A DNA stretch of 64,000 bases from Shimia isoporae (GTDB taxonomy: Bacteria; Pseudomonadota; Alphaproteobacteria; Rhodobacterales; Rhodobacteraceae), in assembly GCF_004346865.1 (NCBI RefSeq), contig NZ_SMGR01000001.1, positions 1,426,001-1,490,000 of the forward strand. The letters run 5' to 3'. The position numbers and the translations under genes are program-made. This document shows, piece after piece, positions 1 to 64,000 of the stretch (its first letter is position 1; the number at the start of each line of letters is the position of its first letter). The notes under the pieces were generated by a model. That model had not been told where the DNA came from and did not search any database. It saw nothing but the letters and a program-made list of their open reading frames with translations.

Positions 1-1
1 T

Positions 2-442
2 CAAATTCTTGCGCGGCTTCTTGCGGAAAATGCGGATGCCGCTGTGCTTTATGAGGCAAGCGCTGGCTTTGCAGCTTTTGACACGCGGAGGGTCACTGTG
101 TTTCCGGTGTCCGCCGGCTATGGTCGCGGTGTTGCTGTGGCGCCTAATGGGGATCGGACGTACATGAATATGGGGACTGGCGGCGTTGGGGCCGCGCTTG
201 GTATCGGCGGATTTGAAACACAATTTGTCATCCTGTTTGAAACGCGGGCGGATTTCGACAGCTTTGTCGTCAATGGCTATGATGCAACGGCCGGCTTGGG
301 GAGCATGTCTGGCGATAGTCGAGATGACGAAACGGTGCGGTTTGTGAACGGGCGATCGTTCTTTCTTTTGGACAAGCGGGGCTGGCGGGTGAATGCCAAT
401 GCAGAGGGGACCAAATACTGGCGTTCTCCGGAGTTGAACTAA
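2..442 (+). CDS. SYLF (Ysc84-like) domain protein, 5' truncated by window edge
   Basis: The reading frame is open from the first bases of the window, so the start lies upstream. A GTG at 44 is in frame, but coding clearly continues before it. The visible 147 residues resemble the SYLF/Ysc84 lipid-binding domain: a glycine-rich SAGYGRGVAV stretch, then GTGGVGAALGIGG followed by a hydrophobic strand (FVILFE). In this family the domain binds phospholipid, and bacterial members are usually exported. No signal peptide can be judged because the N-terminus is missing. The assignment rests on pattern resemblance only. Confidence 0.6.
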   Translation, partial: QILARLLAENADAAVLYEASAGFAAFDTRRVTVFPVSAGYGRGVAVAPNGDRTYMNMGTGGVGAALGIGGFETQFVILFETRADFDSFVVNGYDATAGLGSMSGDSRDDETVRFVNGRSFFLLDKRGWRVNANAEGTKYWRSPELN

Positions 443-534
443 CAGTGTGACGTGGCGTTGCCTGTGACGGTCACGCCTTGGGTCCGATGACAGCCGCAGC
501 CTAGTGTTCACTTGGACTTAGAGGGAGGCGTGCC

Positions 535-1599
535 GTGCAACGCATTTTGGTCGATCAGGCAAACATTACAAAAACGCAGCTGCAAGAGGTGGCGGATGCG
601 CCACTGGCGAACGGGCAGGCGCGCCTGAAAATTCGTCGGTTTGCATTGACCGCGAACAACGTGACATATGCCGCAACGGGGTTCGTGATCGGGTATTGGC
701 ATTTCTTTCCGACCGGCATTGACGGACAGGGCATAGTGCCGGTCTGGGGGTTTGCCGAGGTCGTTGAAACCACATCTGATGTTCTTGAAGTCGGAGAAAG
801 GCTCTATGGTTTCTGGCCGATGGCGGACACGATGGTGATGACGCCACAAGACATGGGTGGCAAGACAGTGTTGGACGCCAGCGAGCACCGGGCAAAGTTG
901 CCGGTCGTCTACAACCGCTATACCCGAACAGCGGAAAAAGGCGCAGCCGAAGAGGGGTGCCAGTCGTTGTTGCAGCCTCTTCTGGCAACGTCCTATCTGC
1001 TGAGTGACTGGCTTCAGGACAACAAATTTTTTGATGCAGAACAGGTGATTGTAGGAAGTGCTTCATCCAAAACCGGACTTGGTCTGTGCAAATTTCTGTC
1101 CGAGTTGGAAGGCGCGCCGGTCAAGGTGATTGGGCTGACGTCTTCGGGCAATGCTGACTATGTCGCCGCGCAATCGGGAGCCGACAGCGTTGTGACCTAC
1201 GACGCAATCGAAAACCTGCCCAAAGTGTCGTCTGTTTATGTGGACATGTCTGGAAATGCAGACGTGAAGCAACGCCTTCATACCCATTTGGCAAACGAAC
1301 TGCGCCATTCCAGCGCGGTTGGCACAAGCCATTGGGACCAATTCCGGCCCAAGCAGGAGCTGGCTGGCGTAAAACCTGAATTCTTTTTTGCGCCCAGCCA
1401 AATCGAAAAGCGTCGTGCTGAGTGGGGGCCTGGTGAAATCGAACGTCAAATCACTGCCGGTTGGAAACGGCTGGCGTCAGACGCAAGTTCCTGGCTCGAC
1501 CTGAAGGAACACAATGGCTTGGAAGCCGTCGCGGAAGTTTACAGCGCGCTTGCAACAGGCAAGGCCAACGCCCGCGATGGACACGTCGTGAACCTTTAA
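535..1599 (+). CDS. DUF2855 family protein
   Basis: This 354-residue protein starts at GTG 535, preceded by a strong GAGGGAGG ribosome-binding site. It resembles the DUF2855 family, distant relatives of medium-chain dehydrogenases/reductases. Visible traits are RRFALTANNVTYA near residue 35, VIGYWHFFP near 60, and a central dinucleotide-fold-like VIVGSASSKTGLGLCKFL around 180. No zinc-binding cysteine/histidine set of classical alcohol dehydrogenases is obvious. Substrate and reaction are unknown. Its stop overlaps by 4 bases the stop of the convergent radical SAM gene, leaving no room for a terminator between them. Confidence 0.75.
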   Translation: MQRILVDQANITKTQLQEVADAPLANGQARLKIRRFALTANNVTYAATGFVIGYWHFFPTGIDGQGIVPVWGFAEVVETTSDVLEVGERLYGFWPMADTMVMTPQDMGGKTVLDASEHRAKLPVVYNRYTRTAEKGAAEEGCQSLLQPLLATSYLLSDWLQDNKFFDAEQVIVGSASSKTGLGLCKFLSELEGAPVKVIGLTSSGNADYVAAQSGADSVVTYDAIENLPKVSSVYVDMSGNADVKQRLHTHLANELRHSSAVGTSHWDQFRPKQELAGVKPEFFFAPSQIEKRRAEWGPGEIERQITAGWKRLASDASSWLDLKEHNGLEAVAEVYSALATGKANARDGHVVNL

Positions 1600-2537
1600 G
1601 CGGAACAGCTTGCTCCGCCGAGCACACAAAATTTTGCACAGTGAGGATGGTTGAGCGCGACATCGCGTTCAGCCTCTTCAAGTGTATGTCCAAGATCGAA
1701 TTGTGTGTCGTACGGCAGCAGCGTGCAGGCAATCACCGACGGTTTTCCAGCGCCTTTGTGCCGCACGACCATTCGGGAGCTTGAACACATCACTTCGGAC
1801 GGCGACTTGTTAAGGATCGACCAGCATTCCGTTGTGATTTCCGGCACGTCAACCGTTTCATCCATTTCTGGAAAAAGCACTGTTTCTCCAGGATTTAGAG
1901 CGTCGATATTAAAGTTTTCGATGTCGAAAAGTTCGGCGTAACCGTCTCTGGAATTTTTATCCGATTCACCCCAAACAGTGCGTCCGGCGACGGCCATTTT
2001 GAAGCCATTGTCGCGCAGCCATCTCATGCCTTCGAGAGTGCGCTCGAAGCTACCCCGACCGCGTTCCTTGTCGTGTAATTCCGGTCCGTAGTGATCTACT
2101 GAAATTCTGAAAGTGAGTTTTTCGGCGTAAGCCTCCTTCAACTCAAGCAATTCGGCTTTCACGCGTTTGCGTTGCATCGGTTGCATCGCGTTGGTGAGGA
2201 TCAAGACCTCATATCCACGGTCCAGCGCGCGACGGGTCATTTCGACCATTTCCGGATTCATGAAAGGTTCGCCACCGGTGAACCCAATTTCCCGGACGCC
2301 CCATTTGCGTGCCTCCAGCTGATCAAGGTAATCGCTGACCTCGTTCGCGGTTAAATATACCAAGGCATCATTTGTCGGGGACGACAGGATATAGCAATTT
2401 TCGCACTCGATGTTGCAGAGCGTGCCGGTATTGAACCAAAGGGTTTGCGGATCTGTGAGCGCTACAGTGGCGCGGGTGTCGCCTTTGGCCGTCACGTGTG
2501 GATCGGCGAACTTGGCGGGATCTGCGTTGTCTTTCAT
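1596..2537 (-). CDS. Radical SAM protein with cysteine-rich C-terminus
   Basis: A 313-residue radical S-adenosylmethionine enzyme. The CxxxCxxC motif (C41, C45, C48 from the chosen start) binds the 4Fe-4S cluster that cleaves SAM, and FTGGEPF follows as the usual GGE motif. The C-terminal third carries more cysteines (CSSS, CTLL, and HPHCAKFC followed by ASC), which suggests an auxiliary cluster of SPASM or twitch type. I chose ATG 2537 because the 41 residues encoded further upstream look like untranslated sequence; the alternative start is 2660. The substrate cannot be told from the sequence. It is convergent with the DUF2855 gene. Confidence 0.8.
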   Translation of the reverse strand: MKDNADPAKFADPHVTAKGDTRATVALTDPQTLWFNTGTLCNIECENCYILSSPTNDALVYLTANEVSDYLDQLEARKWGVREIGFTGGEPFMNPEMVEMTRRALDRGYEVLILTNAMQPMQRKRVKAELLELKEAYAEKLTFRISVDHYGPELHDKERGRGSFERTLEGMRWLRDNGFKMAVAGRTVWGESDKNSRDGYAELFDIENFNIDALNPGETVLFPEMDETVDVPEITTECWSILNKSPSEVMCSSSRMVVRHKGAGKPSVIACTLLPYDTQFDLGHTLEEAERDVALNHPHCAKFCVLGGASCSA

Positions 2538-2666
2538 ATGCCTGTCACTTCTTTTTGGTGCATCGGGGGTATCCCTTATCGAGGTTGCTGGTAAAGAGCT
2601 TTGCCGAACAGTGACAGAGTTGTGATGGGCGCTTGCGATGATAAGGTCGCGGTGGTACATGCTGAC

Positions 2667-2692
2667 TAACGAAATTCGTTAGCGCTAACGAA
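2667..2692. promoter_or_regulatory. Composite palindromic operator upstream of zwf
   Basis: Three half-sites lie back to back: TAACGAA, TTCGTTA and TAACGAA. Bases 2667-2681 form TAACGAAATTCGTTA, and 2675-2692 form an exact 18-base palindrome centred on GCGC. GTTAGCGCTAAC-type palindromes are typical operators of LacI-family repressors. It lies 50-75 bases before the zwf start, so it probably controls zwf-pgl-pgi. The regulator is not in the window. Confidence 0.6.
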
Positions 2693-2740
2693 ATCTATGA
2701 AGAGCTGCTGGGAAGGTGGCCTGCGGGGAAGACGAAGACG

Positions 2741-4204
2741 ATGGTATCGAGGACGATTCCGGTTCAAGCCTTTGATCTTGTTGTGATCGGTGGCACGGGC
2801 GATCTGGCTCGGCGCAAGATTCTGCCTGCGTTGTACAAGCGTTTCTGTGCGGGACAAATGTCGGAAACCTGTAGATTGATCGGAGCTGCGCGCCGTGACT
2901 TGAGCAACGAAGCCTACAGGAGCTTTGTGCGGGAAGCCCTGCGCGAGTTTGCAGGAGAGTTGGCATTGGACGAGGACACAGTGGCCGGTTTCTGTTCGCT
3001 GGTCCACTACGTGTCTATTGATGCTCGCGGGGAAGGCGGCTGGCAGTCTTTGTCGGATCTGGTTGGGCAAACGGCCTCAGAAGATGCGGTGCGCGCGTTC
3101 TATTTCTCGGTTGGACCCGGGCTGTTTTCAGATATTGCCGAACGGCTGAAACGGTTTGGGTTGACCGACGAGGACAGCCGTGTGGTTGTCGAAAAACCCT
3201 TCGGGCGTGATCTTGAGTCTGCGCGCGCGCTGAACGCGCAATTGGCGCAGTATTTCGACGAAAGCCAAATCTACCGGATCGATCATTATTTGGGCAAAGA
3301 AACGGTTCAGAACCTGATGGCGGTTCGTTTCGGGAATATGTTGTTCGAGCCTTTGTGGAACGCGCAGTACATCGATCATATTCAGATCACCGTTGCGGAA
3401 AGCGTGGGAGTGGAAGGGCGAGGGGAGTACTACGAGCGCGCTGGCGCGATGCGGGATATGGTGCAGAACCACCTCATGCAGCTGCTTTGCCTGATTGCAA
3501 TGGAGCCTCCGGCGCACTTTGATCCGGACGCGGTTCGTGATGAAAAACTCAAAGTCATTCGTGCACTCGATGTGATACAGCCTCATCACATCGTCCGCGG
3601 GCAATATACCGCTTCAGAAGGCGCGTTGAGCTATCGCGAAGACGTCGGGAATGAGCGATCCAAGACAGAGAGCTTCATTGCTTTGAAGTGCCACCTGAAC
3701 AATTGGCGGTGGGCTGGAACGCCGTTTTACCTGCGAACAGGCAAGCGTCTTAGTCACCGTGACAGCGAGATCACCGTTGTTTTCAAAGACACGCCACACT
3801 CCATTTTTGGGCCAGAAGCTGGGCGTCACCGCAACGAATTGACCATTCAGTTGCAACCCAACGAAGGCATTACGCTGGGCGTTACAATCAAGGAGCCGGG
3901 TCCGGGTGGCATGCGGCTTGTGGATGTGCCTCTTGATATGAGCTTTGCCGAGGCCCTTGGACCGGCGGCAGACGCGCCTGATGCCTACGAACGTTTGATA
4001 ATGGATGTGATCCGCGGAAATCAGACGTTGTTCATGCGCAACGATGAAGTGGAAGCAGCCTGGGCTTGGACAGACCCGATCATTCGGGGCTGGGAAGCCA
4101 GGGGCGACGTGCCAAAACCATATGATGCCTATAGCGCCGGTCCTGATGACGCGACGCTAATGATGCGTCGTGACGGACGCGACTGGAAAGGACTAAGCAA
4201 GTGA
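2741..4204 (+). CDS. zwf: Glucose-6-phosphate 1-dehydrogenase
   Basis: Oxidises glucose 6-phosphate to 6-phosphogluconolactone with NAD(P)+, the entry step of the Entner-Doudoroff and oxidative pentose phosphate routes. The protein has 487 residues, the family's normal size. The N-terminal Rossmann motif GGTGDLARRKILPAL is at about 12-26, and the active-site signature RIDHYLGKE contains D181, H182 and K186. It is first of the operon zwf-pgl-pgi, and its TGA overlaps the GTG start of pgl. A palindromic operator lies upstream, consistent with sugar-responsive control of the operon. Confidence 0.97.
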   Translation: MVSRTIPVQAFDLVVIGGTGDLARRKILPALYKRFCAGQMSETCRLIGAARRDLSNEAYRSFVREALREFAGELALDEDTVAGFCSLVHYVSIDARGEGGWQSLSDLVGQTASEDAVRAFYFSVGPGLFSDIAERLKRFGLTDEDSRVVVEKPFGRDLESARALNAQLAQYFDESQIYRIDHYLGKETVQNLMAVRFGNMLFEPLWNAQYIDHIQITVAESVGVEGRGEYYERAGAMRDMVQNHLMQLLCLIAMEPPAHFDPDAVRDEKLKVIRALDVIQPHHIVRGQYTASEGALSYREDVGNERSKTESFIALKCHLNNWRWAGTPFYLRTGKRLSHRDSEITVVFKDTPHSIFGPEAGRHRNELTIQLQPNEGITLGVTIKEPGPGGMRLVDVPLDMSFAEALGPAADAPDAYERLIMDVIRGNQTLFMRNDEVEAAWAWTDPIIRGWEARGDVPKPYDAYSAGPDDATLMMRRDGRDWKGLSK

Positions 4205-4875
4205 AGATCATCGAGTATCCCGATACGGACATCATGATGATGGATGTGGCGAATGTGCTGGCCGAAGATTTGTCAGAAGCTCTGCACACCAAAGATCGCG
4301 TAACCTTGGCTGTCCCCGGTGGCACCACGCCGGGTCCGGTCTTCGACGCTTTGAGTGCCGTCGACCTGCCTTGGGAGCGTGTAGACGTCATGCTGACCGA
4401 TGAACGTTGGGTTCCGGAAGACCATGAACGTTCAAACACAGCCCTTGTCAAAGCCCGCCTTGTGACCAACCGCGCGGTCGGTGCAAGGTTCTTCCCGTTT
4501 TTCGCGCCAGCCGAGAAACCCGAAGATGTGCTGGCAGATATAGAAGCGGCCTTGATTGGAGCCATGCCAGTCGACATTGCGGTGCTGGGCATGGGCGCGG
4601 ATATGCATACGGCTTCTCTGTTTCCTGACAGCGATGGGCTTGAAGCGGCCTTGGCGGCAGATGCGCCGGTTCTGGTACCAGTCCGAAAAGCCGGTTTGCC
4701 GGATGTGCGTGTCACGTTGTCGGCACGCGTGCTGGATGGTGCGATGCGCAAGCACGTCCTGATCAAGGGGGATGACAAAAAAGAAGCGCTAGTACAGGCG
4801 CGAGGCTTGTCTCCCCGGGAGGCACCGATCAAGGCGGTTCTGGACGGCGCGCAGATTCACTGGAGCAAGGGGTAA
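4201..4875 (+). CDS. pgl: 6-phosphogluconolactonase
   Basis: Hydrolyses 6-phosphogluconolactone to 6-phosphogluconate, the step after Zwf. It has 224 residues and belongs to the DevB-type family of the NagB/SugP fold. Recognisable parts are the phosphate loop GGTTPG near residue 40, the LTDERWVP motif near 67, and a later [14 protein letters not shown] segment matching the family's G-x-G-x-D-G-H region. It starts at GTG, overlapping the zwf stop by four bases (GTGA), so translation is probably coupled. Confidence 0.95.
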
Positions 4876-4879
4876 AGCC

Positions 4880-6469
4880 ATGTGGGCAGAATTGGATGCG
4901 ATGGCTGAAAGCGCAAAAAAGCGCCGGATTTCGGATTTGTTCAAAGCAGATGCGTTTCGTGCCGACTCCTTTTGCATAGAAGCCGATGGCCTGCTTTTCG
5001 ACTACTCCAAGACCTCGATTGATGACATTGGGCGCGCCGCATTGCTTGCGTTGGCGGAAGCCGCCGACGTGGCAGGCAAACGTTCTGCGATGTTTGGAGG
5101 GCAGGCGATCAATGAAACCGAGGGCCGGTCTGTCTTACACACCGCTTTACGCGCCCTAGATGGTCAACCGGTTCTGGTGGACGGACAAGATATTCTCCCT
5201 GACGTCAATGCCACGCGCGAGCGGATGGCCGCGTTCGCCCGATCCGTCAGGGACGGAAGTTTTGGCCACATAACAGACGTTGTGAACATCGGGATCGGGG
5301 GGTCGGATTTGGGACCTTTGATGGCTGTCATGGCCTTGGCACCCTATCACGATGGGCCAAAGTGCCATTTTATCTCGAATGTGGACGGTGCAGATTTGAC
5401 CGATACGCTGGCCGGTCTTGATCCGGCGAGCACATTGTTCATTGTCGCGTCCAAGACATTCACAACGCAGGAAACCATGCTGAATGCGCGGTCGGCGTTG
5501 AAGTGGGCCGGTGGTGAGTCCGCCCTAGAGCGGTTTGTGGCGATTTCCTCTGCGGTCGAGAAATGCGCTGAGTTCGGTATTCCGGCTGAACGCGTGTTCG
5601 GTTTTGGCGATTGGGTTGGTGGTCGATACTCTATGTGGGGGCCGATCGGACTTTCTATAATGCTGGCGGTCGGTCCAGGCGCTTTTGAAAAGTTCCTGCG
5701 CGGCGCTCAGGCGATGGACAACCATTTCAAGACTGCCGAGTTTTCTGAAAATATGCCGGTAATGCTGGCGCTGGTCGGTATTTGGAACCAACAGGTTTGC
5801 GGACATGGAACGCGTGCTGTCCTGCCCTATGAACAGCGTTTGGCGCGTTTGCCTGCCTACTTGCAGCAGTTGGAAATGGAGTCCAATGGCAAGTCGGTCG
5901 CTTTGGACGGCAGCGCCCTTGATAGGGTGGCAGGACCTGTTGTTTGGGGTGAGCCCGGGACCAACGGGCAACACGCATTCTATCAGTTGATCCATCAGGG
6001 GCAGCAGGTTGTGCCCTGCGAATTCATGGTAGGTGCCGAGGGGCATGAACCGGAGTTGATGGAGCATCATCGCGCGTTGGTGGCGAACTGTCTTGCGCAA
6101 TCCGAAGCTCTGTTGCGCGGGCGTTCGGAAGAAGAGGCGAGGGCACAGTTGGAGGCAAAGGGGATGTCCGGCCGTCAGCTTGACCAGTTGGCCAAGCATC
6201 GGGTGTTCTCGGGCAATCGGCCTTCGACAACTTTGCTGTATCCGAGGCTGACGCCTTATGTTCTGGGTCAGATCGTGTCCTTGTACGAGCATCGCGTGTT
6301 CGTGGAGGGCGTGATTTACGGCATAAACTCTTTCGATCAATGGGGTGTGGAGCTTGGCAAGGAACTCGCTGGCGGGTTGGTACCCGCTGTCGAAGGAAAA
6401 GGGGTTCCCGACGGCACCAGCGGATCTACCTTTCGGCTTCTGGAACGCATACTGCACATTCGGGACTGA
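4880..6469 (+). CDS. pgi: Glucose-6-phosphate isomerase
   Basis: Interconverts glucose 6-phosphate and fructose 6-phosphate. In organisms without a working Embden-Meyerhof route it feeds triose-derived hexose back into Zwf. The protein has 529 residues, a little under the usual 545-550. Visible signatures are [10 protein letters not shown] near residue 139, SKTFTTQET near 191, [11 protein letters not shown] near 247, and the C-terminal family signature [17 protein letters not shown]. It follows pgl by four bases as third gene of the operon. No clear intrinsic terminator follows it. Confidence 0.97.
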
Positions 6470-6519
6470 ATTTTGTAATCGCCGAGAAATTATCCATTCT
6501 GCCCAAAATTTGCCTTATT

Positions 6520-6534
6520 TTAAGTTTCGGTTAA
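6520..6534. promoter_or_regulatory. CtrA-type box (TTAA-N7-TTAA)
   Basis: The sequence TTAA-GTTTCGG-TTAA matches both half-sites of the alphaproteobacterial CtrA consensus TTAA-N7-TTAAC, except that G follows the second half. It lies about 80 bases before the small zinc-ribbon gene and 50 bases after the pgi stop, a promoter-like position. Only the motif match supports it. Confidence 0.5.
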
Positions 6535-6614
6535 GAATTGGTCACATAAATCAATTTTGCCTCGCAAATTATTGAAAGCGGGGCGCTGGGGTTAAGGCAA
6601 CATGGGGTGGCGCA

Positions 6615-6923
6615 ATGGCGCGGTGCATCGAGTGCGACAAAGAGATTGGCTTCTATGAAACGGCAAACAAAGGGCGGTGTTATACCTGCTCTATGGAAGT
6701 TTTGTCGGAAAAGCTGGGGTTTGATCCGCGTCATGGGGATCGCGAGGATGGCAAAGAAGTCGCTGTAATCAAAGACGAAAACCACGTTGATATGGCTGAA
6801 GTTGACGGTCGTGAGCGGAATGATTTTCACGCTGGGGTTGCAGTGGGATTTGCATTGCGCGCTGCGATGGCGGTGTCGGAAAGTCTCGACCGTGAACCAC
6901 AAATGCGGTTGATCAATCCCTGA
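6615..6923 (+). CDS. Small zinc-ribbon protein, function unknown
   Basis: A 102-residue soluble protein with two CxxC knuckles (C4/C7 and C22/C25, 14 residues apart), the layout of a zinc ribbon. After this the chain is acidic and charged, then has an alanine-rich hydrophobic helix (AGVAVGFALRAAMAV) near the end. There is no signal peptide. I do not recognise the family. The ATG is preceded by a G-rich stretch that could act as a ribosome-binding site. The gene stands alone between pgi and tRNA-Gly. A TTAA-N7-TTAA element upstream suggests control by CtrA; this is inference. Confidence 0.6.
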   Translation: MARCIECDKEIGFYETANKGRCYTCSMEVLSEKLGFDPRHGDREDGKEVAVIKDENHVDMAEVDGRERNDFHAGVAVGFALRAAMAVSESLDREPQMRLINP

Positions 6924-6987
6924 TCCGAGACGTGTCTCTTCGGTTTTGGAGCCGGAGAGAATCAATTTGTAACTATTTGTGTGGAAT

Positions 6988-7061
6988 TGGAGCGGGTAAC
7001 GGGAATCGAACCCGTAACAAGAGCTTGGGAAGCTCGTGTGATACCTTTTCACCATACCCGC
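6988..7061 (-). tRNA. tRNA-Gly (anticodon CCC)
   Basis: On the minus strand the 74 bases fold as a tRNA: a 7-bp acceptor stem GCGGGTA/TACCCGC, an anticodon loop TTCCCAA giving CCC (reads GGG), the T-arm GGGTTCGATTCCC, and an encoded CCA end at 6988-6990. The closing pair of the anticodon stem appears to be a C-T mismatch, with pairing resuming outside it. Confidence 0.93.
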
Positions 7062-7130
7062 AACCGTGCGGAAATTAGCTAGAGATATCGCGCAGCCGCG
7101 TCAATGGCCGCGCTTTTTGTTTGCACGGTT

Positions 7131-7847
7131 TTATGCGGTCACAGCCATTGCTTCGATCAGCGGCTCGTCTTCGTTTCTCATTGTTTCCAGGATGTGACCA
7201 TGCATGCGCTGTTTCTGCATGCCGAATATCCCGCGTCCCTTGTTGAACGCGGCAGCGTAGTCCATCGCAGCTTTTCGGGTGGTTTCGGCGTCGGGCAGGG
7301 CGGCCATGAGGATATTGTCAGCTGCAGCCTCGTCTGCGGTTAGACGGCGTCCGGTAAGGGCCATTTCGTTGAACCGGTGTTCCGGTACGGCCTTGCGGAT
7401 ATATGCAACCATTGACGGCAGGAACGGGATGTTTACGTCTACTTCGGGATAGCAAAAATAGCCTCTGTCCGCGCGCATGAAACGGAAGTCGCAGCAACTT
7501 GCCAGCATTGCACCGTTTCCGAAGGCATGGCCGGTGATCGAAGCAACTACCGGAACGGGTAAGGTCAGCAACTTCCCGAAAACCGTATTCATGTCTCGCA
7601 GGAACGCTTGGATTTCGTCAGACTTTCCTGATTGCTGCGCTCCCATCATCCAGTTCAGATCGATGCCCTGAGACCAGTTTTTTTCGTCATTTGATGTGAT
7701 GACAAACGACCGCACGGTTTTGTCTTCTTCGACCTTTTGAATTGCATCCAGCATGGCGGCTGCAAAAGCCGGGTTTTGGCGATTTTCGCCATTGCACAGC
7801 GTCAGGACAGCGGTTTTGCCAACGACTTCGTATTGCGTGATCGACAT
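7131..7847 (-). CDS. Enoyl-CoA hydratase/isomerase family protein (probably isomerase type)
   Basis: A crotonase-fold protein of 238 residues, somewhat short for the family (about 260). The CoA/oxyanion segments SQGIDLNWM near residue 58 and ITGHAFGNGAMLASCCDFR near 104 are visible. The glutamate of the first hydratase motif (GGG-x-E) is replaced by methionine, while the second (YPEVDVNIPF) is kept. This single-Glu pattern fits delta3,delta2-enoyl-CoA isomerases better than hydratases. It would act in oxidation of unsaturated fatty acids, but the assignment to isomerase is inferred. It is a single gene. Confidence 0.8.
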   Translation of the reverse strand: MSITQYEVVGKTAVLTLCNGENRQNPAFAAAMLDAIQKVEEDKTVRSFVITSNDEKNWSQGIDLNWMMGAQQSGKSDEIQAFLRDMNTVFGKLLTLPVPVVASITGHAFGNGAMLASCCDFRFMRADRGYFCYPEVDVNIPFLPSMVAYIRKAVPEHRFNEMALTGRRLTADEAAADNILMAALPDAETTRKAAMDYAAAFNKGRGIFGMQKQRMHGHILETMRNEDEPLIEAMAVTA

Positions 7848-7928
7848 ATGGGCTCCGAAGGCTAATGAATTTTCACTAACCTAACGAGAGCGATGGCGCC
7901 GAACAATCTTGACCCAAGGGGAGGTGAT

Positions 7929-9128
7929 TTATGACGGCGCGTCTTCTTCGGAGAAGGCATGCAGGTTTTCGGGCGCGTAGTCTGGAATATTCTTGCGCCG
8001 CTCGAAAGCGGAGGCATCAATGTGGCTGCCCTTTGGAATGTACCGCTCTTGTGCGAGTGGGAAATAGTAACCAAACCAACCCTTTTGATCTGGCCATCGG
8101 CTTCGCGATACGAGGCGTGGAACAATCTCCAAAACAGGCCAGAATTTGCGCAACTTCATCTGGCTGTGCAGCGGTGCCAGCGGGTCCGGCTTTGAAATTT
8201 TCAGTCCCATGCGTTGCGTAACCTTGTCTTCGACACCAAGCACGTAGCGGTTATAGAACTGTTCGCGGAACTCAAGTTTGTCCACGCCGAGTTGATCAAG
8301 TTCGTTACGCATCCAGACCATTGTGACTTTGGACAGTCCGGCTTCGGTTTCCGGGACAGATCCCGCGACGTCCGTGTGCGTGCCTGGGAACCAGACCTGT
8401 TTCACGTCCTGCTTGGGAGGGTTCGGTTTCGATTTGAAGCGGGTTCCGTGGTAGTCTTGGCCTTCGGTCCAGAACTGATGGCGAAAGAAGCGTCGGGTTT
8501 CGTCGATCGACAAGGCATGCCGGACAGCTTTTACGGACGGGTTTTCGTTTACGCTCGAGTTAGACCCAAACTCGAGAAACGTTCCCCACTTGAGCCGGAT
8601 GCGGATCATCGAGCTGACTGTGTCCCATAGGCCCAAAAGCCGGATCGACGGGCGCCTGATGTGGAAAAACTGTTCCGAGATGCGCAACGGAGCGTAGGCT
8701 TCGCGGTCGGCGTCCTTCGGGATTTTGCGCCAAGTTTTGAACACTGGTCCGATCAAATGCATTTCGTGTGGGGCCACCAGGCCAAAATCATTGATGAAGC
8801 CGGCAAGCACACGGGCGGTGTAAGCTCCACGGGAATATCCAAAAAAGTACAGCCTGTCGCCTTCCTCGTAATTGTCACAGAGGAATTTGTAAGCGTGCAT
8901 GACGTTTTCGTGCAGGCCCAGACCGGCAGCCAATCCCAAGCCAAGGCGCAACTTGGCAAAGGGCGTGCGGGCAAACGGGCGTGTCGAGAGTGTTCCAACG
9001 CCGGGTTCATAGTATACCAGCTGGGTGTCGTCGTGCTTCAGGCACTTGTAGAGGCGCAGAATATTGCTTTCGTTTCTTTCTACTTCGTTGCCGGTGCCGT
9101 CAAAACAGATGATGAGTTTGCGGGACAT
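7929..9128 (-). CDS. DUF2235 alpha/beta-hydrolase (T6SS phospholipase Tle1-like domain)
   Basis: A 399-residue protein with the DUF2235 domain: the N-terminal LIICFDGTGNE motif, YYEPGVGT near residue 40, and the nucleophile elbow FGYSRGAYTARVLAGF near 118 (GxSxG with the serine in SRG). LLGLWDTVSS near 185 is the usual downstream motif. Some family members are type VI secretion phospholipase effectors, but no secretion or immunity genes are nearby and no signal peptide is seen. A housekeeping cytoplasmic hydrolase is as likely. Substrate unknown. Confidence 0.85.
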   Translation of the reverse strand: MSRKLIICFDGTGNEVERNESNILRLYKCLKHDDTQLVYYEPGVGTLSTRPFARTPFAKLRLGLGLAAGLGLHENVMHAYKFLCDNYEEGDRLYFFGYSRGAYTARVLAGFINDFGLVAPHEMHLIGPVFKTWRKIPKDADREAYAPLRISEQFFHIRRPSIRLLGLWDTVSSMIRIRLKWGTFLEFGSNSSVNENPSVKAVRHALSIDETRRFFRHQFWTEGQDYHGTRFKSKPNPPKQDVKQVWFPGTHTDVAGSVPETEAGLSKVTMVWMRNELDQLGVDKLEFREQFYNRYVLGVEDKVTQRMGLKISKPDPLAPLHSQMKLRKFWPVLEIVPRLVSRSRWPDQKGWFGYYFPLAQERYIPKGSHIDASAFERRKNIPDYAPENLHAFSEEDAPS

Positions 9129-9156
9129 GAAAATGGCTTTCTAAAAAAGGGCAGGC

Positions 9157-9190
9157 AAAAAATATAGGGCGACCCTAAGCGGATCGCCCT
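9157..9190 (-). terminator. Intrinsic terminator of the ASKHA/ferredoxin gene
   Basis: Inverted repeat AGGGCGA (9166-9172) with TCGCCCT (9184-9190). On the minus strand it is followed by a T-rich tract (complement of the A-run at 9157-9162). It lies directly downstream of the minus-strand gene ending at 9218. Confidence 0.75.
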
Positions 9191-9217
9191 GTTTGATCAA
9201 TTGGGTATGGGGTCCAG

Positions 9218-11260
9218 TCAGCCGCGCCGGCGCCGGCGTCTACCCCCTCCTGATGCGGCATCACCGCCGCCTGTATTGAAGCTGACATCGGGCAAGCTCA
9301 CTACCTCACGGAGGATTGGGAAGGGATCGGCTGAGTTCGGCAATGCCGATGCATTCACGAAATGCTCTTGGAACCGCGGCTCGACAGCGGTCTCGATTTT
9401 TTCGATCTGGCGGACAAGTGTTTCGATGTCTCCGCGGGCATCACGGTTCAAAAGCGCGATCCGTGCTCCGGTTCCAGCGGCATTACCCGCAGAGGTGACT
9501 TTGTCCAAGGGGCAGTCGGGGATCATGCCAAGCACCATGGCGTGCTTCGCAGAAATGTGGGCACCGAAAGCACCTGCCAAAACAACGCGGTCGACCTTGT
9601 CAACGCCACGCTTGTCCATCAGCAAGCGTGCGCCGGAGTAAAGCGCCGCCTTCGCCATCTGGATGGCTCGGATGTCTGCGTTGGTCACAGTGATCGGCTT
9701 CTGGTCCTCGTCTCCATCCCAAAGTCGATAGGAGTTTGTGCGGCCGTCCAGAAAGCACCGGCTGGTGCCGGTTTGTTCAGCTGACCCGATCAAACCGGAC
9801 GCGTCTACCAGTCCAGCGATGCGCATTTCCGCGATCACCTCGATGATCCCGGAGCCGCAAATGCCGGTCACACCGGTGGTTGCAATGGCTTCTGCGAAGC
9901 CGTCCTCATTTGACCAGAGTTCGGACCCGATGACGCGGAAGCGAGGCTCTTTTGTGACCGGGTCGATTTCCACCCGTTCTATTGCGCCGGGGGCCGCACG
10001 TTGACCTGAACTGATCTGGGCGCCTTCGAAAGCAGGGCCGGTCGGTGAGGAACAAGCCATGACCCCGTCTTTGTCACCCAAAAGGATTTCGGCGTTGGTG
10101 CCAACGTCAACAATCAGCGCAAGGTCATCCGATTTGTTAGGAGCTTCCGAAAGCGCGACGCCGGCGGCATCCGCGCCCACATGACCCGCGATGCAGGGCA
10201 AAAGATAGGCCCGGGTGCCATCCGCAATTTCCAAACCGATTTCAGATGCCGTGAGTTCTAGTGCATCAGAGGTTGCCAGCGCAAAGGGAGCTTGCCCGAG
10301 TTCGAATGGGTCGATGCCGAGGAAAAGGTGGTGCATGACCGGGTTCATAACGAACACCGAGTCCAGAATTTGGTCTTTTTCGATGGCGGCGTCGGTCGCG
10401 ATATCGGTGACAAGCTGGTTGAGGCCATCGCGAACGGCATTGGTCATCTCGATATCGCCGCCTTTGTTCATCATCGCATAGCTGACGCGGCTCATGAGGT
10501 CTTCGCCGAAGCGGATCTGCGGGTTCATCAGGCCGGATGACGCAACGACCTCGCCGGTCTCCAAGTTGCACAGGTGGCCAGCGATGGTGGTCGAGCCCAG
10601 ATCGACGGCCAGACCAAACAGGGGCTTGTCAAAAAAGCCTGGCCAAAGGGCGATCACACGAGGTGTTGTATCCGCTCGACCCTGATGAACTGCGGCAGTG
10701 ACCGTCCATTTGCCTTTTCGCAAAATCGGTTGCAGCGGGCGCAGCAAGTGTGTGTCGACTTCGATGTGGTCATGCCCCGTGGAAGCTTTCAGCGCTGTCA
10801 TCAGCCGTTCAAGATCACCTGACGGCTTATGCATATCCGGTTCTTCGACTTCGACATAAGAGAGCTTGACCGTTGGGTTAAGTGTAATGTCACGAACCTC
10901 GGCGCGCTTGCGAACAACCTGTTTGTGAACTTGCGACTCCGGTGGAACATCGATCACGATGTCGTCCTGAACAGTTGCCTGACAGCCCAAGCGGCGACCT
11001 TTGGGCAAACCGCGTTTGTCATCGTACCGTTGTTCGACGGCGTTCCATTCCGAAAGCGCATCGTCGGCGACTGTCACGCCGTGTTTCGGGAACTCTCCAT
11101 AAGATGGAGTGATCTGACATTTGGAACATATACCACGGCCACCACAGACGCTATCGAGGTCGACGCCAAGCTGCCGGGCGGCAGTGAGAATAGGCGTACC
11201 TTTTGGGAAGTTTCCACGCTTTCCGGATGGGGTAAAAATCACCAATGGATCGCTGCTCAT
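9218..11260 (-). CDS. ASKHA-domain 2Fe-2S protein (reductive activator of corrinoid protein type, DUF4445)
   Basis: A 680-residue protein. The N-terminus is a ferredoxin-like 2Fe-2S domain (cluster motif VCGGRGICSKC near residues 38-48, plus a later cysteine in RRLGCQ). It is followed by a linker and an actin-like ATPase (ASKHA) domain with the phosphate motif AVDLGSTTIAGHL near 217 and DVGTNAEILLG near 365. Relatives use ATP to drive reduction of inactive cob(II)alamin in corrinoid methyltransferases. The last residues are a low-complexity glycine stretch followed by six arginines, which is unusual. No corrinoid protein or methyltransferase lies beside it here. Confidence 0.85.
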   Translation of the reverse strand: MSSDPLVIFTPSGKRGNFPKGTPILTAARQLGVDLDSVCGGRGICSKCQITPSYGEFPKHGVTVADDALSEWNAVEQRYDDKRGLPKGRRLGCQATVQDDIVIDVPPESQVHKQVVRKRAEVRDITLNPTVKLSYVEVEEPDMHKPSGDLERLMTALKASTGHDHIEVDTHLLRPLQPILRKGKWTVTAAVHQGRADTTPRVIALWPGFFDKPLFGLAVDLGSTTIAGHLCNLETGEVVASSGLMNPQIRFGEDLMSRVSYAMMNKGGDIEMTNAVRDGLNQLVTDIATDAAIEKDQILDSVFVMNPVMHHLFLGIDPFELGQAPFALATSDALELTASEIGLEIADGTRAYLLPCIAGHVGADAAGVALSEAPNKSDDLALIVDVGTNAEILLGDKDGVMACSSPTGPAFEGAQISSGQRAAPGAIERVEIDPVTKEPRFRVIGSELWSNEDGFAEAIATTGVTGICGSGIIEVIAEMRIAGLVDASGLIGSAEQTGTSRCFLDGRTNSYRLWDGDEDQKPITVTNADIRAIQMAKAALYSGARLLMDKRGVDKVDRVVLAGAFGAHISAKHAMVLGMIPDCPLDKVTSAGNAAGTGARIALLNRDARGDIETLVRQIEKIETAVEPRFQEHFVNASALPNSADPFPILREVVSLPDVSFNTGGGDAASGGGRRRRRRG

Positions 11261-11458
11261 GATGCGGCCTCAAGTCTGTTCGCTTGTTCGCAGAATACCT
11301 GCCGCTAAAGCCGACGAAAGGCAAGGAGCGGCATGTATTCGCCAAAGGGCGGCATGATCGGACTTGGAAGGCGATTCAAAGGCTCAGGCACAAATTCACG
11401 CGCAGGTTACGAAACAAGCTTCGTTAATGCCCGATTAGGGGTTTTCCACAGGGCTTAG

Positions 11459-12954
<1,496 letters not shown>

Positions 12955-12955
<1 letters not shown>

Positions 12956-14112
12956 TGACACCGGCGGCGCGTGTCGGCGCAGCGATCGAGATACTCGATG
13001 AGATTTTTGCTGGCGCGCCCGCTGAGAAAGCTCTTACCGGCTGGGCACGTCGCAGCCGGTTTGCCGGTTCAAAAGACCGTGCGGCTGTACGCGACCATGT
13101 TTTTGACGGCTTGCGCCAACGCAGATCGGCGGCGGCTGTTGGCGGTGCGGCAGACGGGCGCGGAGTAATGCTTGGCGTCTTGAGGCTTGCCGATGCCGAA
13201 CCGGAAACACTGTTTTCTGGCGAGGGCTATGCGCCAGCGTTACTGACCGATTCAGAGAAAGCTCATCCGGAACCAGCTGAGTTGCCGGTCGACCTTCCGG
13301 ATTGGTTGGTGCCACACCTGCGTGAAAGTCTTGGCAGAGATTTTGAGGAGACCGTTTTGGCGCTGCGCGCACGGGCGCCGGTCTGCTTGCGGGTGAATCT
13401 CAAAAAATGCACGCTGGCCGGTGCTCAAGATGTCCTTCGTCGTGACGATATTCAAACCGAACCGATGGACCTCGCCGATACAGCTTTGAAGGTAACGGAA
13501 GGTGCGCGGCGTGTTTCGCAAAGCGTCGCTTACAGGGACGGCCTTGTGGAACTGCAAGACGCGTCAAGTCAGGCCGCGATCGCGTCATTAGAGTTATCTA
13601 ATGGTCTGAAAATAATGGACTATTGTGCTGGAGGTGGCGGCAAGATTTTGGCAATGGCAGCGCGTTGTGACGGCCGGTTTTTTGCTCATGACGCCCATGT
13701 GGCACGTCTGCGTGATTTACCCGCCAGAGCAAAACGCGCGGGGGTGAAGATTTCAACGCTGGCAGACGCCGAGGCCCAGGCGCCTTATGATCTGGTGTTT
13801 TGTGATGTCCCATGTTCCGGCAGCGGTACGTGGAGGCGAACTCCGGATGCCAAGTGGCGGTTCAAGGAACAGGATTTGATCAACCTGAATGCGCTCCAGG
13901 ATGAGATCTTGAACAAAGCCGCCCAGTTGGTCACGCATAAAGGCACGCTCGTCTATGCTACATGCTCGGTTTTGACTTCTGAAAACCTCGAACGGCTTTC
14001 GACATTTGTCACGCGTTTTCCTGAGTGGAGCATCGTCGAAAACCGTCAATTTCTGATGCGCGAAGGCGGCGATGGGTTTTTTGTTGCCAAACTTCGGCGC
14101 AAGTCAGCCTAA
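12955..14112 (+). CDS. RsmB/NOP-family RNA (cytosine-5) methyltransferase
   Basis: A 385-residue SAM-dependent m5C methyltransferase, probably acting on 16S rRNA as RsmB does. The N-terminal region (about 1-130) is the RNA-binding/NusB-like part. The SAM-binding motif is MDYCAGGGGKILAMAA near residue 220. The two cysteine motifs of the family are DVPCSGSGTWRR near 285 and the catalytic YATCSVLTSENLERL near 340. It overlaps guaB by one base. The exact target base is not shown by the sequence. Confidence 0.9.
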
Positions 14113-14144
14113 GTTCCCCAAAACGAGCACGATCCTCTTGTGTG

Positions 14145-14160
14145 TTAAGGTGCGTTTAAC
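14145..14160. promoter_or_regulatory. CtrA box upstream of cckA
   Basis: TTAA-GGTGCGT-TTAAC matches the full CtrA consensus TTAA-N7-TTAAC. It ends 48 bases before the cckA start, and a further CtrA-like half-site TTAACCAT follows at 14176-14183. The position suggests that CtrA controls the gene of its own upstream kinase. Confidence 0.65.
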
Positions 14161-14208
14161 AATGTCTGACGCATATTAACCATAACAATTGGTATTCTAG
14201 GTGCAGAC

Positions 14209-16515
14209 GTGAACATATCTGTTGGGGCAGCAAGCCCAAAAACTCCTGTGGCGAGTGAATTTCGTCAGCGGGCGGTTCCATTCGGAGGAGCCGCTATGGC
14301 ACTTCTGGGGGCATCCTTGATTTTGGACGACGCCATGTTGCAAATGATTTTGATCGGGACCGCTGTGGTCATCCTTTTGTCGCTGTTGGTTTTACGGTTT
14401 CGAACAGCGCGCATCGCCGACGGCTCAGCGGTGGAGATCGATTTGGTCAAGGCCCTGTCGGATAGGGAAAAAACCGAACAAATTCTGACGGATAGTTCCG
14501 GCACCATTCTTTTTGTTAATGCCGCGGCGCAGGCGCATTCGAAGGCATCTGATGAGTTTGTCGCAGATTTTGCAAAACGTCGCGCCGTAGACGGCGAAGG
14601 CCTTGTTACGCGACTTTTGGACGTTGCTGCAGAGGTTGGGCATGGTCAGGAAACGGTTCCGCAGCGCGATGGGTCGCTTGTTGTCACCGTGTCTCGCATG
14701 CCGAGCGGATCGGTTCACTGGGCGTTTGAGATACAACATCAGACAGCCGAGGCTCCGCAGTCCGGAGCGCCGAGACTGCCGATGCTGACGGTTGGCCGCT
14801 CCGGAACGATTCTTTTCATGAACCCTGCGGCGCGGACGCTTTTGGGGGAACGAAAGAAAACGCTGGCCGATGTGTTCGGAGACCGATCAGGTTCTCCAAA
14901 CGAGGCGACTATGGTTATGACAGCTGGTGGCGAGCAACAGTGCCTTGTTGCCGAATTCGAAGCCACGGCGGGGCGTCGGGAAATTTACCTGTTGCCGACG
15001 GAAGTTCCGGTCGTGCGTGAAGGGGCGGTTCTGTTTGACGAACTACCTGTCGCGCTTCTCAAGCTTGACCGAGAGGGCAAAGTCCTGATGGCCAATCGCA
15101 CGGCCAGGGGGCTGTTGGATGATCAGCTGACTGAAGAAACCCTTCTTGACGATCTTCTGGAAGGGCTGGGACGCTCCATCGTTGACTGGCTTGCCGAGGC
15201 GGCGTCCGGTCGCGGCGGTCACCATTCAGAGTTTCTCCGCCTGAAAAGCGACAAAAAAGAAGCCTTCGTTCAGGTCAGTTTGAACCGTGTTGTCGAAGGC
15301 GACACGAGTTCGCTGATCGCTGTTCTCAGCGATGCAACCGAATTGAAGTCGCTTGAAGCACAGTTTGTGCAAAGCCAAAAGATGCAGGCAATTGGTCAGC
15401 TTGCAGGGGGCGTGGCGCATGACTTCAACAACCTTTTGACTGCGATTTCAGGGCATTGCGACTTGTTGTTGCTGCGCCATGATCAAGGTGATCCGGATTT
15501 TGCAGACCTGATCCAGATCAATCAGAACGCCAATCGCGCTGCTGCTCTCGTCGGTCAACTTCTGGCCTTCTCGCGGAAGCAAAACCTGCGGCCGGAGATC
15601 GTTGACCTTCGCAACTCGCTAGCGGATTTGACTCATCTCCTGAACCGACTTGTCGGCGAAAAGGTTACGCTCAGCCTGAGCAACGACCCGGTTCTTCCCG
15701 CTATCCGCGCGGATAAGCGACAGCTTGAACAAGTGCTGATGAACCTTGTGGTCAACGCACGCGATGCAATGCCAAACGGCGGCGAAATCCGTGTGGTTAC
15801 TGAAGGGCTCGACCTTGTCGAGCCGCTTGAGCGCGACCGCGTAGTGGTTCCGGTTGGGAAATACGTGTCGATCAGTGTCACTGATGAAGGTACAGGTATT
15901 GCTCCGGACAAGCTTCAGAAGGTGTTTGAGCCGTTCTTCACAACCAAAAAGACGGGTGAAGGTACAGGGCTGGGCCTGTCGACGGCTTATGGCATCGTGA
16001 AGCAAACCGGCGGCTATATCTTTGTTGATAGCGAAGTAGGCGTGGGCACACGGTTCTCTCTGATGTTCCCAGCCTATTTGGGCGATGAGGATGCTGCTCC
16101 GGTCGAGCAGGCACCCGCGAAAGCCAAAGAGGCATCGGTTAGCCACAGCGGTGTTGTGATGTTGGTCGAGGACGAGGCGCCGGTGCGGTCCTTTGCGACA
16201 CGGGCTTTGAAAATGCGCGGCTTTACTGTGCTGGAAGCTGGGTCGGGCGAGGAAGCCATCGAACTTTTGGAAACGGAACGACCCAATGTGGATGTTTTCG
16301 TAACAGACGTGATCATGCCTGGTGTCGACGGTCCGACATGGGTGCGTCAGGCGCGTGAAGTCTATCCCGACGTGCCTGTGATCTTCGTTTCCGGCTATGC
16401 TGAAGACAGCTTTAGCGATGATCAGGCGCGGATCACCAACTCCAGCTTCCTGCCCAAACCGTTCAGCCTTGGCGACCTTACCGAGGCTGTGCAGTCCAAG
16501 ATCAAGACGGGTTAA
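14209..16515 (+). CDS. cckA: Hybrid sensor kinase/receiver CckA
   Basis: A 768-residue membrane hybrid histidine kinase at the head of the CckA-ChpT-CtrA phosphorelay. Two N-terminal membrane segments lie at about residues 25-64, followed by PAS-like regions (about 85-370). The dimerisation domain has the H-box GGVAHDFNN with H404. The ATPase domain follows (N-box NLVVNARDAMPNGG, then GTGIAP and GEGTGLGLS), and a C-terminal receiver carries phospho-acceptor D700 in TDVIMPG. The start is GTG 14209. In this order CckA governs motility and gene-transfer-agent genes more than cell division; that is family knowledge. A CtrA box precedes the gene. Confidence 0.95.
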   Translation: MNISVGAASPKTPVASEFRQRAVPFGGAAMALLGASLILDDAMLQMILIGTAVVILLSLLVLRFRTARIADGSAVEIDLVKALSDREKTEQILTDSSGTILFVNAAAQAHSKASDEFVADFAKRRAVDGEGLVTRLLDVAAEVGHGQETVPQRDGSLVVTVSRMPSGSVHWAFEIQHQTAEAPQSGAPRLPMLTVGRSGTILFMNPAARTLLGERKKTLADVFGDRSGSPNEATMVMTAGGEQQCLVAEFEATAGRREIYLLPTEVPVVREGAVLFDELPVALLKLDREGKVLMANRTARGLLDDQLTEETLLDDLLEGLGRSIVDWLAEAASGRGGHHSEFLRLKSDKKEAFVQVSLNRVVEGDTSSLIAVLSDATELKSLEAQFVQSQKMQAIGQLAGGVAHDFNNLLTAISGHCDLLLLRHDQGDPDFADLIQINQNANRAAALVGQLLAFSRKQNLRPEIVDLRNSLADLTHLLNRLVGEKVTLSLSNDPVLPAIRADKRQLEQVLMNLVVNARDAMPNGGEIRVVTEGLDLVEPLERDRVVVPVGKYVSISVTDEGTGIAPDKLQKVFEPFFTTKKTGEGTGLGLSTAYGIVKQTGGYIFVDSEVGVGTRFSLMFPAYLGDEDAAPVEQAPAKAKEASVSHSGVVMLVEDEAPVRSFATRALKMRGFTVLEAGSGEEAIELLETERPNVDVFVTDVIMPGVDGPTWVRQAREVYPDVPVIFVSGYAEDSFSDDQARITNSSFLPKPFSLGDLTEAVQSKIKTG

Positions 16516-17111
16516 CCCAGGCTTTCGTAAAGCTCGAATTCTTCAGCGCATTTGCGCTGAAGTTTTGTGCGCGTGTCTGGCGAAAGCGACAGAGGCATGT
16601 CCGGAGAACTGTTGCGGCGTGGCAAATTGATTTTCATTTCGAGCCGCTGTTCCAGGAAACCGATCAGCGCCTCCTGATCTTCGTACCTGAACAAATGGTC
16701 AACCTTGACCCCGTTCTTGCGCGGCTCAAGAAACTTGGCCTGACTGCCGACATTGGCAAAGGACGCTTTACGATCACCCTTCATGTACTCTTGTACGAAC
16801 TCTTCGAAGGACACATTCTCGGTTGAGTTTGGCAAACCACGAAGGTCTTCCCGGCGCCGGTATCTGTACCAGCTTGCAAGCCAGCTGATTGGTTCTCGCA
16901 TCACCGCCATCGTTTCCATGTCGTCCGTCTTACAGGCGCGCTCAAACATTGGCCGAAAGAATCTGTTGTAGCGGTACAGAGGCGCGTGTTTGAGTTCGGG
17001 TGGATGGGAAATCACCATGTCCGCACTCGGGGCCAAAGCCTCTTCTATGGCTGTTGTTCCGGTTTTCGGAACCGAGAGGAAAACCAACTTTTTATTCCAG
17101 AAAACAAGCAT
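16512..17111 (-). CDS. Sulfotransferase family protein
   Basis: A 199-residue protein with the PAPS-binding features of sulfotransferases: the 5'-phosphosulfate loop SVPKTGTTAIEEAL at residues 13-26, and MREPISWLASWYRYR near 90, matching the 3'-phosphate motif. It is short compared with the usual 250-300 residues but keeps both motifs. The acceptor is unknown; a surface glycan or lipid is plausible. Its last four bases overlap the end of convergent cckA. Confidence 0.8.
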   Translation of the reverse strand: MLVFWNKKLVFLSVPKTGTTAIEEALAPSADMVISHPPELKHAPLYRYNRFFRPMFERACKTDDMETMAVMREPISWLASWYRYRRREDLRGLPNSTENVSFEEFVQEYMKGDRKASFANVGSQAKFLEPRKNGVKVDHLFRYEDQEALIGFLEQRLEMKINLPRRNSSPDMPLSLSPDTRTKLQRKCAEEFELYESLG

Positions 17112-17224
17112 CTACTGCGCCTCAGACAAAGGGTTATATGGTTTTCTCCTATTTGTGTCTGCTTTGTAAACCACTCGTTAACCATTGATGTAAAAAGCTT
17201 GGGTCATCGTTTTTTTGTTGATTT

Positions 17225-17267
17225 GTTCTCCTTTTGATCTCATAAGAATTGAGAACAAGAGGTGAAC
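17225..17267. promoter_or_regulatory. LexA (SOS) box upstream of recA, with a second near-match
   Basis: GAAC-AAGAGGT-GAAC at 17253-17267 is the reverse complement of GTTC-N7-GTTC, the alphaproteobacterial LexA operator. A second element at 17225-17239, GTTC-N7-GATC, differs by one base. They lie 53-95 bases before the recA ATG, as expected for SOS control. Confidence 0.85.
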
Positions 17268-17304
17268 GCAGGCAATGATTGCCGCCCGTCCGCGGGTATG
17301 GAAT

Positions 17305-17310
17305 AAGGAG
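17305..17310 (+). promoter_or_regulatory. Ribosome-binding site fixing the recA start
   Basis: AAGGAG lies 9 bases before ATG 17320. The protein starting there begins MATADLL, like other members of the order, so the in-frame ATG 45 bases upstream is not the start. Confidence 0.8.
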
Positions 17311-17319
17311 CCAAGCACA

Positions 17320-18390
17320 ATGGCAACGGCAGATCTTTTGACAATGAGCAGCAAGAAGAATTCCCCCGACAAACAAAAGGCGCTGGACAGCGCTCTGGCA
17401 CAGATCGAACGTCAGTTCGGGAAGGGCTCGATCATGAAACTCGGCGCCGATAATCCGGCGCAAGAGATCGAATCCACCTCGACGGGGTCTTTGGGTCTCG
17501 ATATCGCCCTCGGAATAGGTGGGTTGCCGAAGGGTCGTATCGTTGAGATTTACGGACCGGAAAGTTCGGGTAAAACCACTCTCACCCTGCATTGTATTGC
17601 GGAAGAACAGAAGAAGGGTGGTGTTTGCGCGTTTGTTGATGCGGAACACGCTTTGGATCCGCAGTATGCGAAAAAGCTCGGCGTGAATCTGGACGAATTG
17701 CTGATTTCGCAGCCGGATACAGGTGAGCAGGCGCTGGAAATCACCGACACGCTTGTGCGTTCCGGTGCCGTGAACATGGTTGTGGTCGACTCGGTTGCTG
17801 CGCTGACACCTAAGTCCGAGCTTGAAGGCGACATGGGCGATAGTAACGTGGGTGTTCAGGCCCGTCTGATGAGCCAGGCGATGCGGAAACTGACGGGGTC
17901 GATCGCGCGTTCCAACTGCATGGTTATTTTCATCAACCAGATCCGGATGAAGATCGGTGTGATGTTCGGTTCGCCGGAAACCACAACCGGCGGTAATGCG
18001 CTTAAGTTCTATAGTTCCGTGCGTTTGGACATCCGGCGTATCGGCTCACTGAAGGACCGCGATGAGGTGGTTGGCAACGCGACCCGTGTCAAAGTGGTCA
18101 AGAATAAGGTGGCGCCACCGTTCAAGCAGGTTGAATTCGACATCATGTACGGCGAAGGCATTTCCAAGATGGGCGAATTGCTTGATCTGGGAGTGAAAGC
18201 CGGCGTGGTCGAGAAATCCGGTAGCTGGTTCAGCTATGGTGATGAGCGGATCGGGCAGGGGCGTGAAAACGCGAAAACCTTCCTGAAGGAAAACAACCGC
18301 ATCGCTTATGAGATCGAAGACAAAATCCGCGCCGCGCATGGTCTGGATTTCGACATGCCACCGGGCGACGAGGACCTAGTCGAAGATTGA
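17320..18390 (+). CDS. recA: Recombinase RecA
   Basis: ATP-dependent strand-exchange protein and co-protease for LexA self-cleavage. It has 356 residues. Walker [10 protein letters not shown] is near residue 73 and Walker [11 protein letters not shown] near 147. The DNA-binding loop region with [20 protein letters not shown] is intact, and the acidic C-terminal tail (GDEDLVED) is present. The promoter region holds an SOS box. The stop overlaps the TTG start of the next gene. Confidence 0.98.
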
Positions 18391-18938
18391 CGCCAACGCT
18401 TGAAGACCTGAGTGAGGCCCTGTCTCATATACTGGCCGCTCCCAAAGACGGGGCGGCCATCTCGCATTTATGCCTTCGCCCCAAACGAAACACGCGCAAG
18501 TTTGTCGATGAAATCACACTCACCAAGGCAAAGGGTATTCCGGGCGAGCGTTGGCTGACTCAGCCGTGGATCCGGTTGGACAACGGCGATCCACATCCCG
18601 GAATCCAAGTTTGCATCATACCCAAACGGTTGCTTGATCTGGTTTGGCGACCGGAAGGAGATGCGCTGCATCCTGGCGATACATTCGCGGCGGACATCGA
18701 CACGTCGGAGGCAAACATGCCTGAAGGACAACTTTTGTCCGTCGGCTCGGCTGTGATCCGAGTGTCGGAAGTGTTCAACGATGCCTGTGTGAAATGGAAA
18801 GCGCGATACGGAAAAGACGTTTTTGACTGGGTGCGCTATCCCGAACACAAAGAATACAGGTTTCGGGGTCTTTTGTGTTCCATTGAACAGGATGGCGTCA
18901 TCCGAACTGGTGACGTGCTGCGCAAGGTTCCTGTGTAG
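18387..18938 (+). CDS. MOSC-domain-like protein
   Basis: A 183-residue protein that resembles MOSC domains, which carry sulfur or molybdenum-cofactor chemistry: [18 protein letters not shown] near residue 30, then KGIPGERW near 52, and a C-terminal [12 protein letters not shown] and [18 protein letters not shown]. It has no membrane segment or signal. The only start that uses the full domain is TTG 18387, which overlaps the recA TGA (TTGA), implying coupling to recA translation. The role is unknown; the family call is by resemblance. Confidence 0.6.
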
Positions 18939-19045
18939 CGCACATGCTGTGCAAACTGCGCGTTTTTCCAATGCCATGTGGACAGCCCCGCGCTGTGGTT
19001 ATAAACCCGATCCGACACGCAAAACAAAGCGCAAGAGATCTGCTC

Positions 19046-21718
19046 ATGGCCAGCCTGAACGACATACGTTCGACCTTTTTGAACTACTTCTCCAAACAGG
19101 GGCACGAGATTGTGGACTCCAGTCCGCTCGTGCCACGCAACGACCCGACGTTGATGTTCGTTAACTCTGGTATGGTGCAGTTCAAGAACCTCTTCACCGG
19201 TGTTGAGACACGCGACTATCAACGCGCGACCTCGGCGCAGAAGTGTGTGCGCGCAGGCGGCAAGCACAACGATCTCGACAATGTCGGCTACACCGCGCGC
19301 CACCACACTTTTTTCGAGATGCTCGGCAACTTTTCCTTTGGGGATTATTTCAAGGATGATGCGATCCCGTTTGCGTGGGAGCTGATCACCAAGGAATTCG
19401 ATATTCCAAAGGACAAGTTGTATACGACGGTTTACCATACCGACGACGAAGCCTTTGAAATCTGGAAGAAAGTCGGCGTTCCGGAAGACAGGATTATTCG
19501 CATCGCGACCCATGACAATTTCTGGCAGATGGGTCCCACCGGTCCTTGTGGGCCTTGCACAGAGATTTTCTACGACCACGGTGACCACATCTGGGGTGGC
19601 CCTCCTGGTTCTCCCGAAGAAGACGGCGATCGCTTCATCGAAATCTGGAACGTCGTTTTCATGCAAAACGAACAGTTCGAAGACGGGTCGATGAAGGCTC
19701 TGGATATGCAGTCGATCGACACCGGTATGGGGCTTGAGCGGATTGGTGCGCTGCTTCAGGGGTCACACGACAACTATGACACCGATCTGTTCAAAGCTTT
19801 GATCGAAGCGTCAGCCAACGTTACATCCACCGACCCGTATGGTGATCAGAACGTGCACCACCGCGTAATTGCAGATCACCTGCGGTCTACTTCGTTCCTG
19901 ATGGCGGACGGCGTCATGCCATCCAATGACGGTCGTGGATATGTACTTCGCCGTATCATGCGCCGCGCGATGCGACATGCTCACCTTCTGGGAGCGAAGG
20001 ACCCCGTGATGCACCAACTGGTTCCTTCGCTGGTTCAACAAATGGGTCAGGCCTATCCGGAACTGGGACAAGCGCAGTCTCTTATTGAGGAGACGCTCAA
20101 GCAGGAAGAGGTCAAATTCAAACAGACTCTCGATCGTGGCTTGAAACTTCTCGATGAGGAACTCGACAGTCTTGACGAGGGCGCACCTTTGCCAGGTGCT
20201 TCTGCGTTCAAGCTTTATGACACATATGGTTTCCCACTCGATCTGACGCAGGACGCGCTACGGGAAAAAGGTCGTGAGGTGGACACCGATGGTTTTGACG
20301 CTGCGATGGCTGAACAGAAAGCCAAGGCACGCGCCGCTCACGTGGGATCCGGTGATGCTGCGGAAGCGGCTCTTTGGTTTGATATCGCGGAAGACACGGG
20401 ATCCACTGAATTTCTGGGCTATGACACCGAGACCGCAGAAGGTCAGGTACTGGCTCTGATTCAGGAAGGAGCCTTGGTCGATAGTCTGGAGCAGGGCGCT
20501 GAAGGTTGGGTTGTTGTGAACCAGACACCTTTCTACGCGGAAAGCGGTGGTCAGGTTGCAGATCATGGCATTATCTCTCGTCTGGAGAACCGGGGCGATG
20601 TCGGGAATGTGTCGGACGTCCAGAAGTTTGCAGACAGCAAATTGTTTGCCCACAAGATCACGATGTCCCATGGAACATTGACCAAAGGCGACGCTGTTGC
20701 TCTGGATGTGGATCACGCGCGCCGCAAGGCAATCCGCGCTAACCACTCTGCCACGCACCTATTGCACGAAGCGCTGCGCGATGCGCTTGGCGATCACGTG
20801 GCACAGCGTGGCTCGTTGAACGCTGATGACCGTCTGCGGTTTGACTTCAGCCACAACAAGGCGCTGACCGCTGAGGAAATGCTAGCCGTTGCACAGGACG
20901 TGAATGCTTATATCCGCCAGAACACGCCGGTTGAGACGCGGATCATGACGCCGGATGACGCGCGTGATCTGGGCGCGCAGGCGCTCTTTGGTGAGAAATA
21001 CGGCGACGAGGTGCGCGTTGTTTCCATGGGGCAGGCCAACACCGGCAAGGGCCTGCATGGTGACACATATTCCATCGAACTCTGCGGTGGCACACACGTC
21101 AAACAGACCGGCGACATCGGTGTGTTTGTGATCCTGTCCGATGGTGCATCGGCTGCTGGCATTCGCCGGATCGAAGCTCTGACCGGTGAAGCCGCGTTCC
21201 ACCACCTGCACGAGCAGGCCAAGCGCGTGGCCAATATTGCCACCAAGCTGAAAGTCCAGCCGCCACAATTGATCGATCGTGTTCAGGGGCTGATGGATGA
21301 ACGTAAGGCGCTACAAAATGAGGTTGCGTCGCTTCGTCGGGAACTGGCCATGGCCGGTGGTGCGGGGCAGGGCAGCGGCCCTGAAGCGAAAGAGATCAAT
21401 GGTGTAAAGTTCTTTGCGCAGGTTCTGTCTGGTGTGTCCGGCAAAGATCTCCCTCCGCTTATGGACGAGCATAAGACCCGTTTGGGCAGCGGTGCGGTTC
21501 TTCTGATTGCCGACACGGGCGACAAAGTTGCTGTGGCCGCAGGGGTTACTGATGACCTGAAGGACAATCATTCCGCGGTTGATCTTGTGCGGGCCGCCGT
21601 CCAGGCGCTTGGTGGCAAGGGCGGTGGTGGCCGTCCGGACATGGCGCAAGGCGGCGCAAAAGACGCAAGCAATGCAGACGCGGCTATTGCCGCAGCTGAA
21701 GCTGTTTTGGGAGGATAA
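19046..21718 (+). CDS. alaS: Alanine-tRNA ligase
   Basis: Charges tRNA-Ala with alanine and edits mischarged Ser/Gly. The protein has 890 residues from ATG 19046; the longer open frame upstream adds 34 residues unlike the family. Class II catalytic motifs [17 protein letters not shown] (near 70) and the [11 protein letters not shown] region are present. The editing domain has the zinc motif NHSATHLLH with CGGTHV near 675. The C-terminal coiled coil and glycine-rich C-Ala domain (about 750-890) are complete. The DUF1330 gene follows 3 bases later. Confidence 0.97.
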
Positions 21719-21721
21719 ATT

Positions 21722-22009
21722 ATGGGTGCACTTTGGATCGCACATGTGACAGTGACGGACTCAGACGCATACGCGAAATATGCGGAACTGGCGGGTCCGG
21801 CCATTGCCAAACACGGTGGCGAATTTATCGCGCGTGGCGGACGTTTCGTTCAACTGGAAGGCAAGGAGCGCCCACGCAACGTTGTCGCCAAGTTTCCGGA
21901 CGTCGATACAGCCGTGGCCTGTTACAACAGTCCCGAGTATCAAGAAGCTTTGAATCACGCACGCGACGCGAGTGAGCGGGAACTGATGGTGGTTGAAACC
22001 AGCGAGTGA
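21722..22009 (+). CDS. DUF1330 family protein
   Basis: A 95-residue single-domain protein of the DUF1330 family, a dimeric alpha-beta barrel fold related to EthD/antibiotic-monooxygenase-like proteins. Visible family features are WIAHVTVTDSDAYAKYAELAGPA at the start, GGEFIARGG in the middle, and YQEALNHARDASERELMVVE at the end. There is no signal peptide. It lies 3 bases after alaS and shares the terminator that follows, so it is probably the last gene of the alaS unit. Function unknown. Confidence 0.85.
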   Translation: MGALWIAHVTVTDSDAYAKYAELAGPAIAKHGGEFIARGGRFVQLEGKERPRNVVAKFPDVDTAVACYNSPEYQEALNHARDASERELMVVETSE

Positions 22010-22045
22010 CTTGGTTACTCCGAAATCAGAATGAAGTTCTGCAAG

Positions 22046-22079
22046 CGCGAGCCGGTTCGGAAATCGGTTCGCGTTTTTC
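22046..22079 (+). terminator. Intrinsic terminator of alaS-DUF1330
   Basis: A 12-bp stem with two G-U pairs (CGCGAGCCGGTT / AATCGGTTCGCG) is followed by TTTTT. It starts 37 bases after the DUF1330 stop. Confidence 0.85.
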
Positions 22080-22207
22080 GTTCGATCTCGGTCTTTCTTC
22101 CCGCGGTGAATTGAGTTACACGTCCGCAAAATCACCACTTGCTGTGAGCCAGAGTCTGAGCCAGCCAGCGCAAGTGCGGGAAACGCACGCGAACGGAGAT
22201 TGAGCAT

Positions 22208-22987
22208 ATGTGTCGTTGGGCTGCTTACATCGGAGCACCGGTGTATATCGAGGACGTTGTTATCCGTCCGGATCACTCACTAATCCATCAAAGTATCCAG
22301 GCAACTGAATGCAAGACCCAAACCAATGGCGATGGTGTTGGGCTTGCCTGGTACGGTGACCGGCCGGAACCGGGTTTGTATCGCGACATACTGCCTGCGT
22401 GGTCGGATCCTAACCTGAAGTCCCTGACGGCGCAGGTGAAGTCCGGCCTATTTTTGGCCCATGTGCGCGCGTCGACAGGAACCGCAACCAGCCGGAACAA
22501 CTGCCATCCGTTCGCTGTCGGCAAATGGTCGTTCATGCACAACGGGCAAATTGGTGGCTTTGAAAGTTTCCGGCGGCATGCTGACATGATGATCCCCGAC
22601 GCATTGTACGGTGAGCGAAAGGGAGCAACTGACAGTGAAGTTCTGTTCTTGTTAGGGCTGACTGAAGGTCTGGATGACAATCCGAAGGAAGCGATGGAAA
22701 TTGCAGTCGGCATTTTGCAACGAATGAGCCGCGAACGGGGAACGACGCCTCACATGCGTTTGGCGGCTGCGTTTTCCGACGGAAAGACGCTATATGCCGT
22801 ACGCTACGCTTCCGACAAAAGGGCTCCGACAGTTTACCATCGCAAAAGCGAAAGCCGGTCCGGGCGTGCTGTGGTGAGCGAACCATTGGTACAGGCTGAA
22901 GAGGGATGGGAAGAGGTCCCGCCGGGTTCTTTCTGTACCTTTCACGGCGACGAGGTATCAATCGAACCCTTCAAGCCGCTACTCTAA
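22208..22987 (+). CDS. Class II glutamine amidotransferase (YafJ-like)
   Basis: A 259-residue N-terminal-nucleophile amidotransferase. The protein starts MCRWAAY, so C2 becomes the catalytic N-terminal cysteine after removal of Met. NGDGVGLAWYG near 40, FLAHVRASTG near 85 and NCHPFAVGKWSFMHNGQIGGF near 98 are the glutamine-binding landmarks. There is no synthase domain, so it either partners another protein or hydrolyses a gamma-glutamyl compound, as EgtC-like enzymes do. The substrate is unclear. It is a single gene. Confidence 0.88.
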   Translation: MCRWAAYIGAPVYIEDVVIRPDHSLIHQSIQATECKTQTNGDGVGLAWYGDRPEPGLYRDILPAWSDPNLKSLTAQVKSGLFLAHVRASTGTATSRNNCHPFAVGKWSFMHNGQIGGFESFRRHADMMIPDALYGERKGATDSEVLFLLGLTEGLDDNPKEAMEIAVGILQRMSRERGTTPHMRLAAAFSDGKTLYAVRYASDKRAPTVYHRKSESRSGRAVVSEPLVQAEEGWEEVPPGSFCTFHGDEVSIEPFKPLL

Positions 22988-22990
22988 TGA

Positions 22991-23020
22991 AAAAGGCCGG
23001 AGCTGATGCTCCGGCCTTTT
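22991..23020. terminator. Bidirectional terminator between amidotransferase and typA
   Basis: A perfect 13-bp inverted repeat, AAAAGGCCGGAGC with GCTCCGGCCTTTT, around the loop TGAT. It serves the plus-strand amidotransferase and the minus-strand typA. Confidence 0.92.
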
Positions 23021-23024
23021 GAGT

Positions 23025-24845
23025 TTATTGGGCAGCTTTGGACATCCGCTTGCGTTCGTGCGGATCCAGATAACGCTTGCGAAGGCGTACGCTGTTTGGG
23101 GTGACCTCTACCAGCTCATCGTCATTGATGTAGGCAATGGCTTCTTCCAGAGAGAGCGTCATTGGCGTGGTCAGGCGCACGGCTTCGTCTGAGCCGGATG
23201 CGCGCACATTGGTGAGTTTTTTGCCCTTGAGCGGGTTCACTTCCAGATCGTTGTCACGGCTGTGCTCACCGATGATCATGCCGGTGTAGACGTCAGCCTG
23301 GGCACCGATCATCATTTTACCGCGGTCTTCAAGGTTCCACAGGGCGTAGGCGACGGACTGTCCGTTCTCCATCGAGATCAGCACACCGGCGCGACGGCCG
23401 GGGATGGAGCCCTTGTATGGTGTCCAGCCGTGGAAGACGCGGTTAAGAACACCGGTTCCGCGCGTGTCAGTCAGGAATTCGCCATGATAGCCGATCAGGC
23501 CACGCGAGGGGACATGTGCGATGATACGGGTTTTGCCAGCACCTGCAGGACGCATTTCAACCAGTTCGCCTTTGCGCGAACCGGTCAGTTTTTCAATAAC
23601 AGCGCCGGAATACTCGTCATCCACGTCGATGGTCGCTTCTTCGACGGGCTCCATTTTCTGTCCGTCTTCTTCACGCATGATCACCTGAGGGCGGGAGATC
23701 GAAAGCTCAAAACCTTCGCGGCGCATGTTTTCGATCAAAACACCCATCTGCAATTCGCCGCGACCGGAAACTTCAAAGGCCTCACCGCCGGGGGTGTCGG
23801 CAATCTTGATGGCAACGTTGGATTCAGCTTCTTTGTAAAGACGGTCACGGATGACACGAGACTGCACCTTTTTGCCGTCGCGACCGGCCAGTGGGCTGTC
23901 GTTGATCCCAAAAGTTACAGTAATGGTGGGTGGGTCGATCGGTTGAGCCTCAAGTGGCTCATCAACCGCCAAGGCACAGATCGTATCGGCCACAGTGGCT
24001 TTGGCCATTCCGGCGATGGACACGATATCGCCAGCTTGTGCTTCGTCGATGTCTTGCTGTGCGAGGCCGCGGAATGCCTGAATTTTGGTGACTCGAAACT
24101 GTTCAATCTTCTGGCCGATGCGGGAAATCGCCTGAACGGTTGCGCCAACCTTGAGAGTGCCGGATTCGACACGACCGGTCAGGATTCGACCGACAAACGG
24201 GTCGGACCCGAGGGTAGTGGCCAGCATGCGGAAGTCATCATCCTGTTTGTGTACCTGCTTGGGTTCCGGAACATGGTTCACGATCAGGTTGAAAAGGGCG
24301 TGCAAGTCTTGGCGCGGGCCGTCGAGTTCGGCGTCTGCCCATCCGTTGCGGCCGGATGCGTACATGTGCGGGAAGTCCAACTGATCGTCGTTCGCATCCA
24401 GTGAGGCAAACAGATCAAAGCACTCATCCAGCGCACGGTCAGGCTCGGCGTCGGGTTTGTCGACTTTGTTCAGAACCACAATCGGACGCAGGCCAAGCGC
24501 CAGTGCCTTGGAGGTCACAAATTTGGTTTGCGGCATGGGACCTTCGGCGGCGTCCACCAGCAGGACCACACCATCGACCATGCTCAGGATACGCTCAACT
24601 TCGCCGCCAAAGTCGGCGTGGCCCGGCGTGTCCACGATATTGATGCGGGTGCCTTTCCATTCCACCGAAGTGGGTTTGGCGAAAATCGTGATGCCGCGTT
24701 CGCGCTCAAGATCATTGCTGTCCATGGCACGCTCGGCCACTTCCTGGTTTTCCCGGAAAGCGCCGGATTGCTTGAGCAGCTCATCGACGAGGGTGGTTTT
24801 CCCGTGGTCAACGTGAGCGATGATTGCGATATTGCGAAGATCCAT
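23025..24845 (-). CDS. typA: Translational GTPase TypA/BipA
   Basis: A ribosome-associated GTPase of 606 residues that helps 50S assembly and adaptation to stress and cold. The G motifs are intact: [12 protein letters not shown] at 8-19, [12 protein letters not shown] at about 70, and [10 protein letters not shown] at about 125. These are followed by EF-Tu-like domain II, EF-G-like domains III and V, and the TypA-specific C-terminal domain ending in the basic [14 protein letters not shown]. It is transcribed alone toward the shared terminator. Confidence 0.97.
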
Positions 24846-24916
24846 AAAACCGGCCTTTTCCTGTTCGCGCTCGCCCTAACGCGGAGCGCGCCAAAAGGCC
24901 AGACCAATAATGTATC

Positions 24917-25252
24917 TTAGTGCATCGCAGTCTTGGAAAACAGGTTGATGACCAAAATCCCAAGGACAATAAGGCCCATTCCAAGGATCGCGGGCCAGTC
25001 GAGTTTTTGACCGAACACGACGAAGCCTATGAACGCGATCAGCACGATGCCCATACCCGACCAGATTGCGTAGGTGATACCGACGGGAAGGTACCGCAGC
25101 GTGAGCGCCATCAGGTAGAACGCAGCGGCATAAGATACGACGACGATTAGGGAAGGCACCAGTTTGGAAAACTGGTTGCTGGCTTGAAGTGCTGTGGTGC
25201 CGATGGTTTCAAAGACAACTGCAATCATCAGAAACAAATAGGCTTTGGGCAT
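24917..25252 (-). CDS. Small multidrug resistance (SMR) transporter
   Basis: A 111-residue inner-membrane protein with four predicted helices. The essential membrane-embedded glutamate is in AVVFETIGTTAL (E15), as in EmrE. GITYAIWSGMGIVLIAFIG in helix 3 is the family signature. Such dimers exchange cationic drugs or guanidinium for protons. The EmrE/QacE branch fits better than SugE by the GMGIVLIA motif. The YitT gene lies upstream on the same strand, 25 bases away, so they may be co-transcribed. Confidence 0.9.
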   Translation of the reverse strand: MPKAYLFLMIAVVFETIGTTALQASNQFSKLVPSLIVVVSYAAAFYLMALTLRYLPVGITYAIWSGMGIVLIAFIGFVVFGQKLDWPAILGMGLIVLGILVINLFSKTAMH

Positions 25253-25277
25253 TCTTGCACCTTCGAAATGGAGTGGC

Positions 25278-25898
25278 TTATCGCGCGATATATCTGTCGC
25301 GGCGATGGTTTGTTGCGATCATAATATTGATGATTGCCGCCCCCAAAAGGGAGTAAATCACCGCTTCGATGGGGAAAAACGACACTGCGAGGCCAAAAAC
25401 CATTACGTCGAAACCCAGTTGGACCCAACCAGCCTTGATGGAATAGGCGTCCTGAAGCCAGACTGCGACGATTCCGACGCCACCCAAAGTGGCATTGTGC
25501 CTGAAGAGCACGATTAGACCGGCGCCGGCGGTCACGCCAGCCGACACAGCAGCGGCAGCAATATGGAGATCAGCAAAGGTCATGACCTGAGGCAACAAGA
25601 AGCTCCAGAGGGTCAGCAGACCAACCGCTGCGAACGTTTTCAGAGTGAATTCAAGGCCCATGCGAAAGTATGCGATCGCGTAGAAGGGTAGGTTTAGCGC
25701 GAAAAACAGGGTGCCAAAGGACAAATCCATGCTTTTTGTGCCTACCAGTGCGAGACCCGCGATCTGACCGGTGAACAGGTTGGCAGCCTGTAAAAACTGA
25801 ACAGAAATCGCAACCAGAAGCGTGCCGACAAGCAGACCCTGCATGTCGTCGAAGAGGCTGTGTTCTTCGGCGGTGGGAGATTCAAGAAAGCTAACCAT
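25278..25898 (-). CDS. YitT family membrane protein
   Basis: A 206-residue integral membrane protein with about five to six hydrophobic segments, resembling the YitT (DUF161) family: MQGLLVGTLLVAISVQFLQ near the start, TGQIAGLALVG, FRHNATLGGVGIVAVWLQD, and a hydrophobic C-terminus. The function in the family is not settled. I start it at ATG 25898 (MVSFLESP); a longer frame up to 25979 adds 27 residues unlike a membrane N-terminus. No good ribosome-binding site is visible at either start. Confidence 0.8.
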   Translation of the reverse strand: MVSFLESPTAEEHSLFDDMQGLLVGTLLVAISVQFLQAANLFTGQIAGLALVGTKSMDLSFGTLFFALNLPFYAIAYFRMGLEFTLKTFAAVGLLTLWSFLLPQVMTFADLHIAAAAVSAGVTAGAGLIVLFRHNATLGGVGIVAVWLQDAYSIKAGWVQLGFDVMVFGLAVSFFPIEAVIYSLLGAAIINIMIATNHRRDRYIAR

Positions 25899-25965
25899 GG
25901 CGGGGATTTGGACCGAGATTCTGGCTCTGTCCAGAGCACTCGGTGCATGGCCGATATGCAAACGA

Positions 25966-25985
25966 GGCAAAGCCTGCACTTTGCC
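25966..25985 (-). terminator. Probable terminator of icd
   Basis: GGCAAAG - CCTGCA - CTTTGCC is a perfect 7-bp stem, 30 bases past the icd stop on the minus strand. The following T-tract is weak (CGTTTGC). Confidence 0.55.
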
Positions 25986-26015
25986 CCGTTCAGATGCGGA
26001 AATCTGTTGAAAATT

Positions 26016-27230
26016 TTAGCCAGCGAGAGCGCGGTTTAGGTTTTCGTCGAGTTTCTCGAGGAAGCCCATTGTGGTGAGCCAACCCTGATCCGGGCCGACC
26101 AGCAGCGCCAGGTCCTTGGTCATGTAACCGCTTTCTACGGTCTCGATGATGACGCGCTCCAGTGTTTCGGCAAAAGCGCGCAGCGCGATGTTGTTGTCGA
26201 GTTTTGCGCGGTGCTTCAGGCCACCGGTCCACGCATAAATCGATGCAATTGAGTTGGTCGAAGTCGCTTCGCCCTTCTGGTGCTGGCGGTAGTGACGCGT
26301 CACTGTGCCGTGTGCTGCTTCAGCCTCTACGATTTTTCCGTCCGGCGTCATCAGTTGCGATGTCATCAGACCCAACGAACCAAACCCTTGCGCTACGGTG
26401 TCGGACTGAACGTCGCCGTCGTAATTCTTGCAGGCCCAGACGAACTTGCCATTCCACTTCATCGCGCATGCGACCATATCGTCGATCAGGCGATGTTCGT
26501 ACCAGATGCCAGCATCTTTGAATTTCTCTTCGAACTCTTCCTCATAAACCTTTTGGAACAGATCTTTGAAACGTCCGTCATAGGCTTTGAGGATTGTGTT
26601 TTTGGTCGACAGGTACACTGGCCAACCAAGATTCAAGCCGTAGTTCAGCGATGCGCGAGCAAAATCAATGATCGAGCTGTCGAGGTTGTACATCGCCTGA
26701 TAGACCCCCGCGGAAGGCGCGTCATAGACCTCTTTTTCAATGACAGTGCCGTCTTCGCCGACAAACTTCATTGTCAACTTGCCTGCGCCCGGAAATGTAA
26801 AGTCGGTGGCTTTGTATTGGTCGCCGAAGGCATGGCGGCCAACAACGATTGGGGATGTCCAACCGGGCACAAGGCGCGGTACGTTTTTGCAGATGATCGG
26901 CTGTCGGAAAACAACACCGCCAAGGATGTTCCGAATGGTTCCATTTGGGCTGCGCCACATCTTTTTCAGGCCAAATTCTTCGACCCGCTGCTCGTCTGGT
27001 GTGATCGTCGCGCACTTTACGGCGACGCCGACCTCTTTTGTCTTTTCGGCAGCATCAATTGTTATCTGGTCTTCGGTGCGGTCACGTTCCTCGATACCAA
27101 GGTCGTAGTACAGCAGGTCAATGTCCAGATAGGGCAGGATCAGCTTGTCCTTGATGAACTGCCACATGATGCGGGTCATTTCATCGCCGTCCATTTCGAC
27201 GATCGGATTGTCGACTTTGATCTTGGTCAT
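26016..27230 (-). CDS. icd: Isocitrate dehydrogenase, NADP-dependent
   Basis: Oxidative decarboxylation of isocitrate to 2-oxoglutarate in the TCA cycle. At 404 residues it is the eukaryote-like homodimeric type common in alphaproteobacteria, not the E. coli type. Landmarks are [13 protein letters not shown] near 12, [12 protein letters not shown] near 75, substrate-binding [12 protein letters not shown] near 95, [13 protein letters not shown] near 135, and [18 protein letters not shown] near 305. It stands alone. A 192-base gap upstream separates it from the divergent GDPD gene. Confidence 0.97.
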
Positions 27231-27299
27231 GGGGATCTCCTGTGAGCCGAGTCGTTTTGTCGCCTTCCATAAGGGAAGTTTCTCGTGAGGGAAAGTAAT

Positions 27300-27315
27300 G
27301 TATGCAATTGTATAC
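27300..27315. promoter_or_regulatory. Imperfect 16-base palindrome between icd and the GDPD gene
   Basis: GTATGCAATTGTATAC reads the same on both strands except for one symmetric position. It lies between two divergent genes, 70 bases upstream of icd and 108 upstream of the GDPD gene. It looks like an operator, but I cannot name the regulator. Confidence 0.4.
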
Positions 27316-27422
27316 GAAATTAGCTGAAGACGAGTGGGCGCAGTATGCAGTTCAAAGGGTATACTTGTCGACGCCGTCGTATCGCGTGTCTATTGTGGTA
27401 GAAAAGATGTTTGGAGACCTAA

Positions 27423-29243
27423 ATGATTTCTGCAGCTTTTCAGGATGTTAAAGAGAGCTTTGCAACCGGATGGAGGCTTCGCTGGCCGTTTGTGGCGGCA
27501 AATATCGTCTTTAACATTCTTCTTGCCGCAGTGTTTGCGCCGATGATGGCGCTGACCGTCCGGGCAGCTTTGGCATTTTCCGGACGACCGGCATTGGCTG
27601 ATTTTGATATTGCCTTCTTCCTTTTGTCACCTGCAGGCGCGATTGGCGGTGTCCTTCTCGTTGCCATGGCTCTGGTTCTTGGCGTGATGAACATTGCCTT
27701 TATGATGGCCACCGCGCGTCACGAGCACCATCACGGGCAAGTCGGTCTATGGGAAGGTGCCTCGCTGGTGCTTCCGCAAATGCCGTCTGTTTTGTCGTTG
27801 GCAGTGCGTCTTACTCTTCACGTGATTTTTCTTAGTTTACCGTTCCTTGCTGTTGCGGGGTTTATTGCCTCGCAATGGTTGAGCGAGTTTGACATAAACT
27901 ACTATCTGACTCACCGGCCGCCGATTTTTCGGCAATCCGTTGTGGTGATAGGGGGCGTGCTCGGACTTTGGGTCGTTCTTCTGGCATGGCGGTTGCTTGG
28001 CTGGACTCTAAGCCTTCCACTGGTGATTTTTGCGGGAACGCAGCCTTCAGATGCTTTGCGGGAGAGCCGTGCCAGAATGCAGGGCCGCCGCATCGGCTTT
28101 CTCTTTAGAATTCTTGTTTGGTTCGGTGTGAGCGCCGCTATTTTCATCGTGGTGATGGGCATTGTGACGTTGGTCGCCGACGTTGCGCTTGTTTTGATTC
28201 CGCAGTCAATGCGTGCACTTGTGGTGGTGCTCGTTCTCATTGGGGCTCTCTATACAGCTGTGAACGTGCTGATCAGCGCCATAACGACCGGTGCGATGTC
28301 GGTTTTGATCGTCGCGGAAGCCGACTGGCCCCGCAATCGTGTACCGCCGCGACAGATACCCAGAAAAGTATTGATTGCAGTATCTCTGAGCGCGGTCCTC
28401 TTTGGCGGTTTCGGTGTTGTCGGGTTGGCAGGACTGGCACCCGTCGATGACGGTCAACCGGTTGAAGTGATTGCTCATCGTGGGGCTGCTGGTGCCAAGC
28501 CGGAGAACACAATGGCCGCGATCAACGAAGCGGTGAGGGTAGGCTCGGACTGGGTGGAGATTGACGTTCAGGAGACGGCTGATGGCATGGTCGCAGTCAT
28601 GCACGACAGTGACTTCATGAAGCAGGCCGGCAATCCGCTGAGAATTTGGGATGCAACGCAGGAAGATCTTGCAAAAATTGACATCGGTAGCTGGTTCGAC
28701 CCTGTCTATGCGGATCAACGGACACCGTTGCTAGCGGACGTTTTGAGAGCGGCCAAAGACCAATCGGGGGTCGTGATAGAACTGAAATACTATGGTCACG
28801 ACGAGATGCTCGAACAACGGGTTATCGATATTGTCGAAGCAGAAGGCATGGTGAACCAAGTTAAAGTTATGTCCTTGAAATATGATGCCGTCGAAAAGAT
28901 GAGGAAACTTCGTCCCGAGTGGGACATCGGGCTTTTGGCCTCTGCTTCGTTGGGCAACATGTGGGATCTGGATGCTGATTTTCTGGCTGTGAACAGTGCA
29001 ACCGCGTCGTATCGGTTGGTGCGGGAAAGCCAGGCAGTTGATAAAAAAGTCTACGTCTGGACAGTCAACGATCCGCTTGCCATGTCCGGCATGATTTCAC
29101 TGGGCGTTGATGGGCTGATCACAGATGAGCCCGAGTTGGCACGCAAAGTCATCGAGGAGCGCCGTGAGTTGTCCGGCCCCGAACGGTTGATACTCGGCCT
29201 GGCGGGACGGGTTGGCTTGGATCTTGAGGCTTGGTTTGAATAG
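27423..29243 (+). CDS. Membrane-anchored glycerophosphodiester phosphodiesterase
   Basis: A 606-residue protein. The first about 340 residues contain several hydrophobic helices matching the glycerophosphoryl diester phosphodiesterase membrane domain. The C-terminal GDPD barrel starts at AHRGAAGAKPENTMAAI (H352 region), with EIDVQETADG and VMHDSDF following as the metal/catalytic segments. It hydrolyses glycerophosphodiesters to glycerol 3-phosphate and an alcohol, so it takes part in lipid turnover at the membrane. Its end overlaps the start of a PLA2-like secreted protein. Confidence 0.92.
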   Translation: MISAAFQDVKESFATGWRLRWPFVAANIVFNILLAAVFAPMMALTVRAALAFSGRPALADFDIAFFLLSPAGAIGGVLLVAMALVLGVMNIAFMMATARHEHHHGQVGLWEGASLVLPQMPSVLSLAVRLTLHVIFLSLPFLAVAGFIASQWLSEFDINYYLTHRPPIFRQSVVVIGGVLGLWVVLLAWRLLGWTLSLPLVIFAGTQPSDALRESRARMQGRRIGFLFRILVWFGVSAAIFIVVMGIVTLVADVALVLIPQSMRALVVVLVLIGALYTAVNVLISAITTGAMSVLIVAEADWPRNRVPPRQIPRKVLIAVSLSAVLFGGFGVVGLAGLAPVDDGQPVEVIAHRGAAGAKPENTMAAINEAVRVGSDWVEIDVQETADGMVAVMHDSDFMKQAGNPLRIWDATQEDLAKIDIGSWFDPVYADQRTPLLADVLRAAKDQSGVVIELKYYGHDEMLEQRVIDIVEAEGMVNQVKVMSLKYDAVEKMRKLRPEWDIGLLASASLGNMWDLDADFLAVNSATASYRLVRESQAVDKKVYVWTVNDPLAMSGMISLGVDGLITDEPELARKVIEERRELSGPERLILGLAGRVGLDLEAWFE

Positions 29244-29778
29244 GGCGGTGCTGGCGGTGGCTTTGAGCTTCGCCACTTTCTCTGAAGCACAAGAAGACCT
29301 GGGGGCGATTGCTCAACTAGAGGTTTGGCGGCATGAGCGGTTTCTTCTCGTCCGCAATGCCGAAGCATCCGATTTGGCGGCTTTTACCACTGACGGGTGT
29401 TCAGGCGGAATGTCGTCGGCATGGCGCACGGTTGCGCAGGTATTTCCTAGTTTTCGACAAAACCAAGGTGAGGTGCCACCGTGGGAAAGATGCTGTGTTA
29501 CCCATGATGAGGCCTATCATCTTGGGGGTGATGGCACATCAGCAAGAACGAGCTATGACGCAAGATTGGCGGCCGATGAAGCCTTGCAGCAATGCGTGAA
29601 AGCCGTGGCCCGGGAGGATGGCGACGCCCTTCAGGCAAGGTACGGCGAGCCACAGGAACGTATTGAAATTGCTTTTGATTTCATAGCGGACCGAATGCTT
29701 GAAGCGGTCCGTGTTGGCGGCGCACCGTGTTCAGGATTACCGTGGCGCTGGGGCTATGGCTGGCCGCATTGCTGGTAG
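29212..29778 (+). CDS. Secreted phospholipase A2-like protein
   Basis: A 188-residue frame with an N-terminal signal peptide (LAVALSFATFSEA, cleavage near residue 26). It carries DGCSGG (C63) followed by ERCCVTHDEAYHLGG with C94, C95, H98, D99 and Y102. CCxxHDxxY is the catalytic signature of phospholipase A2, and the glycine/cysteine loop resembles its calcium loop. There are six cysteines after the signal, enough for three disulfides. I do not recognise the family. The start is uncertain: TTG 29212 or TTG 29224 inside the end of the GDPD gene. The pairing suggests a lipid-degradation role. The end is two bases from the convergent HD gene. Confidence 0.6.
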   Translation: MAWILRLGLNRAVLAVALSFATFSEAQEDLGAIAQLEVWRHERFLLVRNAEASDLAAFTTDGCSGGMSSAWRTVAQVFPSFRQNQGEVPPWERCCVTHDEAYHLGGDGTSARTSYDARLAADEALQQCVKAVAREDGDALQARYGEPQERIEIAFDFIADRMLEAVRVGGAPCSGLPWRWGYGWPHCW

Positions 29779-29779
29779 A

Positions 29780-30934
29780 TCACGTGTTGGCAGCGAACCA
29801 GTCAGCGATCCGCTGCTGTAAATGGTCCCAAATTGCAGGAGCGCCCTTTGCGACCTTCCATCCAACGCGATCCTCGAGCTGTTGGGCAGTTACATTGTAT
29901 TCAGGCCAAGTCCCGCCTTCAGTTTCAAGATTGCCAATGACCGGCTGAACGCGGTCGATGGACTTGGCAAACACCGCATCATTGCTTTCTGCGGCTTCGA
30001 ATTCGTCCCAGAGTGCGCGAAAAGCTTGCGCTTGGTTTTCCGGCAGTAGTCCGAAGATACGATCTGCTGCTGCCGCCTCTGCCGCTTCCATCGCGGAAAT
30101 GTCATGATCGCCGTGGATCGGGCTATCGCCCACGTCGATCTCCACAAGGTCATGGATCAACAGCATTTTTACAATGCGACCAAGGCTGATTTCCCGGTTT
30201 GCGTGCTCAGACAGGGTCAGAGCATAAAGAGCAATGTGCCAACTATGTTCGCCAGAGTTTTCCCGGCGGGTCATGTCGAGAATCCGAGTGGCGCGCAATA
30301 CGGATTTCAGTTTGTCCGCTTCTGAAAGAAACGCCAAGCGACGGCTTAGGGGATCTTCTCGGTCTATTGAGGTTCCGTTTAGCAGCGACTCTGAATGAGA
30401 AAAAATGTCCGGATACGCTTCCTTGATGAATGCGGCCCGTCCATAAGCAAGGTTCTCGCGCGCGATTGCTACGTGGTCAGGTCGGGGTTCGGTCGCCAAA
30501 AGCACCTGAAAAACCGGCTGAACGTAATCCAGCATTTTCGCAAAACCGGCATCTGCCGTCTCCGCCGCTTCGAACTCCTGCCAGAGCGCCTTGAGGTTTT
30601 CGCCTTGCTCCGCTGGAAGCAAACCAAAAATGCGATCTGCTGCTTCGGCTTCCGCCGCAGCAACCGATTGCCAATCTGTTTTTAGGTGGATCGGATGGTC
30701 GCCGACATCAATCTCCACGAGATCATGCAGAAGCAACATGCCGATTACGCGGTCGATTGATACGCCCGTCGGGGCGATCGGTTCAAACACCATCGCAAAC
30801 AAAGCCAGGTGCCAGCTGTGCTCGGCAGAGTTCTCAGCGCGCGACAAATCCTGCAGGACGTTGGACCGCTGAATTCCTTTGAGACGGTCAACTTCATTCA
30901 AAAATGCGAGTTGCGCCTCAAGTCTGTTCGTCAT
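29780..30934 (-). CDS. Tandem HD-domain protein (duplicated YfbR/HDDC2-like 5'-nucleotidase)
   Basis: A 384-residue protein made of two homologous HD domains. Repeat 1 (about 1-190) has ENSAEHSWHLA, LLLHDLVEIDVGDHPIH and DYVQPV. Repeat 2 (about 195-384) has ENSGEHSWHIA, LLIHDLVEIDVGDSPIH and DRVQPV. Each keeps the H...HD...D metal ligands, so both look active. Single-domain relatives hydrolyse deoxynucleoside 5'-monophosphates. The fusion would form an intramolecular pseudo-dimer. It overlaps the next gene upstream (78-residue protein) by four bases, so they share an mRNA with the alpha/beta hydrolase. Confidence 0.85.
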   Translation of the reverse strand: MTNRLEAQLAFLNEVDRLKGIQRSNVLQDLSRAENSAEHSWHLALFAMVFEPIAPTGVSIDRVIGMLLLHDLVEIDVGDHPIHLKTDWQSVAAAEAEAADRIFGLLPAEQGENLKALWQEFEAAETADAGFAKMLDYVQPVFQVLLATEPRPDHVAIARENLAYGRAAFIKEAYPDIFSHSESLLNGTSIDREDPLSRRLAFLSEADKLKSVLRATRILDMTRRENSGEHSWHIALYALTLSEHANREISLGRIVKMLLIHDLVEIDVGDSPIHGDHDISAMEAAEAAAADRIFGLLPENQAQAFRALWDEFEAAESNDAVFAKSIDRVQPVIGNLETEGGTWPEYNVTAQQLEDRVGWKVAKGAPAIWDHLQQRIADWFAANT

Positions 30935-31167
30935 TCCGGGCTTCCTGCGGCAGCGCGTGTTTCTTTAACCTTTTGGATCAAGAATTTACGCGCTTTCTCT
31001 TCCGCCATGCGTACACGCATTTCTGTCAGGTACGCTTCTTCAAGAGACTGGGACGCAGCCGCCAGAATGTTGCCGACCTCGACAAAAAGCCGATCTTGGC
31101 CGGTTTCTTTCTGAACCTTGATGGTATCTTCGGCGAGCTTGGCGGCAAGCGTCTCAAGTGTGCCCAT
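30931..31167 (-). CDS. Small conserved hypothetical protein
   Basis: A 78-residue soluble, highly charged, helical protein, probably a coiled coil (LEEAYLTEMRVRMAEEKARKFLIQKVKE). It has no cysteine, no signal and no known motif. It sits between the alpha/beta hydrolase (one-base overlap) and the HD protein (four-base overlap) on the same strand, which argues that it is a real gene translated in a three-gene operon. Function unknown. Confidence 0.7.
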   Translation of the reverse strand: MGTLETLAAKLAEDTIKVQKETGQDRLFVEVGNILAAASQSLEEAYLTEMRVRMAEEKARKFLIQKVKETRAAAGSPE

Positions 31168-31823
31168 TAGCGGGTGGTCTCCGTCAGCCGCCGCTTGACG
31201 TAATCGGTCACATTACCCGTCATCTGATCCATGTGCTCTTCTGCTTTGAAGAAGTGATCAGCGCCTTCGATTTCGGTGTGAGTAATGGTGATGCCCTTCT
31301 GCTCGTGCAGTTTGTTGACAAGAGAATGGGTGTCCGCAGGGGGCGCAACTCGGTCGTTCGTACCGTTCAGGATCAGACCAGAACTGGGGCAGGGGGCGAG
31401 GAACGAGAAGTCATACATATTCGCGGGAGGAGCCACCGAGATAAAGCCGGTGATTTCAGGACGTCGCATCAGAAGTTGCATGCCAATCCATGCCCCAAAC
31501 GAGAACCCGGCAACCCAGCAGTGCTTGGAGTTGTTGTTCATCGACTGGAGATAATCGAGAGCGGAAGCTGCATCTGAAAGCTCGCCAACACCCTGATCGT
31601 ATTCGCCTTGAGAGCGCCCAACGCCACGGAAGTTAAAGCGTAGAACCGTGAACCCCATGTTGTAGAACGCATAGTGCAGGTTATAGACAACCTTGTTGTT
31701 CATCGTGCCACCGAATTGCGGGTGCGGATGCAAGACAATGGCAATCGGTGCGTCTTTTTCTTTTTGGGGGTGGTAGCGGCCTTCGAGGCGGCCTTCGGGT
31801 CCTGGGAAAATCACCTCGGGCAT
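31167..31823 (-). CDS. Alpha/beta hydrolase (dienelactone-hydrolase-like)
   Basis: A 218-residue cytoplasmic hydrolase. It has the oxyanion region VLHPHPQFGGTMNN near 33, FNFRGVGRSQGEYD near 64, the nucleophile elbow GFSFGAWIG near residue 107 (serine of GxSxG), a likely acid in NGTNDRVAPP and H in GADHFFKAEEH. The substrate is unknown. It is first of a three-gene operon transcribed away from the suf operon; the intergenic region between them contains an Irr-type box. Confidence 0.88.
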   Translation of the reverse strand: MPEVIFPGPEGRLEGRYHPQKEKDAPIAIVLHPHPQFGGTMNNKVVYNLHYAFYNMGFTVLRFNFRGVGRSQGEYDQGVGELSDAASALDYLQSMNNNSKHCWVAGFSFGAWIGMQLLMRRPEITGFISVAPPANMYDFSFLAPCPSSGLILNGTNDRVAPPADTHSLVNKLHEQKGITITHTEIEGADHFFKAEEHMDQMTGNVTDYVKRRLTETTR

Positions 31824-31861
31824 TTGTTTCGCTCTTCTCCTACAAATGTGAAAAGCAATTC

Positions 31862-31899
31862 TTGACGAATTTGCTTGGTCACTTTAGAACGTTTCTAAA
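31862..31899 (+). promoter_or_regulatory. suf promoter with Irr-type iron control element
   Basis: TTTAGAA-CGT-TTCTAAA (31883-31899) is a perfect 7+3+7 palindrome equal to the consensus of Irr-regulated iron control elements in alphaproteobacteria. It overlaps a possible promoter: TTGACG at 31862-31867 and TAGAAC at 31885-31890 with 17-base spacing. It lies 88 bases before the Rrf2 regulator gene that heads the suf operon, so repression under low iron/haem is expected. Confidence 0.75.
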
Positions 31900-31986
31900 T
31901 TCTGATCTTGGCGTAAAACGCCGCACAGCGCTTAAGCGAAATAAGCACAGCAGCGGCTGAGGTCAATCAATTCGCGGGGGTAGAGC

Positions 31987-32451
31987 ATGAAACTGTCGAC
32001 AAAAGGGCGCTATGCGGTGGTTGCGCTGGCTGATATCGCGCTTCAGGACGGTAGCGAGTTGGTCAATCTGTCTGAAATCTCGAAAAGACAGGACATCTCT
32101 CTGCCATATCTCGAACAGTTGTTTGTGAAGTTGCGCCGTGCCGGATTGGTGGAATCGGTGCGAGGACCGGGTGGTGGTTATCGCTTGGCGCAGTCGCCGT
32201 CGGACATCCGCGTGGTGGACGTTCTGACTGCTGTGGATGAAACAGTTTCGGCGCTGCACACAGGCGCTGGAGTGAGTGGAGGATCTAGCGGGTCCCGGGC
32301 GCAATCCATGGCGAACCGGCTCTGGGAAGGATTGTCCGCCCATGTCTATGTGTTTTTGCACCAGACGCGCCTGTCCGACGTAATTAAAAACGATCTGGCA
32401 CCCTGTCCGGCGGTGCCCAACCTGTTTGCTGTGGTGGATGAAGACGCCTGA
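31987..32451 (+). CDS. iscR: Rrf2/IscR-type regulator with one cysteine
   Basis: A 154-residue Rrf2 transcription factor with the N-terminal winged helix (MKLSTKGRYAVVALADIAL, then ISLPYLEQLFVKLRRAGLV and RGPGGGYRLA). It heads the suf operon and so likely controls it. In E. coli IscR three clustered cysteines hold a 2Fe-2S cluster. Here the matching segment (residues about 90-108, rich in Gly and Ser) has none, and the only cysteine is C140 near the C-terminus. Rhodobacter IscR is also known for having a single cysteine. The stop overlaps the next ATG by one base. Confidence 0.9.
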   Translation: MKLSTKGRYAVVALADIALQDGSELVNLSEISKRQDISLPYLEQLFVKLRRAGLVESVRGPGGGYRLAQSPSDIRVVDVLTAVDETVSALHTGAGVSGGSSGSRAQSMANRLWEGLSAHVYVFLHQTRLSDVIKNDLAPCPAVPNLFAVVDEDA

Positions 32452-33503
32452 TGCGCGCGTACCTCGATCATAATGCGACAACGCCCCTGCGTGATGAGGC
32501 ACGTGACGCAATGATTGCGGCCATGGATGTGGTTGGAAATCCGTCCAGCGTGCATGGTGAAGGCCGGAAGGCAAAGTCGGTGATTGAAACCGCGAGGGCG
32601 GACATAGCTTCAGCGTTCGGGGCAGATGGCGCGGACGTTATATTCACATCGTCCGCAACCGAGGCAGCAGCTTTGGCGTTGCGCGACAGACGACTTCACG
32701 GTGCGGATATTGAACACGACGCTGTCGGAGCTTGGGTTCAAAGTGATTTGTCCGTCGATCACAATGGTCAGGTAACGGTTGTGGACGCTTCGGCCTCCAC
32801 CCTTCAAGCCGCTAACAGTGAAACAGGCGTGGTTCAGACATTGCCCGAAGGTTTGGCTGTAAGCGATATGACTCAGGCCTTTGGGAAATTGCCGGTGGCA
32901 TTCAATTGGTCCGGAGCAACGATGGCGCTGGTCTCTGCACACAAACTTGGCGGTCCCAAGGGTATTGGGGCGCTGGTTGTGAAGCGCGGCACAGACGTTT
33001 CGGCGCAACTTTTGGGCGGTGGACAGGAAATGGGACGCCGCGCGGGCACAGAAAACGTGATTGGCGCAGCCGGTTTTGCCGCTGCAGCGAAGGCTGCGGC
33101 AAATGACCTGGCAAACGGCGTGTGGGAACGGGTTGCACATTTGCGCGATTTGCTTGAAGACACGCTGGAAGACGGAGCAAAAGACTCAGTCATTGTTGGC
33201 AAGGGTGCGAAACGCCTGCCCAACACCACATGTATCGCAACGCCGGGATGGAAAGGTGAAACGCAGGTCATGCAAATGGACTTGGCCGGATTTGCCATTT
33301 CGGCAGGCTCTGCCTGTTCGTCGGGCAAAGTTCGCGCGAGCCGCGTGTTGACAGCGATGGGATACGACGAGGCGACTGCCGCAAGTGCGATCCGGATCAG
33401 TTTGGGGCCGGAAACAACGGAACAGGAAGTTCTGGGATTTGCCGACAAATGGCTAGCCCAGATGAAGAAACACCACGCAAGGGCCAACAAAGCCACCGCG
33501 TGA
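32451..33503 (+). CDS. Cysteine desulfurase, IscS/NifS-like
   Basis: A PLP enzyme that takes sulfur from cysteine for Fe-S assembly. It has 350 residues, shorter than typical IscS (about 400). It starts [14 protein letters not shown] lysine K165 is in [10 protein letters not shown], the catalytic cysteine C289 in [14 protein letters not shown] near 95 keeps the cofactor-stacking histidine, and DMTQAFGK supplies the Asp/Gln. It lies between the regulator and sufB, while a SufS-type desulfurase ends the same operon, giving two desulfurases of different types in one unit. Confidence 0.9.
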
Positions 33504-33526
33504 GAGCGAACAAACAGGAGAACGAC

Positions 33527-35050
33527 ATGGCCGCAATAGACCAGACACAGGTCAAAGAAGGCGTCGATCAGGAAACCGTGGATGCCGTGCGCGAAGTGGG
33601 CGGTAAATACAAATACGGCTGGGAAACCGAGATCGAGATGGAATACGCCCCTAAAGGGCTGACCGAGGATATCGTACGCCTGATTTCCGACAAGAATGAC
33701 GAACCTGAATGGATGACCGAATGGCGGCTGGAAGCATACAAGCGCTGGCTGACCAAAGAGGAACCCGACTGGGCTATGTTGGATTATCCCGAAGTGGATT
33801 TTCAGGATCAGTACTACTATGCGCGCCCGAAAAGCATGGAGGAAAAGCCGAAGTCGTTGGACGAGGTGGATCCAAAGCTTCTGGCTACCTACGAAAAGCT
33901 TGGTATCCCGCTGAAAGAACAGATGATTTTGGCAGGCGTTGAGGGCGCTGAGGATGCACCTGCGGAAGGTCGTAAGGTGGCTGTAGACGCGGTGTTTGAC
34001 TCTGTTTCTGTCGGCACGACATTTCAGGAAGAGCTCAAGAAAGCTGGCGTGATTTTCTGCTCTATCTCGGAAGCGATCAAAGAGCACCCGGAATTGGTTA
34101 AAAAGTACCTCGGTTCCGTGGTTCCGGTGTCTGACAACTTTTACGCCACCCTGAACAGCGCGGTGTTCTCTGACGGGTCATTCGTCTATGTGCCGCCGGG
34201 CGTTCGCTGCCCGATGGAGCTCTCGACCTACTTCCGGATCAACGCGGAGAATACAGGTCAGTTCGAGCGCACGCTGATCATCGCCGACAAAGGCTCCTAC
34301 GTGTCTTATCTCGAAGGCTGCACTGCACCACAACGGGATACCAGCCAGTTGCATGCTGCTGTGGTCGAGATCATCATCGAAGAAGACGCCGAGGTGAAAT
34401 ACTCTACCGTTCAAAACTGGTATCCCGGCGACGAGAATGGCAAGGGCGGCATCTACAACTTTGTAACCAAGCGTGCAGATTGCCGCGGGGCGCGGTCCAA
34501 AGTGATGTGGACGCAGGTTGAAACCGGCTCCGCTGTTACTTGGAAGTATCCGTCCTGCATCTTGCGCGGCGACGATGCCCAGGGCGAGTTCTATTCGATC
34601 GCGATTACCAACAACCACCAGCAGGCCGATACCGGCACCAAAATGATCCACTTGGGCAAAAACACCAAATCACGGATTGTTTCCAAGGGCATAAGCGCGG
34701 GCGTGGCACAAAACACGTATCGCGGTCAGGTGTCGATGCATCCGAAAGCAAAGAACTCGCGCAACTATACCCAATGTGACAGCCTTTTGATCGGTGACAA
34801 ATGCGGGGCGCATACCGTTCCGTACATCGAAGTGAAGAACAACTCTTCGCGGGTCGAGCACGAAGCAACCACATCCAAAGTGGACGACGAACAAATGTTC
34901 TATTGCCGTCAGCGCGGCATGGATGAGGAAGAGGCTGTAGCCCTGATCGTGAACGGTTTTGCCAAGGAAGTTCTTCAGGCTTTGCCGATGGAATTTGCCA
35001 TGGAAGCTCAACAGCTTGTGGCGATCTCTCTGGAAGGATCCGTCGGCTAA
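33527..35050 (+). CDS. sufB: Fe-S cluster assembly protein SufB
   Basis: Scaffold subunit of the SufBCD complex, where clusters form. It has 507 residues from ATG 33527, which has ACAGGAG upstream; the open frame extends further but overlaps the desulfurase gene. Family features include the conserved [35 protein letters not shown], and the C-terminal [23 protein letters not shown]. It follows the IscS-like gene by 23 bases and precedes sufC by 75 bases. Confidence 0.97.
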
Positions 35051-35125
35051 TCCCGATCTGGCTCTGTATTTACAAAATTCGGGCTGGTGCGACCACCGCC
35101 CATTCGAAATGCGAAGGAAGATAAA

Positions 35126-35881
35126 ATGTTGGAAATCAAAGGCCTGAAGGTCCAACTTGAAGATGAAGACAAGCAGATCCTAAAGGGTGTCGACCTGAAA
35201 GTTGAAGCCGGGAAAGTGCACGCGATCATGGGCCCGAACGGATCAGGTAAGTCGACGTTGTCCTATGTTCTGTCTGGCAAGGATGGCTATGAGGTCACTG
35301 ACGGAACAGCAACGCTGGATGGCGAAGACTTGCTGGAGCTCGAGGCAGAGGAACGTGCGGCGCTGGGACTGTTCCTCGCCTTCCAATATCCTGTCGAAAT
35401 TCCGGGTGTGGGCAACATGACCTTCCTGCGCACCGCGGTAAACGCACAACGCAAGGCGCGTGGCGAAGACGAGATGTCAGCGAAAGACTTTTTGCAGGTG
35501 ATCCGCGCGAAGGCGAAAACCCTTAAAATCGATGCGGACATGCTGAAGCGACCGGTCAATGTCGGTTTCTCCGGTGGTGAAAAGAAACGGAACGAAATCC
35601 TGCAAATGGCGATGCTCGAGCCGAAGATGTGTATTCTTGACGAGACTGACTCCGGTCTTGATGTGGATGCGATGAAGCTGGTTTCTGAGGGCGTGAATGC
35701 GTTGCGCGACGCTGGCCGAGGATTCCTGGTCATCACCCATTACCAACGTCTGTTGGATCACATCAAACCGGATGTCGTTCACATTATGGCCGACGGTCGC
35801 ATCGTGAAGACTGGCGGTCCAGAACTGGCGCTGGAAGTCGAGAAGAACGGCTACGCGGACATTCTGGCGGAGATGGCCTGA
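35126..35881 (+). CDS. sufC: Fe-S cluster assembly ATPase SufC
   Basis: The ABC-type ATPase of SufBCD, 251 residues. Walker A is GPNGSGKST near 35, the signature SGGEKKRNEIL near 145, and Walker B MCILDETDSGLD near 170, where the SufC-typical ETDSGLD replaces EPTSALD. The start is ATG 35126 behind GAAGGAAG. A longer frame back to 35087 is not needed. The stop overlaps the sufD ATG by one base. Confidence 0.97.
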   Translation: MLEIKGLKVQLEDEDKQILKGVDLKVEAGKVHAIMGPNGSGKSTLSYVLSGKDGYEVTDGTATLDGEDLLELEAEERAALGLFLAFQYPVEIPGVGNMTFLRTAVNAQRKARGEDEMSAKDFLQVIRAKAKTLKIDADMLKRPVNVGFSGGEKKRNEILQMAMLEPKMCILDETDSGLDVDAMKLVSEGVNALRDAGRGFLVITHYQRLLDHIKPDVVHIMADGRIVKTGGPELALEVEKNGYADILAEMA

Positions 35882-37167
35882 TGTCAGCTGTAGCAAAAAA
35901 TATAGAGGCCACCACGGCCCGTCTGGAGGGCATGAACCTTCCTGCTGGCGGCAAATGGGCGACCGAAGCTCGCGAGGCCGCGTTGGCCCGGGTGCGTGAG
36001 ATGGGGTTGCCAGAGCGACGCGACGAATATTGGAAATACACGCGTCCGGACACCCTTACTCAGATTGATGCGCCTAGCGCGGCAACTTTCGACAGTGGCG
36101 AGGCACCACTGTTTGACGGTTTCGACCGCCTGAAGGTGGTATTTGTCGATGGCGTTTTCGATGCCGACCAATCGGATGACCTGTCAGGCGAGGGCCTGAG
36201 CATCGAGCGTCTTGCGGACGTCGCGGACAAGGACATCCATTGGGCGCGAGATTTGTACGGTACGCTGGAGACCAACGGTCAGAACCCTGTTCCACGCCCG
36301 TTAGCGGCGCTTAACACGGCTTATGCAACAGATGGTGTCGTGATGCATGTCACTGGCAAGGTTTCTCGCCCGGTGAACCTGATTTATCGACATAATTCAG
36401 ACACTTCCGATGTGACCCTGCATCACCTTGTAAAGCTGGATTCCGGTGCCGAACTGACAATACTCGAAAATGGTCCTGCGGCCGCTCGCTTTAACAAGGC
36501 GATGGAAGTCGATGTAGCGGACAACGCTGTGTTCCACCATGTACGAGCCCAAGGTCGCGATCATGAACGTCGGGCTGTTACACATATCTTTGGACGTCTA
36601 GGTACTGAAAGCACATTCAAGTCCTTCACGTTGACGGTGAACGGACGTTTGACCCGTAACGAAGCCGTACTCGAACTGACGGGTGACGATGCCGTTGCGC
36701 ATGTGGCCGGCGCGTGCCTTGGCGATGGTGATTTTCATCATGACGACACCGTTTTTGTCACACACGACGCGGTGAATTGCGAGAGCCGGCAGGTTTTCAA
36801 AAAAGTGCTGCGCAACGGCGCGACAGGTGTCTTTCAGGGCAAGATTCTGGTTAAGCCTGACGCACAGAAAACCGACGGATACCAGATCAGCCAGTCGCTC
36901 TTGCTTGATGAGGACAGTCAGTTCCTCGCAAAGCCGGAACTCGAAATCTATGCTGATGATGTCGCTTGTTCGCACGGGTCGACCTCTGGTGCGATTGATG
37001 AGGATGCTTTGTTCTATTTGCGTGCCCGTGGCGTTCCCAAAGACATCGCAACCGACTTGATGGTGTTGTCTTTCGTCGCTGAAGCCGTTGAGGAAATTGA
37101 TGATGAGGGCCTTCGGGACGAGATCATTTCCCGTCTGGAAAACTGGCTGGAACGGCGGCGCGGCTGA
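35881..37167 (+). CDS. sufD: Fe-S cluster assembly protein SufD
   Basis: The second scaffold/partner subunit of SufBCD, 428 residues, homologous to SufB. The C-terminal region has the SufBD core: CESRQVFKKVLRNGATGVFQGKI near 300, the ACSHGSTSGAIDEDALFYLRARG motif with the conserved Cys-His near 365, and the terminal AEAVEEIDDEGLRDEI. It overlaps sufC and the following Yip1-like gene by one base each, so translation is tightly coupled. Confidence 0.95.
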   Translation: MSAVAKNIEATTARLEGMNLPAGGKWATEAREAALARVREMGLPERRDEYWKYTRPDTLTQIDAPSAATFDSGEAPLFDGFDRLKVVFVDGVFDADQSDDLSGEGLSIERLADVADKDIHWARDLYGTLETNGQNPVPRPLAALNTAYATDGVVMHVTGKVSRPVNLIYRHNSDTSDVTLHHLVKLDSGAELTILENGPAAARFNKAMEVDVADNAVFHHVRAQGRDHERRAVTHIFGRLGTESTFKSFTLTVNGRLTRNEAVLELTGDDAVAHVAGACLGDGDFHHDDTVFVTHDAVNCESRQVFKKVLRNGATGVFQGKILVKPDAQKTDGYQISQSLLLDEDSQFLAKPELEIYADDVACSHGSTSGAIDEDALFYLRARGVPKDIATDLMVLSFVAEAVEEIDDEGLRDEIISRLENWLERRRG

Positions 37168-37652
37168 TGTCAGTTGCGCGCGACATTCTCGCGACTTATC
37201 GCGGGCCGCATAAAGTTGTGGCCCGTTTGCTTTCCATGGGCGAGCGAGAGGATCGTGTGTTCGTGATCCTCATGGCAGCTTGTGCGGTCACCTTCATCGG
37301 GCAATGGCCACGACTTGCCAGAGAGGCGCACCTGACCGGCGAAGAACTCAACCCGTTGCTCGGCGGAACGTTGATGGCTTGGCTTTTTATTGCGCCTCTG
37401 CTTGCTTACGCGTTGGCATTGATTGTGCATGTTCTGTTTCGCGCGATAGGGCGCAAGCAAACTTCCTTCGGATCGCGTCTAGCGCTTTTTTGGGCGATGT
37501 TGGCCGCTTCCCCACTGATACTGTTACACGGCCTTGTTGCCGGATTCATCGGTGAAGGCATCGAGCTTGCAGGTGTCGGCTTGGTTTGGCTGATCTGCTT
37601 CATGTGGTTCTGGATTTCCGGAATGCTTCAAGCAGGTAAACGATCAGCATGA
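37167..37652 (+). CDS. Yip1-like membrane protein (first of a pair)
   Basis: A 161-residue protein with about four hydrophobic helices (MAACAVTFIGQW, LLGGTLMAWLFIAPLLAYALALIVHVLF, LFWAMLAASPLILLHGLVAGFI, GVGLVWLICFMWFWISGML). The arrangement fits Yip1-family proteins. It is translationally linked to sufD (1-base overlap) and to the next Yip1-like gene (4-base overlap). The role in the Suf operon is unknown; a membrane function tied to iron or sulfur supply is speculation. Confidence 0.7.
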   Translation: MSVARDILATYRGPHKVVARLLSMGEREDRVFVILMAACAVTFIGQWPRLAREAHLTGEELNPLLGGTLMAWLFIAPLLAYALALIVHVLFRAIGRKQTSFGSRLALFWAMLAASPLILLHGLVAGFIGEGIELAGVGLVWLICFMWFWISGMLQAGKRSA

Positions 37653-38230
37653 ACGCGCAATTGACTGAACTATTCTGGTTGACTGTCCGTGATCCGGCTC
37701 AGGCCGCCCGTATATTGTGCGGTGTGCGCCTTGATCGCGCCACCGGATGGACGATCCTGGCTCTGGCTGTGATATTGAACACATTGGCCTACTTCGGGTC
37801 GATTGCACTGTTTCCTGTTCCGGAGGAAGTGAACATTCCTCTGTTCACGAAGCCTTTCCTGGTGCTTACGATGCTTGGGTCCACAACAGTGATCTTTGTC
37901 TTCGCGTTTTACTGGGTCGGGCACAGTCTCGGAGGCAAAGCGCCATTTGACACGATCCTGCTGATGCTTGGCTGGTTGCAGTTTATGCGTCTCGCCATTC
38001 AAATTGGGTCAGTCGTGCTTATGACGCTTGCACCGGCTTTGTCACAATTGTTTGTCATGGCTGCCGGACTCTACGGTTTGTGGGTGGTGCTGAATTTCCT
38101 CAAAGTCGCCCACGATTTTGAAACCCTCGGCAAGGCTGCAGCCGTAGTGGTTATGTCGGCCTTAGGGCTGACCGTGGGCCTGTCTGTCTTTCTTTCGCTG
38201 TTTACTGCGACCGTCATTGGGATGTCCTAA
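37649..38230 (+). CDS. Yip1-like membrane protein (second of a pair)
   Basis: A 193-residue inner-membrane protein with about five helices, including GWTILALAVILNTLAYFGSIALF, FLVLTMLGSTTVIFVFAFYWVG, and a hydrophobic C-terminus. It begins with a cytosolic segment LFWLTVRDPAQAARILCG typical of Yip1 proteins. It is similar in plan, though not obviously in sequence, to the preceding protein. It overlaps it by four bases and is followed after one base by sufS, so both belong to the suf operon. Confidence 0.75.
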   Translation: MNAQLTELFWLTVRDPAQAARILCGVRLDRATGWTILALAVILNTLAYFGSIALFPVPEEVNIPLFTKPFLVLTMLGSTTVIFVFAFYWVGHSLGGKAPFDTILLMLGWLQFMRLAIQIGSVVLMTLAPALSQLFVMAAGLYGLWVVLNFLKVAHDFETLGKAAAVVVMSALGLTVGLSVFLSLFTATVIGMS

Positions 38231-38231
38231 C

Positions 38232-39452
38232 ATGTATGATGTTCAAAAAATCCGTTCCGATTTTCCGATCCTTTCGCGGGAAGTGAATGGAAAGCCGTTG
38301 GTTTACCTCGACAATGGTGCATCCGCCCAAAAGCCAAAGGTGGTGATTGATGCAATCAATCAAGCCTACTCTATGGAATATGCAAATGTTCACAGGGGCT
38401 TACATTACCTTTCCAACCTTGCAACGGACAAGTATGAGGCCGTGCGTGGCACCATCGCGAGGTTCCTGAACGCGGCATCAGAAGATGAAATCGTACTGAA
38501 TTCCGGTACCACCGAAGGCATCAATATGGTCGCTTATGGTTGGGCCATGCCCCGGATGGAGGCAGGTGACGAGATCGTCCTTTCGGTGATGGAACACCAC
38601 GCCAACATTGTTCCCTGGCATTTTCTGCGTGAACGTCAGGGGGTCGTGATAAAATGGGTCGACGTCGACAACGCCGGAGCGCTTGATCCTCAGGCTGTTA
38701 TAGACGCCATCGGTCCCAGAACAAAGCTGGTCGCGGTGACTCAGTGTTCCAATGTCTTAGGCACTATGGTCGACGTGAAAGCCATCACCGAAGGCGCTCA
38801 CGCCAAGGGCGTGCCGGTTCTTGTCGACGGATCTCAAGGGTCGGTCCATGCTCCTGTGGATGTTCAGGATTTGGGATGCGATTTCTATGCGATCACTGGA
38901 CACAAATTGTACGGCCCCTCCGGGTCGGGCGCGATCTATTGCAAATCTGAACGGATGGCGGAAATGCGCCCATTTATTGGTGGGGGCGACATGATCAAGG
39001 AAGTGACCAAGGAGGCAGTGATCTACAACGATCCGCCGATGAAATTCGAAGCGGGGACGCCAGGCATTGTACAAACCATTGGTTTTGGCGTTGCGCTTCA
39101 ATACTTGATGGACCTTGGCATGGACAATGTAGCACGCCACGAAGCTGGACTTAGAGACTATGCGACCCAGAAGTTCGCCGGCCTGAATTGGATGCAGGTG
39201 CAGGGCACAACAACTGACAAGGCCGCGATTTTCAGCTTTACGCTGGACGGGGCAGGGCACGCTCACGACATCTCCACGATTCTGGACAAAAAGGGAGTTG
39301 CGGTGCGTGCCGGTCATCACTGTGCGGGCCCTCTGATGGACCACCTTGGGGTAAGCGCAACCTGTCGTGCCAGCTTCGGCCTCTACAACACGCCGGAAGA
39401 GGTTGATGTACTGATAGACGCGCTGGAACTTGCGCATGAACTCTTTGCCTAA
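38232..39452 (+). CDS. sufS: Cysteine desulfurase SufS
   Basis: A group II (SufS/CsdA) PLP cysteine desulfurase of 406 residues. It starts MYDVQKIRSDFPIL with YLDNGASAQKPK. The PLP lysine is in AITGHKLYGPSG near 225, and the catalytic cysteine in RAGHHCAGPLMDHLG near 360, the longer loop typical of SufS. It would donate sulfur through a SufE/SufU-like partner, which is not in this window. It is the last gene of the operon, just before a hairpin and tRNA-Arg. Confidence 0.97.
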   Translation: MYDVQKIRSDFPILSREVNGKPLVYLDNGASAQKPKVVIDAINQAYSMEYANVHRGLHYLSNLATDKYEAVRGTIARFLNAASEDEIVLNSGTTEGINMVAYGWAMPRMEAGDEIVLSVMEHHANIVPWHFLRERQGVVIKWVDVDNAGALDPQAVIDAIGPRTKLVAVTQCSNVLGTMVDVKAITEGAHAKGVPVLVDGSQGSVHAPVDVQDLGCDFYAITGHKLYGPSGSGAIYCKSERMAEMRPFIGGGDMIKEVTKEAVIYNDPPMKFEAGTPGIVQTIGFGVALQYLMDLGMDNVARHEAGLRDYATQKFAGLNWMQVQGTTTDKAAIFSFTLDGAGHAHDISTILDKKGVAVRAGHHCAGPLMDHLGVSATCRASFGLYNTPEEVDVLIDALELAHELFA

Positions 39453-39463
39453 TGATCTCGAGC

Positions 39464-39488
39464 GGGCCGCGATTTGTCATTGCGGCCC
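39464..39488 (+). terminator. Possible hairpin terminator after sufS
   Basis: GGGCCGC and GCGGCCC pair around an 11-base loop, 12 bases after the sufS stop. No T-run follows, so it may only protect the mRNA end. Confidence 0.4.
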
Positions 39489-39517
39489 ACGGCGCAGGTG
39501 GCTATAGAGCCTGCAAC

Positions 39518-39594
<77 letters not shown>

Positions 39595-39648
39595 TTTTCC
39601 TTTGACTTGAGACGGTTAGTTGGTTTTCTGGGCGCATGAGGGCCCGGC

Positions 39649-40992
39649 ATGACATTGTCTGACGTTAAATTTGTTGCTGCAGGACTGGACGCAGTTGACC
39701 GCCAGAGATTTGAGGCTGTCTGTGAAACAGCCGGGCTGAGAGTTCCGTCAAAGTGGCAACTCGGAAGAATGCAAACCGGTATCGGACTGCGGACCGGTCC
39801 GAACGTTCTTGAGCAGTTCGACGCCTGTTCTTTTCCAAGGGCAATCAAAGGCTTGAACGCGGTCCTCAGGGCATCAAACGGGGCTGTTTTTGTTAGCAAG
39901 GAAAAAAGACTTCCAAATTGGAAGGATCGTTTCGGTTCAGAACAATTCATCATCTCGCTGGATGATTTTGAAAAGAAACAGCCTTCAAAAACCACTACAC
40001 AAGCCGGTTTGGCTCTGGAGGGTCCATTCGCCTTTGTTATCCCAGTCGTGCACCCAAGTGGTAAAAAATTAATCGATTACAATGCCGTAGAGCGCATACT
40101 TCAACAAACTGTCCGGTCATGTCTATTGCAGTCGGAAACCAATGTTGCTGTCGTAGTTGTGTGTCACCGTGTGCCGGACTGGGCCGACAATCTTGATCTG
40201 CGTGTCCATTTTCTGGTGCTTGGTGATGACCGAGAATGGACAGCTTCGCCACTCGATGTACGGGAGGACAAGGGCGCAAAACATGTGCTTGGCGCCCAAT
40301 TTGCGCTGTCGCAATTGAACGCTTCTTCCGTGATGTTTCTGGATGGAGATGATTTTGTCCGGTCGGACCTTGTTAGCACAGTAGGAAACCGCCTTGGTTC
40401 CGTAAATGACGGGGTCGTGATTTCCAGCGGTCTACACGCGGCGTTGAAACGGACGGATAAGGGGTTTTCTCTGGACGCAGCGATCCGTGTTTTCGGATTT
40501 CACAACACTTGCGGGAGCTGCCGCGTGTTTCGCGGCGCAGTCTTGGCTGACCGGATGCGCCGCTGGATGTCCGACATTTTCGAGCTGACGTTTTTTGAAC
40601 AGGCCGAAGCCTTTGGCTCTTTTTCGAACCGCGCCGCCGATATGCGGGCCTTCTTCGATCAGATCGAGCGTACCGGTAACAATGAGTTTGGCCTAATTCG
40701 CTGCCTTGGTCGGCACGCCGCGCGATCGATGATCGCTGAATTGGACAACCTTTCGGAACCACTGGTTGCAAAGGGTTGTGGGCACGGAAATCATGACGGA
40801 CCAAGAAAGGGCGAGGTGCATTGGAACAAGTGTATCGGACAAATGGACAGCACTGAGTTCGCTAAAAGCTTTTCCATCGACCCAGAGATCATAACCACGA
40901 ATTCTCCTGATGTTGGTTTGGTGCGGCGATCTCAGATCTTGGCACCGTTCAATCGCGCTAAGCGTTTGTTTTTCATCGGCGACGACGTGTAG
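39649..40992 (+). CDS. Glycosyltransferase-like protein (GT-A-type core)
   Basis: A 447-residue soluble protein. The middle region starts with a strand FAFVIPVVHP near 128, then LLQSETNVAVVVVCHRVPDW near 158, and SSVMFLDGDDFVRSDLV near 225, the order of a nucleotide-sugar-binding GT-A fold with a DxD-like DGDD metal motif. The first 120 residues and the last 150 are unlike anything I recognise. It has no membrane segment. It probably transfers a sugar to a surface molecule; the family is not named with certainty. It lies between tRNA-Arg and the ABC membrane protein, 51 bases upstream of the latter. Confidence 0.55.
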   Translation: MTLSDVKFVAAGLDAVDRQRFEAVCETAGLRVPSKWQLGRMQTGIGLRTGPNVLEQFDACSFPRAIKGLNAVLRASNGAVFVSKEKRLPNWKDRFGSEQFIISLDDFEKKQPSKTTTQAGLALEGPFAFVIPVVHPSGKKLIDYNAVERILQQTVRSCLLQSETNVAVVVVCHRVPDWADNLDLRVHFLVLGDDREWTASPLDVREDKGAKHVLGAQFALSQLNASSVMFLDGDDFVRSDLVSTVGNRLGSVNDGVVISSGLHAALKRTDKGFSLDAAIRVFGFHNTCGSCRVFRGAVLADRMRRWMSDIFELTFFEQAEAFGSFSNRAADMRAFFDQIERTGNNEFGLIRCLGRHAARSMIAELDNLSEPLVAKGCGHGNHDGPRKGEVHWNKCIGQMDSTEFAKSFSIDPEIITTNSPDVGLVRRSQILAPFNRAKRLFFIGDDV

Positions 40993-41043
40993 GGTCGGGG
41001 AAGAAGCCATTAGCTTTGGTATAGTTTCGGGGTCAGAACGCAA

Positions 41044-41985
41044 ATGTGGAAATTTTACGCACGGATTTGGCGCAACACCGGCAAGGCTCAGATCGTTCTG
41101 ATAATTCTGTCGCTCATTGTGGCGGCGCTGGCAGCAGCGCCATTGCAGTTTCAAAAGGACATCATCAACAGCCTCGGACCGGATCTAGAAGTCAATGTGC
41201 TGGTCGGGCTGTGTGCCGGTTATCTGGGCGTGATCGTCGTCACCAATATTTTCAAGTTCGCGCTAAACTACCGGAGTTCATTGCTGGGCGAAGATACGAT
41301 CCGTCGCATTCGCGCGAGTGTCTATGGTGCACATCACAATCCGGACGCTTCGCGCAAGCCAAATGCAGGAACGCTTGCAACGATCATCTCTGCTGAAGCT
41401 GAAGAAGTCGGGCGATTTGTAGGACAAGCAGTTGCGAACCCTTTGTTGCAAGTCGGCACTTTGGTTTCGGTTGTGGGGTATGTTGCGTCCACCCAGCCAT
41501 ATCTGGGGGCGTTTATGGTTTTTATGATCGTACCGCAGGCCGCCATCGTCCTTTTCTTGCAGGAGAAAGTGAACAAACGGGTTCGGGACCGCACCATTGT
41601 TCTTCGCCACGCGTCTTCCGAAATCAGCGACGAAGAGATGAAGGACATCTCTCAGGTTCAGGACGTAATTGTCGATGACTTCGACAAGATTTACACGATC
41701 AGGCGCGGTATCTTTAAACTGAAGTTGTCCATGAAGATGGCAATGAATGTGATCAGTGGCGTGGGTCTCGTGGGTATTCTGCTAATCGGCGGTTTGTTGA
41801 TGAAGCAGAACATGACGGATGTGGGGACGGTGGTCGCTTCTATTTCGGCTCTTGAACGGATCAATTCGCCTTGGCGCTTGTTGTTGAACTTCTACAAGGA
41901 ACTCAGCGCCGCGCGGGTGAAATTCGAACTCATCGTGAAATCGAGCGATGCGTTTGACCCGGTTGAAACAAAAAAGGCGTCCTGA
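41044..41985 (+). CDS. ABC exporter transmembrane domain without ATPase domain
   Basis: A 313-residue inner-membrane protein with the six-helix ABC exporter (type I) transmembrane fold: helix 1 IVLIILSLIVAALAAAPLQ, then a long second helix, GTLATIISAEAEEVGRFVG as the typical cytosolic coupling region, and helices near 140, 165, 245 and 270. The chain ends after the last helix (ELSAARVKFELIVKSSDAF), just where an ATPase domain would begin. A strong terminator follows, so the ATPase is missing, not lost by a nearby frameshift. Either it pairs with a separate ATPase or it is a relic with a new role. Confidence 0.75.
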   Translation: MWKFYARIWRNTGKAQIVLIILSLIVAALAAAPLQFQKDIINSLGPDLEVNVLVGLCAGYLGVIVVTNIFKFALNYRSSLLGEDTIRRIRASVYGAHHNPDASRKPNAGTLATIISAEAEEVGRFVGQAVANPLLQVGTLVSVVGYVASTQPYLGAFMVFMIVPQAAIVLFLQEKVNKRVRDRTIVLRHASSEISDEEMKDISQVQDVIVDDFDKIYTIRRGIFKLKLSMKMAMNVISGVGLVGILLIGGLLMKQNMTDVGTVVASISALERINSPWRLLLNFYKELSAARVKFELIVKSSDAFDPVETKKAS

Positions 41986-41995
41986 GGACGCCTTT
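41973..41995 (+). terminator. Terminator of the ABC membrane protein gene
   Basis: AAAGGCGTCC - TGA - GGACGCCTTT is a perfect 10-bp stem containing the stop codon region. It also faces the convergent DUF882 gene and could serve both. Confidence 0.85.
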
Positions 41996-42018
41996 GTGTG
42001 CTTCAAGACAAAGGTGGC

Positions 42019-42588
42019 TTAGCGGCCCCAGGTGCGTACCGGTCCGCAATCCATATGGACGAAGTTCGAACCGGAGTATCGACCAACACCGCCCGCGCGA
42101 CATGCAGCAGCGGCTTTGGCGATCTGGTGAACTGAGCGAGACGAAATACGAAGGTCAGCGGCCTGACCTTTCATGTGAAGGGAGTTCTTGGCAACACCGC
42201 GTGACCGAGAGCGCAGCATCGCGTTGGTGGCCGGGCTGCGATAGCCGGACAAAAGCATGTAGGGCTCGTTCACATCCAGAAGGTTGTGTGCCGCTGCCAT
42301 AATGTCGATTGTCCGCGTATCAATGCCTATTACATCGTTCGTGCGCCAATCGCGCATGAATGCATTGATTTCCTTGACGGCGTCTTTGATGTATTTGCCT
42401 TCGACCCAATAAATGGTGTCGATCTTTTCGCCGGTACGGCCGGAGTACATGCGGATTCGACGAATATCGCCGCCGCCACGCAAGAAACCTGCCGCTTTGG
42501 AGAAGGTAGGAGCAGCGGTGAGTGCCGTCGCTGCAAAGGCGCCCAAGAGCGCACGTCTGGAAATGCTCGAAGAGCTATGTTCAGTCAT
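42019..42588 (-). CDS. DUF882 (YcbK-type) peptidase-like protein, exported
   Basis: A 189-residue exported protein from the M15-like DUF882/YcbK family, related to murein amidases/endopeptidases. The N-terminus SISRRALLGAFAATALTAAPTFSKA is a signal with a twin-arginine pair, suggesting Tat export. LLSGYRSPATNAMLR near 120, SLHMKGQAADLR near 145 with the zinc-ligand His/Asp, and NFVHMDCGPVRTWG at the end (second His) form the active-site pattern. I chose ATG 42588 because the further upstream frame is not protein-like. It is divergent from the L,D-transpeptidase gene. Confidence 0.88.
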   Translation of the reverse strand: MTEHSSSSISRRALLGAFAATALTAAPTFSKAAGFLRGGGDIRRIRMYSGRTGEKIDTIYWVEGKYIKDAVKEINAFMRDWRTNDVIGIDTRTIDIMAAAHNLLDVNEPYMLLSGYRSPATNAMLRSRSRGVAKNSLHMKGQAADLRISSRSVHQIAKAAAACRAGGVGRYSGSNFVHMDCGPVRTWGR

Positions 42589-42969
42589 TGTTTCAGCGCC
42601 TGTCCCGTCGCTAACCTGCCATCGCGATGTTACGCGATTGTTTAACCATCCCCTCAGATGTGGGGAATTTATTGCATACATGGATTCATGCTCCAAGAAC
42701 TCATTTCGAGCTTGACTCCCATATTGGCTGAAACAGGCGAAAAATTGCTTAACACGTGGAAAAATGTGCCGTGAGTTCTCACCAGACTGTAAATGTTCCC
42801 GCTGCGTTCTCCTTTCAGCTTGGAGCAGGCACTGGAATGCAACACAGCCGCAACACAATATATTGAGGTTTGAGGTTTCGAGAACTTGTGATTAGACAGC
42901 GAAAACGCAGTATCCAATGGTGGAAAAAACACTTCGCTATTCTGCGAATAAAACGACTGAGGGTTAGTT
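42589..42969. other. Divergent intergenic region between two peptidoglycan genes
   Basis: This stretch of about 380 bases has no credible gene. It is AT-richer than its neighbours and contains a TTAACCAT CtrA-type half-site at 42640-42647, but no complete CtrA box. It must hold the promoters of the DUF882 gene (minus) and the L,D-transpeptidase (plus). I see no RNA gene in it. Confidence 0.6.
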
Positions 42970-44577
42970 ATGCTGTTAGGGTTCCGTCGCCAAATTACTG
43001 GTACCGTTTTTGCTGCTCTGCTTGCAGGCACATCATTTTCGGCAACGCCCGTTGCTGCGTTTCCGGTTTTCAAGCAGGCCGTGGCTGAAGCCGCGGCGCG
43101 CGACAGCGATGTGGCCGCTTATTATCGGTCCGCCAACTATGCGCCTGTTTGGACTGATGACACGCCCTTAGCGCGAGAGCGTCGTAAGGCGCTGATTAAT
43201 GCCTTGGCAAATGTTGGCGATCACGGCCTTCCGACCGATCGCTACGACGTTGACACCTTGGTCGGACAAATGGCGGCGGCGCGGTCAAAGCGCGATTTGG
43301 GCATGGTCGAGGTGGCCATGACGAAAATGTACTTGAAGTACGCACGTGATTTGACGTCGGGCATGTTGACACCGCTTGAGATCGACGAGGGTTTGGTCCG
43401 TGAAATCAAGAAACGGGACCGCGACGAACTTGTCGCGTCGCTCGCTGCATCAGAAGATCCGAAGGCTTTTCTAAACGGGTTGGCACCACAGACAGCGGAA
43501 TACTTGCGTCTCAAGAAAGAGCGTATGCGCCTTGAGGCTTTGATCGCATCCGGTGGTTGGGGCGAAACGGTTCCTTCGGGCAAATATGAGCCAGGTGACA
43601 GCGGCACGAACGTTGTCAAATTACGCAACCGACTGATCGCGCTCGGCTTCATGCAGCGTTCTTCGGCTGCAACGTATGACCGCGATCTCGAGAAGGCAGT
43701 GCAGGCCTTTCAAATCGCGAACGGTCTTGAATCCGACGGCGTGGCGGGCAAAGGCACGATTGAAGAAATCAACCGCAGCCCTGAGCATCGGTTGAAGTCG
43801 GTTCTCGTTGCGATGGAACGTGAACGGTGGCTGGATCGTACCCTGGAGGGGCGCGAAATTCTGGTGAACCTGACAGACTTCACCGCAAAGATTATCGACG
43901 ACGGCAAGCTCACCTTCCGGACACGCTCTGTTGTCGGCAAAAACCAATCCGACCGTCGCAGCCCCGAGTTTTCCGACACTATGGAACACATGGTGATAAA
44001 CCCGACTTGGAACGTCCCGCGTTCTATTGCGACCAAAGAGTATCTCCCGATGCTCAAGAACAATCCCAACGCGGTTGGCTATCTTCGTCTTGTCAACGGA
44101 CGGGGACAAACAGTGGACCGCAGTCAGGTTGATTTCACACAATACTCGACCTCGAACTTTCCGTTCGACATGAAGCAGGCACCTGGCAACCGTAATGCGC
44201 TGGGTCTGGTCAAATTCATGTTCCCCAACCGGCACAATATCTATCTGCATGACACTCCTCAGAAAGCTCTGTTTGCACGCGAAACACGGGCGTACAGTCA
44301 CGGGTGTATCCGTTTGCAACAGCCGTTTGATTTCGCCTATGAACTGCTGTCGAAACAGGAAGAAAACCCCAAGGAATTCTTTCACACCCGTTTGAAAACC
44401 GGACGTGAAACCAAGGTTGATCTGGAAACCAATATTCCTGTGCACATCATTTATCGCACCGCCTACACAGAAGCCAAAGGTCCGGTGCAGTACCGCCGCG
44501 ACGTCTATGGTCGGGATGCGAAAATCTGGAAAGCTCTCGCCAATGAAGGGGTGGCGCTACCAGGTCAACAGGGATAA
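42970..44577 (+). CDS. L,D-transpeptidase, YcbB/LdtD-like
   Basis: A 535-residue periplasmic enzyme that makes 3-3 cross-links in peptidoglycan or a related bond. A signal peptide (GTVFAALLAGTSFSATPVAA) covers about residues 10-30, a helical region follows, and a peptidoglycan-binding domain lies at about 199-265 (PGDSGTNVVKLRNRL, AVQAFQIANGLESDGVAGKGT). The YkuD catalytic domain runs from about 300 to 480, with H444 and catalytic C446 in YSHGCIRLQQP. The length and order match the large LdtD type. It is followed after 30 bases by lpxD. Confidence 0.93.
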   Translation: MLLGFRRQITGTVFAALLAGTSFSATPVAAFPVFKQAVAEAAARDSDVAAYYRSANYAPVWTDDTPLARERRKALINALANVGDHGLPTDRYDVDTLVGQMAAARSKRDLGMVEVAMTKMYLKYARDLTSGMLTPLEIDEGLVREIKKRDRDELVASLAASEDPKAFLNGLAPQTAEYLRLKKERMRLEALIASGGWGETVPSGKYEPGDSGTNVVKLRNRLIALGFMQRSSAATYDRDLEKAVQAFQIANGLESDGVAGKGTIEEINRSPEHRLKSVLVAMERERWLDRTLEGREILVNLTDFTAKIIDDGKLTFRTRSVVGKNQSDRRSPEFSDTMEHMVINPTWNVPRSIATKEYLPMLKNNPNAVGYLRLVNGRGQTVDRSQVDFTQYSTSNFPFDMKQAPGNRNALGLVKFMFPNRHNIYLHDTPQKALFARETRAYSHGCIRLQQPFDFAYELLSKQEENPKEFFHTRLKTGRETKVDLETNIPVHIIYRTAYTEAKGPVQYRRDVYGRDAKIWKALANEGVALPGQQG

Positions 44578-44580
44578 ATA

Positions 44581-44601
44581 TCCCCGGAGAACATCCGGGG
44601 A
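44581..44601 (+). promoter_or_regulatory. Hairpin covering the lpxD ribosome-binding site
   Basis: TCCCCGGA - GAACA - TCCGGGGA is a perfect 8-bp stem. Its 3' arm contains the GGGGA ribosome-binding site, six bases before the lpxD ATG at 44608. Folding would hide the site. It may alternatively act as a weak terminator for the L,D-transpeptidase mRNA, although no T-run follows. Confidence 0.5.
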
Positions 44602-44607
44602 GAACCC

Positions 44608-45699
44608 ATGACTTACACTGTTCGTCAAATTGCGAAGGCTTTGGACGCTGAGGCTTTCGGAAACACCGATCTGGTGGTTGAGCGCGTGGCAGAACCGGCT
44701 GGCGCGGGACCGGACGATCTGGCTCTTTTGACAAATCCCAAGTTCGCCGAAGGCCTCTCGCGCGGAAAAGCACGCGTGGCATTGCTATGGCCGGGTGCCG
44801 ATTGGCAATCTCTGGGACTTGAGGCTGCTATCATCGCAACGCGGGGTCGGTATGCCATGTCCGGGCTAACCCAAATGATGGACCCCGGCCAACACTTTGA
44901 GGCCGGAATACACCCGACGGCATTGATCGACGACTCAGCAATAGTTGCTGAAAACGTCGCCATTTCGCCTTATGCAATCATCGGTCCACGGGCGAAAATT
45001 GGCGCTGGATCTGTCATTGGTCCGTTCTGTCATATCGGCGCAGACAGTGTTTTGGGCGAGGATGCCTATTTACGAGATCACGTATCTATCGGGGCCCGCG
45101 TCAAAATCGGAGCTCGCTTCCGATGCCAACCGGGGGTTCGGATTGGCTCGGACGGTATGTCGTTTGTCACTCCGGAAAAATCTGGGGTCGAGAAGGCCCG
45201 GGAGTCTCTCGGTGATCAAGGTGACGTCAAAAGCCAACAATGGGCCCGAATTCATTCGCTTGGGGCGGTTACGATCGGGGATGACGTGGAAATCGGTGCG
45301 AACACTTGTATCGACTATGGAACCGTCCGCGATACGTATATCGGTGATGGAACAAAGATGGATAACCTCGTTCACATCGCCCACAATGTGACCGTTGGGA
45401 AAGATTGTCTGTTTGCAGGCCAGGTTGGTATCGCGGGTTCCACAACCATTGGCAACAACGTTGTCTTTGGCGGCCAAGTGGGCGTGACCGACAACACCAC
45501 AATCGGTGACAATGTGATTGCTGGGGGAGCAAGCAAAGTGATGAGCAGGGTGTCTGCAGGGCAAGTCATCCTTGGGTACCCTGCAGTCAAGATGGACACC
45601 AACCTAGAAATGTACAAAAGCCTGCGCAGATTGCCGCGGTTGAGCAAACAGGTAGCCGATCTTCAAAAATCTGTTTCCAAACGCCCGTCTAGTGACTAA
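44608..45699 (+). CDS. lpxD: UDP-3-O-acylglucosamine N-acyltransferase LpxD
   Basis: Adds the second hydroxyacyl chain during lipid A synthesis, using an acyl-ACP donor. It has 363 residues. The N-terminal uridine-binding domain (about 1-100) is followed by left-handed parallel beta-helix hexapeptide repeats, and the catalytic [11 protein letters not shown] with the active-site His is near 255. An insertion of about 20 residues between hexapeptide coils ([12 protein letters not shown]...) is longer than in E. coli LpxD. The ACP gene and a KAS gene follow closely, an unusual grouping for lpxD. Confidence 0.93.
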
Positions 45700-45728
45700 G
45701 TCCAGCACAGGCTTCGAAAGGAAAATAC

Positions 45729-45986
45729 ATGAGCGTCCAGGACAAAGTTGTTGAAATCATTGCGGAACAAGCAGTTCTTGAGCCCTCTGATGTCACGCTT
45801 GAAAGCACGCTTGAAGATCTGGGGATCGATAGCCTCGGTCTTGTTGAAAGCATATTCGCCATCGAAGAAGCGTTCGATATTTCGGTACCTTTCAATGCAA
45901 ATGAACCAACGGCCAGCGATTTTGACATCTCTACGGTCGCCAGCATCATTTCCGGCATCGAAAAATTGATAGCCGAGCAGGCCTAA
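45729..45986 (+). CDS. Acyl carrier protein (second, specialised type)
   Basis: An 85-residue acidic acyl carrier protein. The phosphopantetheine site is S35 in LGIDSLGLVESIFAIEE. The sequence differs from a housekeeping AcpP, which usually has DSLDTVELVM. It lies 29 bases after lpxD and 29 bases before a ketosynthase gene, so it probably carries an acyl group made by that synthase, possibly for LpxD. Resemblance to AcpXL-type carriers of very-long-chain acyl groups is only by context; the protein is not clearly AcpXL. Confidence 0.9.
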   Translation: MSVQDKVVEIIAEQAVLEPSDVTLESTLEDLGIDSLGLVESIFAIEEAFDISVPFNANEPTASDFDISTVASIISGIEKLIAEQA

Positions 45987-45989
45987 AGG

Positions 45990-46005
45990 GCGCGCTAGGG
46001 CGCGC
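45990..46005 (+). promoter_or_regulatory. GC hairpin between the ACP and KAS genes
   Basis: GCGCGC - TAGG - GCGCGC is a perfect 6-bp stem, 3 bases past the ACP stop and 10 bases before the KAS ATG. With no T-run it is more likely a stability or expression-ratio element than a terminator. Confidence 0.4.
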
Positions 46006-46015
46006 GGACAAAACT

Positions 46016-47233
46016 ATGACAAACAAACGAGTCGTGATCACCGGGGCCGGAACGGTCAACGCGTTGGGTCACAACGTCAAGCAAACCCTTGACGCGATGC
46101 GCGAGGGCAGATGTGGGATCGGTCCGCTTGATGTGCGGGACGTCGAACGCCTTGCGGTGCAGATCGGGGCGCAGGTTCAGGGGTTTGAAGCGGATAAAAT
46201 CTTTAACCGTCAGCAGCTTGCTTTGTTTGATCGCTTTACACAGTTCGCCTTGGTCGCTGCGCGCGAGGCTATTGGTCAATCCGGCCTGGAATTTCATGGC
46301 GATTTGTCTGCGAAGTCCGGCGTTGTCATGGGGAATTCCGGCGGTGGAATGCAAACGCTCGATGAGAATTATCGTACCGTTTACGAAGACGGGAAGAACC
46401 GCGTGCATCCCTTCGTGGTGCCCAAGTTGATGAACAATGCCGCGGCCAGCCACGTTAGCATGGAGTTCAATCTGAAGGGGCCGAGCTTTACTGTTGCTTC
46501 GGCCTGTGCGAGCTCCAACCACGCGATGGCGCAGGCTTTTCAGATGGTCCGTTCTGGCATGGCACCTGTTATGATCACTGGCGGTGCGGAGTCGATGCTG
46601 TGTTTCGGGGGCGTTAAGGCGTGGGAAGGCCTACGTGTCATGACCAAAGATGCGTGCCGCCCGTTTTCGGCCAATCGCAATGGTATGGTACAAGGCGAAG
46701 GCGCAGGCGTTTTTGTCTTTGAAGAATTGGAGCATGCAAAAGCCCGCGGCGCTGATATTCTCGCAGAGGTGGTTGGCTTTGCGATGAGCTCGGATGCAGC
46801 GGATATCGTAATGCCATCAAAACAAGGCGCCGCGCGCGCGATAGCTGGCGCATTGGAAGATGCGAAAATCGATCGAGAAACTGTCGGGTATATCAACGCG
46901 CACGGAACAGGTACCGCAGCAAATGACAAAACTGAGTGCAGTGCTGTCGCCGATGTCTTTGGTCCGCATGCCGACGATCTGATGATCTCTTCGACCAAAT
47001 CGATGCATGGCCATCTTATCGGTGGAACTGGCGCGGTCGAATTGCTTGCCTGCATTATGGCAGTCAAGGATGGCATAGTTGCGCCAACGATTGGTTATGA
47101 AGAGCCAGACCCTGAATGTGCTTTGGACGTGGTTCCAAACGAAGCACGTGAAGCGGAAATTGATGTCGCTCTTTCCAACGCCTTTGCATTCGGCGGCTTG
47201 AATGCCGTGCTTGCGCTGCGCAAATTCCGATAA
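46016..47233 (+). CDS. Beta-ketoacyl-ACP synthase, KAS I/II (FabF-like)
   Basis: A 405-residue condensing enzyme that lengthens acyl chains on ACP. The catalytic triad is complete: C164 in SACASSNHA, H296 in NAHGTGTAANDKTE, and H333 with K328 in TKSMHGHLIGGTGA. The thiolase fold is intact. Placed after a dedicated ACP and lpxD, it probably makes a special acyl chain rather than general fatty acids; this is inference. The gene is followed by a strong terminator. Confidence 0.93.
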   Translation: MTNKRVVITGAGTVNALGHNVKQTLDAMREGRCGIGPLDVRDVERLAVQIGAQVQGFEADKIFNRQQLALFDRFTQFALVAAREAIGQSGLEFHGDLSAKSGVVMGNSGGGMQTLDENYRTVYEDGKNRVHPFVVPKLMNNAAASHVSMEFNLKGPSFTVASACASSNHAMAQAFQMVRSGMAPVMITGGAESMLCFGGVKAWEGLRVMTKDACRPFSANRNGMVQGEGAGVFVFEELEHAKARGADILAEVVGFAMSSDAADIVMPSKQGAARAIAGALEDAKIDRETVGYINAHGTGTAANDKTECSAVADVFGPHADDLMISSTKSMHGHLIGGTGAVELLACIMAVKDGIVAPTIGYEEPDPECALDVVPNEAREAEIDVALSNAFAFGGLNAVLALRKFR

Positions 47234-47253
47234 GCCAATCAATGTCGCACGAA

Positions 47254-47281
47254 AAAAGCCGCCCAATCACAGGCGGCTTTT
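47254..47281. terminator. Bidirectional terminator between KAS and ialB-like genes
   Basis: AAAAGCCGCC and GGCGGCTTTT pair over 10 bp around the loop CAATCACA, 20 bases after the KAS stop and just before the stop of the convergent IalB gene. Confidence 0.9.
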
Positions 47282-47299
47282 CTACAACATGTTTCCAGT

Positions 47300-47887
47300 T
47301 CAGTTAGCGGCAGCGGCTTTGTCATAGGCTGCGGTAAACCCGCTGAGTGACATATTCACATTAACCACGCTGTCCGGGGCGATCGCCGGTACAATAACGA
47401 TGTTGGCTTCGCCACCGGTTTTCATTGCTTCGATATCTGCTTCTGCAAGACCAAGTTCCACCACACACCCAACTTTGTTGCAGTAGGAGAACGGGTAACG
47501 TGTCGGGTTTTCGCCATCGACAGAGATGGTCAGCTGTTCAAGAAGGAGAGTCTCCAGCGGAACGATGATGTTGGCAGCTGCGACCGCGGGGCCGCGCGGT
47601 GTGGCAAACTTCACAATTGTGATTTCCGAAACAGGAGCTCCCTGGTCGTCGTTCATCAATTGAACCAGACGGCAAGGAAGTTGCTGGGTTGTATCTTCCG
47701 GGCAAACCAGATTCCAGTCGCCCATCTTTTCAACATTGGCTCCAGCCGGACCAACGGGTTGCGGAGCCTGTTCGACCTTTTGGCCCATATTGAGGGTGCC
47801 GTCAGACAAGGATCCGACCTGAGCGGCTGCGGGGACAGCGCCCGCGATAACAACGGCTGCTGCTAGGAGATTTCTAAACTTGGGCAT
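47300..47887 (-). CDS. Invasion-associated locus B (IalB) family protein
   Basis: A 195-residue exported protein with a signal peptide (MPKFRNLLAAAVVIAGAVPAAAQ, cleavage near 23). It belongs to the IalB family: GDWNLVCPEDTTQQLPCRLVQLMND near 57 has the conserved cysteines, and YPFSYCNKVGCVVELGL near 132 a second cysteine pair. In pathogens IalB promotes entry into red cells, but free-living alphaproteobacteria carry homologues of unknown role. It is a single gene, convergent with the KAS gene. Confidence 0.9.
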   Translation of the reverse strand: MPKFRNLLAAAVVIAGAVPAAAQVGSLSDGTLNMGQKVEQAPQPVGPAGANVEKMGDWNLVCPEDTTQQLPCRLVQLMNDDQGAPVSEITIVKFATPRGPAVAAANIIVPLETLLLEQLTISVDGENPTRYPFSYCNKVGCVVELGLAEADIEAMKTGGEANIVIVPAIAPDSVVNVNMSLSGFTAAYDKAAAAN

Positions 47888-48300
47888 GTGTATTCCCGTG
47901 ATTTGCCTGAATTTCGTCTCGGATTATCACGCCAATGCGCAGATGTCAGAAAAAAGCGCGTGAACCAGCAAAAATGAGAGAAAATTTCCGCGAACCGAAG
48001 GAAACCAAGCAGCAAAAAAGGGCCCACCGAGATAGGCCCTTTTTCGTTTTCACTCCCCGTCGGACTGGCCGACTTATTCATTGCAGAGACGCTACGAATA
48101 AATTCTCCGACCGTCAACAGTTTAGAATACGTTTTTTCAAGGATTTCGATGGGTTACTTGTTAAGCAGTTTGCGACACGCGCTTTTTCTGGAGGTGAACA
48201 ATGCGACCCTGGGTTGAATGATCCCATCCGGTCTATTGGGGGTGGCTTGGGTAGGCACCGGCGCGTATTGTGAACCAGACAATAAATTTCGAGGACTGGC
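47888..48300. other. 413-base intergenic region between the IalB and HerA-like genes
   Basis: The divergent region holds an isolated terminator-like hairpin at 48015-48044 that belongs to no annotated gene. An arginine-rich open frame of 112 codons (47935-48273, plus) crosses it but looks like chance. I see no other gene. The rest should contain the promoters of both genes. Confidence 0.6.
48015..48044. terminator. Orphan intrinsic terminator
   Basis: AAAAAGGGCC and GGCCCTTTTT pair over 10 bp around a 10-base loop, with a T-run on either strand. It is 130 bases upstream of the minus-strand ialB and 256 upstream of the plus-strand HerA-like gene, so no known transcript ends here. A short non-coding RNA could end at it. 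Confidence 0.7.
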
Positions 48301-49848
48301 ATGGACGGAAAAGTATTTGTTGGCGGCGGTGGAGAATCCTACGGCGAAAAACAGGGGCTAACACTCAAGTATGCCAACCGCCACGGGCTGATCGCGGGTG
48401 CCACAGGCACAGGCAAAACCGTCACTTTGCAGATACTTGCCGAAGGATTCGCGGCCGCTGGTGTTCCAGTATTCCTGTCAGATGTCAAAGGTGACTTGTC
48501 GGGGTTGGCGGCGGCGGGGAGTGAGGCCTTCAAGTTGCATCAGGCGTTCACCGACCGGGCCGAAACTATTGGATTTGACGAATTCGTCTACGAAAGCTTT
48601 CCTGTGACCTTCTGGGACTTGTTCGGCGATCAAGGACACCCAGTCCGCACGACGGTTTCGGAAATGGGTCCACTTTTGCTCGCCAGACTCATGGAACTTA
48701 GCGAGGCTCAAGAAGGTGTTCTCAACATCGCGTTTCGTCTTGCAGATGAAAAAGGCCTGCCGCTGCTAGACCTGAAAGATTTACAGTCTTTACTTGTCTG
48801 GCTCGGGGAGAACCGCGGGGAAATCGCACTGCGTTATGGAAATGTGTCGGTCAACTCGATCGGCGCAATCCAGCGGCGGCTTCTGGTTTTGGAAAATCAA
48901 GGGGCCAGCAAACTGTTCGGAGAACCGGCTCTGGATTTGAAAGACATCATGCATGTGGGTGCTGATGGGCGGGGTCAGATCAACATACTTGCGTCGGACA
49001 AATTGATGGGAGCCCCCCGTCTTTATGCGACTTTTCTTCTATGGCTACTGTCCGAACTCTTTGAAGAACTGCCAGAGGTAGGCGACCCGGACAAACCAAA
49101 GTTGGTTTTCTTTTTTGACGAAGCGCACTTGCTTTTTGATGGCGCGCCCAAAGCGCTGGTGGATAAAGTAGAGCAGGTTGCGCGCTTGATCCGCTCCAAA
49201 GGTGTTGGCGTGTATTTTGTCACACAAAACCCCGACGACATCCCGGAAGACATTCTCGGTCAATTGGGCAACCGTGTTCAACACGCTCTCCGTGCATTTA
49301 CCGCGCGCGATCGCAAGGCGCTAAAAATGGCGGCCGAGACATACCGGCCCAATCCTCGTTTTGACACGGAAACTGCCATTCGAGAGGTTGGGGTCGGTGA
49401 GGCGGTCACGTCGATGCTGATGAAAAAGGGGATACCTGGCATTGTCGAACGTACATTGATCCGCCCCCCAAGTTCTCAACTGGGGCCGCTTGATGCCGTT
49501 AGCCGACGTGCGGTTATGGCGTCCTCGCCGGTTGCGGGAAAATATGACACATTGGCTGACCGACGGTCGGCTTATGAAATCCTCAAGGAGCGTGCTGAAA
49601 AGGCAGCTGCTGAGGCTGAGGCCGTTGAGGCCAAAGAAGAAGACATGTCCACGGCCGAGCGCGAGTTTTCCTCTGCCCGCCGGTACTCCGGAGGGCGCGT
49701 CAGCCGGAGTTCGTCGCGTACGCTCAGGGTCCGTGCAGACGATACCTTTGGAGAAGCGATGACGAAGATGGTTGTTAAGGAGCTTTCTGGCACCACCGGC
49801 CGCCGTATTGTGCGCGGAATTCTCGGCGGATTATTTAAAGGGCGCTGA
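48301..49848 (+). CDS. HerA-like ATPase, DUF853 (YjgR) family
   Basis: A 515-residue cytoplasmic P-loop ATPase of the HerA/FtsK superfamily, DUF853 branch. Walker A GATGTGKT is at residues 35-42, [11 protein letters not shown] near 60 is characteristic, and Walker [16 protein letters not shown] is near 265. [26 protein letters not shown] near 305 includes the sensor and arginine finger region. A coiled acidic linker ([12 protein letters not shown]) precedes a basic C-terminus. The role of YjgR is not known. It is a single gene ending at a bidirectional terminator. Confidence 0.9.
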
Positions 49849-49872
49849 TCAAAACCGCTTTCCACGGAACAA

Positions 49873-49900
49873 AAAAGGGCGTCCCTTGGGACGCCCTTTT
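49873..49900. terminator. Bidirectional terminator between HerA-like and livM
   Basis: AAAAGGGCGTCCC and GGGACGCCCTTTT form a perfect 13-base inverted repeat, serving the HerA-like gene on plus and the liv operon on minus. Confidence 0.93.
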
Positions 49901-49903
49901 CCA

Positions 49904-51208
49904 TTATTTTTCGGGGATCAGGCCTCTCGGGCTGAACCTGAGAACCAGCAGCAAGATCACTCCCATCGTCAGGAGGCGCATATGCGCCGCGCTATCTATC
50001 AGATGTTTCTTGAGAGCGCTGCCTTCCGCCATTCCTGCGGTGATCACTTGCATCAGCCAAAGTCCCATCGGTTCGACTTGAACCCAAAGGAACCAGATCA
50101 GGAATCCGCCAAGAACAGCGCCAAGGTTGTTGCCAGACCCGCCAACAATCACCATCACCCAGATCAGGAAAGTATAGCGCAGCGGCTGATAAGTGCCGGG
50201 CGTAAGTTGTCCGTCCAAGGTGGTCATCATCGCTCCGCCGATACCGCAGACCGCAGAACCCAGAACGAATATCTGAAGGTGCCGGTTGGTCACGTCTTTG
50301 CCCATTGCTTCAGCTGCCACTTCGTTGTCACGGATCGCACGCATCATGCGTCCCCAAGGGCTTTTGAGCGCGAGTTGCGCCATGACAAAGATGAGGATCA
50401 GGACGATAGCAAAAAGCACCGAGTAATTGAGCTTCACAAAGATCGACGAAGCCGTCGCCGGATCCATGCCAAGCCCTTCGGCTCGGTTTACAAACGCGGA
50501 TGAATTCTGCAGGTCAATTTCGTAGGGAACCGGACGATCCAAACCTACAACGTTCTTCACGCCGCGTGCCAACCAGTCTTCGTTCTTCATCACTGCGATG
50601 ATGATTTCCGCAATGCCGAGCGTGGCAATCGCCAGATAGTCAGAGCGCAATCCCAGTGCTGTCTTGCCAATCAGCCAGGCAACGCCTGCGGCCAGCAAAC
50701 CACCCATAGGCCAGGCCAGCAGGACAGGCAGGTTCAAACCACCAAGGTTACCTTGAAGCGCGGGATTGATGGCTTCGACGGCTTCCACACCGGGATCAAA
50801 GATGCCGCGGTACAGGAAAAAGCCGCCGACCAATATTGCCAGGGTCGAGACATTGCGTGCGCGTCCTTCAGCCATACGTTGGCGCACCATGACGGTGGCA
50901 ATGATGGTGCCGGCGCCAGCCAGCAATGCAATCACAATCCGCCATCCGCCTGCGCTCCAGGCGCCCGGCACGGGGGCCGCAGAGGTCAGCACAACTGCCA
51001 GACCACCAAGTGCAACAAAGCCCATGACACCGACGTTAAACAGACCGGCAAACCCCCATTGCAGGTTCACCCCCAAGGCCATAATGGCCGAAATCAGTCC
51101 CATGTTGAGAATGAGAAGCGCCACGTTCCAGCTTTGCATAATTCCGGTCAACGCGATCAGCGCAAAGACCAATACGAAAAGAGCGGTGTTTTTTAGGTTT
51201 TCGCTCAT
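49904..51208 (-). CDS. livM: Branched-chain amino-acid ABC transporter permease LivM
   Basis: An inner-membrane permease of the LivHM pair, 434 residues, longer than typical LivM (about 330-420). It has about ten hydrophobic helices, the coupling-loop motif GLRSDYLAIATLGIAEI near 207, and a conserved AIRDNEVAAEAMGKDV near 305. With LivH it forms the channel for leucine, isoleucine, valine or other amino acids. It overlaps livH by four bases and ends the operon at a strong terminator. Confidence 0.95.
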   Translation of the reverse strand: MSENLKNTALFVLVFALIALTGIMQSWNVALLILNMGLISAIMALGVNLQWGFAGLFNVGVMGFVALGGLAVVLTSAAPVPGAWSAGGWRIVIALLAGAGTIIATVMVRQRMAEGRARNVSTLAILVGGFFLYRGIFDPGVEAVEAINPALQGNLGGLNLPVLLAWPMGGLLAAGVAWLIGKTALGLRSDYLAIATLGIAEIIIAVMKNEDWLARGVKNVVGLDRPVPYEIDLQNSSAFVNRAEGLGMDPATASSIFVKLNYSVLFAIVLILIFVMAQLALKSPWGRMMRAIRDNEVAAEAMGKDVTNRHLQIFVLGSAVCGIGGAMMTTLDGQLTPGTYQPLRYTFLIWVMVIVGGSGNNLGAVLGGFLIWFLWVQVEPMGLWLMQVITAGMAEGSALKKHLIDSAAHMRLLTMGVILLLVLRFSPRGLIPEK

Positions 51209-52215
51209 ACCGATTTCCCCTTGAACAGGCCGGTCGGCTTGAACAGCAGAACCACGATCAGGATCACGAAGCTGACGGCAAATTTGTAGTCTGTGCTGAG
51301 CAATTGGACCAATCCTGAAGGCTCAAGGCTTTCCGGCATCAGGTATTTCAGCACTTTCTTCCAAGCATAAGTGATGGTGACTTCCGAGAAGGCAATCACA
51401 AAGCCACCCGCAATGGCGCCCAGCGGGCTGCCAAGACCACCGACGATTGCAGAGGCAAAGATCGGCAGCAGAAGCTGGAAGTAAACAAAGGGTTTGAAGG
51501 ATTTATCGAGACCGTACAGCACACCGGCGGTTGTCGCCAATGCGGCCACGATCAGCCACGTGTACATCACAACGCGTTCGGGGTTGATGCCCGACAAGAG
51601 CGCCAGATCTTCGTTGTCCGAGTAGGCGCGCATGGATTTGCCGGTGCGCGTGCGGTTCAGGAACCAGAAGAGCAGGGCGACCGCAATGATCGCCACGACA
51701 ACGGTGATCCCTTGCGTGGTTTTGATTGCCAGACCTTCCTTGAGGCCCGTCAGCGCCTTGAACTCCCGAACAGAAATGATGAAACGCTCACCGTCGGCGA
51801 ACTTTTGATCGTTCGGCCCAATGATGAAACGCACCAGACCGTTCATGATGAACATCACGCCCATCGACACGATCACAAGGATCACCGGTTTGGCTTTTTG
51901 TTCGCGATAGAAGCGATAGACCACACGGTCGGTGAACAGCAAAAGCGCCATCGTGCCAAGAATGGCAAAGGGCAGGGCGAGCAGGGCCGTTGGCAGAACG
52001 CCAAAGCTCACGCCCATCGATTGGAACCACCATGTGATGAGCACCGCGAGCATCGCGCCAAAGGCCATGGTGTCGCCATGGGCAAAGTTGGAGAACCGCA
52101 GAATGCCGTAGATTAGCGTAACCCCCAGCGCGCCAAGCGCCAGCTGGCTACCATAGGCAATCGCAGGGATGATGACAAAGTTAGAAAGCGCCACGAGGGC
52201 GTTGAGGAAGTCCAT
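51205..52215 (-). CDS. livH: Branched-chain amino-acid ABC transporter permease LivH
   Basis: The second permease, 336 residues from ATG 52215 (GAGGTG upstream). The longer frame to 52233 adds six residues. Its hydrophobic helices, GVTLIYGILRFSNFAHGDTMAFGA near the N-terminus and GLGSPLGAIAGGFVIAFSEV near 250, are typical LivH motifs. It shares the TAATG overlap with the stop of the small exported protein upstream. Confidence 0.95.
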   Translation of the reverse strand: MDFLNALVALSNFVIIPAIAYGSQLALGALGVTLIYGILRFSNFAHGDTMAFGAMLAVLITWWFQSMGVSFGVLPTALLALPFAILGTMALLLFTDRVVYRFYREQKAKPVILVIVSMGVMFIMNGLVRFIIGPNDQKFADGERFIISVREFKALTGLKEGLAIKTTQGITVVVAIIAVALLFWFLNRTRTGKSMRAYSDNEDLALLSGINPERVVMYTWLIVAALATTAGVLYGLDKSFKPFVYFQLLLPIFASAIVGGLGSPLGAIAGGFVIAFSEVTITYAWKKVLKYLMPESLEPSGLVQLLSTDYKFAVSFVILIVVLLFKPTGLFKGKSV

Positions 52216-52580
52216 TAATTCAACACCTCGCATTTGCCAGTCATGAATTCGAAGTCATTTCCGGCTGAGGAAACATAGGCACCGCGACCCGAAGGTTGGG
52301 CGGTGATATACGTGTCGGTGACGGTCCCGGCGAAACGCAACTCTTCGCTGCCTTTCAACTGCTGAAAACACTCCATACCGTCGCTGCCATCAAAGCTTGC
52401 GACCAGAGGGCAGTCGTCACCCGCGCTTTCGTCCCACACCCGCAGCGTTTGCGTATCGCTGGTGACTTTGGACGCCATTTGGCATGTGAGCAAATAGTCC
52501 GTGGCGCCCGCAGTTGAGCATGAGGACATAAGCGCAGCAGCGGCAGCTGGGAGAGCTATGTTCTGAAAATGTGTTTGCAT
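52215..52580 (-). CDS. Small exported protein inside the liv operon
   Basis: A 121-residue protein with a signal peptide (IALPAAAAALMSSCSTAGA). The MSSC could be an atypical lipobox, but the last position before cysteine fits and the third does not. The mature part has four cysteines (LLTCQM, DDCPL, MECFQ, GKCEV), enough for two disulfides, and no known domain. The start may be GTG 52583 or ATG 52580, directly after the livF stop. It lies between livF and livH with a one-base overlap with livH, so it is co-translated with the transporter. A periplasmic helper role is possible but unproven. Confidence 0.7.
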   Translation of the reverse strand: MQTHFQNIALPAAAAALMSSCSTAGATDYLLTCQMASKVTSDTQTLRVWDESAGDDCPLVASFDGSDGMECFQQLKGSEELRFAGTVTDTYITAQPSGRGAYVSSAGNDFEFMTGKCEVLN

Positions 52581-52583
52581 CAC

Positions 52584-53411
52584 TCAGCCCCCCAGGAACG
52601 ACTTGCGGACTTCTTCGTCCGCGAGAAGGTCTTTGCCGGTGCCGGTGTAGGCATTGCGCCCCTGAACCAGCACATAGCCTTTGTCGGCAATTTCAAGCGC
52701 CTGACGCGCGTTTTGCTCGACCATCAGGATCGGAATGCCGGTGCGGCTGACCTCAATGATCCGGTCAAACAGCTCGTCCATCACGATGGGCGACACACCT
52801 GCGGTTGGCTCATCCAGCATCAGAACTTTGGGTTGCGTCATCAGCGCGCGGCCCACGGCCACCTGCTGACGCTGTCCACCGGAGAGTTCGCCCGCCGGCT
52901 GATTGCGTTTCTCTTTCAGGATGGGAAAGAGGCCATATACCTGCTCCATCGTGTCCGAGAAATCATCGGTGCGGATAAACGCGCCCATCTCGAGGTTCTC
53001 TTCCACCGTCATCGAGGTGAAGATGTTGTTGGTCTGCGGCACAAAACCCATGCCTTTGGCCACACGTGCCTGCGGGGTCAGACCGGTGATGTCCTCACCA
53101 TCCAGCCGCACAGAACCCTGACGAAGGTTCAACATGCCGAAGACCGCTTTCATGCCGGTGGATTTTCCGGCCCCGTTGGGGCCAACAATCACCGCAATCT
53201 CACCCGGGTTCACGGCAATCGTGCAGTCATGCAGGATATCAGGGCCGTCCTTGCCATAGCCGCCGGTCATGCTGTCGCCGACCAGAAAGGCATCCGTCGT
53301 GTTCATTTCCTTGCCAGTCCCAACGGCGGGCGTCATTTCGCCTCCGCCTTTGGGATTGGTGATCGATGCATCTTTGTTGCCACGATCGTCCTGATAGGGA
53401 TTGTCGCTCAT
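52584..53411 (-). CDS. livF: Branched-chain amino-acid ABC transporter ATPase LivF, N-terminally extended
   Basis: The second ATPase of the LivGF pair, 275 residues against the usual about 235. Walker A GPNGAGKST is near 74-82, the signature LSGGQRQQVAVGRAL near 174, and Walker B VLMLDEPTAGVSP near 196. The first about 45 residues (MSDNPYQDDRGNK, then KGGGEMTPAVG) are polar and unordered in look, an extension not part of the ABC core. The start ATG 53411 is preceded by a GGGGGG ribosome-binding site. The frame upstream of it is not used. Confidence 0.95.
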   Translation of the reverse strand: MSDNPYQDDRGNKDASITNPKGGGEMTPAVGTGKEMNTTDAFLVGDSMTGGYGKDGPDILHDCTIAVNPGEIAVIVGPNGAGKSTGMKAVFGMLNLRQGSVRLDGEDITGLTPQARVAKGMGFVPQTNNIFTSMTVEENLEMGAFIRTDDFSDTMEQVYGLFPILKEKRNQPAGELSGGQRQQVAVGRALMTQPKVLMLDEPTAGVSPIVMDELFDRIIEVSRTGIPILMVEQNARQALEIADKGYVLVQGRNAYTGTGKDLLADEEVRKSFLGG

Positions 53412-53454
53412 GGCGTCCCCCCTTTTTGTTTTTGTTGTTTCATTTCGTCCCCCT

Positions 53455-53826
53455 CTACGAAGGCACGCATTCTCCGACAAACTGGCGCGGGGCCAGGTCT
53501 CGTCCGGAAACGGCATTTTCGCTGTGAACGGCTTCGCCGCTGTCGAGCATGATGGTCGTCGTCGTTGTGCCGCCTGAAATGGGCCGCTCAAGTATTGTGA
53601 CCGCGCGATCGCCCAGAACCAGTTCGAAAACACTCAGAGGGTTGCCCCCGATACGTTCAACGACATTGGTTTCCGTTTCGACACGAAAGCGCACATCCTC
53701 GCCAGCGTGGTCGCACTTGGTGTTTGGATCACATCCCCAATCGAACCAGCACCGGTAAATGAACTGATCCGCATGAACAGGGGCGGCCATCAAACCAAGC
53801 AACGATGCCACAGCGAGCCGCGTCAT
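53455..53826 (-). CDS. Small exported protein between livG and livF
   Basis: A 123-residue protein with a clear signal peptide (MTRLAVASLLGLMAAPVHA, cleavage near 19). The mature chain has five cysteines (YRCWFDWGCDPNTKCDHAGED, then GECVPS), with a Trp/Cys-rich start and then beta-rich sequence. I recognise no domain. It overlaps livG by four bases and precedes livF by 43 bases, so it is made with the transporter and placed in the periplasm. Together with the second small exported protein it makes an unusual liv operon. Confidence 0.7.
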   Translation of the reverse strand: MTRLAVASLLGLMAAPVHADQFIYRCWFDWGCDPNTKCDHAGEDVRFRVETETNVVERIGGNPLSVFELVLGDRAVTILERPISGGTTTTTIMLDSGEAVHSENAVSGRDLAPRQFVGECVPS

Positions 53827-54605
53827 GCGCCCACCATCTCCTTGTTTTTCAAACCGGTACCGAGGTAGGCCTCAATTACCTGTTCGTTGGCTTTGATTTC
53901 GTCCAGCGTGCCTTCAGCAAGCACTTTGCCTTCCGCCATACAGATCACCGGATCACACAGGCGACCGATGAAATCCATGTCATGTTCGATCACAACGAAC
54001 GTGTAACCGCGTTCCTTGTTCAAGCGCTGAATTGCGTCGCCGATAGTGTTAAGCAGTGTGCGGTTCACGCCAGCGCCCACTTCGTCGAGGAATACGATTT
54101 TGGCATCAACCATCATCGTGCGCCCCAGTTCGAGAAGCTTCTTCTGACCGCCAGAAACCTGTCCGGCCTTGTGATCCGCCAGATGTTCAATCGTCAGAAA
54201 CTCAAGAACTTCGTCAGCCTTGGCACGAAGAGCGCGTTCCTCGTTCGCAATGCGTTTGCGACCGAACCACGTATTCCAAAGCGTTTCGCCGGATTGCCCG
54301 CCAGGCACCATCATAAGGTTTTCCCGACAACTCATGGAGCTGAATTCGTGAGCTATCTGGAACGTGCGTAACAGACCCTTATGAAACAACTCATGTGGTG
54401 GAAGACCGGTGATGTCTTCTCCCGCCATGGTTACACGACCGGACGTTGGTTGAAGAACCCCGGCGATCACGTTGAAAAGAGTGGTTTTTCCGGCTCCGTT
54501 TGGCCCTATCAGGCCGGTGATTGATCCCGGTTCGATTTTCAGGCTTGCACCGTCAACAGCACGAAAGCCTCCAAAATGTTTGTGAACGTCTTCTACGACG
54601 ATCAT
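53823..54605 (-). CDS. livG: Branched-chain amino-acid ABC transporter ATPase LivG
   Basis: The first ATPase, 260 residues, of normal size. Walker A GPNGAGKTTLFNVIAG is near 34, the signature VSGGQKKLLELGRTM near 150, and Walker B KIVFLDEVGAGVN near 170. The LivG-specific C-terminal ending (EVIEAYLGTGLKNKE) is present. Note the DEVGAG in place of the more common DEPAAG. It is separated from livK by a terminator-like hairpin, as in operons where the binding protein is made in excess. Confidence 0.95.
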   Translation of the reverse strand: MIVVEDVHKHFGGFRAVDGASLKIEPGSITGLIGPNGAGKTTLFNVIAGVLQPTSGRVTMAGEDITGLPPHELFHKGLLRTFQIAHEFSSMSCRENLMMVPGGQSGETLWNTWFGRKRIANEERALRAKADEVLEFLTIEHLADHKAGQVSGGQKKLLELGRTMMVDAKIVFLDEVGAGVNRTLLNTIGDAIQRLNKERGYTFVVIEHDMDFIGRLCDPVICMAEGKVLAEGTLDEIKANEQVIEAYLGTGLKNKEMVGA

Positions 54606-54648
54606 GTTACACCCCCTGCGCAGTTCATTGCTGCGCGTTATATATTGA

Positions 54649-54677
54649 AAAACAGCCCGGACAAGCCGGGCTGTTTT
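54649..54677 (-). terminator. Partial terminator between livK and livG
   Basis: AAAACAGCCCGG and CCGGGCTGTTTT pair over 12 bp around a 5-base loop. On the minus strand the stem is followed by T-rich sequence. It lies between livK and livG, so it can lower downstream expression relative to the binding protein. Confidence 0.85.
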
Positions 54678-54698
54678 CGATCTCAGTTCACGAAGCGA

Positions 54699-55886
54699 TT
54701 AGCGGTACTTAGCCGTGGTGATCTCACCGCCTTCGATAACGATCTGGCGGTAGTTACCCGCAGACTCACCCGCGCCAATCAGCTCAACCGCAGTCGCGCC
54801 AACGTAGTCGATGTCACCGCCACCTGCGAGGATCTCGAGAGCTTTGGCCAGTTCACCCGGGAAGATCTGTTCGCCGGGCGCGTTAGCGACATCCATGACT
54901 TTTTCCTTGTAGACTGCCGGATCGGATGATCCCGCTGCCTGCATTGCCAGCATGATCAGAGCAGCCGCGTCATAGCTTTCTGGTGTGAAGGGCGAGGTCG
55001 CGTCAAACGCGCCGCCAACCATTTCGGCGAATTTTGCTGCGCCAGGGCTGTCGGTGCCAGGGTGCTGACCGGTAGAACCTTCGATTTCATCACCGAAGTT
55101 TTCCTGAAGCTTCTCGCCAATCATGCCGTCCGGGAAGTGGAAGGTATCAAATGCACCGGAGTCGATTGCGGCACGAACGATGCCGGAACCACCTTGGTCC
55201 ACATAGCCTGCAACAACCAGACGCTCGCCACCGGCCGCCGCCAATGCACCAACTTCTGCAGAGTAGTCGGCTTTGCCGTCTTCGTGGGCAGCGTTGATTG
55301 TGACCGTGCCGCCAGCCGCTTCGAAGGCCGCCTGGAAGCTGTCTGCGAGACCTTTACCGTAGTCGTTGTTGGTGTAAGTCACCGCGACTTCTTTGATGCC
55401 TTCTTCCATCAGAACTTCCGTCATCACAACGCCCTGACGTGCGTCAGATGGAGCGGTGCGGAAGAACAGGCCGTTGTCTTCGTTGTTGTTGTGGCTCAGG
55501 CCAGGTGACGTCGCTGACGGGGAAATCATGACAACACCGTTTGCCAGAGCAACGTTGTTGAGGATCGCGCCGGTTACGCCGGAACAGTCAGCACCCATGA
55601 TACCTTTAACGCCATCTGCAGTGATCAAACGCTCTGCGGCGGCCGATGCCGCGGCTGCGTCGACGCAAGTGGAATCAGCGCGCACCGGCATCACGGAAGA
55701 GCCATCCAGAAGCTTGCCGCTGTCGGTGACTTCCTTCATTGCCAGTTCAGCACCGTCTGCCATGGAAGGCGTCAGGGATTCGATCGGACCGGTGAAGCCC
55801 AGAATGATGCCTAGTTTGATGTCTTCGGCCGATGCGGCACCTGCGAGCAGCGCGCCTGCAGCGGTCGCTAGAAGCAGTTTTTTCAT
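54699..55886 (-). CDS. livK: Branched-chain amino-acid ABC transporter substrate-binding protein
   Basis: A periplasmic binding protein of the Leu/Ile/Val family, 395 residues with the signal peptide MKKLLLATAAGALLAGAASA. Start ATG 55886 has GGGAG upstream. The start of the mature chain, EDIKLGIILGFTGPIESLTPSM, and the ligand region SPSATSPGLSHNN near 150 are typical of type I binding folds. It delivers amino acids (or a similar small compound) to LivHM. It is first in the operon livK-livG-small-livF-small-livH-livM. Confidence 0.93.
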   Translation of the reverse strand: MKKLLLATAAGALLAGAASAEDIKLGIILGFTGPIESLTPSMADGAELAMKEVTDSGKLLDGSSVMPVRADSTCVDAAAASAAAERLITADGVKGIMGADCSGVTGAILNNVALANGVVMISPSATSPGLSHNNNEDNGLFFRTAPSDARQGVVMTEVLMEEGIKEVAVTYTNNDYGKGLADSFQAAFEAAGGTVTINAAHEDGKADYSAEVGALAAAGGERLVVAGYVDQGGSGIVRAAIDSGAFDTFHFPDGMIGEKLQENFGDEIEGSTGQHPGTDSPGAAKFAEMVGGAFDATSPFTPESYDAAALIMLAMQAAGSSDPAVYKEKVMDVANAPGEQIFPGELAKALEILAGGGDIDYVGATAVELIGAGESAGNYRQIVIEGGEITTAKYR

Positions 55887-56040
55887 TGTTACACTCCCTA
55901 TTGGTATTTTTGTATGGCCGAGCCTATGCGGGGAGATTTCAAAAGAAAAGGGGCAAGTGCCCAAAACTTGATCACACAAAAACTGCGTTTGATGGTATGA
56001 ATTTTCCAAGGTGTACCGAAAAACTCAGGCTTTAAAAAAC

Positions 56041-57147
56041 ATGAAATATTTCAAAGTATTACCTATTCTTGCCGTTATAACTGTTTTACTGGCGAGCGTT
56101 CATTACGTAGCGGCAAGCAACGCCGCAAACCTGCGGATTGAACCGGTCGTCGAAAAACTCAAGACACCGTGGAGTTTCGGTTTTTTGCCAGACGGTGGGC
56201 TCTTGATAACCGAACGCGGTGGAAAGCTCCTGCATGTTAGCGCGAACGGACGGCGAAATACGGTCTCAGGCCTGCCAAGAATTCAGTCAGACGGGCAGGG
56301 TGGTCTTTTGGATGTTCTGATTCCCCGCGATTTCAGCAGCAAACGCGAGATATTCCTGACTTTTGTTCAAAAGCAGTCGGGCGGAACGGGAACTGCCGTC
56401 GCGCGAGGAAAACTAAGCGCTGATGGGTCTCGCTTGGCAGATGTAAAAACCATTTTTCAAATGTCTCAAGGAAGCAAAGGATCACGTCACTACGGAAGTC
56501 GACTAGCGGAAGCCAAAGACGGAACATTGTTTTTTACGATCGGGGATCGCGGCGACCGACCTTCCGCGCAAAATCTTGCTGTGCATAACGGCGCGGTCTT
56601 GCGCATAACCCGTAATGGAAAGCCTGCGAAATCCAATCCGTTTGTAAATCAATCCGACGCCCAACCTGAAATCTGGTCCTACGGGCACCGAAATCCTCAA
56701 GGTTTGGCCTTTGATCTCAATGGCCAACTCTGGTCGGTGGAACATGGTGCCAAAGGCGGAGATGAATTGAACAAAATTGGGAAAGGCAACAATTATGGTT
56801 GGCCTGTGATCGCTTTCGGACGCCATTATTCCGGGCAAAAAATTGGCGAAGGCACATCAAAAGCAGGTATGAAGCAGCCGGTCGTTTACTGGGATCCTTC
56901 AATTGCGCCGTCTGGTCTCGCCATCTACTCGGGAAAGCTTTGGCCCGAATGGAAGGGGGCGTTTTTTGTTGGGAGCCTCAAGTTTGACTACATCTCAATA
57001 CTGTCCGGCAACCGCCTGAGAGAAACAGGTAAAATAGGAACTCCCGAAACCAGGCGCGTCCGTGATGTTCGGGAAGGACCGCTTGGTGGCATCTGGTTCC
57101 TATCCGAAGACAGAGGAACTCTTTACCGGATCACCCCCAACAACTAG
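56041..57147 (+). CDS. PQQ-dependent soluble sugar dehydrogenase (YliI/Asd type)
   Basis: A 368-residue exported beta-propeller dehydrogenase. It has a signal peptide (KVLPILAVITVLLASVHYVAAS), then TPWSFGFLPDGGLLITERGGKL, a hallmark of the family. FTIGDRGDRPSAQNLAVHNG near 175, SYGHRNPQGLAFD near 219 and SVEHGAKGGDELNKIGKGNNYGWP near 238 supply the PQQ/calcium and catalytic His residues. It oxidises aldose sugars in the periplasm. Whether the cell makes PQQ is not shown here. Start ATG 56041. Confidence 0.92.
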   Translation: MKYFKVLPILAVITVLLASVHYVAASNAANLRIEPVVEKLKTPWSFGFLPDGGLLITERGGKLLHVSANGRRNTVSGLPRIQSDGQGGLLDVLIPRDFSSKREIFLTFVQKQSGGTGTAVARGKLSADGSRLADVKTIFQMSQGSKGSRHYGSRLAEAKDGTLFFTIGDRGDRPSAQNLAVHNGAVLRITRNGKPAKSNPFVNQSDAQPEIWSYGHRNPQGLAFDLNGQLWSVEHGAKGGDELNKIGKGNNYGWPVIAFGRHYSGQKIGEGTSKAGMKQPVVYWDPSIAPSGLAIYSGKLWPEWKGAFFVGSLKFDYISILSGNRLRETGKIGTPETRRVRDVREGPLGGIWFLSEDRGTLYRITPNN

Positions 57148-57181
57148 GCTCCTACAAGTACTCGAAAAAATGGATCGTTAG

Positions 57182-57601
57182 ATGTTCAGATTATTGGCTT
57201 TATCGCTAGCAGTAACTTTGGCAACAACACAGGTGGCGGACGCTCAGACAAACCTGCGCACACAATTCAACCAGGGCATGGCAGAATTCAATCAGCTCGT
57301 CATGGAGCAACGCCTCGGGGACGCTCTTCAATTGATCCGGCCAGAGGTCGAACTGACAGACGAAGATATTGTAAGGATCGACAACCAGTTTTGGGAAAAC
57401 TATCCGAAGAACTTCGTCGCGTTCGGGACCGTCAGGAGCGAGGCCCTGAAGAACGGTTTTCGTCAGGAAATACTCGCCTACTGGGATGAAGACTATCGTT
57501 ACTTCTATGTATATTTGATGTCTCACTCCACCGACAACGGCATCAAACTGATCAATGTCGACTACAGCCGCGAGTTTGAGAAGCTTAACAGCTTCTTCTA
57601 A
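57182..57601 (+). CDS. Small exported protein of unknown function
   Basis: A 139-residue protein with a signal peptide (MFRLLALSLAVTLATTQVADAQ, cleavage near 22). The mature chain is acidic and mixed helix/strand, with several Asp/Glu and aromatic residues (YWDEDYRYFYVYLMSH) and no cysteine. I recognise no family. It lies 34 bases after the sugar dehydrogenase gene and may share its transcript. It ends at 57601, directly at the end of the convergent GlxA-type regulator. Confidence 0.65.
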   Translation: MFRLLALSLAVTLATTQVADAQTNLRTQFNQGMAEFNQLVMEQRLGDALQLIRPEVELTDEDIVRIDNQFWENYPKNFVAFGTVRSEALKNGFRQEILAYWDEDYRYFYVYLMSHSTDNGIKLINVDYSREFEKLNSFF

Positions 57602-58603
57602 TCAAATCGACAATCTCGCCGCCTGGGTGCCGCGCTCTCGATAGGGCGTTGTTTCGTAATGTGCGCGGTAACACTTGGAAAAGTGACTTGGCGAAGCAAA
57701 GCCACACGCAAGAGCAACATTGATTACGCTCATATCCGTTTGCATCAGAAGGTTCCGTGCTTTCTGGAGGCGCAGTTCCATATAGTAGCGTTTCGGCGAG
57801 CGATTGAGATACCGCCGAAACAACCGTTCCAACTGACGTGTCGACATGCCCACTTCTTTGGCCAGCAAAGACGGGCTGATCGGTTCCTCGATATTGGTTT
57901 CCATCATCTGGATGACCATGCTTAGCTTTGGGTGCCGCACGCCAATACGTGTGGGTACCGAAAGGCGCTGCGTATCCTGGTCCGTTCGGATCGAGCTGTA
58001 AATCTGCTGGTCCGCGACCCAATTGGCAATCTCTTCACCAAGGTCCGCTGCAATTATCTGCAAAAACAGATCGATAGAGGATGTTCCTCCAGCCGTTGTC
58101 ATGCGATTTCCGTCAATGGTAAACACCGACTTAGACAGCTCTACTTCCTCGAACTCCTCCGAAAAACTGTCTTGGTTTTCCCAGTGGATCGTCGCACGCT
58201 TTCCATCGAGCAATCCCGCTTTCGCCATAGTGTATGAGGCCGTGCAAAGCCCGGCGATGGCCGGACCTTTTCGCGCTTCTCGCCGCAGCCAGTTCAGAAG
58301 TTTCTTTGTTGTGGCCTTCTGGATGTCGATACCACCGCACAAAACGATGGTGTCATCGCGGCGCAATTCCCCAAGGTCTTCGTCCAGTTTGAATTCGGTG
58401 TCGGTTGAAGATGAAACCGAGTCACCTTCTTCACCGGCAAGCACCCAGGTGTAGTGCGGACGCCCCAATCTCCTGTTGGCTAGGCGCAGACAATCCACCG
58501 CTGAGGCAAAGCTCAGAAGGGTGAAGTTATCCAGCAACACAAAAACAAAGCGCTTGGCCTTGCTAAAGGATGCGTCCTGCATGGGTGTCGAAGTATCTGA
58601 CAT
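57602..58603 (-). CDS. GlxA-family transcriptional regulator (DJ-1 + AraC)
   Basis: A 333-residue regulator. The N-terminal DJ-1/PfpI-like amidotransferase-type domain (about 15-190) has the nucleophile-elbow segment GLCTASYTMAKAGLL near 118. The C-terminal AraC/XylS domain (about 230-325) has two helix-turn-helix motifs, LAKEVGMSTRQLERLFRRY and INVALACGFASPSHFSKCYR. Relatives control metabolism of quaternary amines such as carnitine and glycine betaine, but the target is not shown here. It is divergent from aroG, class II. Short palindromes lie between the two. Confidence 0.9.
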   Translation of the reverse strand: MSDTSTPMQDASFSKAKRFVFVLLDNFTLLSFASAVDCLRLANRRLGRPHYTWVLAGEEGDSVSSSTDTEFKLDEDLGELRRDDTIVLCGGIDIQKATTKKLLNWLRREARKGPAIAGLCTASYTMAKAGLLDGKRATIHWENQDSFSEEFEEVELSKSVFTIDGNRMTTAGGTSSIDLFLQIIAADLGEEIANWVADQQIYSSIRTDQDTQRLSVPTRIGVRHPKLSMVIQMMETNIEEPISPSLLAKEVGMSTRQLERLFRRYLNRSPKRYYMELRLQKARNLLMQTDMSVINVALACGFASPSHFSKCYRAHYETTPYRERGTQAARLSI

Positions 58604-58704
58604 TTAAGCCTTTTCCCCTTCAAGGCACGCGGGTCCCTCAACCCACTTTAGAGAACGACTTTAGCGCTGAAAAGATGGGGGGCGTCAAGAGCGGAATTTA
58701 GCGT

Positions 58705-58714
58705 ATAGCGCTAT
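58705..58714. promoter_or_regulatory. Palindrome upstream of DAHP synthase
   Basis: ATAGCGCTAT is a perfect 10-base palindrome, with a related TTTAGCGCTGAAA 45 bases upstream on the glxA side. It lies in the promoter region of DAHP synthase and of the divergent regulator. The GCGC core resembles LacI-family or similar operators. Weak evidence. Confidence 0.35.
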
Positions 58715-58767
58715 CATTATCGCGCATGTATAACGCGGGCTCTAACTGTCTAATTGGAGTAAAGACA

Positions 58768-60135
58768 ATGGCTGAATGGCACAAATCTGACTGGCGCTCT
58801 AAGCCCCGGATTCAGATGCCTGAATATACGGATGAAGCAGAGCTGAAGGCTGTCGAAGCCAAGCTCGCAACCTATCCGCCATTGGTCTTTGCCGGAGAGG
58901 CGCGCCGCCTGAAAGCCCAGCTTGGTGCCGCGTCCCGCGGCGAGGCCTTTTTGTTGCAAGGTGGGGATTGCGCCGAGAGTTTCGAACAATTCTCTGCTGA
59001 TGGTATTCGCGACACATTCAAAGTGATGTTGCAAATGGCGATGGTGCTCACCTATGGGGCCAAGGTTCCAGTGGTCAAAGTAGGGCGCATGGCAGGCCAG
59101 TTCGCCAAACCGCGGTCCGCACCGACCGAAACCGTCGATGGTTTGGAATTGCCAAGCTATCGTGGCGATATCATCAACGAACTCGCCTTCACACCTGAAG
59201 CGCGGATACCGGATCCCAACAAGATGCTGCAGGCCTACACGCAGGCAGCAGCAACCTTGAACCTTCTGCGCGCGTTCTCGACCGGCGGTTACGCTGATGT
59301 GCATCAGGTGCATGCATGGACATTGGGTTTCACTGAAAGCGAGAAGGCGGAGAAGTATCGCGATCTCGCCAATCGCATTAGCGACACGCTCGACTTTATG
59401 AAGGCCGCAGGTGTGACCTCAGACAAGATGCACTCGCTGCAAACTGTCGATTTCTACACCAGTCACGAGTCGCTTCTTCTCGAGTATGAAGAAGCGCTGA
59501 CACGTCTGGACTCAACTTCAGGAAAATGGCTTGCAGGTTCCGGTCACATGATCTGGATTGGTGACCGCACCCGTCAGCCTGACGGTGCGCACGTGGAATT
59601 CGCGCGTGGGGTTCAGAACCCGATTGGCCTGAAATGTGGTCCGACAACCACTGCCGACGATCTGAAAGTGCTGATGGAAAAGCTGAATCCGGAAAACGAG
59701 GCCGGTCGCTTGACTTTGATCGCGCGTTTTGGTGCAGGCTCTGTTGGTGAGCATCTTCCGCGGCTTATTAAAGCGGTGAAGGAAGAAGGCGCCAACGTTC
59801 TCTGGACGTGTGACGCAATGCACGGAAACACGATTAAATCGGCCACTGGGTATAAAACCCGACCGTTCGACAGTGTTTTGCGCGAAGTACGTGAGTTCTT
59901 TGGCGTGCACAAAGCGGAAGGCACTATTCCAGGCGGTGTTCATTTCGAAATGACTGGTCAAGATGTGACCGAATGCACCGGTGGTGTACGTGCTGTGACC
60001 GAAGAGGATCTCTCCGCACGTTATCATACTGCATGTGATCCACGTTTGAACGCGTCGCAGTCTCTGGAGCTGGCATTCCTCGTTGCCGAAGAGCTCTCCG
60101 CAATGAATGATGAGCGTCAAGCCGCTGCGGTATAA
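58768..60135 (+). CDS. 3-deoxy-7-phosphoheptulonate synthase, class II
   Basis: First step of the shikimate pathway: condenses phosphoenolpyruvate with erythrose 4-phosphate. It is a class II (plant-like, AroA-II) enzyme of 455 residues from ATG 58768, with TTGGAG before it. Landmarks are [11 protein letters not shown] with the metal-binding C68, [15 protein letters not shown] near 110, [11 protein letters not shown] near 347 and the C-terminal [12 protein letters not shown]. Erythrose 4-phosphate comes from the pentose phosphate route that starts with zwf. It is followed by a terminator. Confidence 0.95.
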
Positions 60136-60153
60136 ACAAGATAAAACAATAGC

Positions 60154-60184
60154 AAAGGCGCTCCATCAGGGGCGCCTTTTTCTT
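60154..60184 (+). terminator. Terminator of DAHP synthase
   Basis: AAAGGCGC pairs with GCGCCTTT, extended by CTCC/GGGG type pairing, followed by TTTTTC on the plus strand. It starts 19 bases after the stop. Confidence 0.8.
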
Positions 60185-60211
60185 TAGAAAACACCATTAA
60201 AGTAGTGATAG

Positions 60212-60260
60212 AAAAGAAAAAGGGCGGGGTGCCATGTCCAGTGGCCCCGCCCTTTTCTTT
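60212..60260 (-). terminator. Terminator of the PAS-domain gene
   Basis: GGGCGGGG and CCCCGCCC pair around a 15-base loop, with AAAAGAAAA on one side and TTTTCTTT on the other, allowing a longer stem with one bulge. On the minus strand it ends the PAS gene (stop at 60284). Confidence 0.8.
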
Positions 60261-60283
60261 ATGACACTTAAAGCCTTCTGGCG

Positions 60284-60955
60284 TCAGGCGTCTGACACGA
60301 CCAATCGCAGGTGTGCGTGTTTGGTGGGCACAGTATTTGCCCGAATATCTTCTGGCTGCAGAGCGTTTTGGCGATCGGCAAGCGTAACGGGGCGCACCGA
60401 CAAACGTTCGGCGAGTCCGTCATCCCGCACGCTGACTTCGCGGATCAGGCTTTCCGTTAAATCAAAGCGGGTCGGACCTTTTCGACCGGCACCGTCCACA
60501 GTGATAGCGCCCAGAATTCTGTTGATGGCTCCGGAGTCGCTGCGCAAAGGCAGAAGCAACATCGATGCGCTTTTGCCGTCCCGGCGGAACCCACCAGAGG
60601 TGGACAGATCGAGCCGAGCCGTTGCCGGGCCCGAGAAAACCTGCTCAAGAATTTCGCGGAACTCTTCGCGGCTTTCTTCGGAAATGATCGACGCGATCGG
60701 CATTCCGCGCATGTCCATACCTTGCAAATCCGCAAGTGTGTTGCACGACACCCGCAACTTCGCCATGCCGGGTGCAATCCGCTCCAGAATGAAAGAGTGG
60801 CGCAACATACGCTGTACGGAGCGCGGGTCCACGTCCGAACGGTAAGGAACGGTCGCGCCACGGCGCAGACTTCCCCAGTAATCCTCCATCCGGTCCAGCA
60901 CCAATGCGCCGTCCAAACGGTCTTCGCTCATATTTTCGTTTACAAACTTGTCCAT
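60284..60955 (-). CDS. PAS-domain protein
   Basis: A 223-residue soluble protein. It resembles the alphaproteobacterial PAS_5/DUF-type family: a domain with VPYRSDVDPRSVQRMLRHSFILER near 38, RVSCNTLADLQGMDMRGMP near 70, and a following region ARLDLSTSGGFRRDGKSASMLLLPLRSD. There is no output domain, so it acts alone or with a partner. It starts at ATG 60955; a TTG 18 bases upstream is less likely. Ligand and role unknown. Confidence 0.75.
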   Translation of the reverse strand: MDKFVNENMSEDRLDGALVLDRMEDYWGSLRRGATVPYRSDVDPRSVQRMLRHSFILERIAPGMAKLRVSCNTLADLQGMDMRGMPIASIISEESREEFREILEQVFSGPATARLDLSTSGGFRRDGKSASMLLLPLRSDSGAINRILGAITVDGAGRKGPTRFDLTESLIREVSVRDDGLAERLSVRPVTLADRQNALQPEDIRANTVPTKHAHLRLVVSDA

Positions 60956-61167
60956 GACGAAAGTCCCAACCAACTGCTCAACGCGGCAATCACTTAAAGC
61001 GACTCGTTTCTCCGCGAGGCATCCCCCGATGCATCTTCTGTTTAATCAGATTTTTCCCAATTTGCGATAAAAAGCCGATGGAATGGTTAACCGATCGGTT
61101 GCAGCGTTGCTCTTGAGGTGCCAATGGCTTTAGGTGTCTGGACACCAATGGACCAAAGGAGAGCCGT

Positions 61168-62058
61168 GTGTTGCACTCGATGACCGGTTTTGCTGCCCTT
61201 AAAGGCGAGGCGGATAACTACACCTGGGCCTGGGATTTGCGCAGCGTAAATGCCAAGGGGCTCGACATTCGCTTGCGGGTTCCCGATTGGATCGAAGGTC
61301 TGGAACCAACAGTGCGAAGCGCATTGTCCAAAGCGCTCGGCCGCGGTTCTGTAAACCTGAATCTACGTGTAAACAAAGGCGAAGAACAAGGCGCGTTGGC
61401 TGTCAATCAAGCGCAGTTGCAAGCCGCAATCGATGCACTGCAAGTTGTTGAGTCTACGGCTATGGAGCAGGGCATCGCGCTTCAGCCATCACGAGCAACT
61501 GATTTGATGAGCGTGCGTGGCGTATTGGAAACCGCTGTGGCGGAAAACGGCGACACGCTTCTGAAAGAAGCTCTGTTGGCGCAATTACCCGACCTCATCG
61601 AGGCACTCCTCGCAATGCGCAAAACAGAAGGTCAGGCGCTTCTTGAGGTTTTGTCAGAACAGATCTCTCAAATTGAGACTTTAACGAAATCAGCGTCAGA
61701 CCTCGCCGAAGCCCGCCGTGAAGCCACCGCACAAACTCTACGCGACAATCTTGCGCAGGTGATGGAGAATACCGAAGGCGCCGATGAAGCCCGAGTCGCT
61801 CAAGAGCTGGCAATGATCGCCGTCAAATCCGACATCATGGAAGAACTGGATCGGCTGAATGCTCACGTCGGTGCGGCGCGCGAGCTCCTAAAGACGGATG
61901 GACCAGTTGGCCGCAAGCTCGACTTCCTGATGCAAGAATTCAATCGCGAAGCGAATACGCTTTGCTCAAAGGCGCAATCCGTGGATTTGACGCGAATTGG
62001 TCTGGACCTCAAAGCCGTGATCGATCAGATGCGTGAACAGGTTCAAAACGTGGAATAA
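61168..62058 (+). CDS. yicC: YicC/YloC family endoribonuclease
   Basis: A 296-residue protein of the YicC family, described as an endoribonuclease that affects small RNA turnover. The start is GTG 61168 with AAGGAGAG upstream, giving [11 protein letters not shown], like E. coli YicC (MIRSMT). The N-terminal YicC domain (about 1-155) and the C-terminal DUF1732 with [17 protein letters not shown] and [23 protein letters not shown] are intact. It overlaps nothing but is 4 bases before gmk, forming the common yicC-gmk pair. Confidence 0.93.
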
Positions 62059-62062
62059 CCTC

Positions 62063-62704
62063 ATGACACAGCGACGCGGTCTTCTCATCATCCTTTCTTC
62101 ACCATCAGGTGCAGGAAAATCGACGTTGGCGAAACGCCTGATGACCTGGGATCCGGGTCTGAGCTTTTCAATCTCGGCCACAACGCGCGCGCCCCGACCG
62201 GGAGAGGAGCACGGACGAGAATATTTCTTTTTGACGGAAGATGAATTCAAAGGGCAGGTCGCCGAAAACCAGATGCTTGAGCACGCCCACGTGTTCGGCA
62301 ATTTTTACGGATCTCCCGCTGGTCCTGTCAAAGATACAATAGACGCCGGAAACGATGTTCTTTTTGATGTTGATTGGCAGGGGGAACAGCAGATCCGAAA
62401 TTCCGACCTCGGCAAACATGCACTGTCCATTTTCATTTTGCCGCCGTCGATCAAGGAACTTCATCGCCGCCTAGTGACCCGCGCGCAAGATAGCGATGAG
62501 GTGATTGCCAAGCGCATGCAAAAAAGCTGGGACGAGATCAGTCACTGGGGCGCCTATGACTATGTGCTGATCAACGACGATCTGGACGCAACCGAGGCAG
62601 AATTGAAAACCATCATCACCGCAGAGCGTATGCGCCGTGAACAGCAGCCCGCACTTCAGAACCACGTTCGCACGCTTCAAGATGAATTTCAGGAGATGTC
62701 TTAA
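62063..62704 (+). CDS. gmk: Guanylate kinase
   Basis: Phosphorylates GMP to GDP with ATP, following the GuaB route to guanine nucleotides. It has 213 residues from ATG 62063. The P-loop [15 protein letters not shown] is at 9-23, the GMP-binding [22 protein letters not shown] at 35-55, and the acidic [12 protein letters not shown] is near 97. The longer frame upstream overlaps yicC and is not used. The stop overlaps the ATG of the next gene by one base (TAATG). Confidence 0.97.
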
Positions 62705-63243
62705 TGCCCCTTTATGAACTTGACGGCGTGTCCCCGCAAAAAGATGACAGCGCTTGGATCGCACCTGACGCGAACGTAATTGGAAATGTGGTGTTGGAAC
62801 CGGACACCTCGATCTGGTTCGGCTGTACGCTGCGCGGCGACAATGAGACCATTACCATAGGAGCGGGGTCTAACGTTCAGGAAAATACGGTCATGCATAC
62901 CGATCCCGGCTATGCCCTGACGATCGGCACGAACTGCACGATTGGTCACAAAGCCATGCTGCATGGCTGCACAATTGGGGATGGCAGCCTGATCGGCATG
63001 GGAGCGACCGTTTTAAACGGCGCAAAGATCGGAAGGAACTGTCTGATCGGGGCAGGGGCTTTGATCACCGAAGGCAAAGAGATCCCCGACGGATCCCTTG
63101 TAATGGGGGCACCAGGAAAAGTCGTACGCCAACTTGATGAAGCGGCGATCATGGGATTGCAAATGTCCGCGCAGCACTACCAGCAAAACGCAAAAAGGTT
63201 TGCGACAGGACTGCGTCCGGTAGGTGGCACCTCCTGCTGTTAA
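62704..63243 (+). CDS. Gamma-carbonic-anhydrase family protein
   Basis: A 179-residue left-handed beta-helix protein with hexapeptide repeats ([67 protein letters not shown]). The zinc-ligand histidines of the family are visible in [14 protein letters not shown]. Relatives (YrdA, PaaY, CaiE) may have carbonic anhydrase or thioesterase activity. It overlaps gmk by one base and ends 75 bases before phoR. Confidence 0.9.
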
Positions 63244-63249
63244 ACAAAA

Positions 63250-63267
63250 GTGTCATAATCCTGTCAT
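63250..63267 (+). promoter_or_regulatory. PHO box (PhoB-binding site) upstream of phoR
   Basis: TGTCAT-AATC-CTGTCAT is a tandem pair of CTGTCAT-type direct repeats with 11-base periodicity, the alphaproteobacterial PHO box. It ends 51 bases before the phoR start, which suggests PhoB control of phoR and following genes. Confidence 0.8.
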
Positions 63268-63318
63268 CTACCGCATGTTCTTTCCAGCGTTTGAACATGC
63301 AATTCAATGGAACACACG

Positions 63319-64000
63319 ATGACTGACAGTTTCGACCCTGCTATTCTTGAGGGCATTCCTTTGCCCGCATTTTTCGTAGACGGGCGGGCACGTTTGGTCG
63401 CCTCCAACGCGCGGGTCGTTGAACTTCAACCAAAGGCCAGCGAAAGCCTTCCCCTGATTCTGGTTTTTCGTCAGCCCGCGTTGAACGACGCTGTAGAGAA
63501 ATGTCTTCGGTCAAGACAGCAGCAACGGACGGTCTATCTGCATAACGATGGGCGTCAGGAACATAGATACGATGTATCAATCACGCCTGCGGAAGGCGGC
63601 GCGCTCGTGTGTTTTCGCGATATCACCGAAGAACGACAGCTTGACCAGATGCGGCGGGACTTTGTCGCCAACGTCAGTCACGAATTGCGAACGCCTCTGA
63701 CTGCGATCCTCGGCTTTATCGAGACCCTCCAGGGACCAGCCAAAGGGGACCCGAACGCTCAGGAGCGGTTCCTGGGGACAATGGCAGCCGAAGCAAGCCG
63801 AATGAACCGCCTGGTAGGTGATTTGCTTTCTCTCAGTCGCGTTGAAGAAGTGTCACGTATGCGTCCGACAGACCCTGTCGATGTGGACGGACTGATCCGA
63901 TCGGCGATACGTAATCTTTCTCCCTTGGCCGAAGAGAGTGAATCACAAATTGTCTTTGACCGCGAAGCTTCAGAAATGATCGTGCCCGGAGATTCGGACC
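63319..64000 (+). CDS. phoR: Phosphate sensor kinase PhoR, 3' truncated by window edge
   Basis: The frame runs from ATG 63319 to the window end with no stop, giving 227 residues. A PAS-like region (about 5-100) is followed by the histidine-kinase dimerisation domain with VANVSHELRTPLTAI, where H121 is the phosphorylation site, and a downstream helix LVGDLLSLSRVEE. The ATPase domain begins at the edge. No transmembrane segment precedes the PAS, so this PhoR may be cytosolic. A PHO box upstream and typical order in this lineage support the name; pst genes, if present, lie beyond the window. Confidence 0.88.
   Translation, partial: MTDSFDPAILEGIPLPAFFVDGRARLVASNARVVELQPKASESLPLILVFRQPALNDAVEKCLRSRQQQRTVYLHNDGRQEHRYDVSITPAEGGALVCFRDITEERQLDQMRRDFVANVSHELRTPLTAILGFIETLQGPAKGDPNAQERFLGTMAAEASRMNRLVGDLLSLSRVEEVSRMRPTDPVDVDGLIRSAIRNLSPLAEESESQIVFDREASEMIVPGDSD

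What the first reader, a model, noticed from the sequence alone, without database searches (positions are those of the whole stretch)
29212..29778. Phospholipase-A2-like secreted protein overlapping a membrane GDPD gene
The sequence shows a signal peptide, a DGCSGG loop and CCVTHDEAY, the core catalytic pattern of PLA2 enzymes (CCxxHD), with six cysteines. The gene begins inside the end of a GDPD gene, whose product cleaves the glycerophosphodiesters that lipases leave. The pair could form an envelope phospholipid recycling unit. I know of no described family with this exact layout.
Basis: partly seen in the sequence, partly recalled or inferred. Interest (0 to 1): 0.6.

Follow-up and report, generated by a model that had tools for sequence, protein, structure and literature searches.

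The report
Secreted phospholipase-A2-like enzyme paired with GDPD
This marine bacterium carries an uncatalogued family of secreted enzyme that keeps every key active-site residue of phospholipase A2 and is usually encoded together with a membrane enzyme that cuts phospholipid head groups, which points to a two-step phospholipid-dismantling unit in the cell envelope.

Summary
The ORF is real. The start is more likely TTG 29236, giving 180 aa and an 8-nt overlap with the GDPD gene. It belongs to an uncatalogued family (no Pfam or NCBIfam hit; 'hypothetical protein' on plasmids) in Alpha- and Gammaproteobacteria, Desulfobulbia and Bdellovibrionota. In 105 aligned members D53, C55, C86, C87, H90, D91, Y94, D114 and C120 are invariant: the PLA2 calcium loop, catalytic His, calcium Asp, second catalytic Asp and disulfide cysteines. 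Profile-profile comparison with group XIV PLA2s gives a pairwise E of about 2e-6 to 6e-6, score 40 against at most 18.5 for 100 shuffles, and aligns H64/D65/D85 correctly. Foldseek on two confident AlphaFold models found no PLA2, so fold identity is not shown. The GDPD link is strong: it lies directly upstream in 56 of 98 testable loci, all in one clade, and across 199 genera of the window's family the two genes co-occur 17 times (3-4 exceptions each way, P about 4e-18). A gammaproteobacterial clade instead fuses the domain to an APP1 phosphatidate phosphatase. Best reading: a periplasmic PLA2-type hydrolase working with a periplasm-facing GDPD (possibly a lysophospholipase D) in envelope phospholipid turnover. 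New variant of a known kind; activity untested.

The parts
27423..29243 (+). Membrane glycerophosphodiester phosphodiesterase gene (606 aa): N-terminal GPDPase_memb region with about 8 hydrophobic segments, then a GDPD catalytic domain after the last segment; partner gene
   Evidence: PF10110 E 1.9e-15, PF03009 E 7.3e-35, PF13653 E 3.3e-9; hydropathy and K/R distribution put the catalytic domain on the periplasmic side (inference)
29226..29229 (+). GAGG, likely ribosome-binding sequence inside the GDPD gene
   Evidence: read from the sequence; 6 nt before TTG 29236
29236..29778 (+).
   Evidence: orthologues L002 and L003; 106 relatives; AlphaFold2 pLDDT 90.8
29236..29289 (+). signal-peptide-like N-terminus MNRAVLAVALSFATFSEA
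   Evidence: by eye; some relatives look lipoprotein- or membrane-anchored instead
29392..29409 (+). DGCSGG calcium-loop motif (D53, C55); D53 aligns with Ca ligand D43 of S. violaceoruber PLA2
   Evidence: D53 and C55 invariant in 105 of 105; profile alignment
29491..29517 (+). CCVTHDEAY motif (C86, C87, H90, D91, Y94); H90 aligns with catalytic H64 and D91 with Ca ligand D65
   Evidence: all five invariant in 105 of 105
29563..29595 (+). RLAADEALQQC: D114 aligns with the second catalytic Asp (D85); C120 lies six residues on
   Evidence: D114 and C120 invariant in 105 of 105
29695..29721 (+). MLEAVRVGG, C-terminal helix that aligns with YYQAVKIFG of group XIV PLA2
   Evidence: profile alignment
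29728..29772 (+). Family hallmark C-terminal tail with PWRWGYGW (29740-29763) between C165 and C179, a probable disulfide; absent from known PLA2s
   Evidence: R171, W172, G175 invariant; C165 and C179 present or absent together, 95 both, 10 neither, 0 mixed

Best explanation
The gene encodes a secreted (periplasmic) calcium-dependent phospholipase of the PLA2 superfamily. D53 with the backbone of G54, and D91, would bind calcium; H90 with D114 would activate water to cleave the sn-2 ester of a glycerophospholipid; three disulfides (inferred C55-C87, C86-C120, C165-C179) hold the small helical domain. It is co-translated with a membrane GDPD whose catalytic domain faces the periplasm and which probably cuts the head group from the lysophospholipid (lysophospholipase D) or from the fully deacylated glycerophosphodiester. 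Together they would form a two-step phospholipid turnover unit in the envelope; in another lineage the same domain is covalently joined to an APP1-type phosphatidate phosphatase. Shown: homology at profile level, invariant active-site residues, conserved gene pairing and fusion. Inferred: catalysis, calcium, location, substrate order, physiological role.
For: All PLA2 catalytic, calcium and core disulfide residues are invariant in 105 members down to about 38% identity. Profile-profile match to 12 group XIV PLA2s over 76-77 columns: probability 85-89, pairwise E 2.3e-6 to 6.1e-6, score 40 against at most 18.5 for 100 column shuffles and 9.5 reversed, with H64/D65/D85 and the last helix in register. 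A group XIV HMM run over 3206 ORFs of the loci puts 53 of the family's 81 ORFs in its top 60. Weak direct hits to three PLA2 Pfam models only: PLA2G12 in 8 of 79 members (best E 0.0028), Phospholip_A2_3 in 2 (0.059), Phospholip_A2_1 in 1 (0.1). Confident models with helices carrying CC..HD..Y and D114/C120. GDPD directly upstream in 56 of 98 testable loci across Alpha- and Gammaproteobacteria and Desulfobulbia, all in one clade. Genome co-occurrence in 199 genera: both 17, PLA2-like only 4, GDPD only 3 (Fisher P 3.8e-18). The pair also sits on roseobacter plasmids. APP1_cat fusion in five proteins, E 1e-43 to 4e-47. Precedents: TtaP is below 20% identical to SvPLA2, keeps the dyad and has PLA2 activity (PMC11525133); the S. 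aureus GDPD LpgD is a lysophospholipase D acting on 1-acyl lysophospholipid, the product type of a PLA2 (PMC10404611).
Against: Foldseek found no PLA2 for the full or the core model in the PDB, nor a significant match in BFVD; no matched control (a known remote PLA2 modelled the same way) could be run. No Pfam, NCBIfam or PDB sequence hit for the window protein itself. The Y-x-N of the published Tox-PLA2 motif is absent. The co-occurrence P value is not corrected for shared ancestry. GDPD is missing next to 41 of 98 members. No activity, calcium or localisation data.
Confidence: 0.7

Rival explanations
1. A PLA2-type enzyme used mainly against other organisms: a secreted toxin or effector aimed at competitor or host membranes, with the neighbouring GDPD a lipid-clearing or protective partner.
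For: Bacterial PLA2 domains with the motif DxC[ST], CxxHxxxYxN are known as toxin tips of polymorphic toxins (PMC3482391), and TtaP is part of a toxin islet (PMC11525133). A phage family of unknown function, phrog_6098, matches the core (E 7e-5 to 7e-9).
Against: No toxin trafficking domain or repeat; single-domain secreted protein; syntenic chromosomal place within Shimia; the partner is a lipid enzyme, not an immunity-like protein; the other lineage is fused to a phosphatidate phosphatase.
Confidence: 0.1
2. A PLA2 relative that has become a non-enzymatic lipid-binding or envelope structural protein, or an enzyme with another ester substrate such as a lipoprotein acyl chain or plasmalogen-type lipid.
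For: The long PWRWGYGW tail and the extra helical insertion are as conserved as the active site; known PLA2s lack them. Foldseek does not place the models with PLA2.
Against: Invariance of the complete His/Asp/Ca set, including D114, is what a working PLA2 site would show; non-enzymatic PLA2 relatives usually lose H48 or D49 (established knowledge, not tested here).
Confidence: 0.15
3. Not a PLA2 homologue: an unrelated cysteine-rich helical protein whose CCxxHD pattern is convergent.
For: No significant hit to any curated PLA2 model for the window protein and no PLA2 among the fold matches.
Against: Four collinear motifs align with group XIV PLA2s, scores far above shuffled controls, 53 of the top 60 in an unbiased ranking; D114-C120 has the same +6 spacing as D99-C105 of pancreatic PLA2 (recalled); independent lipid-enzyme partners.
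Confidence: 0.07

Closest known systems
Group XIV prokaryotic/fungal PLA2 (PF09056; S. violaceoruber 1FAZ/1IT4, Tuber borchii TbSP1 4AUP)
   Same: Secreted small helical protein; D-x-C loop, C-x-x-H-D-x-x-Y, R-x-x-D, and C-terminal Y/M-x-A-V-x-x-G helix in the same order
   Different: CC instead of one Cys before HD, the extra C120, an inserted stretch between loop and HD, a longer second helix, and the C-terminal C165..PWRWGYGW..C179 tail; no PF09056 hit above threshold
Group XII PLA2 (PLA2G12, PF06951) and group I/II sPLA2
   Same: CC-x-x-HD-x-x-Y and Asp-(x5)-Cys spacing; eight members match PF06951 weakly, best E 0.0028
   Different: Lacks the additional disulfides of those groups; far below the gathering score; bacterial, GDPD-linked
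TtaP of Salmonella Typhi (PMC11525133)
   Same: Divergent Gram-negative PLA2 recognised by the His/Asp dyad; activity shown by assay
   Different: H70-D85 spacing 15 against 24 here; TtaP lacks the cysteines and belongs to a toxin islet
Tox-PLA2 domains of polymorphic toxins (PMC3482391)
   Same: DxC[ST] and CxxHxxxY
   Different: No Y-x-N; no toxin architecture; operon with GDPD or fusion to APP1
LpgD, a GDPD-family lysophospholipase D of S. aureus (PMC10404611)
   Same: Membrane-anchored GDPD that turns 1-acyl lysophospholipid into lysophosphatidic acid; a model for the partner gene
   Different: Single N-terminal helix instead of a multi-pass GPDPase_memb region; no PLA2 gene beside it is described in the passages read
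APP1 phosphatidate phosphatase catalytic domain (PF09949)
   Same: Fused C-terminally to this PLA2-like domain in five gammaproteobacterial proteins
   Different: Not present next to the window gene

Membership tests
PLA2 superfamily | Catalytic His followed by Ca-binding Asp (HD) in a helix, preceded by Cys (CxxHD), with Tyr at H+4 | tested here: met
   C87, H90, D91, Y94 invariant in 105 of 105; helix 84-96 in the model
PLA2 superfamily | Calcium-loop Asp/Gly-x-Cys upstream | tested here: met
   D53-G/Q54-C55 in all members, aligned with D43-L44-C45 of SvPLA2
PLA2 superfamily | Second catalytic Asp on the following helix | tested here: met
   D114 invariant, aligned with D85, on helix 103-127
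PLA2 superfamily | PLA2 fold: two antiparallel helices bringing His and Asp together | tested here: inconclusive
   Two long helices predicted with confidence, but Foldseek gives no PLA2 match and model coordinates could not be measured
PLA2 superfamily | Calcium-dependent sn-2 acyl hydrolase activity | not testable with these tools
   needs an enzyme assay
PF09056 Phospholip_A2_3 (group XIV) | Score above Pfam gathering cut-off | tested here: not met
   No hit for the window protein; best member E 0.059
PF06951 PLA2G12 | Score above Pfam gathering cut-off (34 bits) | tested here: not met
   Best member 18.1 bits, E 0.0028; window protein none
PF00068 Phospholip_A2_1 | Score above Pfam gathering cut-off | tested here: not met
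   One member at E 0.1
Tox-PLA2 (polymorphic toxins) | Motif DxC[ST], CxxHxxxYxN and a toxin delivery architecture | tested here: not met
   First two parts present, Y-x-N absent (window: YHLG); signal peptide plus single domain
Membrane GDPD (PF10110 + PF03009), partner gene | Both domains above cut-off | tested here: met
   56.9 and 121.7 bits against cut-offs 29.6 and 23.6

The most novel reading that the evidence does not exclude
A dedicated periplasmic phospholipid-turnover route in diverse Gram-negative bacteria: an uncharacterised sPLA2 family makes 1-acyl lysophospholipid, and a co-translated membrane GDPD acting as lysophospholipase D converts it to lysophosphatidic acid, with a phosphatidate phosphatase fused on in a third lineage. 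This would be a bacterial PLA2 to lyso-PLD to phosphatase pathway with an animal-type (CC..HD..Y / D-x5-C) PLA2 core.
Probability: 0.3. Interest if true: 0.65.

Novelty: new variant of a known kind. Interest (0 to 1): 0.5.

Why it matters
Secreted PLA2s are well studied in animals and in a few actinobacteria and fungi; in Gram-negative bacteria few are characterised and most that are named are toxins. This is an uncatalogued family with an intact PLA2 site that is locked to a lipid head-group enzyme by gene order and, in another lineage, to a phosphatidate phosphatase by fusion. It gives two independent genomic leads to function and a tractable test system (Dinoroseobacter shibae plasmid pDSHI05). 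In S. aureus the enzyme that makes the LpgD substrate is unknown (PMC10404611), so a PLA2-GDPD pair bears on how bacteria make and clear lysophospholipids.

Tried and rejected
Pfam and NCBIfam scans of the window protein: nothing. PDB sequence searches with the single protein and with profiles A1, A2, A3: only noise. Foldseek of two models: helical-bundle noise in the PDB; in BFVD three parvovirus/densovirus structural proteins (viruses known to carry a PLA2 domain in VP1, from own knowledge) are among the top 21, but at E 1.3-2.1, so not counted as evidence. PF06951 search in 299 Pseudomonadota genomes: nothing and no control rang, so uninformative. PF09056 in 200 Pseudomonadota genomes: one hit, not in this family. 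An apparent GDPD-PLA2 fusion in L047 was rejected: the long frame is spurious and only a 43-residue GDPD remnant lies upstream. No phage relatives by tblastn. Literature searches for the PLA2/GDPD or PLA2/APP1 pairing found nothing on this family.

Full report
What is there. The window holds an ORF at 29212-29778 (+) that begins inside the end of a GDPD gene (27423-29243). The upstream protein is a GPDPase_memb + GDPD enzyme. Close relatives L002 and L003 start at the TTG equivalent to 29236, which has a GAGG 6 nt upstream, so I take 29236 as the start: 180 aa, 8-nt overlap. The N-terminus MNRAVLAVALSFATFSEA looks like a signal peptide; this is by eye.

The family. One scan of 84,980 species genomes gave 106 relatives: Shimia and other Rhodobacteraceae, Gammaproteobacteria, Desulfobulbia, and short divergent ones in Methylobacter and Halobacteriovoraceae. 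Search of 299 Pseudomonadota genomes found it in 9, including a short subfamily; in the window's own family 21 of 199 genera have it; the window's genome has one copy. Short and long subfamilies are clearly one family (hhalign E 5e-44). No Pfam or NCBIfam model covers it, and plasmid-borne members are annotated 'hypothetical protein'. In 105 aligned members D53, C55, C86, C87, H90, D91, Y94, D114, C120, V158, G161, G162, R171, W172 and G175 are invariant. C165 and C179 are present or absent together (95 both, 10 neither, none mixed), as expected for a disulfide.

Is it a PLA2? No curated PLA2 model is reached. Single members touch PLA2G12 (8 of 79, best E 0.0028), Phospholip_A2_3 (2) and Phospholip_A2_1 (1), all weakly. 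I therefore built a group XIV profile from four PDB chains (1faz, 4aup, 7ygk, 8k1w), seven actinobacterial plasmid proteins and L100. Profile-profile alignment with the family gives probability 85-89, pairwise E 6.1e-6 to 2.3e-6 and score 40; 100 column-shuffled versions reach at most 18.5 and the reversed one 9.5. The E-value is for one comparison, not a database search. The alignment puts D53 on D43, H90 on H64, D91 on D65, D114 on D85 and MLEAVRVGG on YYQAVKIFG. H64/D85 as the dyad and D43/D65 as calcium ligands of SvPLA2 are from my knowledge of the literature; the conserved His/Asp dyad and adjacent Asp of group XIV are stated in PMC11525133. Independently, the group XIV HMM ranked over 3206 ORFs of the loci puts 53 family ORFs (of 81) in its top 60. 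The spacing D114-C120 and the CC pair match the C29-C45 and C44-C105 disulfides of pancreatic PLA2 (recalled), which SvPLA2 lacks in part.

Structure. AlphaFold2 models are confident (pLDDT 90.8 full length, 87.9 core), with helix 84-96 carrying CC..HD..Y, helix 103-127 carrying D114 and C120, and helix 140-161 before the tail. Foldseek against the PDB and BFVD did not return a PLA2 or any significant match. I report this as a failed confirmation. I could not run a control to see whether Foldseek would recover any remote PLA2, and could not read model coordinates, so the antiparallel packing is not shown.

Neighbours. A membrane GDPD homologous to the window's lies directly upstream in 41 loci of the first set including the window and in 16 of 20 further genera of the window's family. 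Over the whole alignment 57 of 98 testable rows have GDPD sequence upstream, one of them (L047) only a 43-residue remnant. On a tree all of these fall in one clade of 72 rows (SH-aLRT 94) that spans Alpha- and Gammaproteobacteria and Desulfobulbia; 9 changes of the label are needed against 31.6 for shuffles. Across 199 genera the GDPD occurs in 20 and the PLA2-like gene in 21, both in 17; Fisher P 3.8e-18, not corrected for kinship. The pair overlaps by 4-8 nt in many lineages and occurs on plasmids, among them pDSHI05 of Dinoroseobacter shibae. In a separate gammaproteobacterial clade (five proteins, support 93) the PLA2-like domain is fused to an APP1 phosphatidate phosphatase domain (E 1e-43 to 4e-47).

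Mechanism. The GDPD has about eight hydrophobic segments with positively charged loops at 192-239 and 298-315, which places its catalytic domain on the periplasmic side (inference), the same side as the secreted PLA2-like protein. A PLA2 makes 1-acyl lysophospholipid. A GDPD enzyme of S. aureus, LpgD, is a lysophospholipase D that uses exactly 1-acyl and not 2-acyl lysophosphatidylglycerol (PMC10404611). The simplest chain is therefore phospholipid, lysophospholipid, lysophosphatidic acid; APP1 in the other lineage would fit a next phosphatase step. Only homology, residue conservation and genome context are shown; catalysis, location and order are inferred.

Verdict. Works like a PLA2 with good support; filed in the PLA2 superfamily as probable, but not as a member of PF09056, PF06951 or PF00068, whose cut-offs it fails. 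The family and its GDPD operon appear undescribed in the sources searched.

Noticed in passing
window 29780-30934 (-): A 384-aa HD protein made of two tandem HD_3/YfbR-like domains (two stretches, E 7.5e-98); most Shimia relatives have a single 193-aa copy at the same place, L006 also has the double form.
   Followed up: partly
L046, L054, L062, L065, L071: Fusion of the PLA2-like domain to an APP1 phosphatidate phosphatase catalytic domain in one gammaproteobacterial clade.
   Followed up: yes
L047:1090-1218: A 43-residue remnant of the membrane GDPD upstream of an intact PLA2-like gene: the partner decayed while the PLA2-like gene stayed.
   Followed up: yes
L142 (pDSHI05 of Dinoroseobacter shibae DFL 12): The GDPD/PLA2-like pair (DSHI_RS21120/DSHI_RS21115, 4-nt overlap) sits on a plasmid; a usable laboratory strain.
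   Followed up: partly
phrog_6098 (phage family, 78 positions): A phage protein family of unknown function matches the CC..HD..Y and AD..C core of this family (E 7e-5 window, 2.8e-9 L080, 7e-9 L079); possibly a phage PLA2-like protein.
   Followed up: no
L084-L091, L079, L080, L144: A short subfamily (about 100-150 aa, DGCSxFPDG...CCxxHDxAYWxGG...RWGYGW, without C165/C179) in Gammaproteobacteria and Bdellovibrionota, without GDPD; also uncatalogued.
   Followed up: partly
L023, L027, L028, L039, L063, L064, L068: In another gammaproteobacterial clade the PLA2-like gene follows a 210-220 aa gene that by eye resembles methionine sulfoxide reductase A, in a conserved run with no GDPD.
   Followed up: no

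Follow-up and report, generated by a model that had tools for sequence, protein, structure and literature searches.

The 313-aa protein examined here is a conserved protein rather than a recently broken pump. It has the membrane domain (TMD) of an ABC exporter and lacks the ATPase, which is the defining part of ABC transporters. The reading that we favour, with a probability of roughly 40%, is that it is an ATP-independent membrane protein of the ABC fold that works with a long pseudo-ATPase protein. Its gene lies in a window of 64,000 nucleotides (the whole stretch of DNA that was analysed) from an alphaproteobacterial host genome of 4.23 Mb, whose closest relatives with a name belong to Shimia.

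The membrane-domain protein and its surroundings

The gene and its immediate neighbours are as follows.

39518–39594, plus strand: tRNA-Arg (CCG), upstream of the glycosyltransferase-like gene.
39649–40992, plus strand: gene for a weakly glycosyltransferase-2-like protein of 447 aa, upstream of the TMD gene (label from a sub-threshold PF00535 match in the homologue at locus L041).
41044–41985, plus strand: gene for a TMD-only protein of the ABC-exporter fold, 313 aa, with six transmembrane (TM) helices and no ATPase domain (NBD) (PF00664 match, conserved short clade, AF2 model, and fold comparison with weak to middling scores).
41973–41995, no strand assigned: hairpin of 10 pairs within which the TMD gene stops (folding and terminator scan).
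42019–42858, minus strand: DUF882/peptidase M15 gene, convergent, on the far side of the hairpin (PF05951, E 3.9e-47; longest ORF, the true start probably lying further in).

The initial annotation described an ORF of 313 residues that ends near the sixth helix and that has lost the ATPase while retaining the fold, and both points are borne out. PF00664 (ABC_membrane) is the sole match of the protein above cut-off (E 6.8e-9, 36.2 bits versus a cut-off of 28), and the Pfam scan gives no match to an ATPase family. The mark used for a type IV exporter membrane domain, a PF00664 match at E ≤ 1, is found in 17 of 17 A1 members. The MsbA model aligns weakly, over model positions 2–308 of 572, and PHROGs returns an ABC transporter family at E 9e-13 together with one chance-level match. 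The closest solved sequences are TmrA, Sav1866, and TM288. In the AF2 model (mean pLDDT 71.6, pTM 0.66) the chain forms six long helices, the last of which ends at residue 300, and the predicted C-terminus lies 13 residues beyond it. The best 50 Foldseek matches listed for this model are all ABC proteins; among these 50 only two have E ≤ 0.001, and the TM-scores are low (0.24–0.43 on the query). The VIA fold-comparison list consists mainly of ABCC, SUR, and P-gp chains, with a best Z of 14.1, a value that can arise by chance for helical proteins.

A strong terminator had also been placed after the gene. A strong hairpin is indeed present and encloses the stop codon; folded together with its flanks it has an MFE of −20.1 kcal/mol (z −3.53), a value that none of 200 shuffles reached. 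The terminator scan, however, counts it as terminator-like for the minus strand alone, and the T-run is weak for the TMD gene. Elsewhere in the window, the region 49904–56009 resembles in sequence a Liv-type branched-chain amino acid importer with two permeases, two ATPases, and a binding protein.

A conserved short clade

Same-length homologues in relatives, which the initial annotation proposed to look for, were found. A GTDB contig scan gives 10 loci, 52–81% identical to the 313-aa protein and all short, and a profile search (>400 bits) places S1, the clade of this gene, in 27 of 394 genomes of the family. In a tree of 95 rows the 33 S1 rows, 10 of them from the contig-scan loci and 23 from the 27 genomes of the family, are monophyletic with support 99/98. 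The remaining four S1 genomes (G119, G239, G255, and G338) were checked separately, outside the tree, and their frames stop 6–15 residues past the profile match. No same-chain NBD occurs in the 33 tree rows or in these four further family genomes, and the frames end shortly after TM6. The sign of a recent truncation named earlier, an ATPase domain within the homologous gene of relatives, did not turn up in the orthologous clade, where all members are short.

The short clade is under purifying selection: dN/dS is 0.05–0.10 in the 8 of 15 S1 pairs with finite dS, the other seven being saturated, and dS is below 1 in one pair only. Conserved length, monophyly, and purifying selection together rule out a recent truncation. 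The idea that the protein is a decaying remnant of a transporter draws on its being shorter than normal half-transporters and on one class member, G588, whose short form is broken by in-frame stops. Set against the low dN/dS and the length kept across the clade, this idea is already largely refuted and retains next to no probability.

The short form extends beyond the family. In a survey of 337 genomes of the class it occurs in 21 genomes outside its own family, spread over 13 families, and a match in a frame of at least 850 aa, which defines the long form in the class (nine were verified individually), occurs in 105. The 21 genomes exclude G000, G055, and the weak or fragmentary G714, G599, G499, G531, G602, and G601, and include G588. 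In a phylum survey of 219 genomes, 14 matched, 13 of these being Alphaproteobacteria.

The relation of short to long forms was examined in a 58-row unrooted tree. It sampled 12 of the 33 S1 rows, 12 of 38 long rows, 15 of 17 S2 rows (L083 and L160 omitted), 10 of 11 class short loci (the broken L211 omitted), and nine class long rows; S2-type profile hits beyond those in the tree exist and were left unplaced. The own-genome canonical exporters were dropped as a root because their branches run to 3–10 changes per column in the 95-row tree. One branch (100/99) parts 31 short rows, namely 12 from S1, 10 from other families, and nine others, from all 21 long rows. The branches of L026 and L079 are long in this tree, and their positions are unsure. 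Domain matches and phylogeny thus show the short form, at the level of sequence, to be a member of an old, mostly alphaproteobacterial TMD-only branch of type IV ABC exporters.

Six further TMD-only rows fall on the long side, grouping among the long forms (98/98). These (L076, L077, L078, L079, L157, and L159) seem to have lost the ATPase part later and independently, the placement of L079 being unsure. Depending on where the root lies, their position suggests that ATPase-less membrane domains arose at least twice in this branch. Two other TMD-only genes, L155 and L160, have upstream frames that resemble the shadow of a common neighbouring gene. The open-access literature searched yielded no description of the short family or of the long pseudo-ABC/cNMP family.

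Docking loops and the question of an ATPase in trans

The short protein shares a six-helix PF00664 membrane domain with type IV ABC exporters such as MsbA, TmrAB, and TM287/288, but differs from them in having no NBD and in its docking loops. The two sites concerned are listed below.

41329–41361, plus strand: residues 96–106, part of intracellular loop 1, the expected site of coupling helix 1 (pLDDT below 50 at 96–106; variable).
41620–41673, plus strand: residues 193–210, part of intracellular loop 2 (coupling helix 2), shorter than in the long forms (pLDDT below 50 at 193–195, 197–199, and 201–210).

The alignment shows that the NBD-docking loops are not kept in the short proteins, whereas the membrane core is kept. 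Loop 2 is 69 residues long in 21 of 21 long rows versus 53–65 in 31 of 31 short rows, and the mean conservation of its coupling region is 0.25 in S1 and 0.22 in the class short rows versus 0.75 and 0.66 in the long rows of the family and the class. Loop 1 has 47 residues in all long rows versus 40–55 in short rows, and its mean conservation (residues 91–108) is 0.22 in both S1 and the class short rows versus 0.56 (family) and 0.50 (class) in the long rows. Helix conservation spans 0.58–0.81 in S1 and class short rows versus 0.56–0.75 in class long rows; since these spreads are similar, the loop difference does not merely reflect a greater diversity of the short rows. Loop 2 is also shorter (57–63) in the six TMD-only rows of the long side, and the confidence of the AF2 model is low at precisely both coupling-loop sites. 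The residues K71, R90, E118, N177, R188, K227, G249, G250, G261, and P276 are nearly invariant in short and long rows alike.

The loops bear on the earlier suggestion that a separate protein supplies the ATPase in trans, so that the TMD would be one part of an ordinary ABC transporter. Split TMD/NBD genes are included in the YddA family, according to PMC13316013. Standalone ABC-ATPase-like ORFs also exist, for example the Liv-type pair at 52584–54605 of the window (judged by sequence and neighbours). However, with the docking loops unconserved in the 31 short rows and loop 2 shortened, while both are kept in the 21 long rows, such an arrangement is improbable, and the short protein would not be awaiting an ordinary ATPase. 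The recurring MsbA-like ATPase genes near it are part of a block that is also found where the short gene is absent. A partner ATPase without a membrane domain had been named as a further check. No free-standing copy of the ATPase part of the long form stood out in the own genome, where the search gave, besides the long form and the TMD gene, 18 matches in open frames of 268–804 aa at 35 bits or less.

The long pseudo-ABC relatives

The next best matches to the short protein include proteins of about 980–1170 aa, and the long relatives overall span about 880–1170 aa. A long form has a membrane domain and a split ATPase domain, and is accompanied by a cyclic-nucleotide-binding domain, either fused at the C-terminus or encoded by the adjacent downstream gene. 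The host genome carries one such gene.

L073:5325–8399 (= G000:C6:117324–120398): own-genome long pseudo-ABC protein with a degenerate, insert-split NBD and a cNMP_binding domain.

These alphaproteobacterial proteins are the closest sequence relatives found and have conserved polar residues in common with the short protein; they differ in carrying the split, motif-poor ATPase domain and in keeping the docking loops. The AF2 model of L073 (pLDDT 79.4, pTM 0.65) matches ABC exporters structurally (best E 8.7e-14, TM 0.51 on a 572-aa target). The ATPase domain of four scanned family long forms falls below the PF00005 cut-off. When 40 family rows are aligned to L073, none has a Walker A GK[S/T], none has a Walker B D-E pair, and none has the H-loop histidine at the column that holds it in other families. 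Two long paralogues are present in many family genomes.

The long forms of other alphaproteobacterial families (880–969 aa in eight of nine, 1056 in one) are less decayed. PF00005 is above cut-off in three of three scanned, as it is in family row L071, and among the nine a canonical Walker A occurs in one (L225), the H-loop histidine in three, and a D-E Walker B in none. These partial motifs make an ‘ATP-free’ reading less secure for those long forms.

Each of the 49 long-form loci has the cyclic-nucleotide domain, 39 as a fusion and 10 as the next ORF. In the family the profile of the long form extends through the cyclic-nucleotide end in 38 of 40 rows, and in the other two (L071 and L161) the next ORF matches this end. 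In the other families a separate next ORF of 150–187 aa is found in eight of nine loci (cNMP_binding in three of three scanned), L227 being fused. The same loci, L221–L229, have glycosyltransferase genes close by in several cases, with the cNMP domain mostly as an ORF of its own after the long form. Among the neighbours of the 40 family loci, a CPBP/Rce1-like protease group occurs at 15 and a HAMP plus nucleotide cyclase group adjoins 10 (one member of each group scanned). In one case (L129:2826–4538) a HAMP plus adenylate/guanylate cyclase gene lies immediately upstream of the long form.

SUR1 and CFTR provide a precedent for an ABC fold that is used for something other than pumping, SUR1 serving potassium channels. 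Their likeness to the short protein lies in the fold; they differ in being eukaryotic and full-length, with NBDs. By analogy with SUR1, the short protein could be a non-transport regulatory or scaffold protein, and the cyclic-nucleotide domain and the cyclase neighbour of the long form would fit regulation. The structural matches listed include SUR and CFTR chains, which speaks for a shared fold only, but the SUR matches tie with transporter matches in Z, and we regard such a role as unlikely.

Co-occurrence of short and long forms

The long form is present in 27 of 27 S1 genomes and in 77 of 394 family genomes overall (Fisher 1e-21, phylogeny ignored); the 77 are the 79 listed less G160 and G261, for which TMD-only frames are the sole hits in the list. 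In the class outside the family it is present in 20 of 21 short-form genomes versus 82 of 311 genomes without the short form (Fisher 2e-10, ancestry ignored), with G569, which carries a fragment at a contig edge, counted as lacking it. Among the other short lineages of the family placed in the tree, six of nine genomes have the long form; G003, G004, and G054 do not. Short forms can therefore exist without the long form, and a strict dependence of one on the other is weakened by these three genomes. No conserved linkage of short and long genes was seen at the loci examined, which counts against the favoured reading. Taken together, the data show a co-occurrence that is strong but imperfect, and confounded by shared ancestry.

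Comparison with SbmA

The main rival to cooperation with the long form is that the short protein is a secondary transporter of the SbmA kind, that is, a homodimer that has lost both the ATPase and the coupling helices and in which the proton gradient moves the substrate. SbmA is a documented case of an exporter fold working without an ATPase. According to PMC13316013, SbmA-like transporters have no coupling helices, and their proposed origin is an ABC protein that lost its ATPase. The short protein resembles SbmA/BacA (PF05992) in being an ABC-exporter membrane fold with neither ATPase nor coupling helices. It differs in having no TM0 helices in the AF2 model and, apparently, fewer conserved glutamates that would be candidates for a glutamate ladder in the cavity: only E118 (31 of 31), E120 (27 of 31), and E83 (27 of 31) are conserved in at least 80% of the 31 short rows. 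None of the 17 short members matches PF05992, nor does any protein in the own genome, the E. coli control being positive, and this rules out membership by sequence. The 40 sequence hits in the PDB, taken to E 10, include no SbmA-named chain; SbmA is also absent among the 50 VIA matches listed, an absence that excludes nothing. The parallel is thus one of anatomy, and membership fails for want of a PF05992 match and of TM0.

A proton-driven mechanism may nonetheless be open to the short protein, in that a cytoplasmic gate that can be protonated might be built from the invariant E118, close to where TM3 begins, and from R90, where TM2 ends. The short forms found without a long form also fit such a transporter, but it leaves the co-occurrence with the long form unexplained. 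On balance we consider it possible, though doubtful.

Gene neighbourhood and the glycan link

The short gene lies in the ygfZ–efp interval in 18 of 27 family loci, sometimes with another gene between, and is placed elsewhere in nine, the window among these. In both Shimia-genus genomes examined (L180 and L181) the ygfZ–efp slot is without the short gene. These two, which have the short gene elsewhere, and 12 genomes with the long form only make up 14 ygfZ loci without the short gene; an MsbA-like gene is found in 12 of them, a GT2 gene in 12, and efp in eight. The names ygfZ, efp, sufS, GT2 block, and MsbA-like are labels from sequence, and of these only the GT2 gene (L144) was domain-scanned. 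As the block stands without the short gene, its MsbA-like exporter and GT2 gene, which lie next to the short gene in other genera, were rejected as partner ATPase and glycan link.

The initial annotation also took the upstream neighbour to resemble a GT-A glycosyltransferase and tentatively drew from it a link to surface glycans. The gene is present, but this label is a weak one: Pfam gives nothing at E ≤ 1 for the protein encoded in the window, and its L041 homologue matches PF00535 below threshold (E 0.0025, 18.2 bits versus 23.3). The gene sits between the tRNA-Arg and the TMD gene (39518–40992) as if the site gains genes. Handling of a glycan or glycolipid with this gene as partner would agree with the arrangement, the two genes being adjacent on the same strand with a gap of 51 bp. 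However, among 36 other S1 loci with flanks the GT-like gene recurs in one (L041, 46% identical, directly upstream of the TMD gene), and among 198 family genomes seven have a match to its product, the own genome and six weak ones. It is therefore ruled out as a conserved partner, the glycan link through the neighbour finds no support, and with the usual ygfZ–efp position of the short gene and the independence of the nearby block, this reading is highly improbable. Outside the family, six of nine long-form loci lie near one gene group, with group-1 glycosyltransferases in three of three loci scanned; a glycan role is thus conceivable for the wider short/long system.

A proposed role and its meaning

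Based on the co-occurrence and on the conserved polar residues shared by the two forms, the short protein would most likely be a six-helix half-unit that operates in one system with the long paralogue. It would probably be the membrane-domain partner of the long form, in the host the protein encoded at C6. Its membrane core may still move or hold a ligand, and a driver or gate different from ATP hydrolysis would bring about the conformational change.

A wider picture is more speculative. A branch of ABC exporters in the Alphaproteobacteria may have been rebuilt as an ATP-independent, cyclic-nucleotide-responsive machine, with the long protein as pseudo-ATPase and sensor subunit and the short protein as bare membrane subunit. 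If true, the ABC fold would here have freed itself from ATP independently for a second time, SbmA being the first, and a chemical signal would replace the fuel. The short proteins represent a second widespread and conserved ATPase-less lineage, with docking loops not kept, and they stand beside relatives at stages of ATPase decay. Natural intermediates of this kind, with their link to cyclic-nucleotide sensing, would allow tests of how a pump turns into something else.
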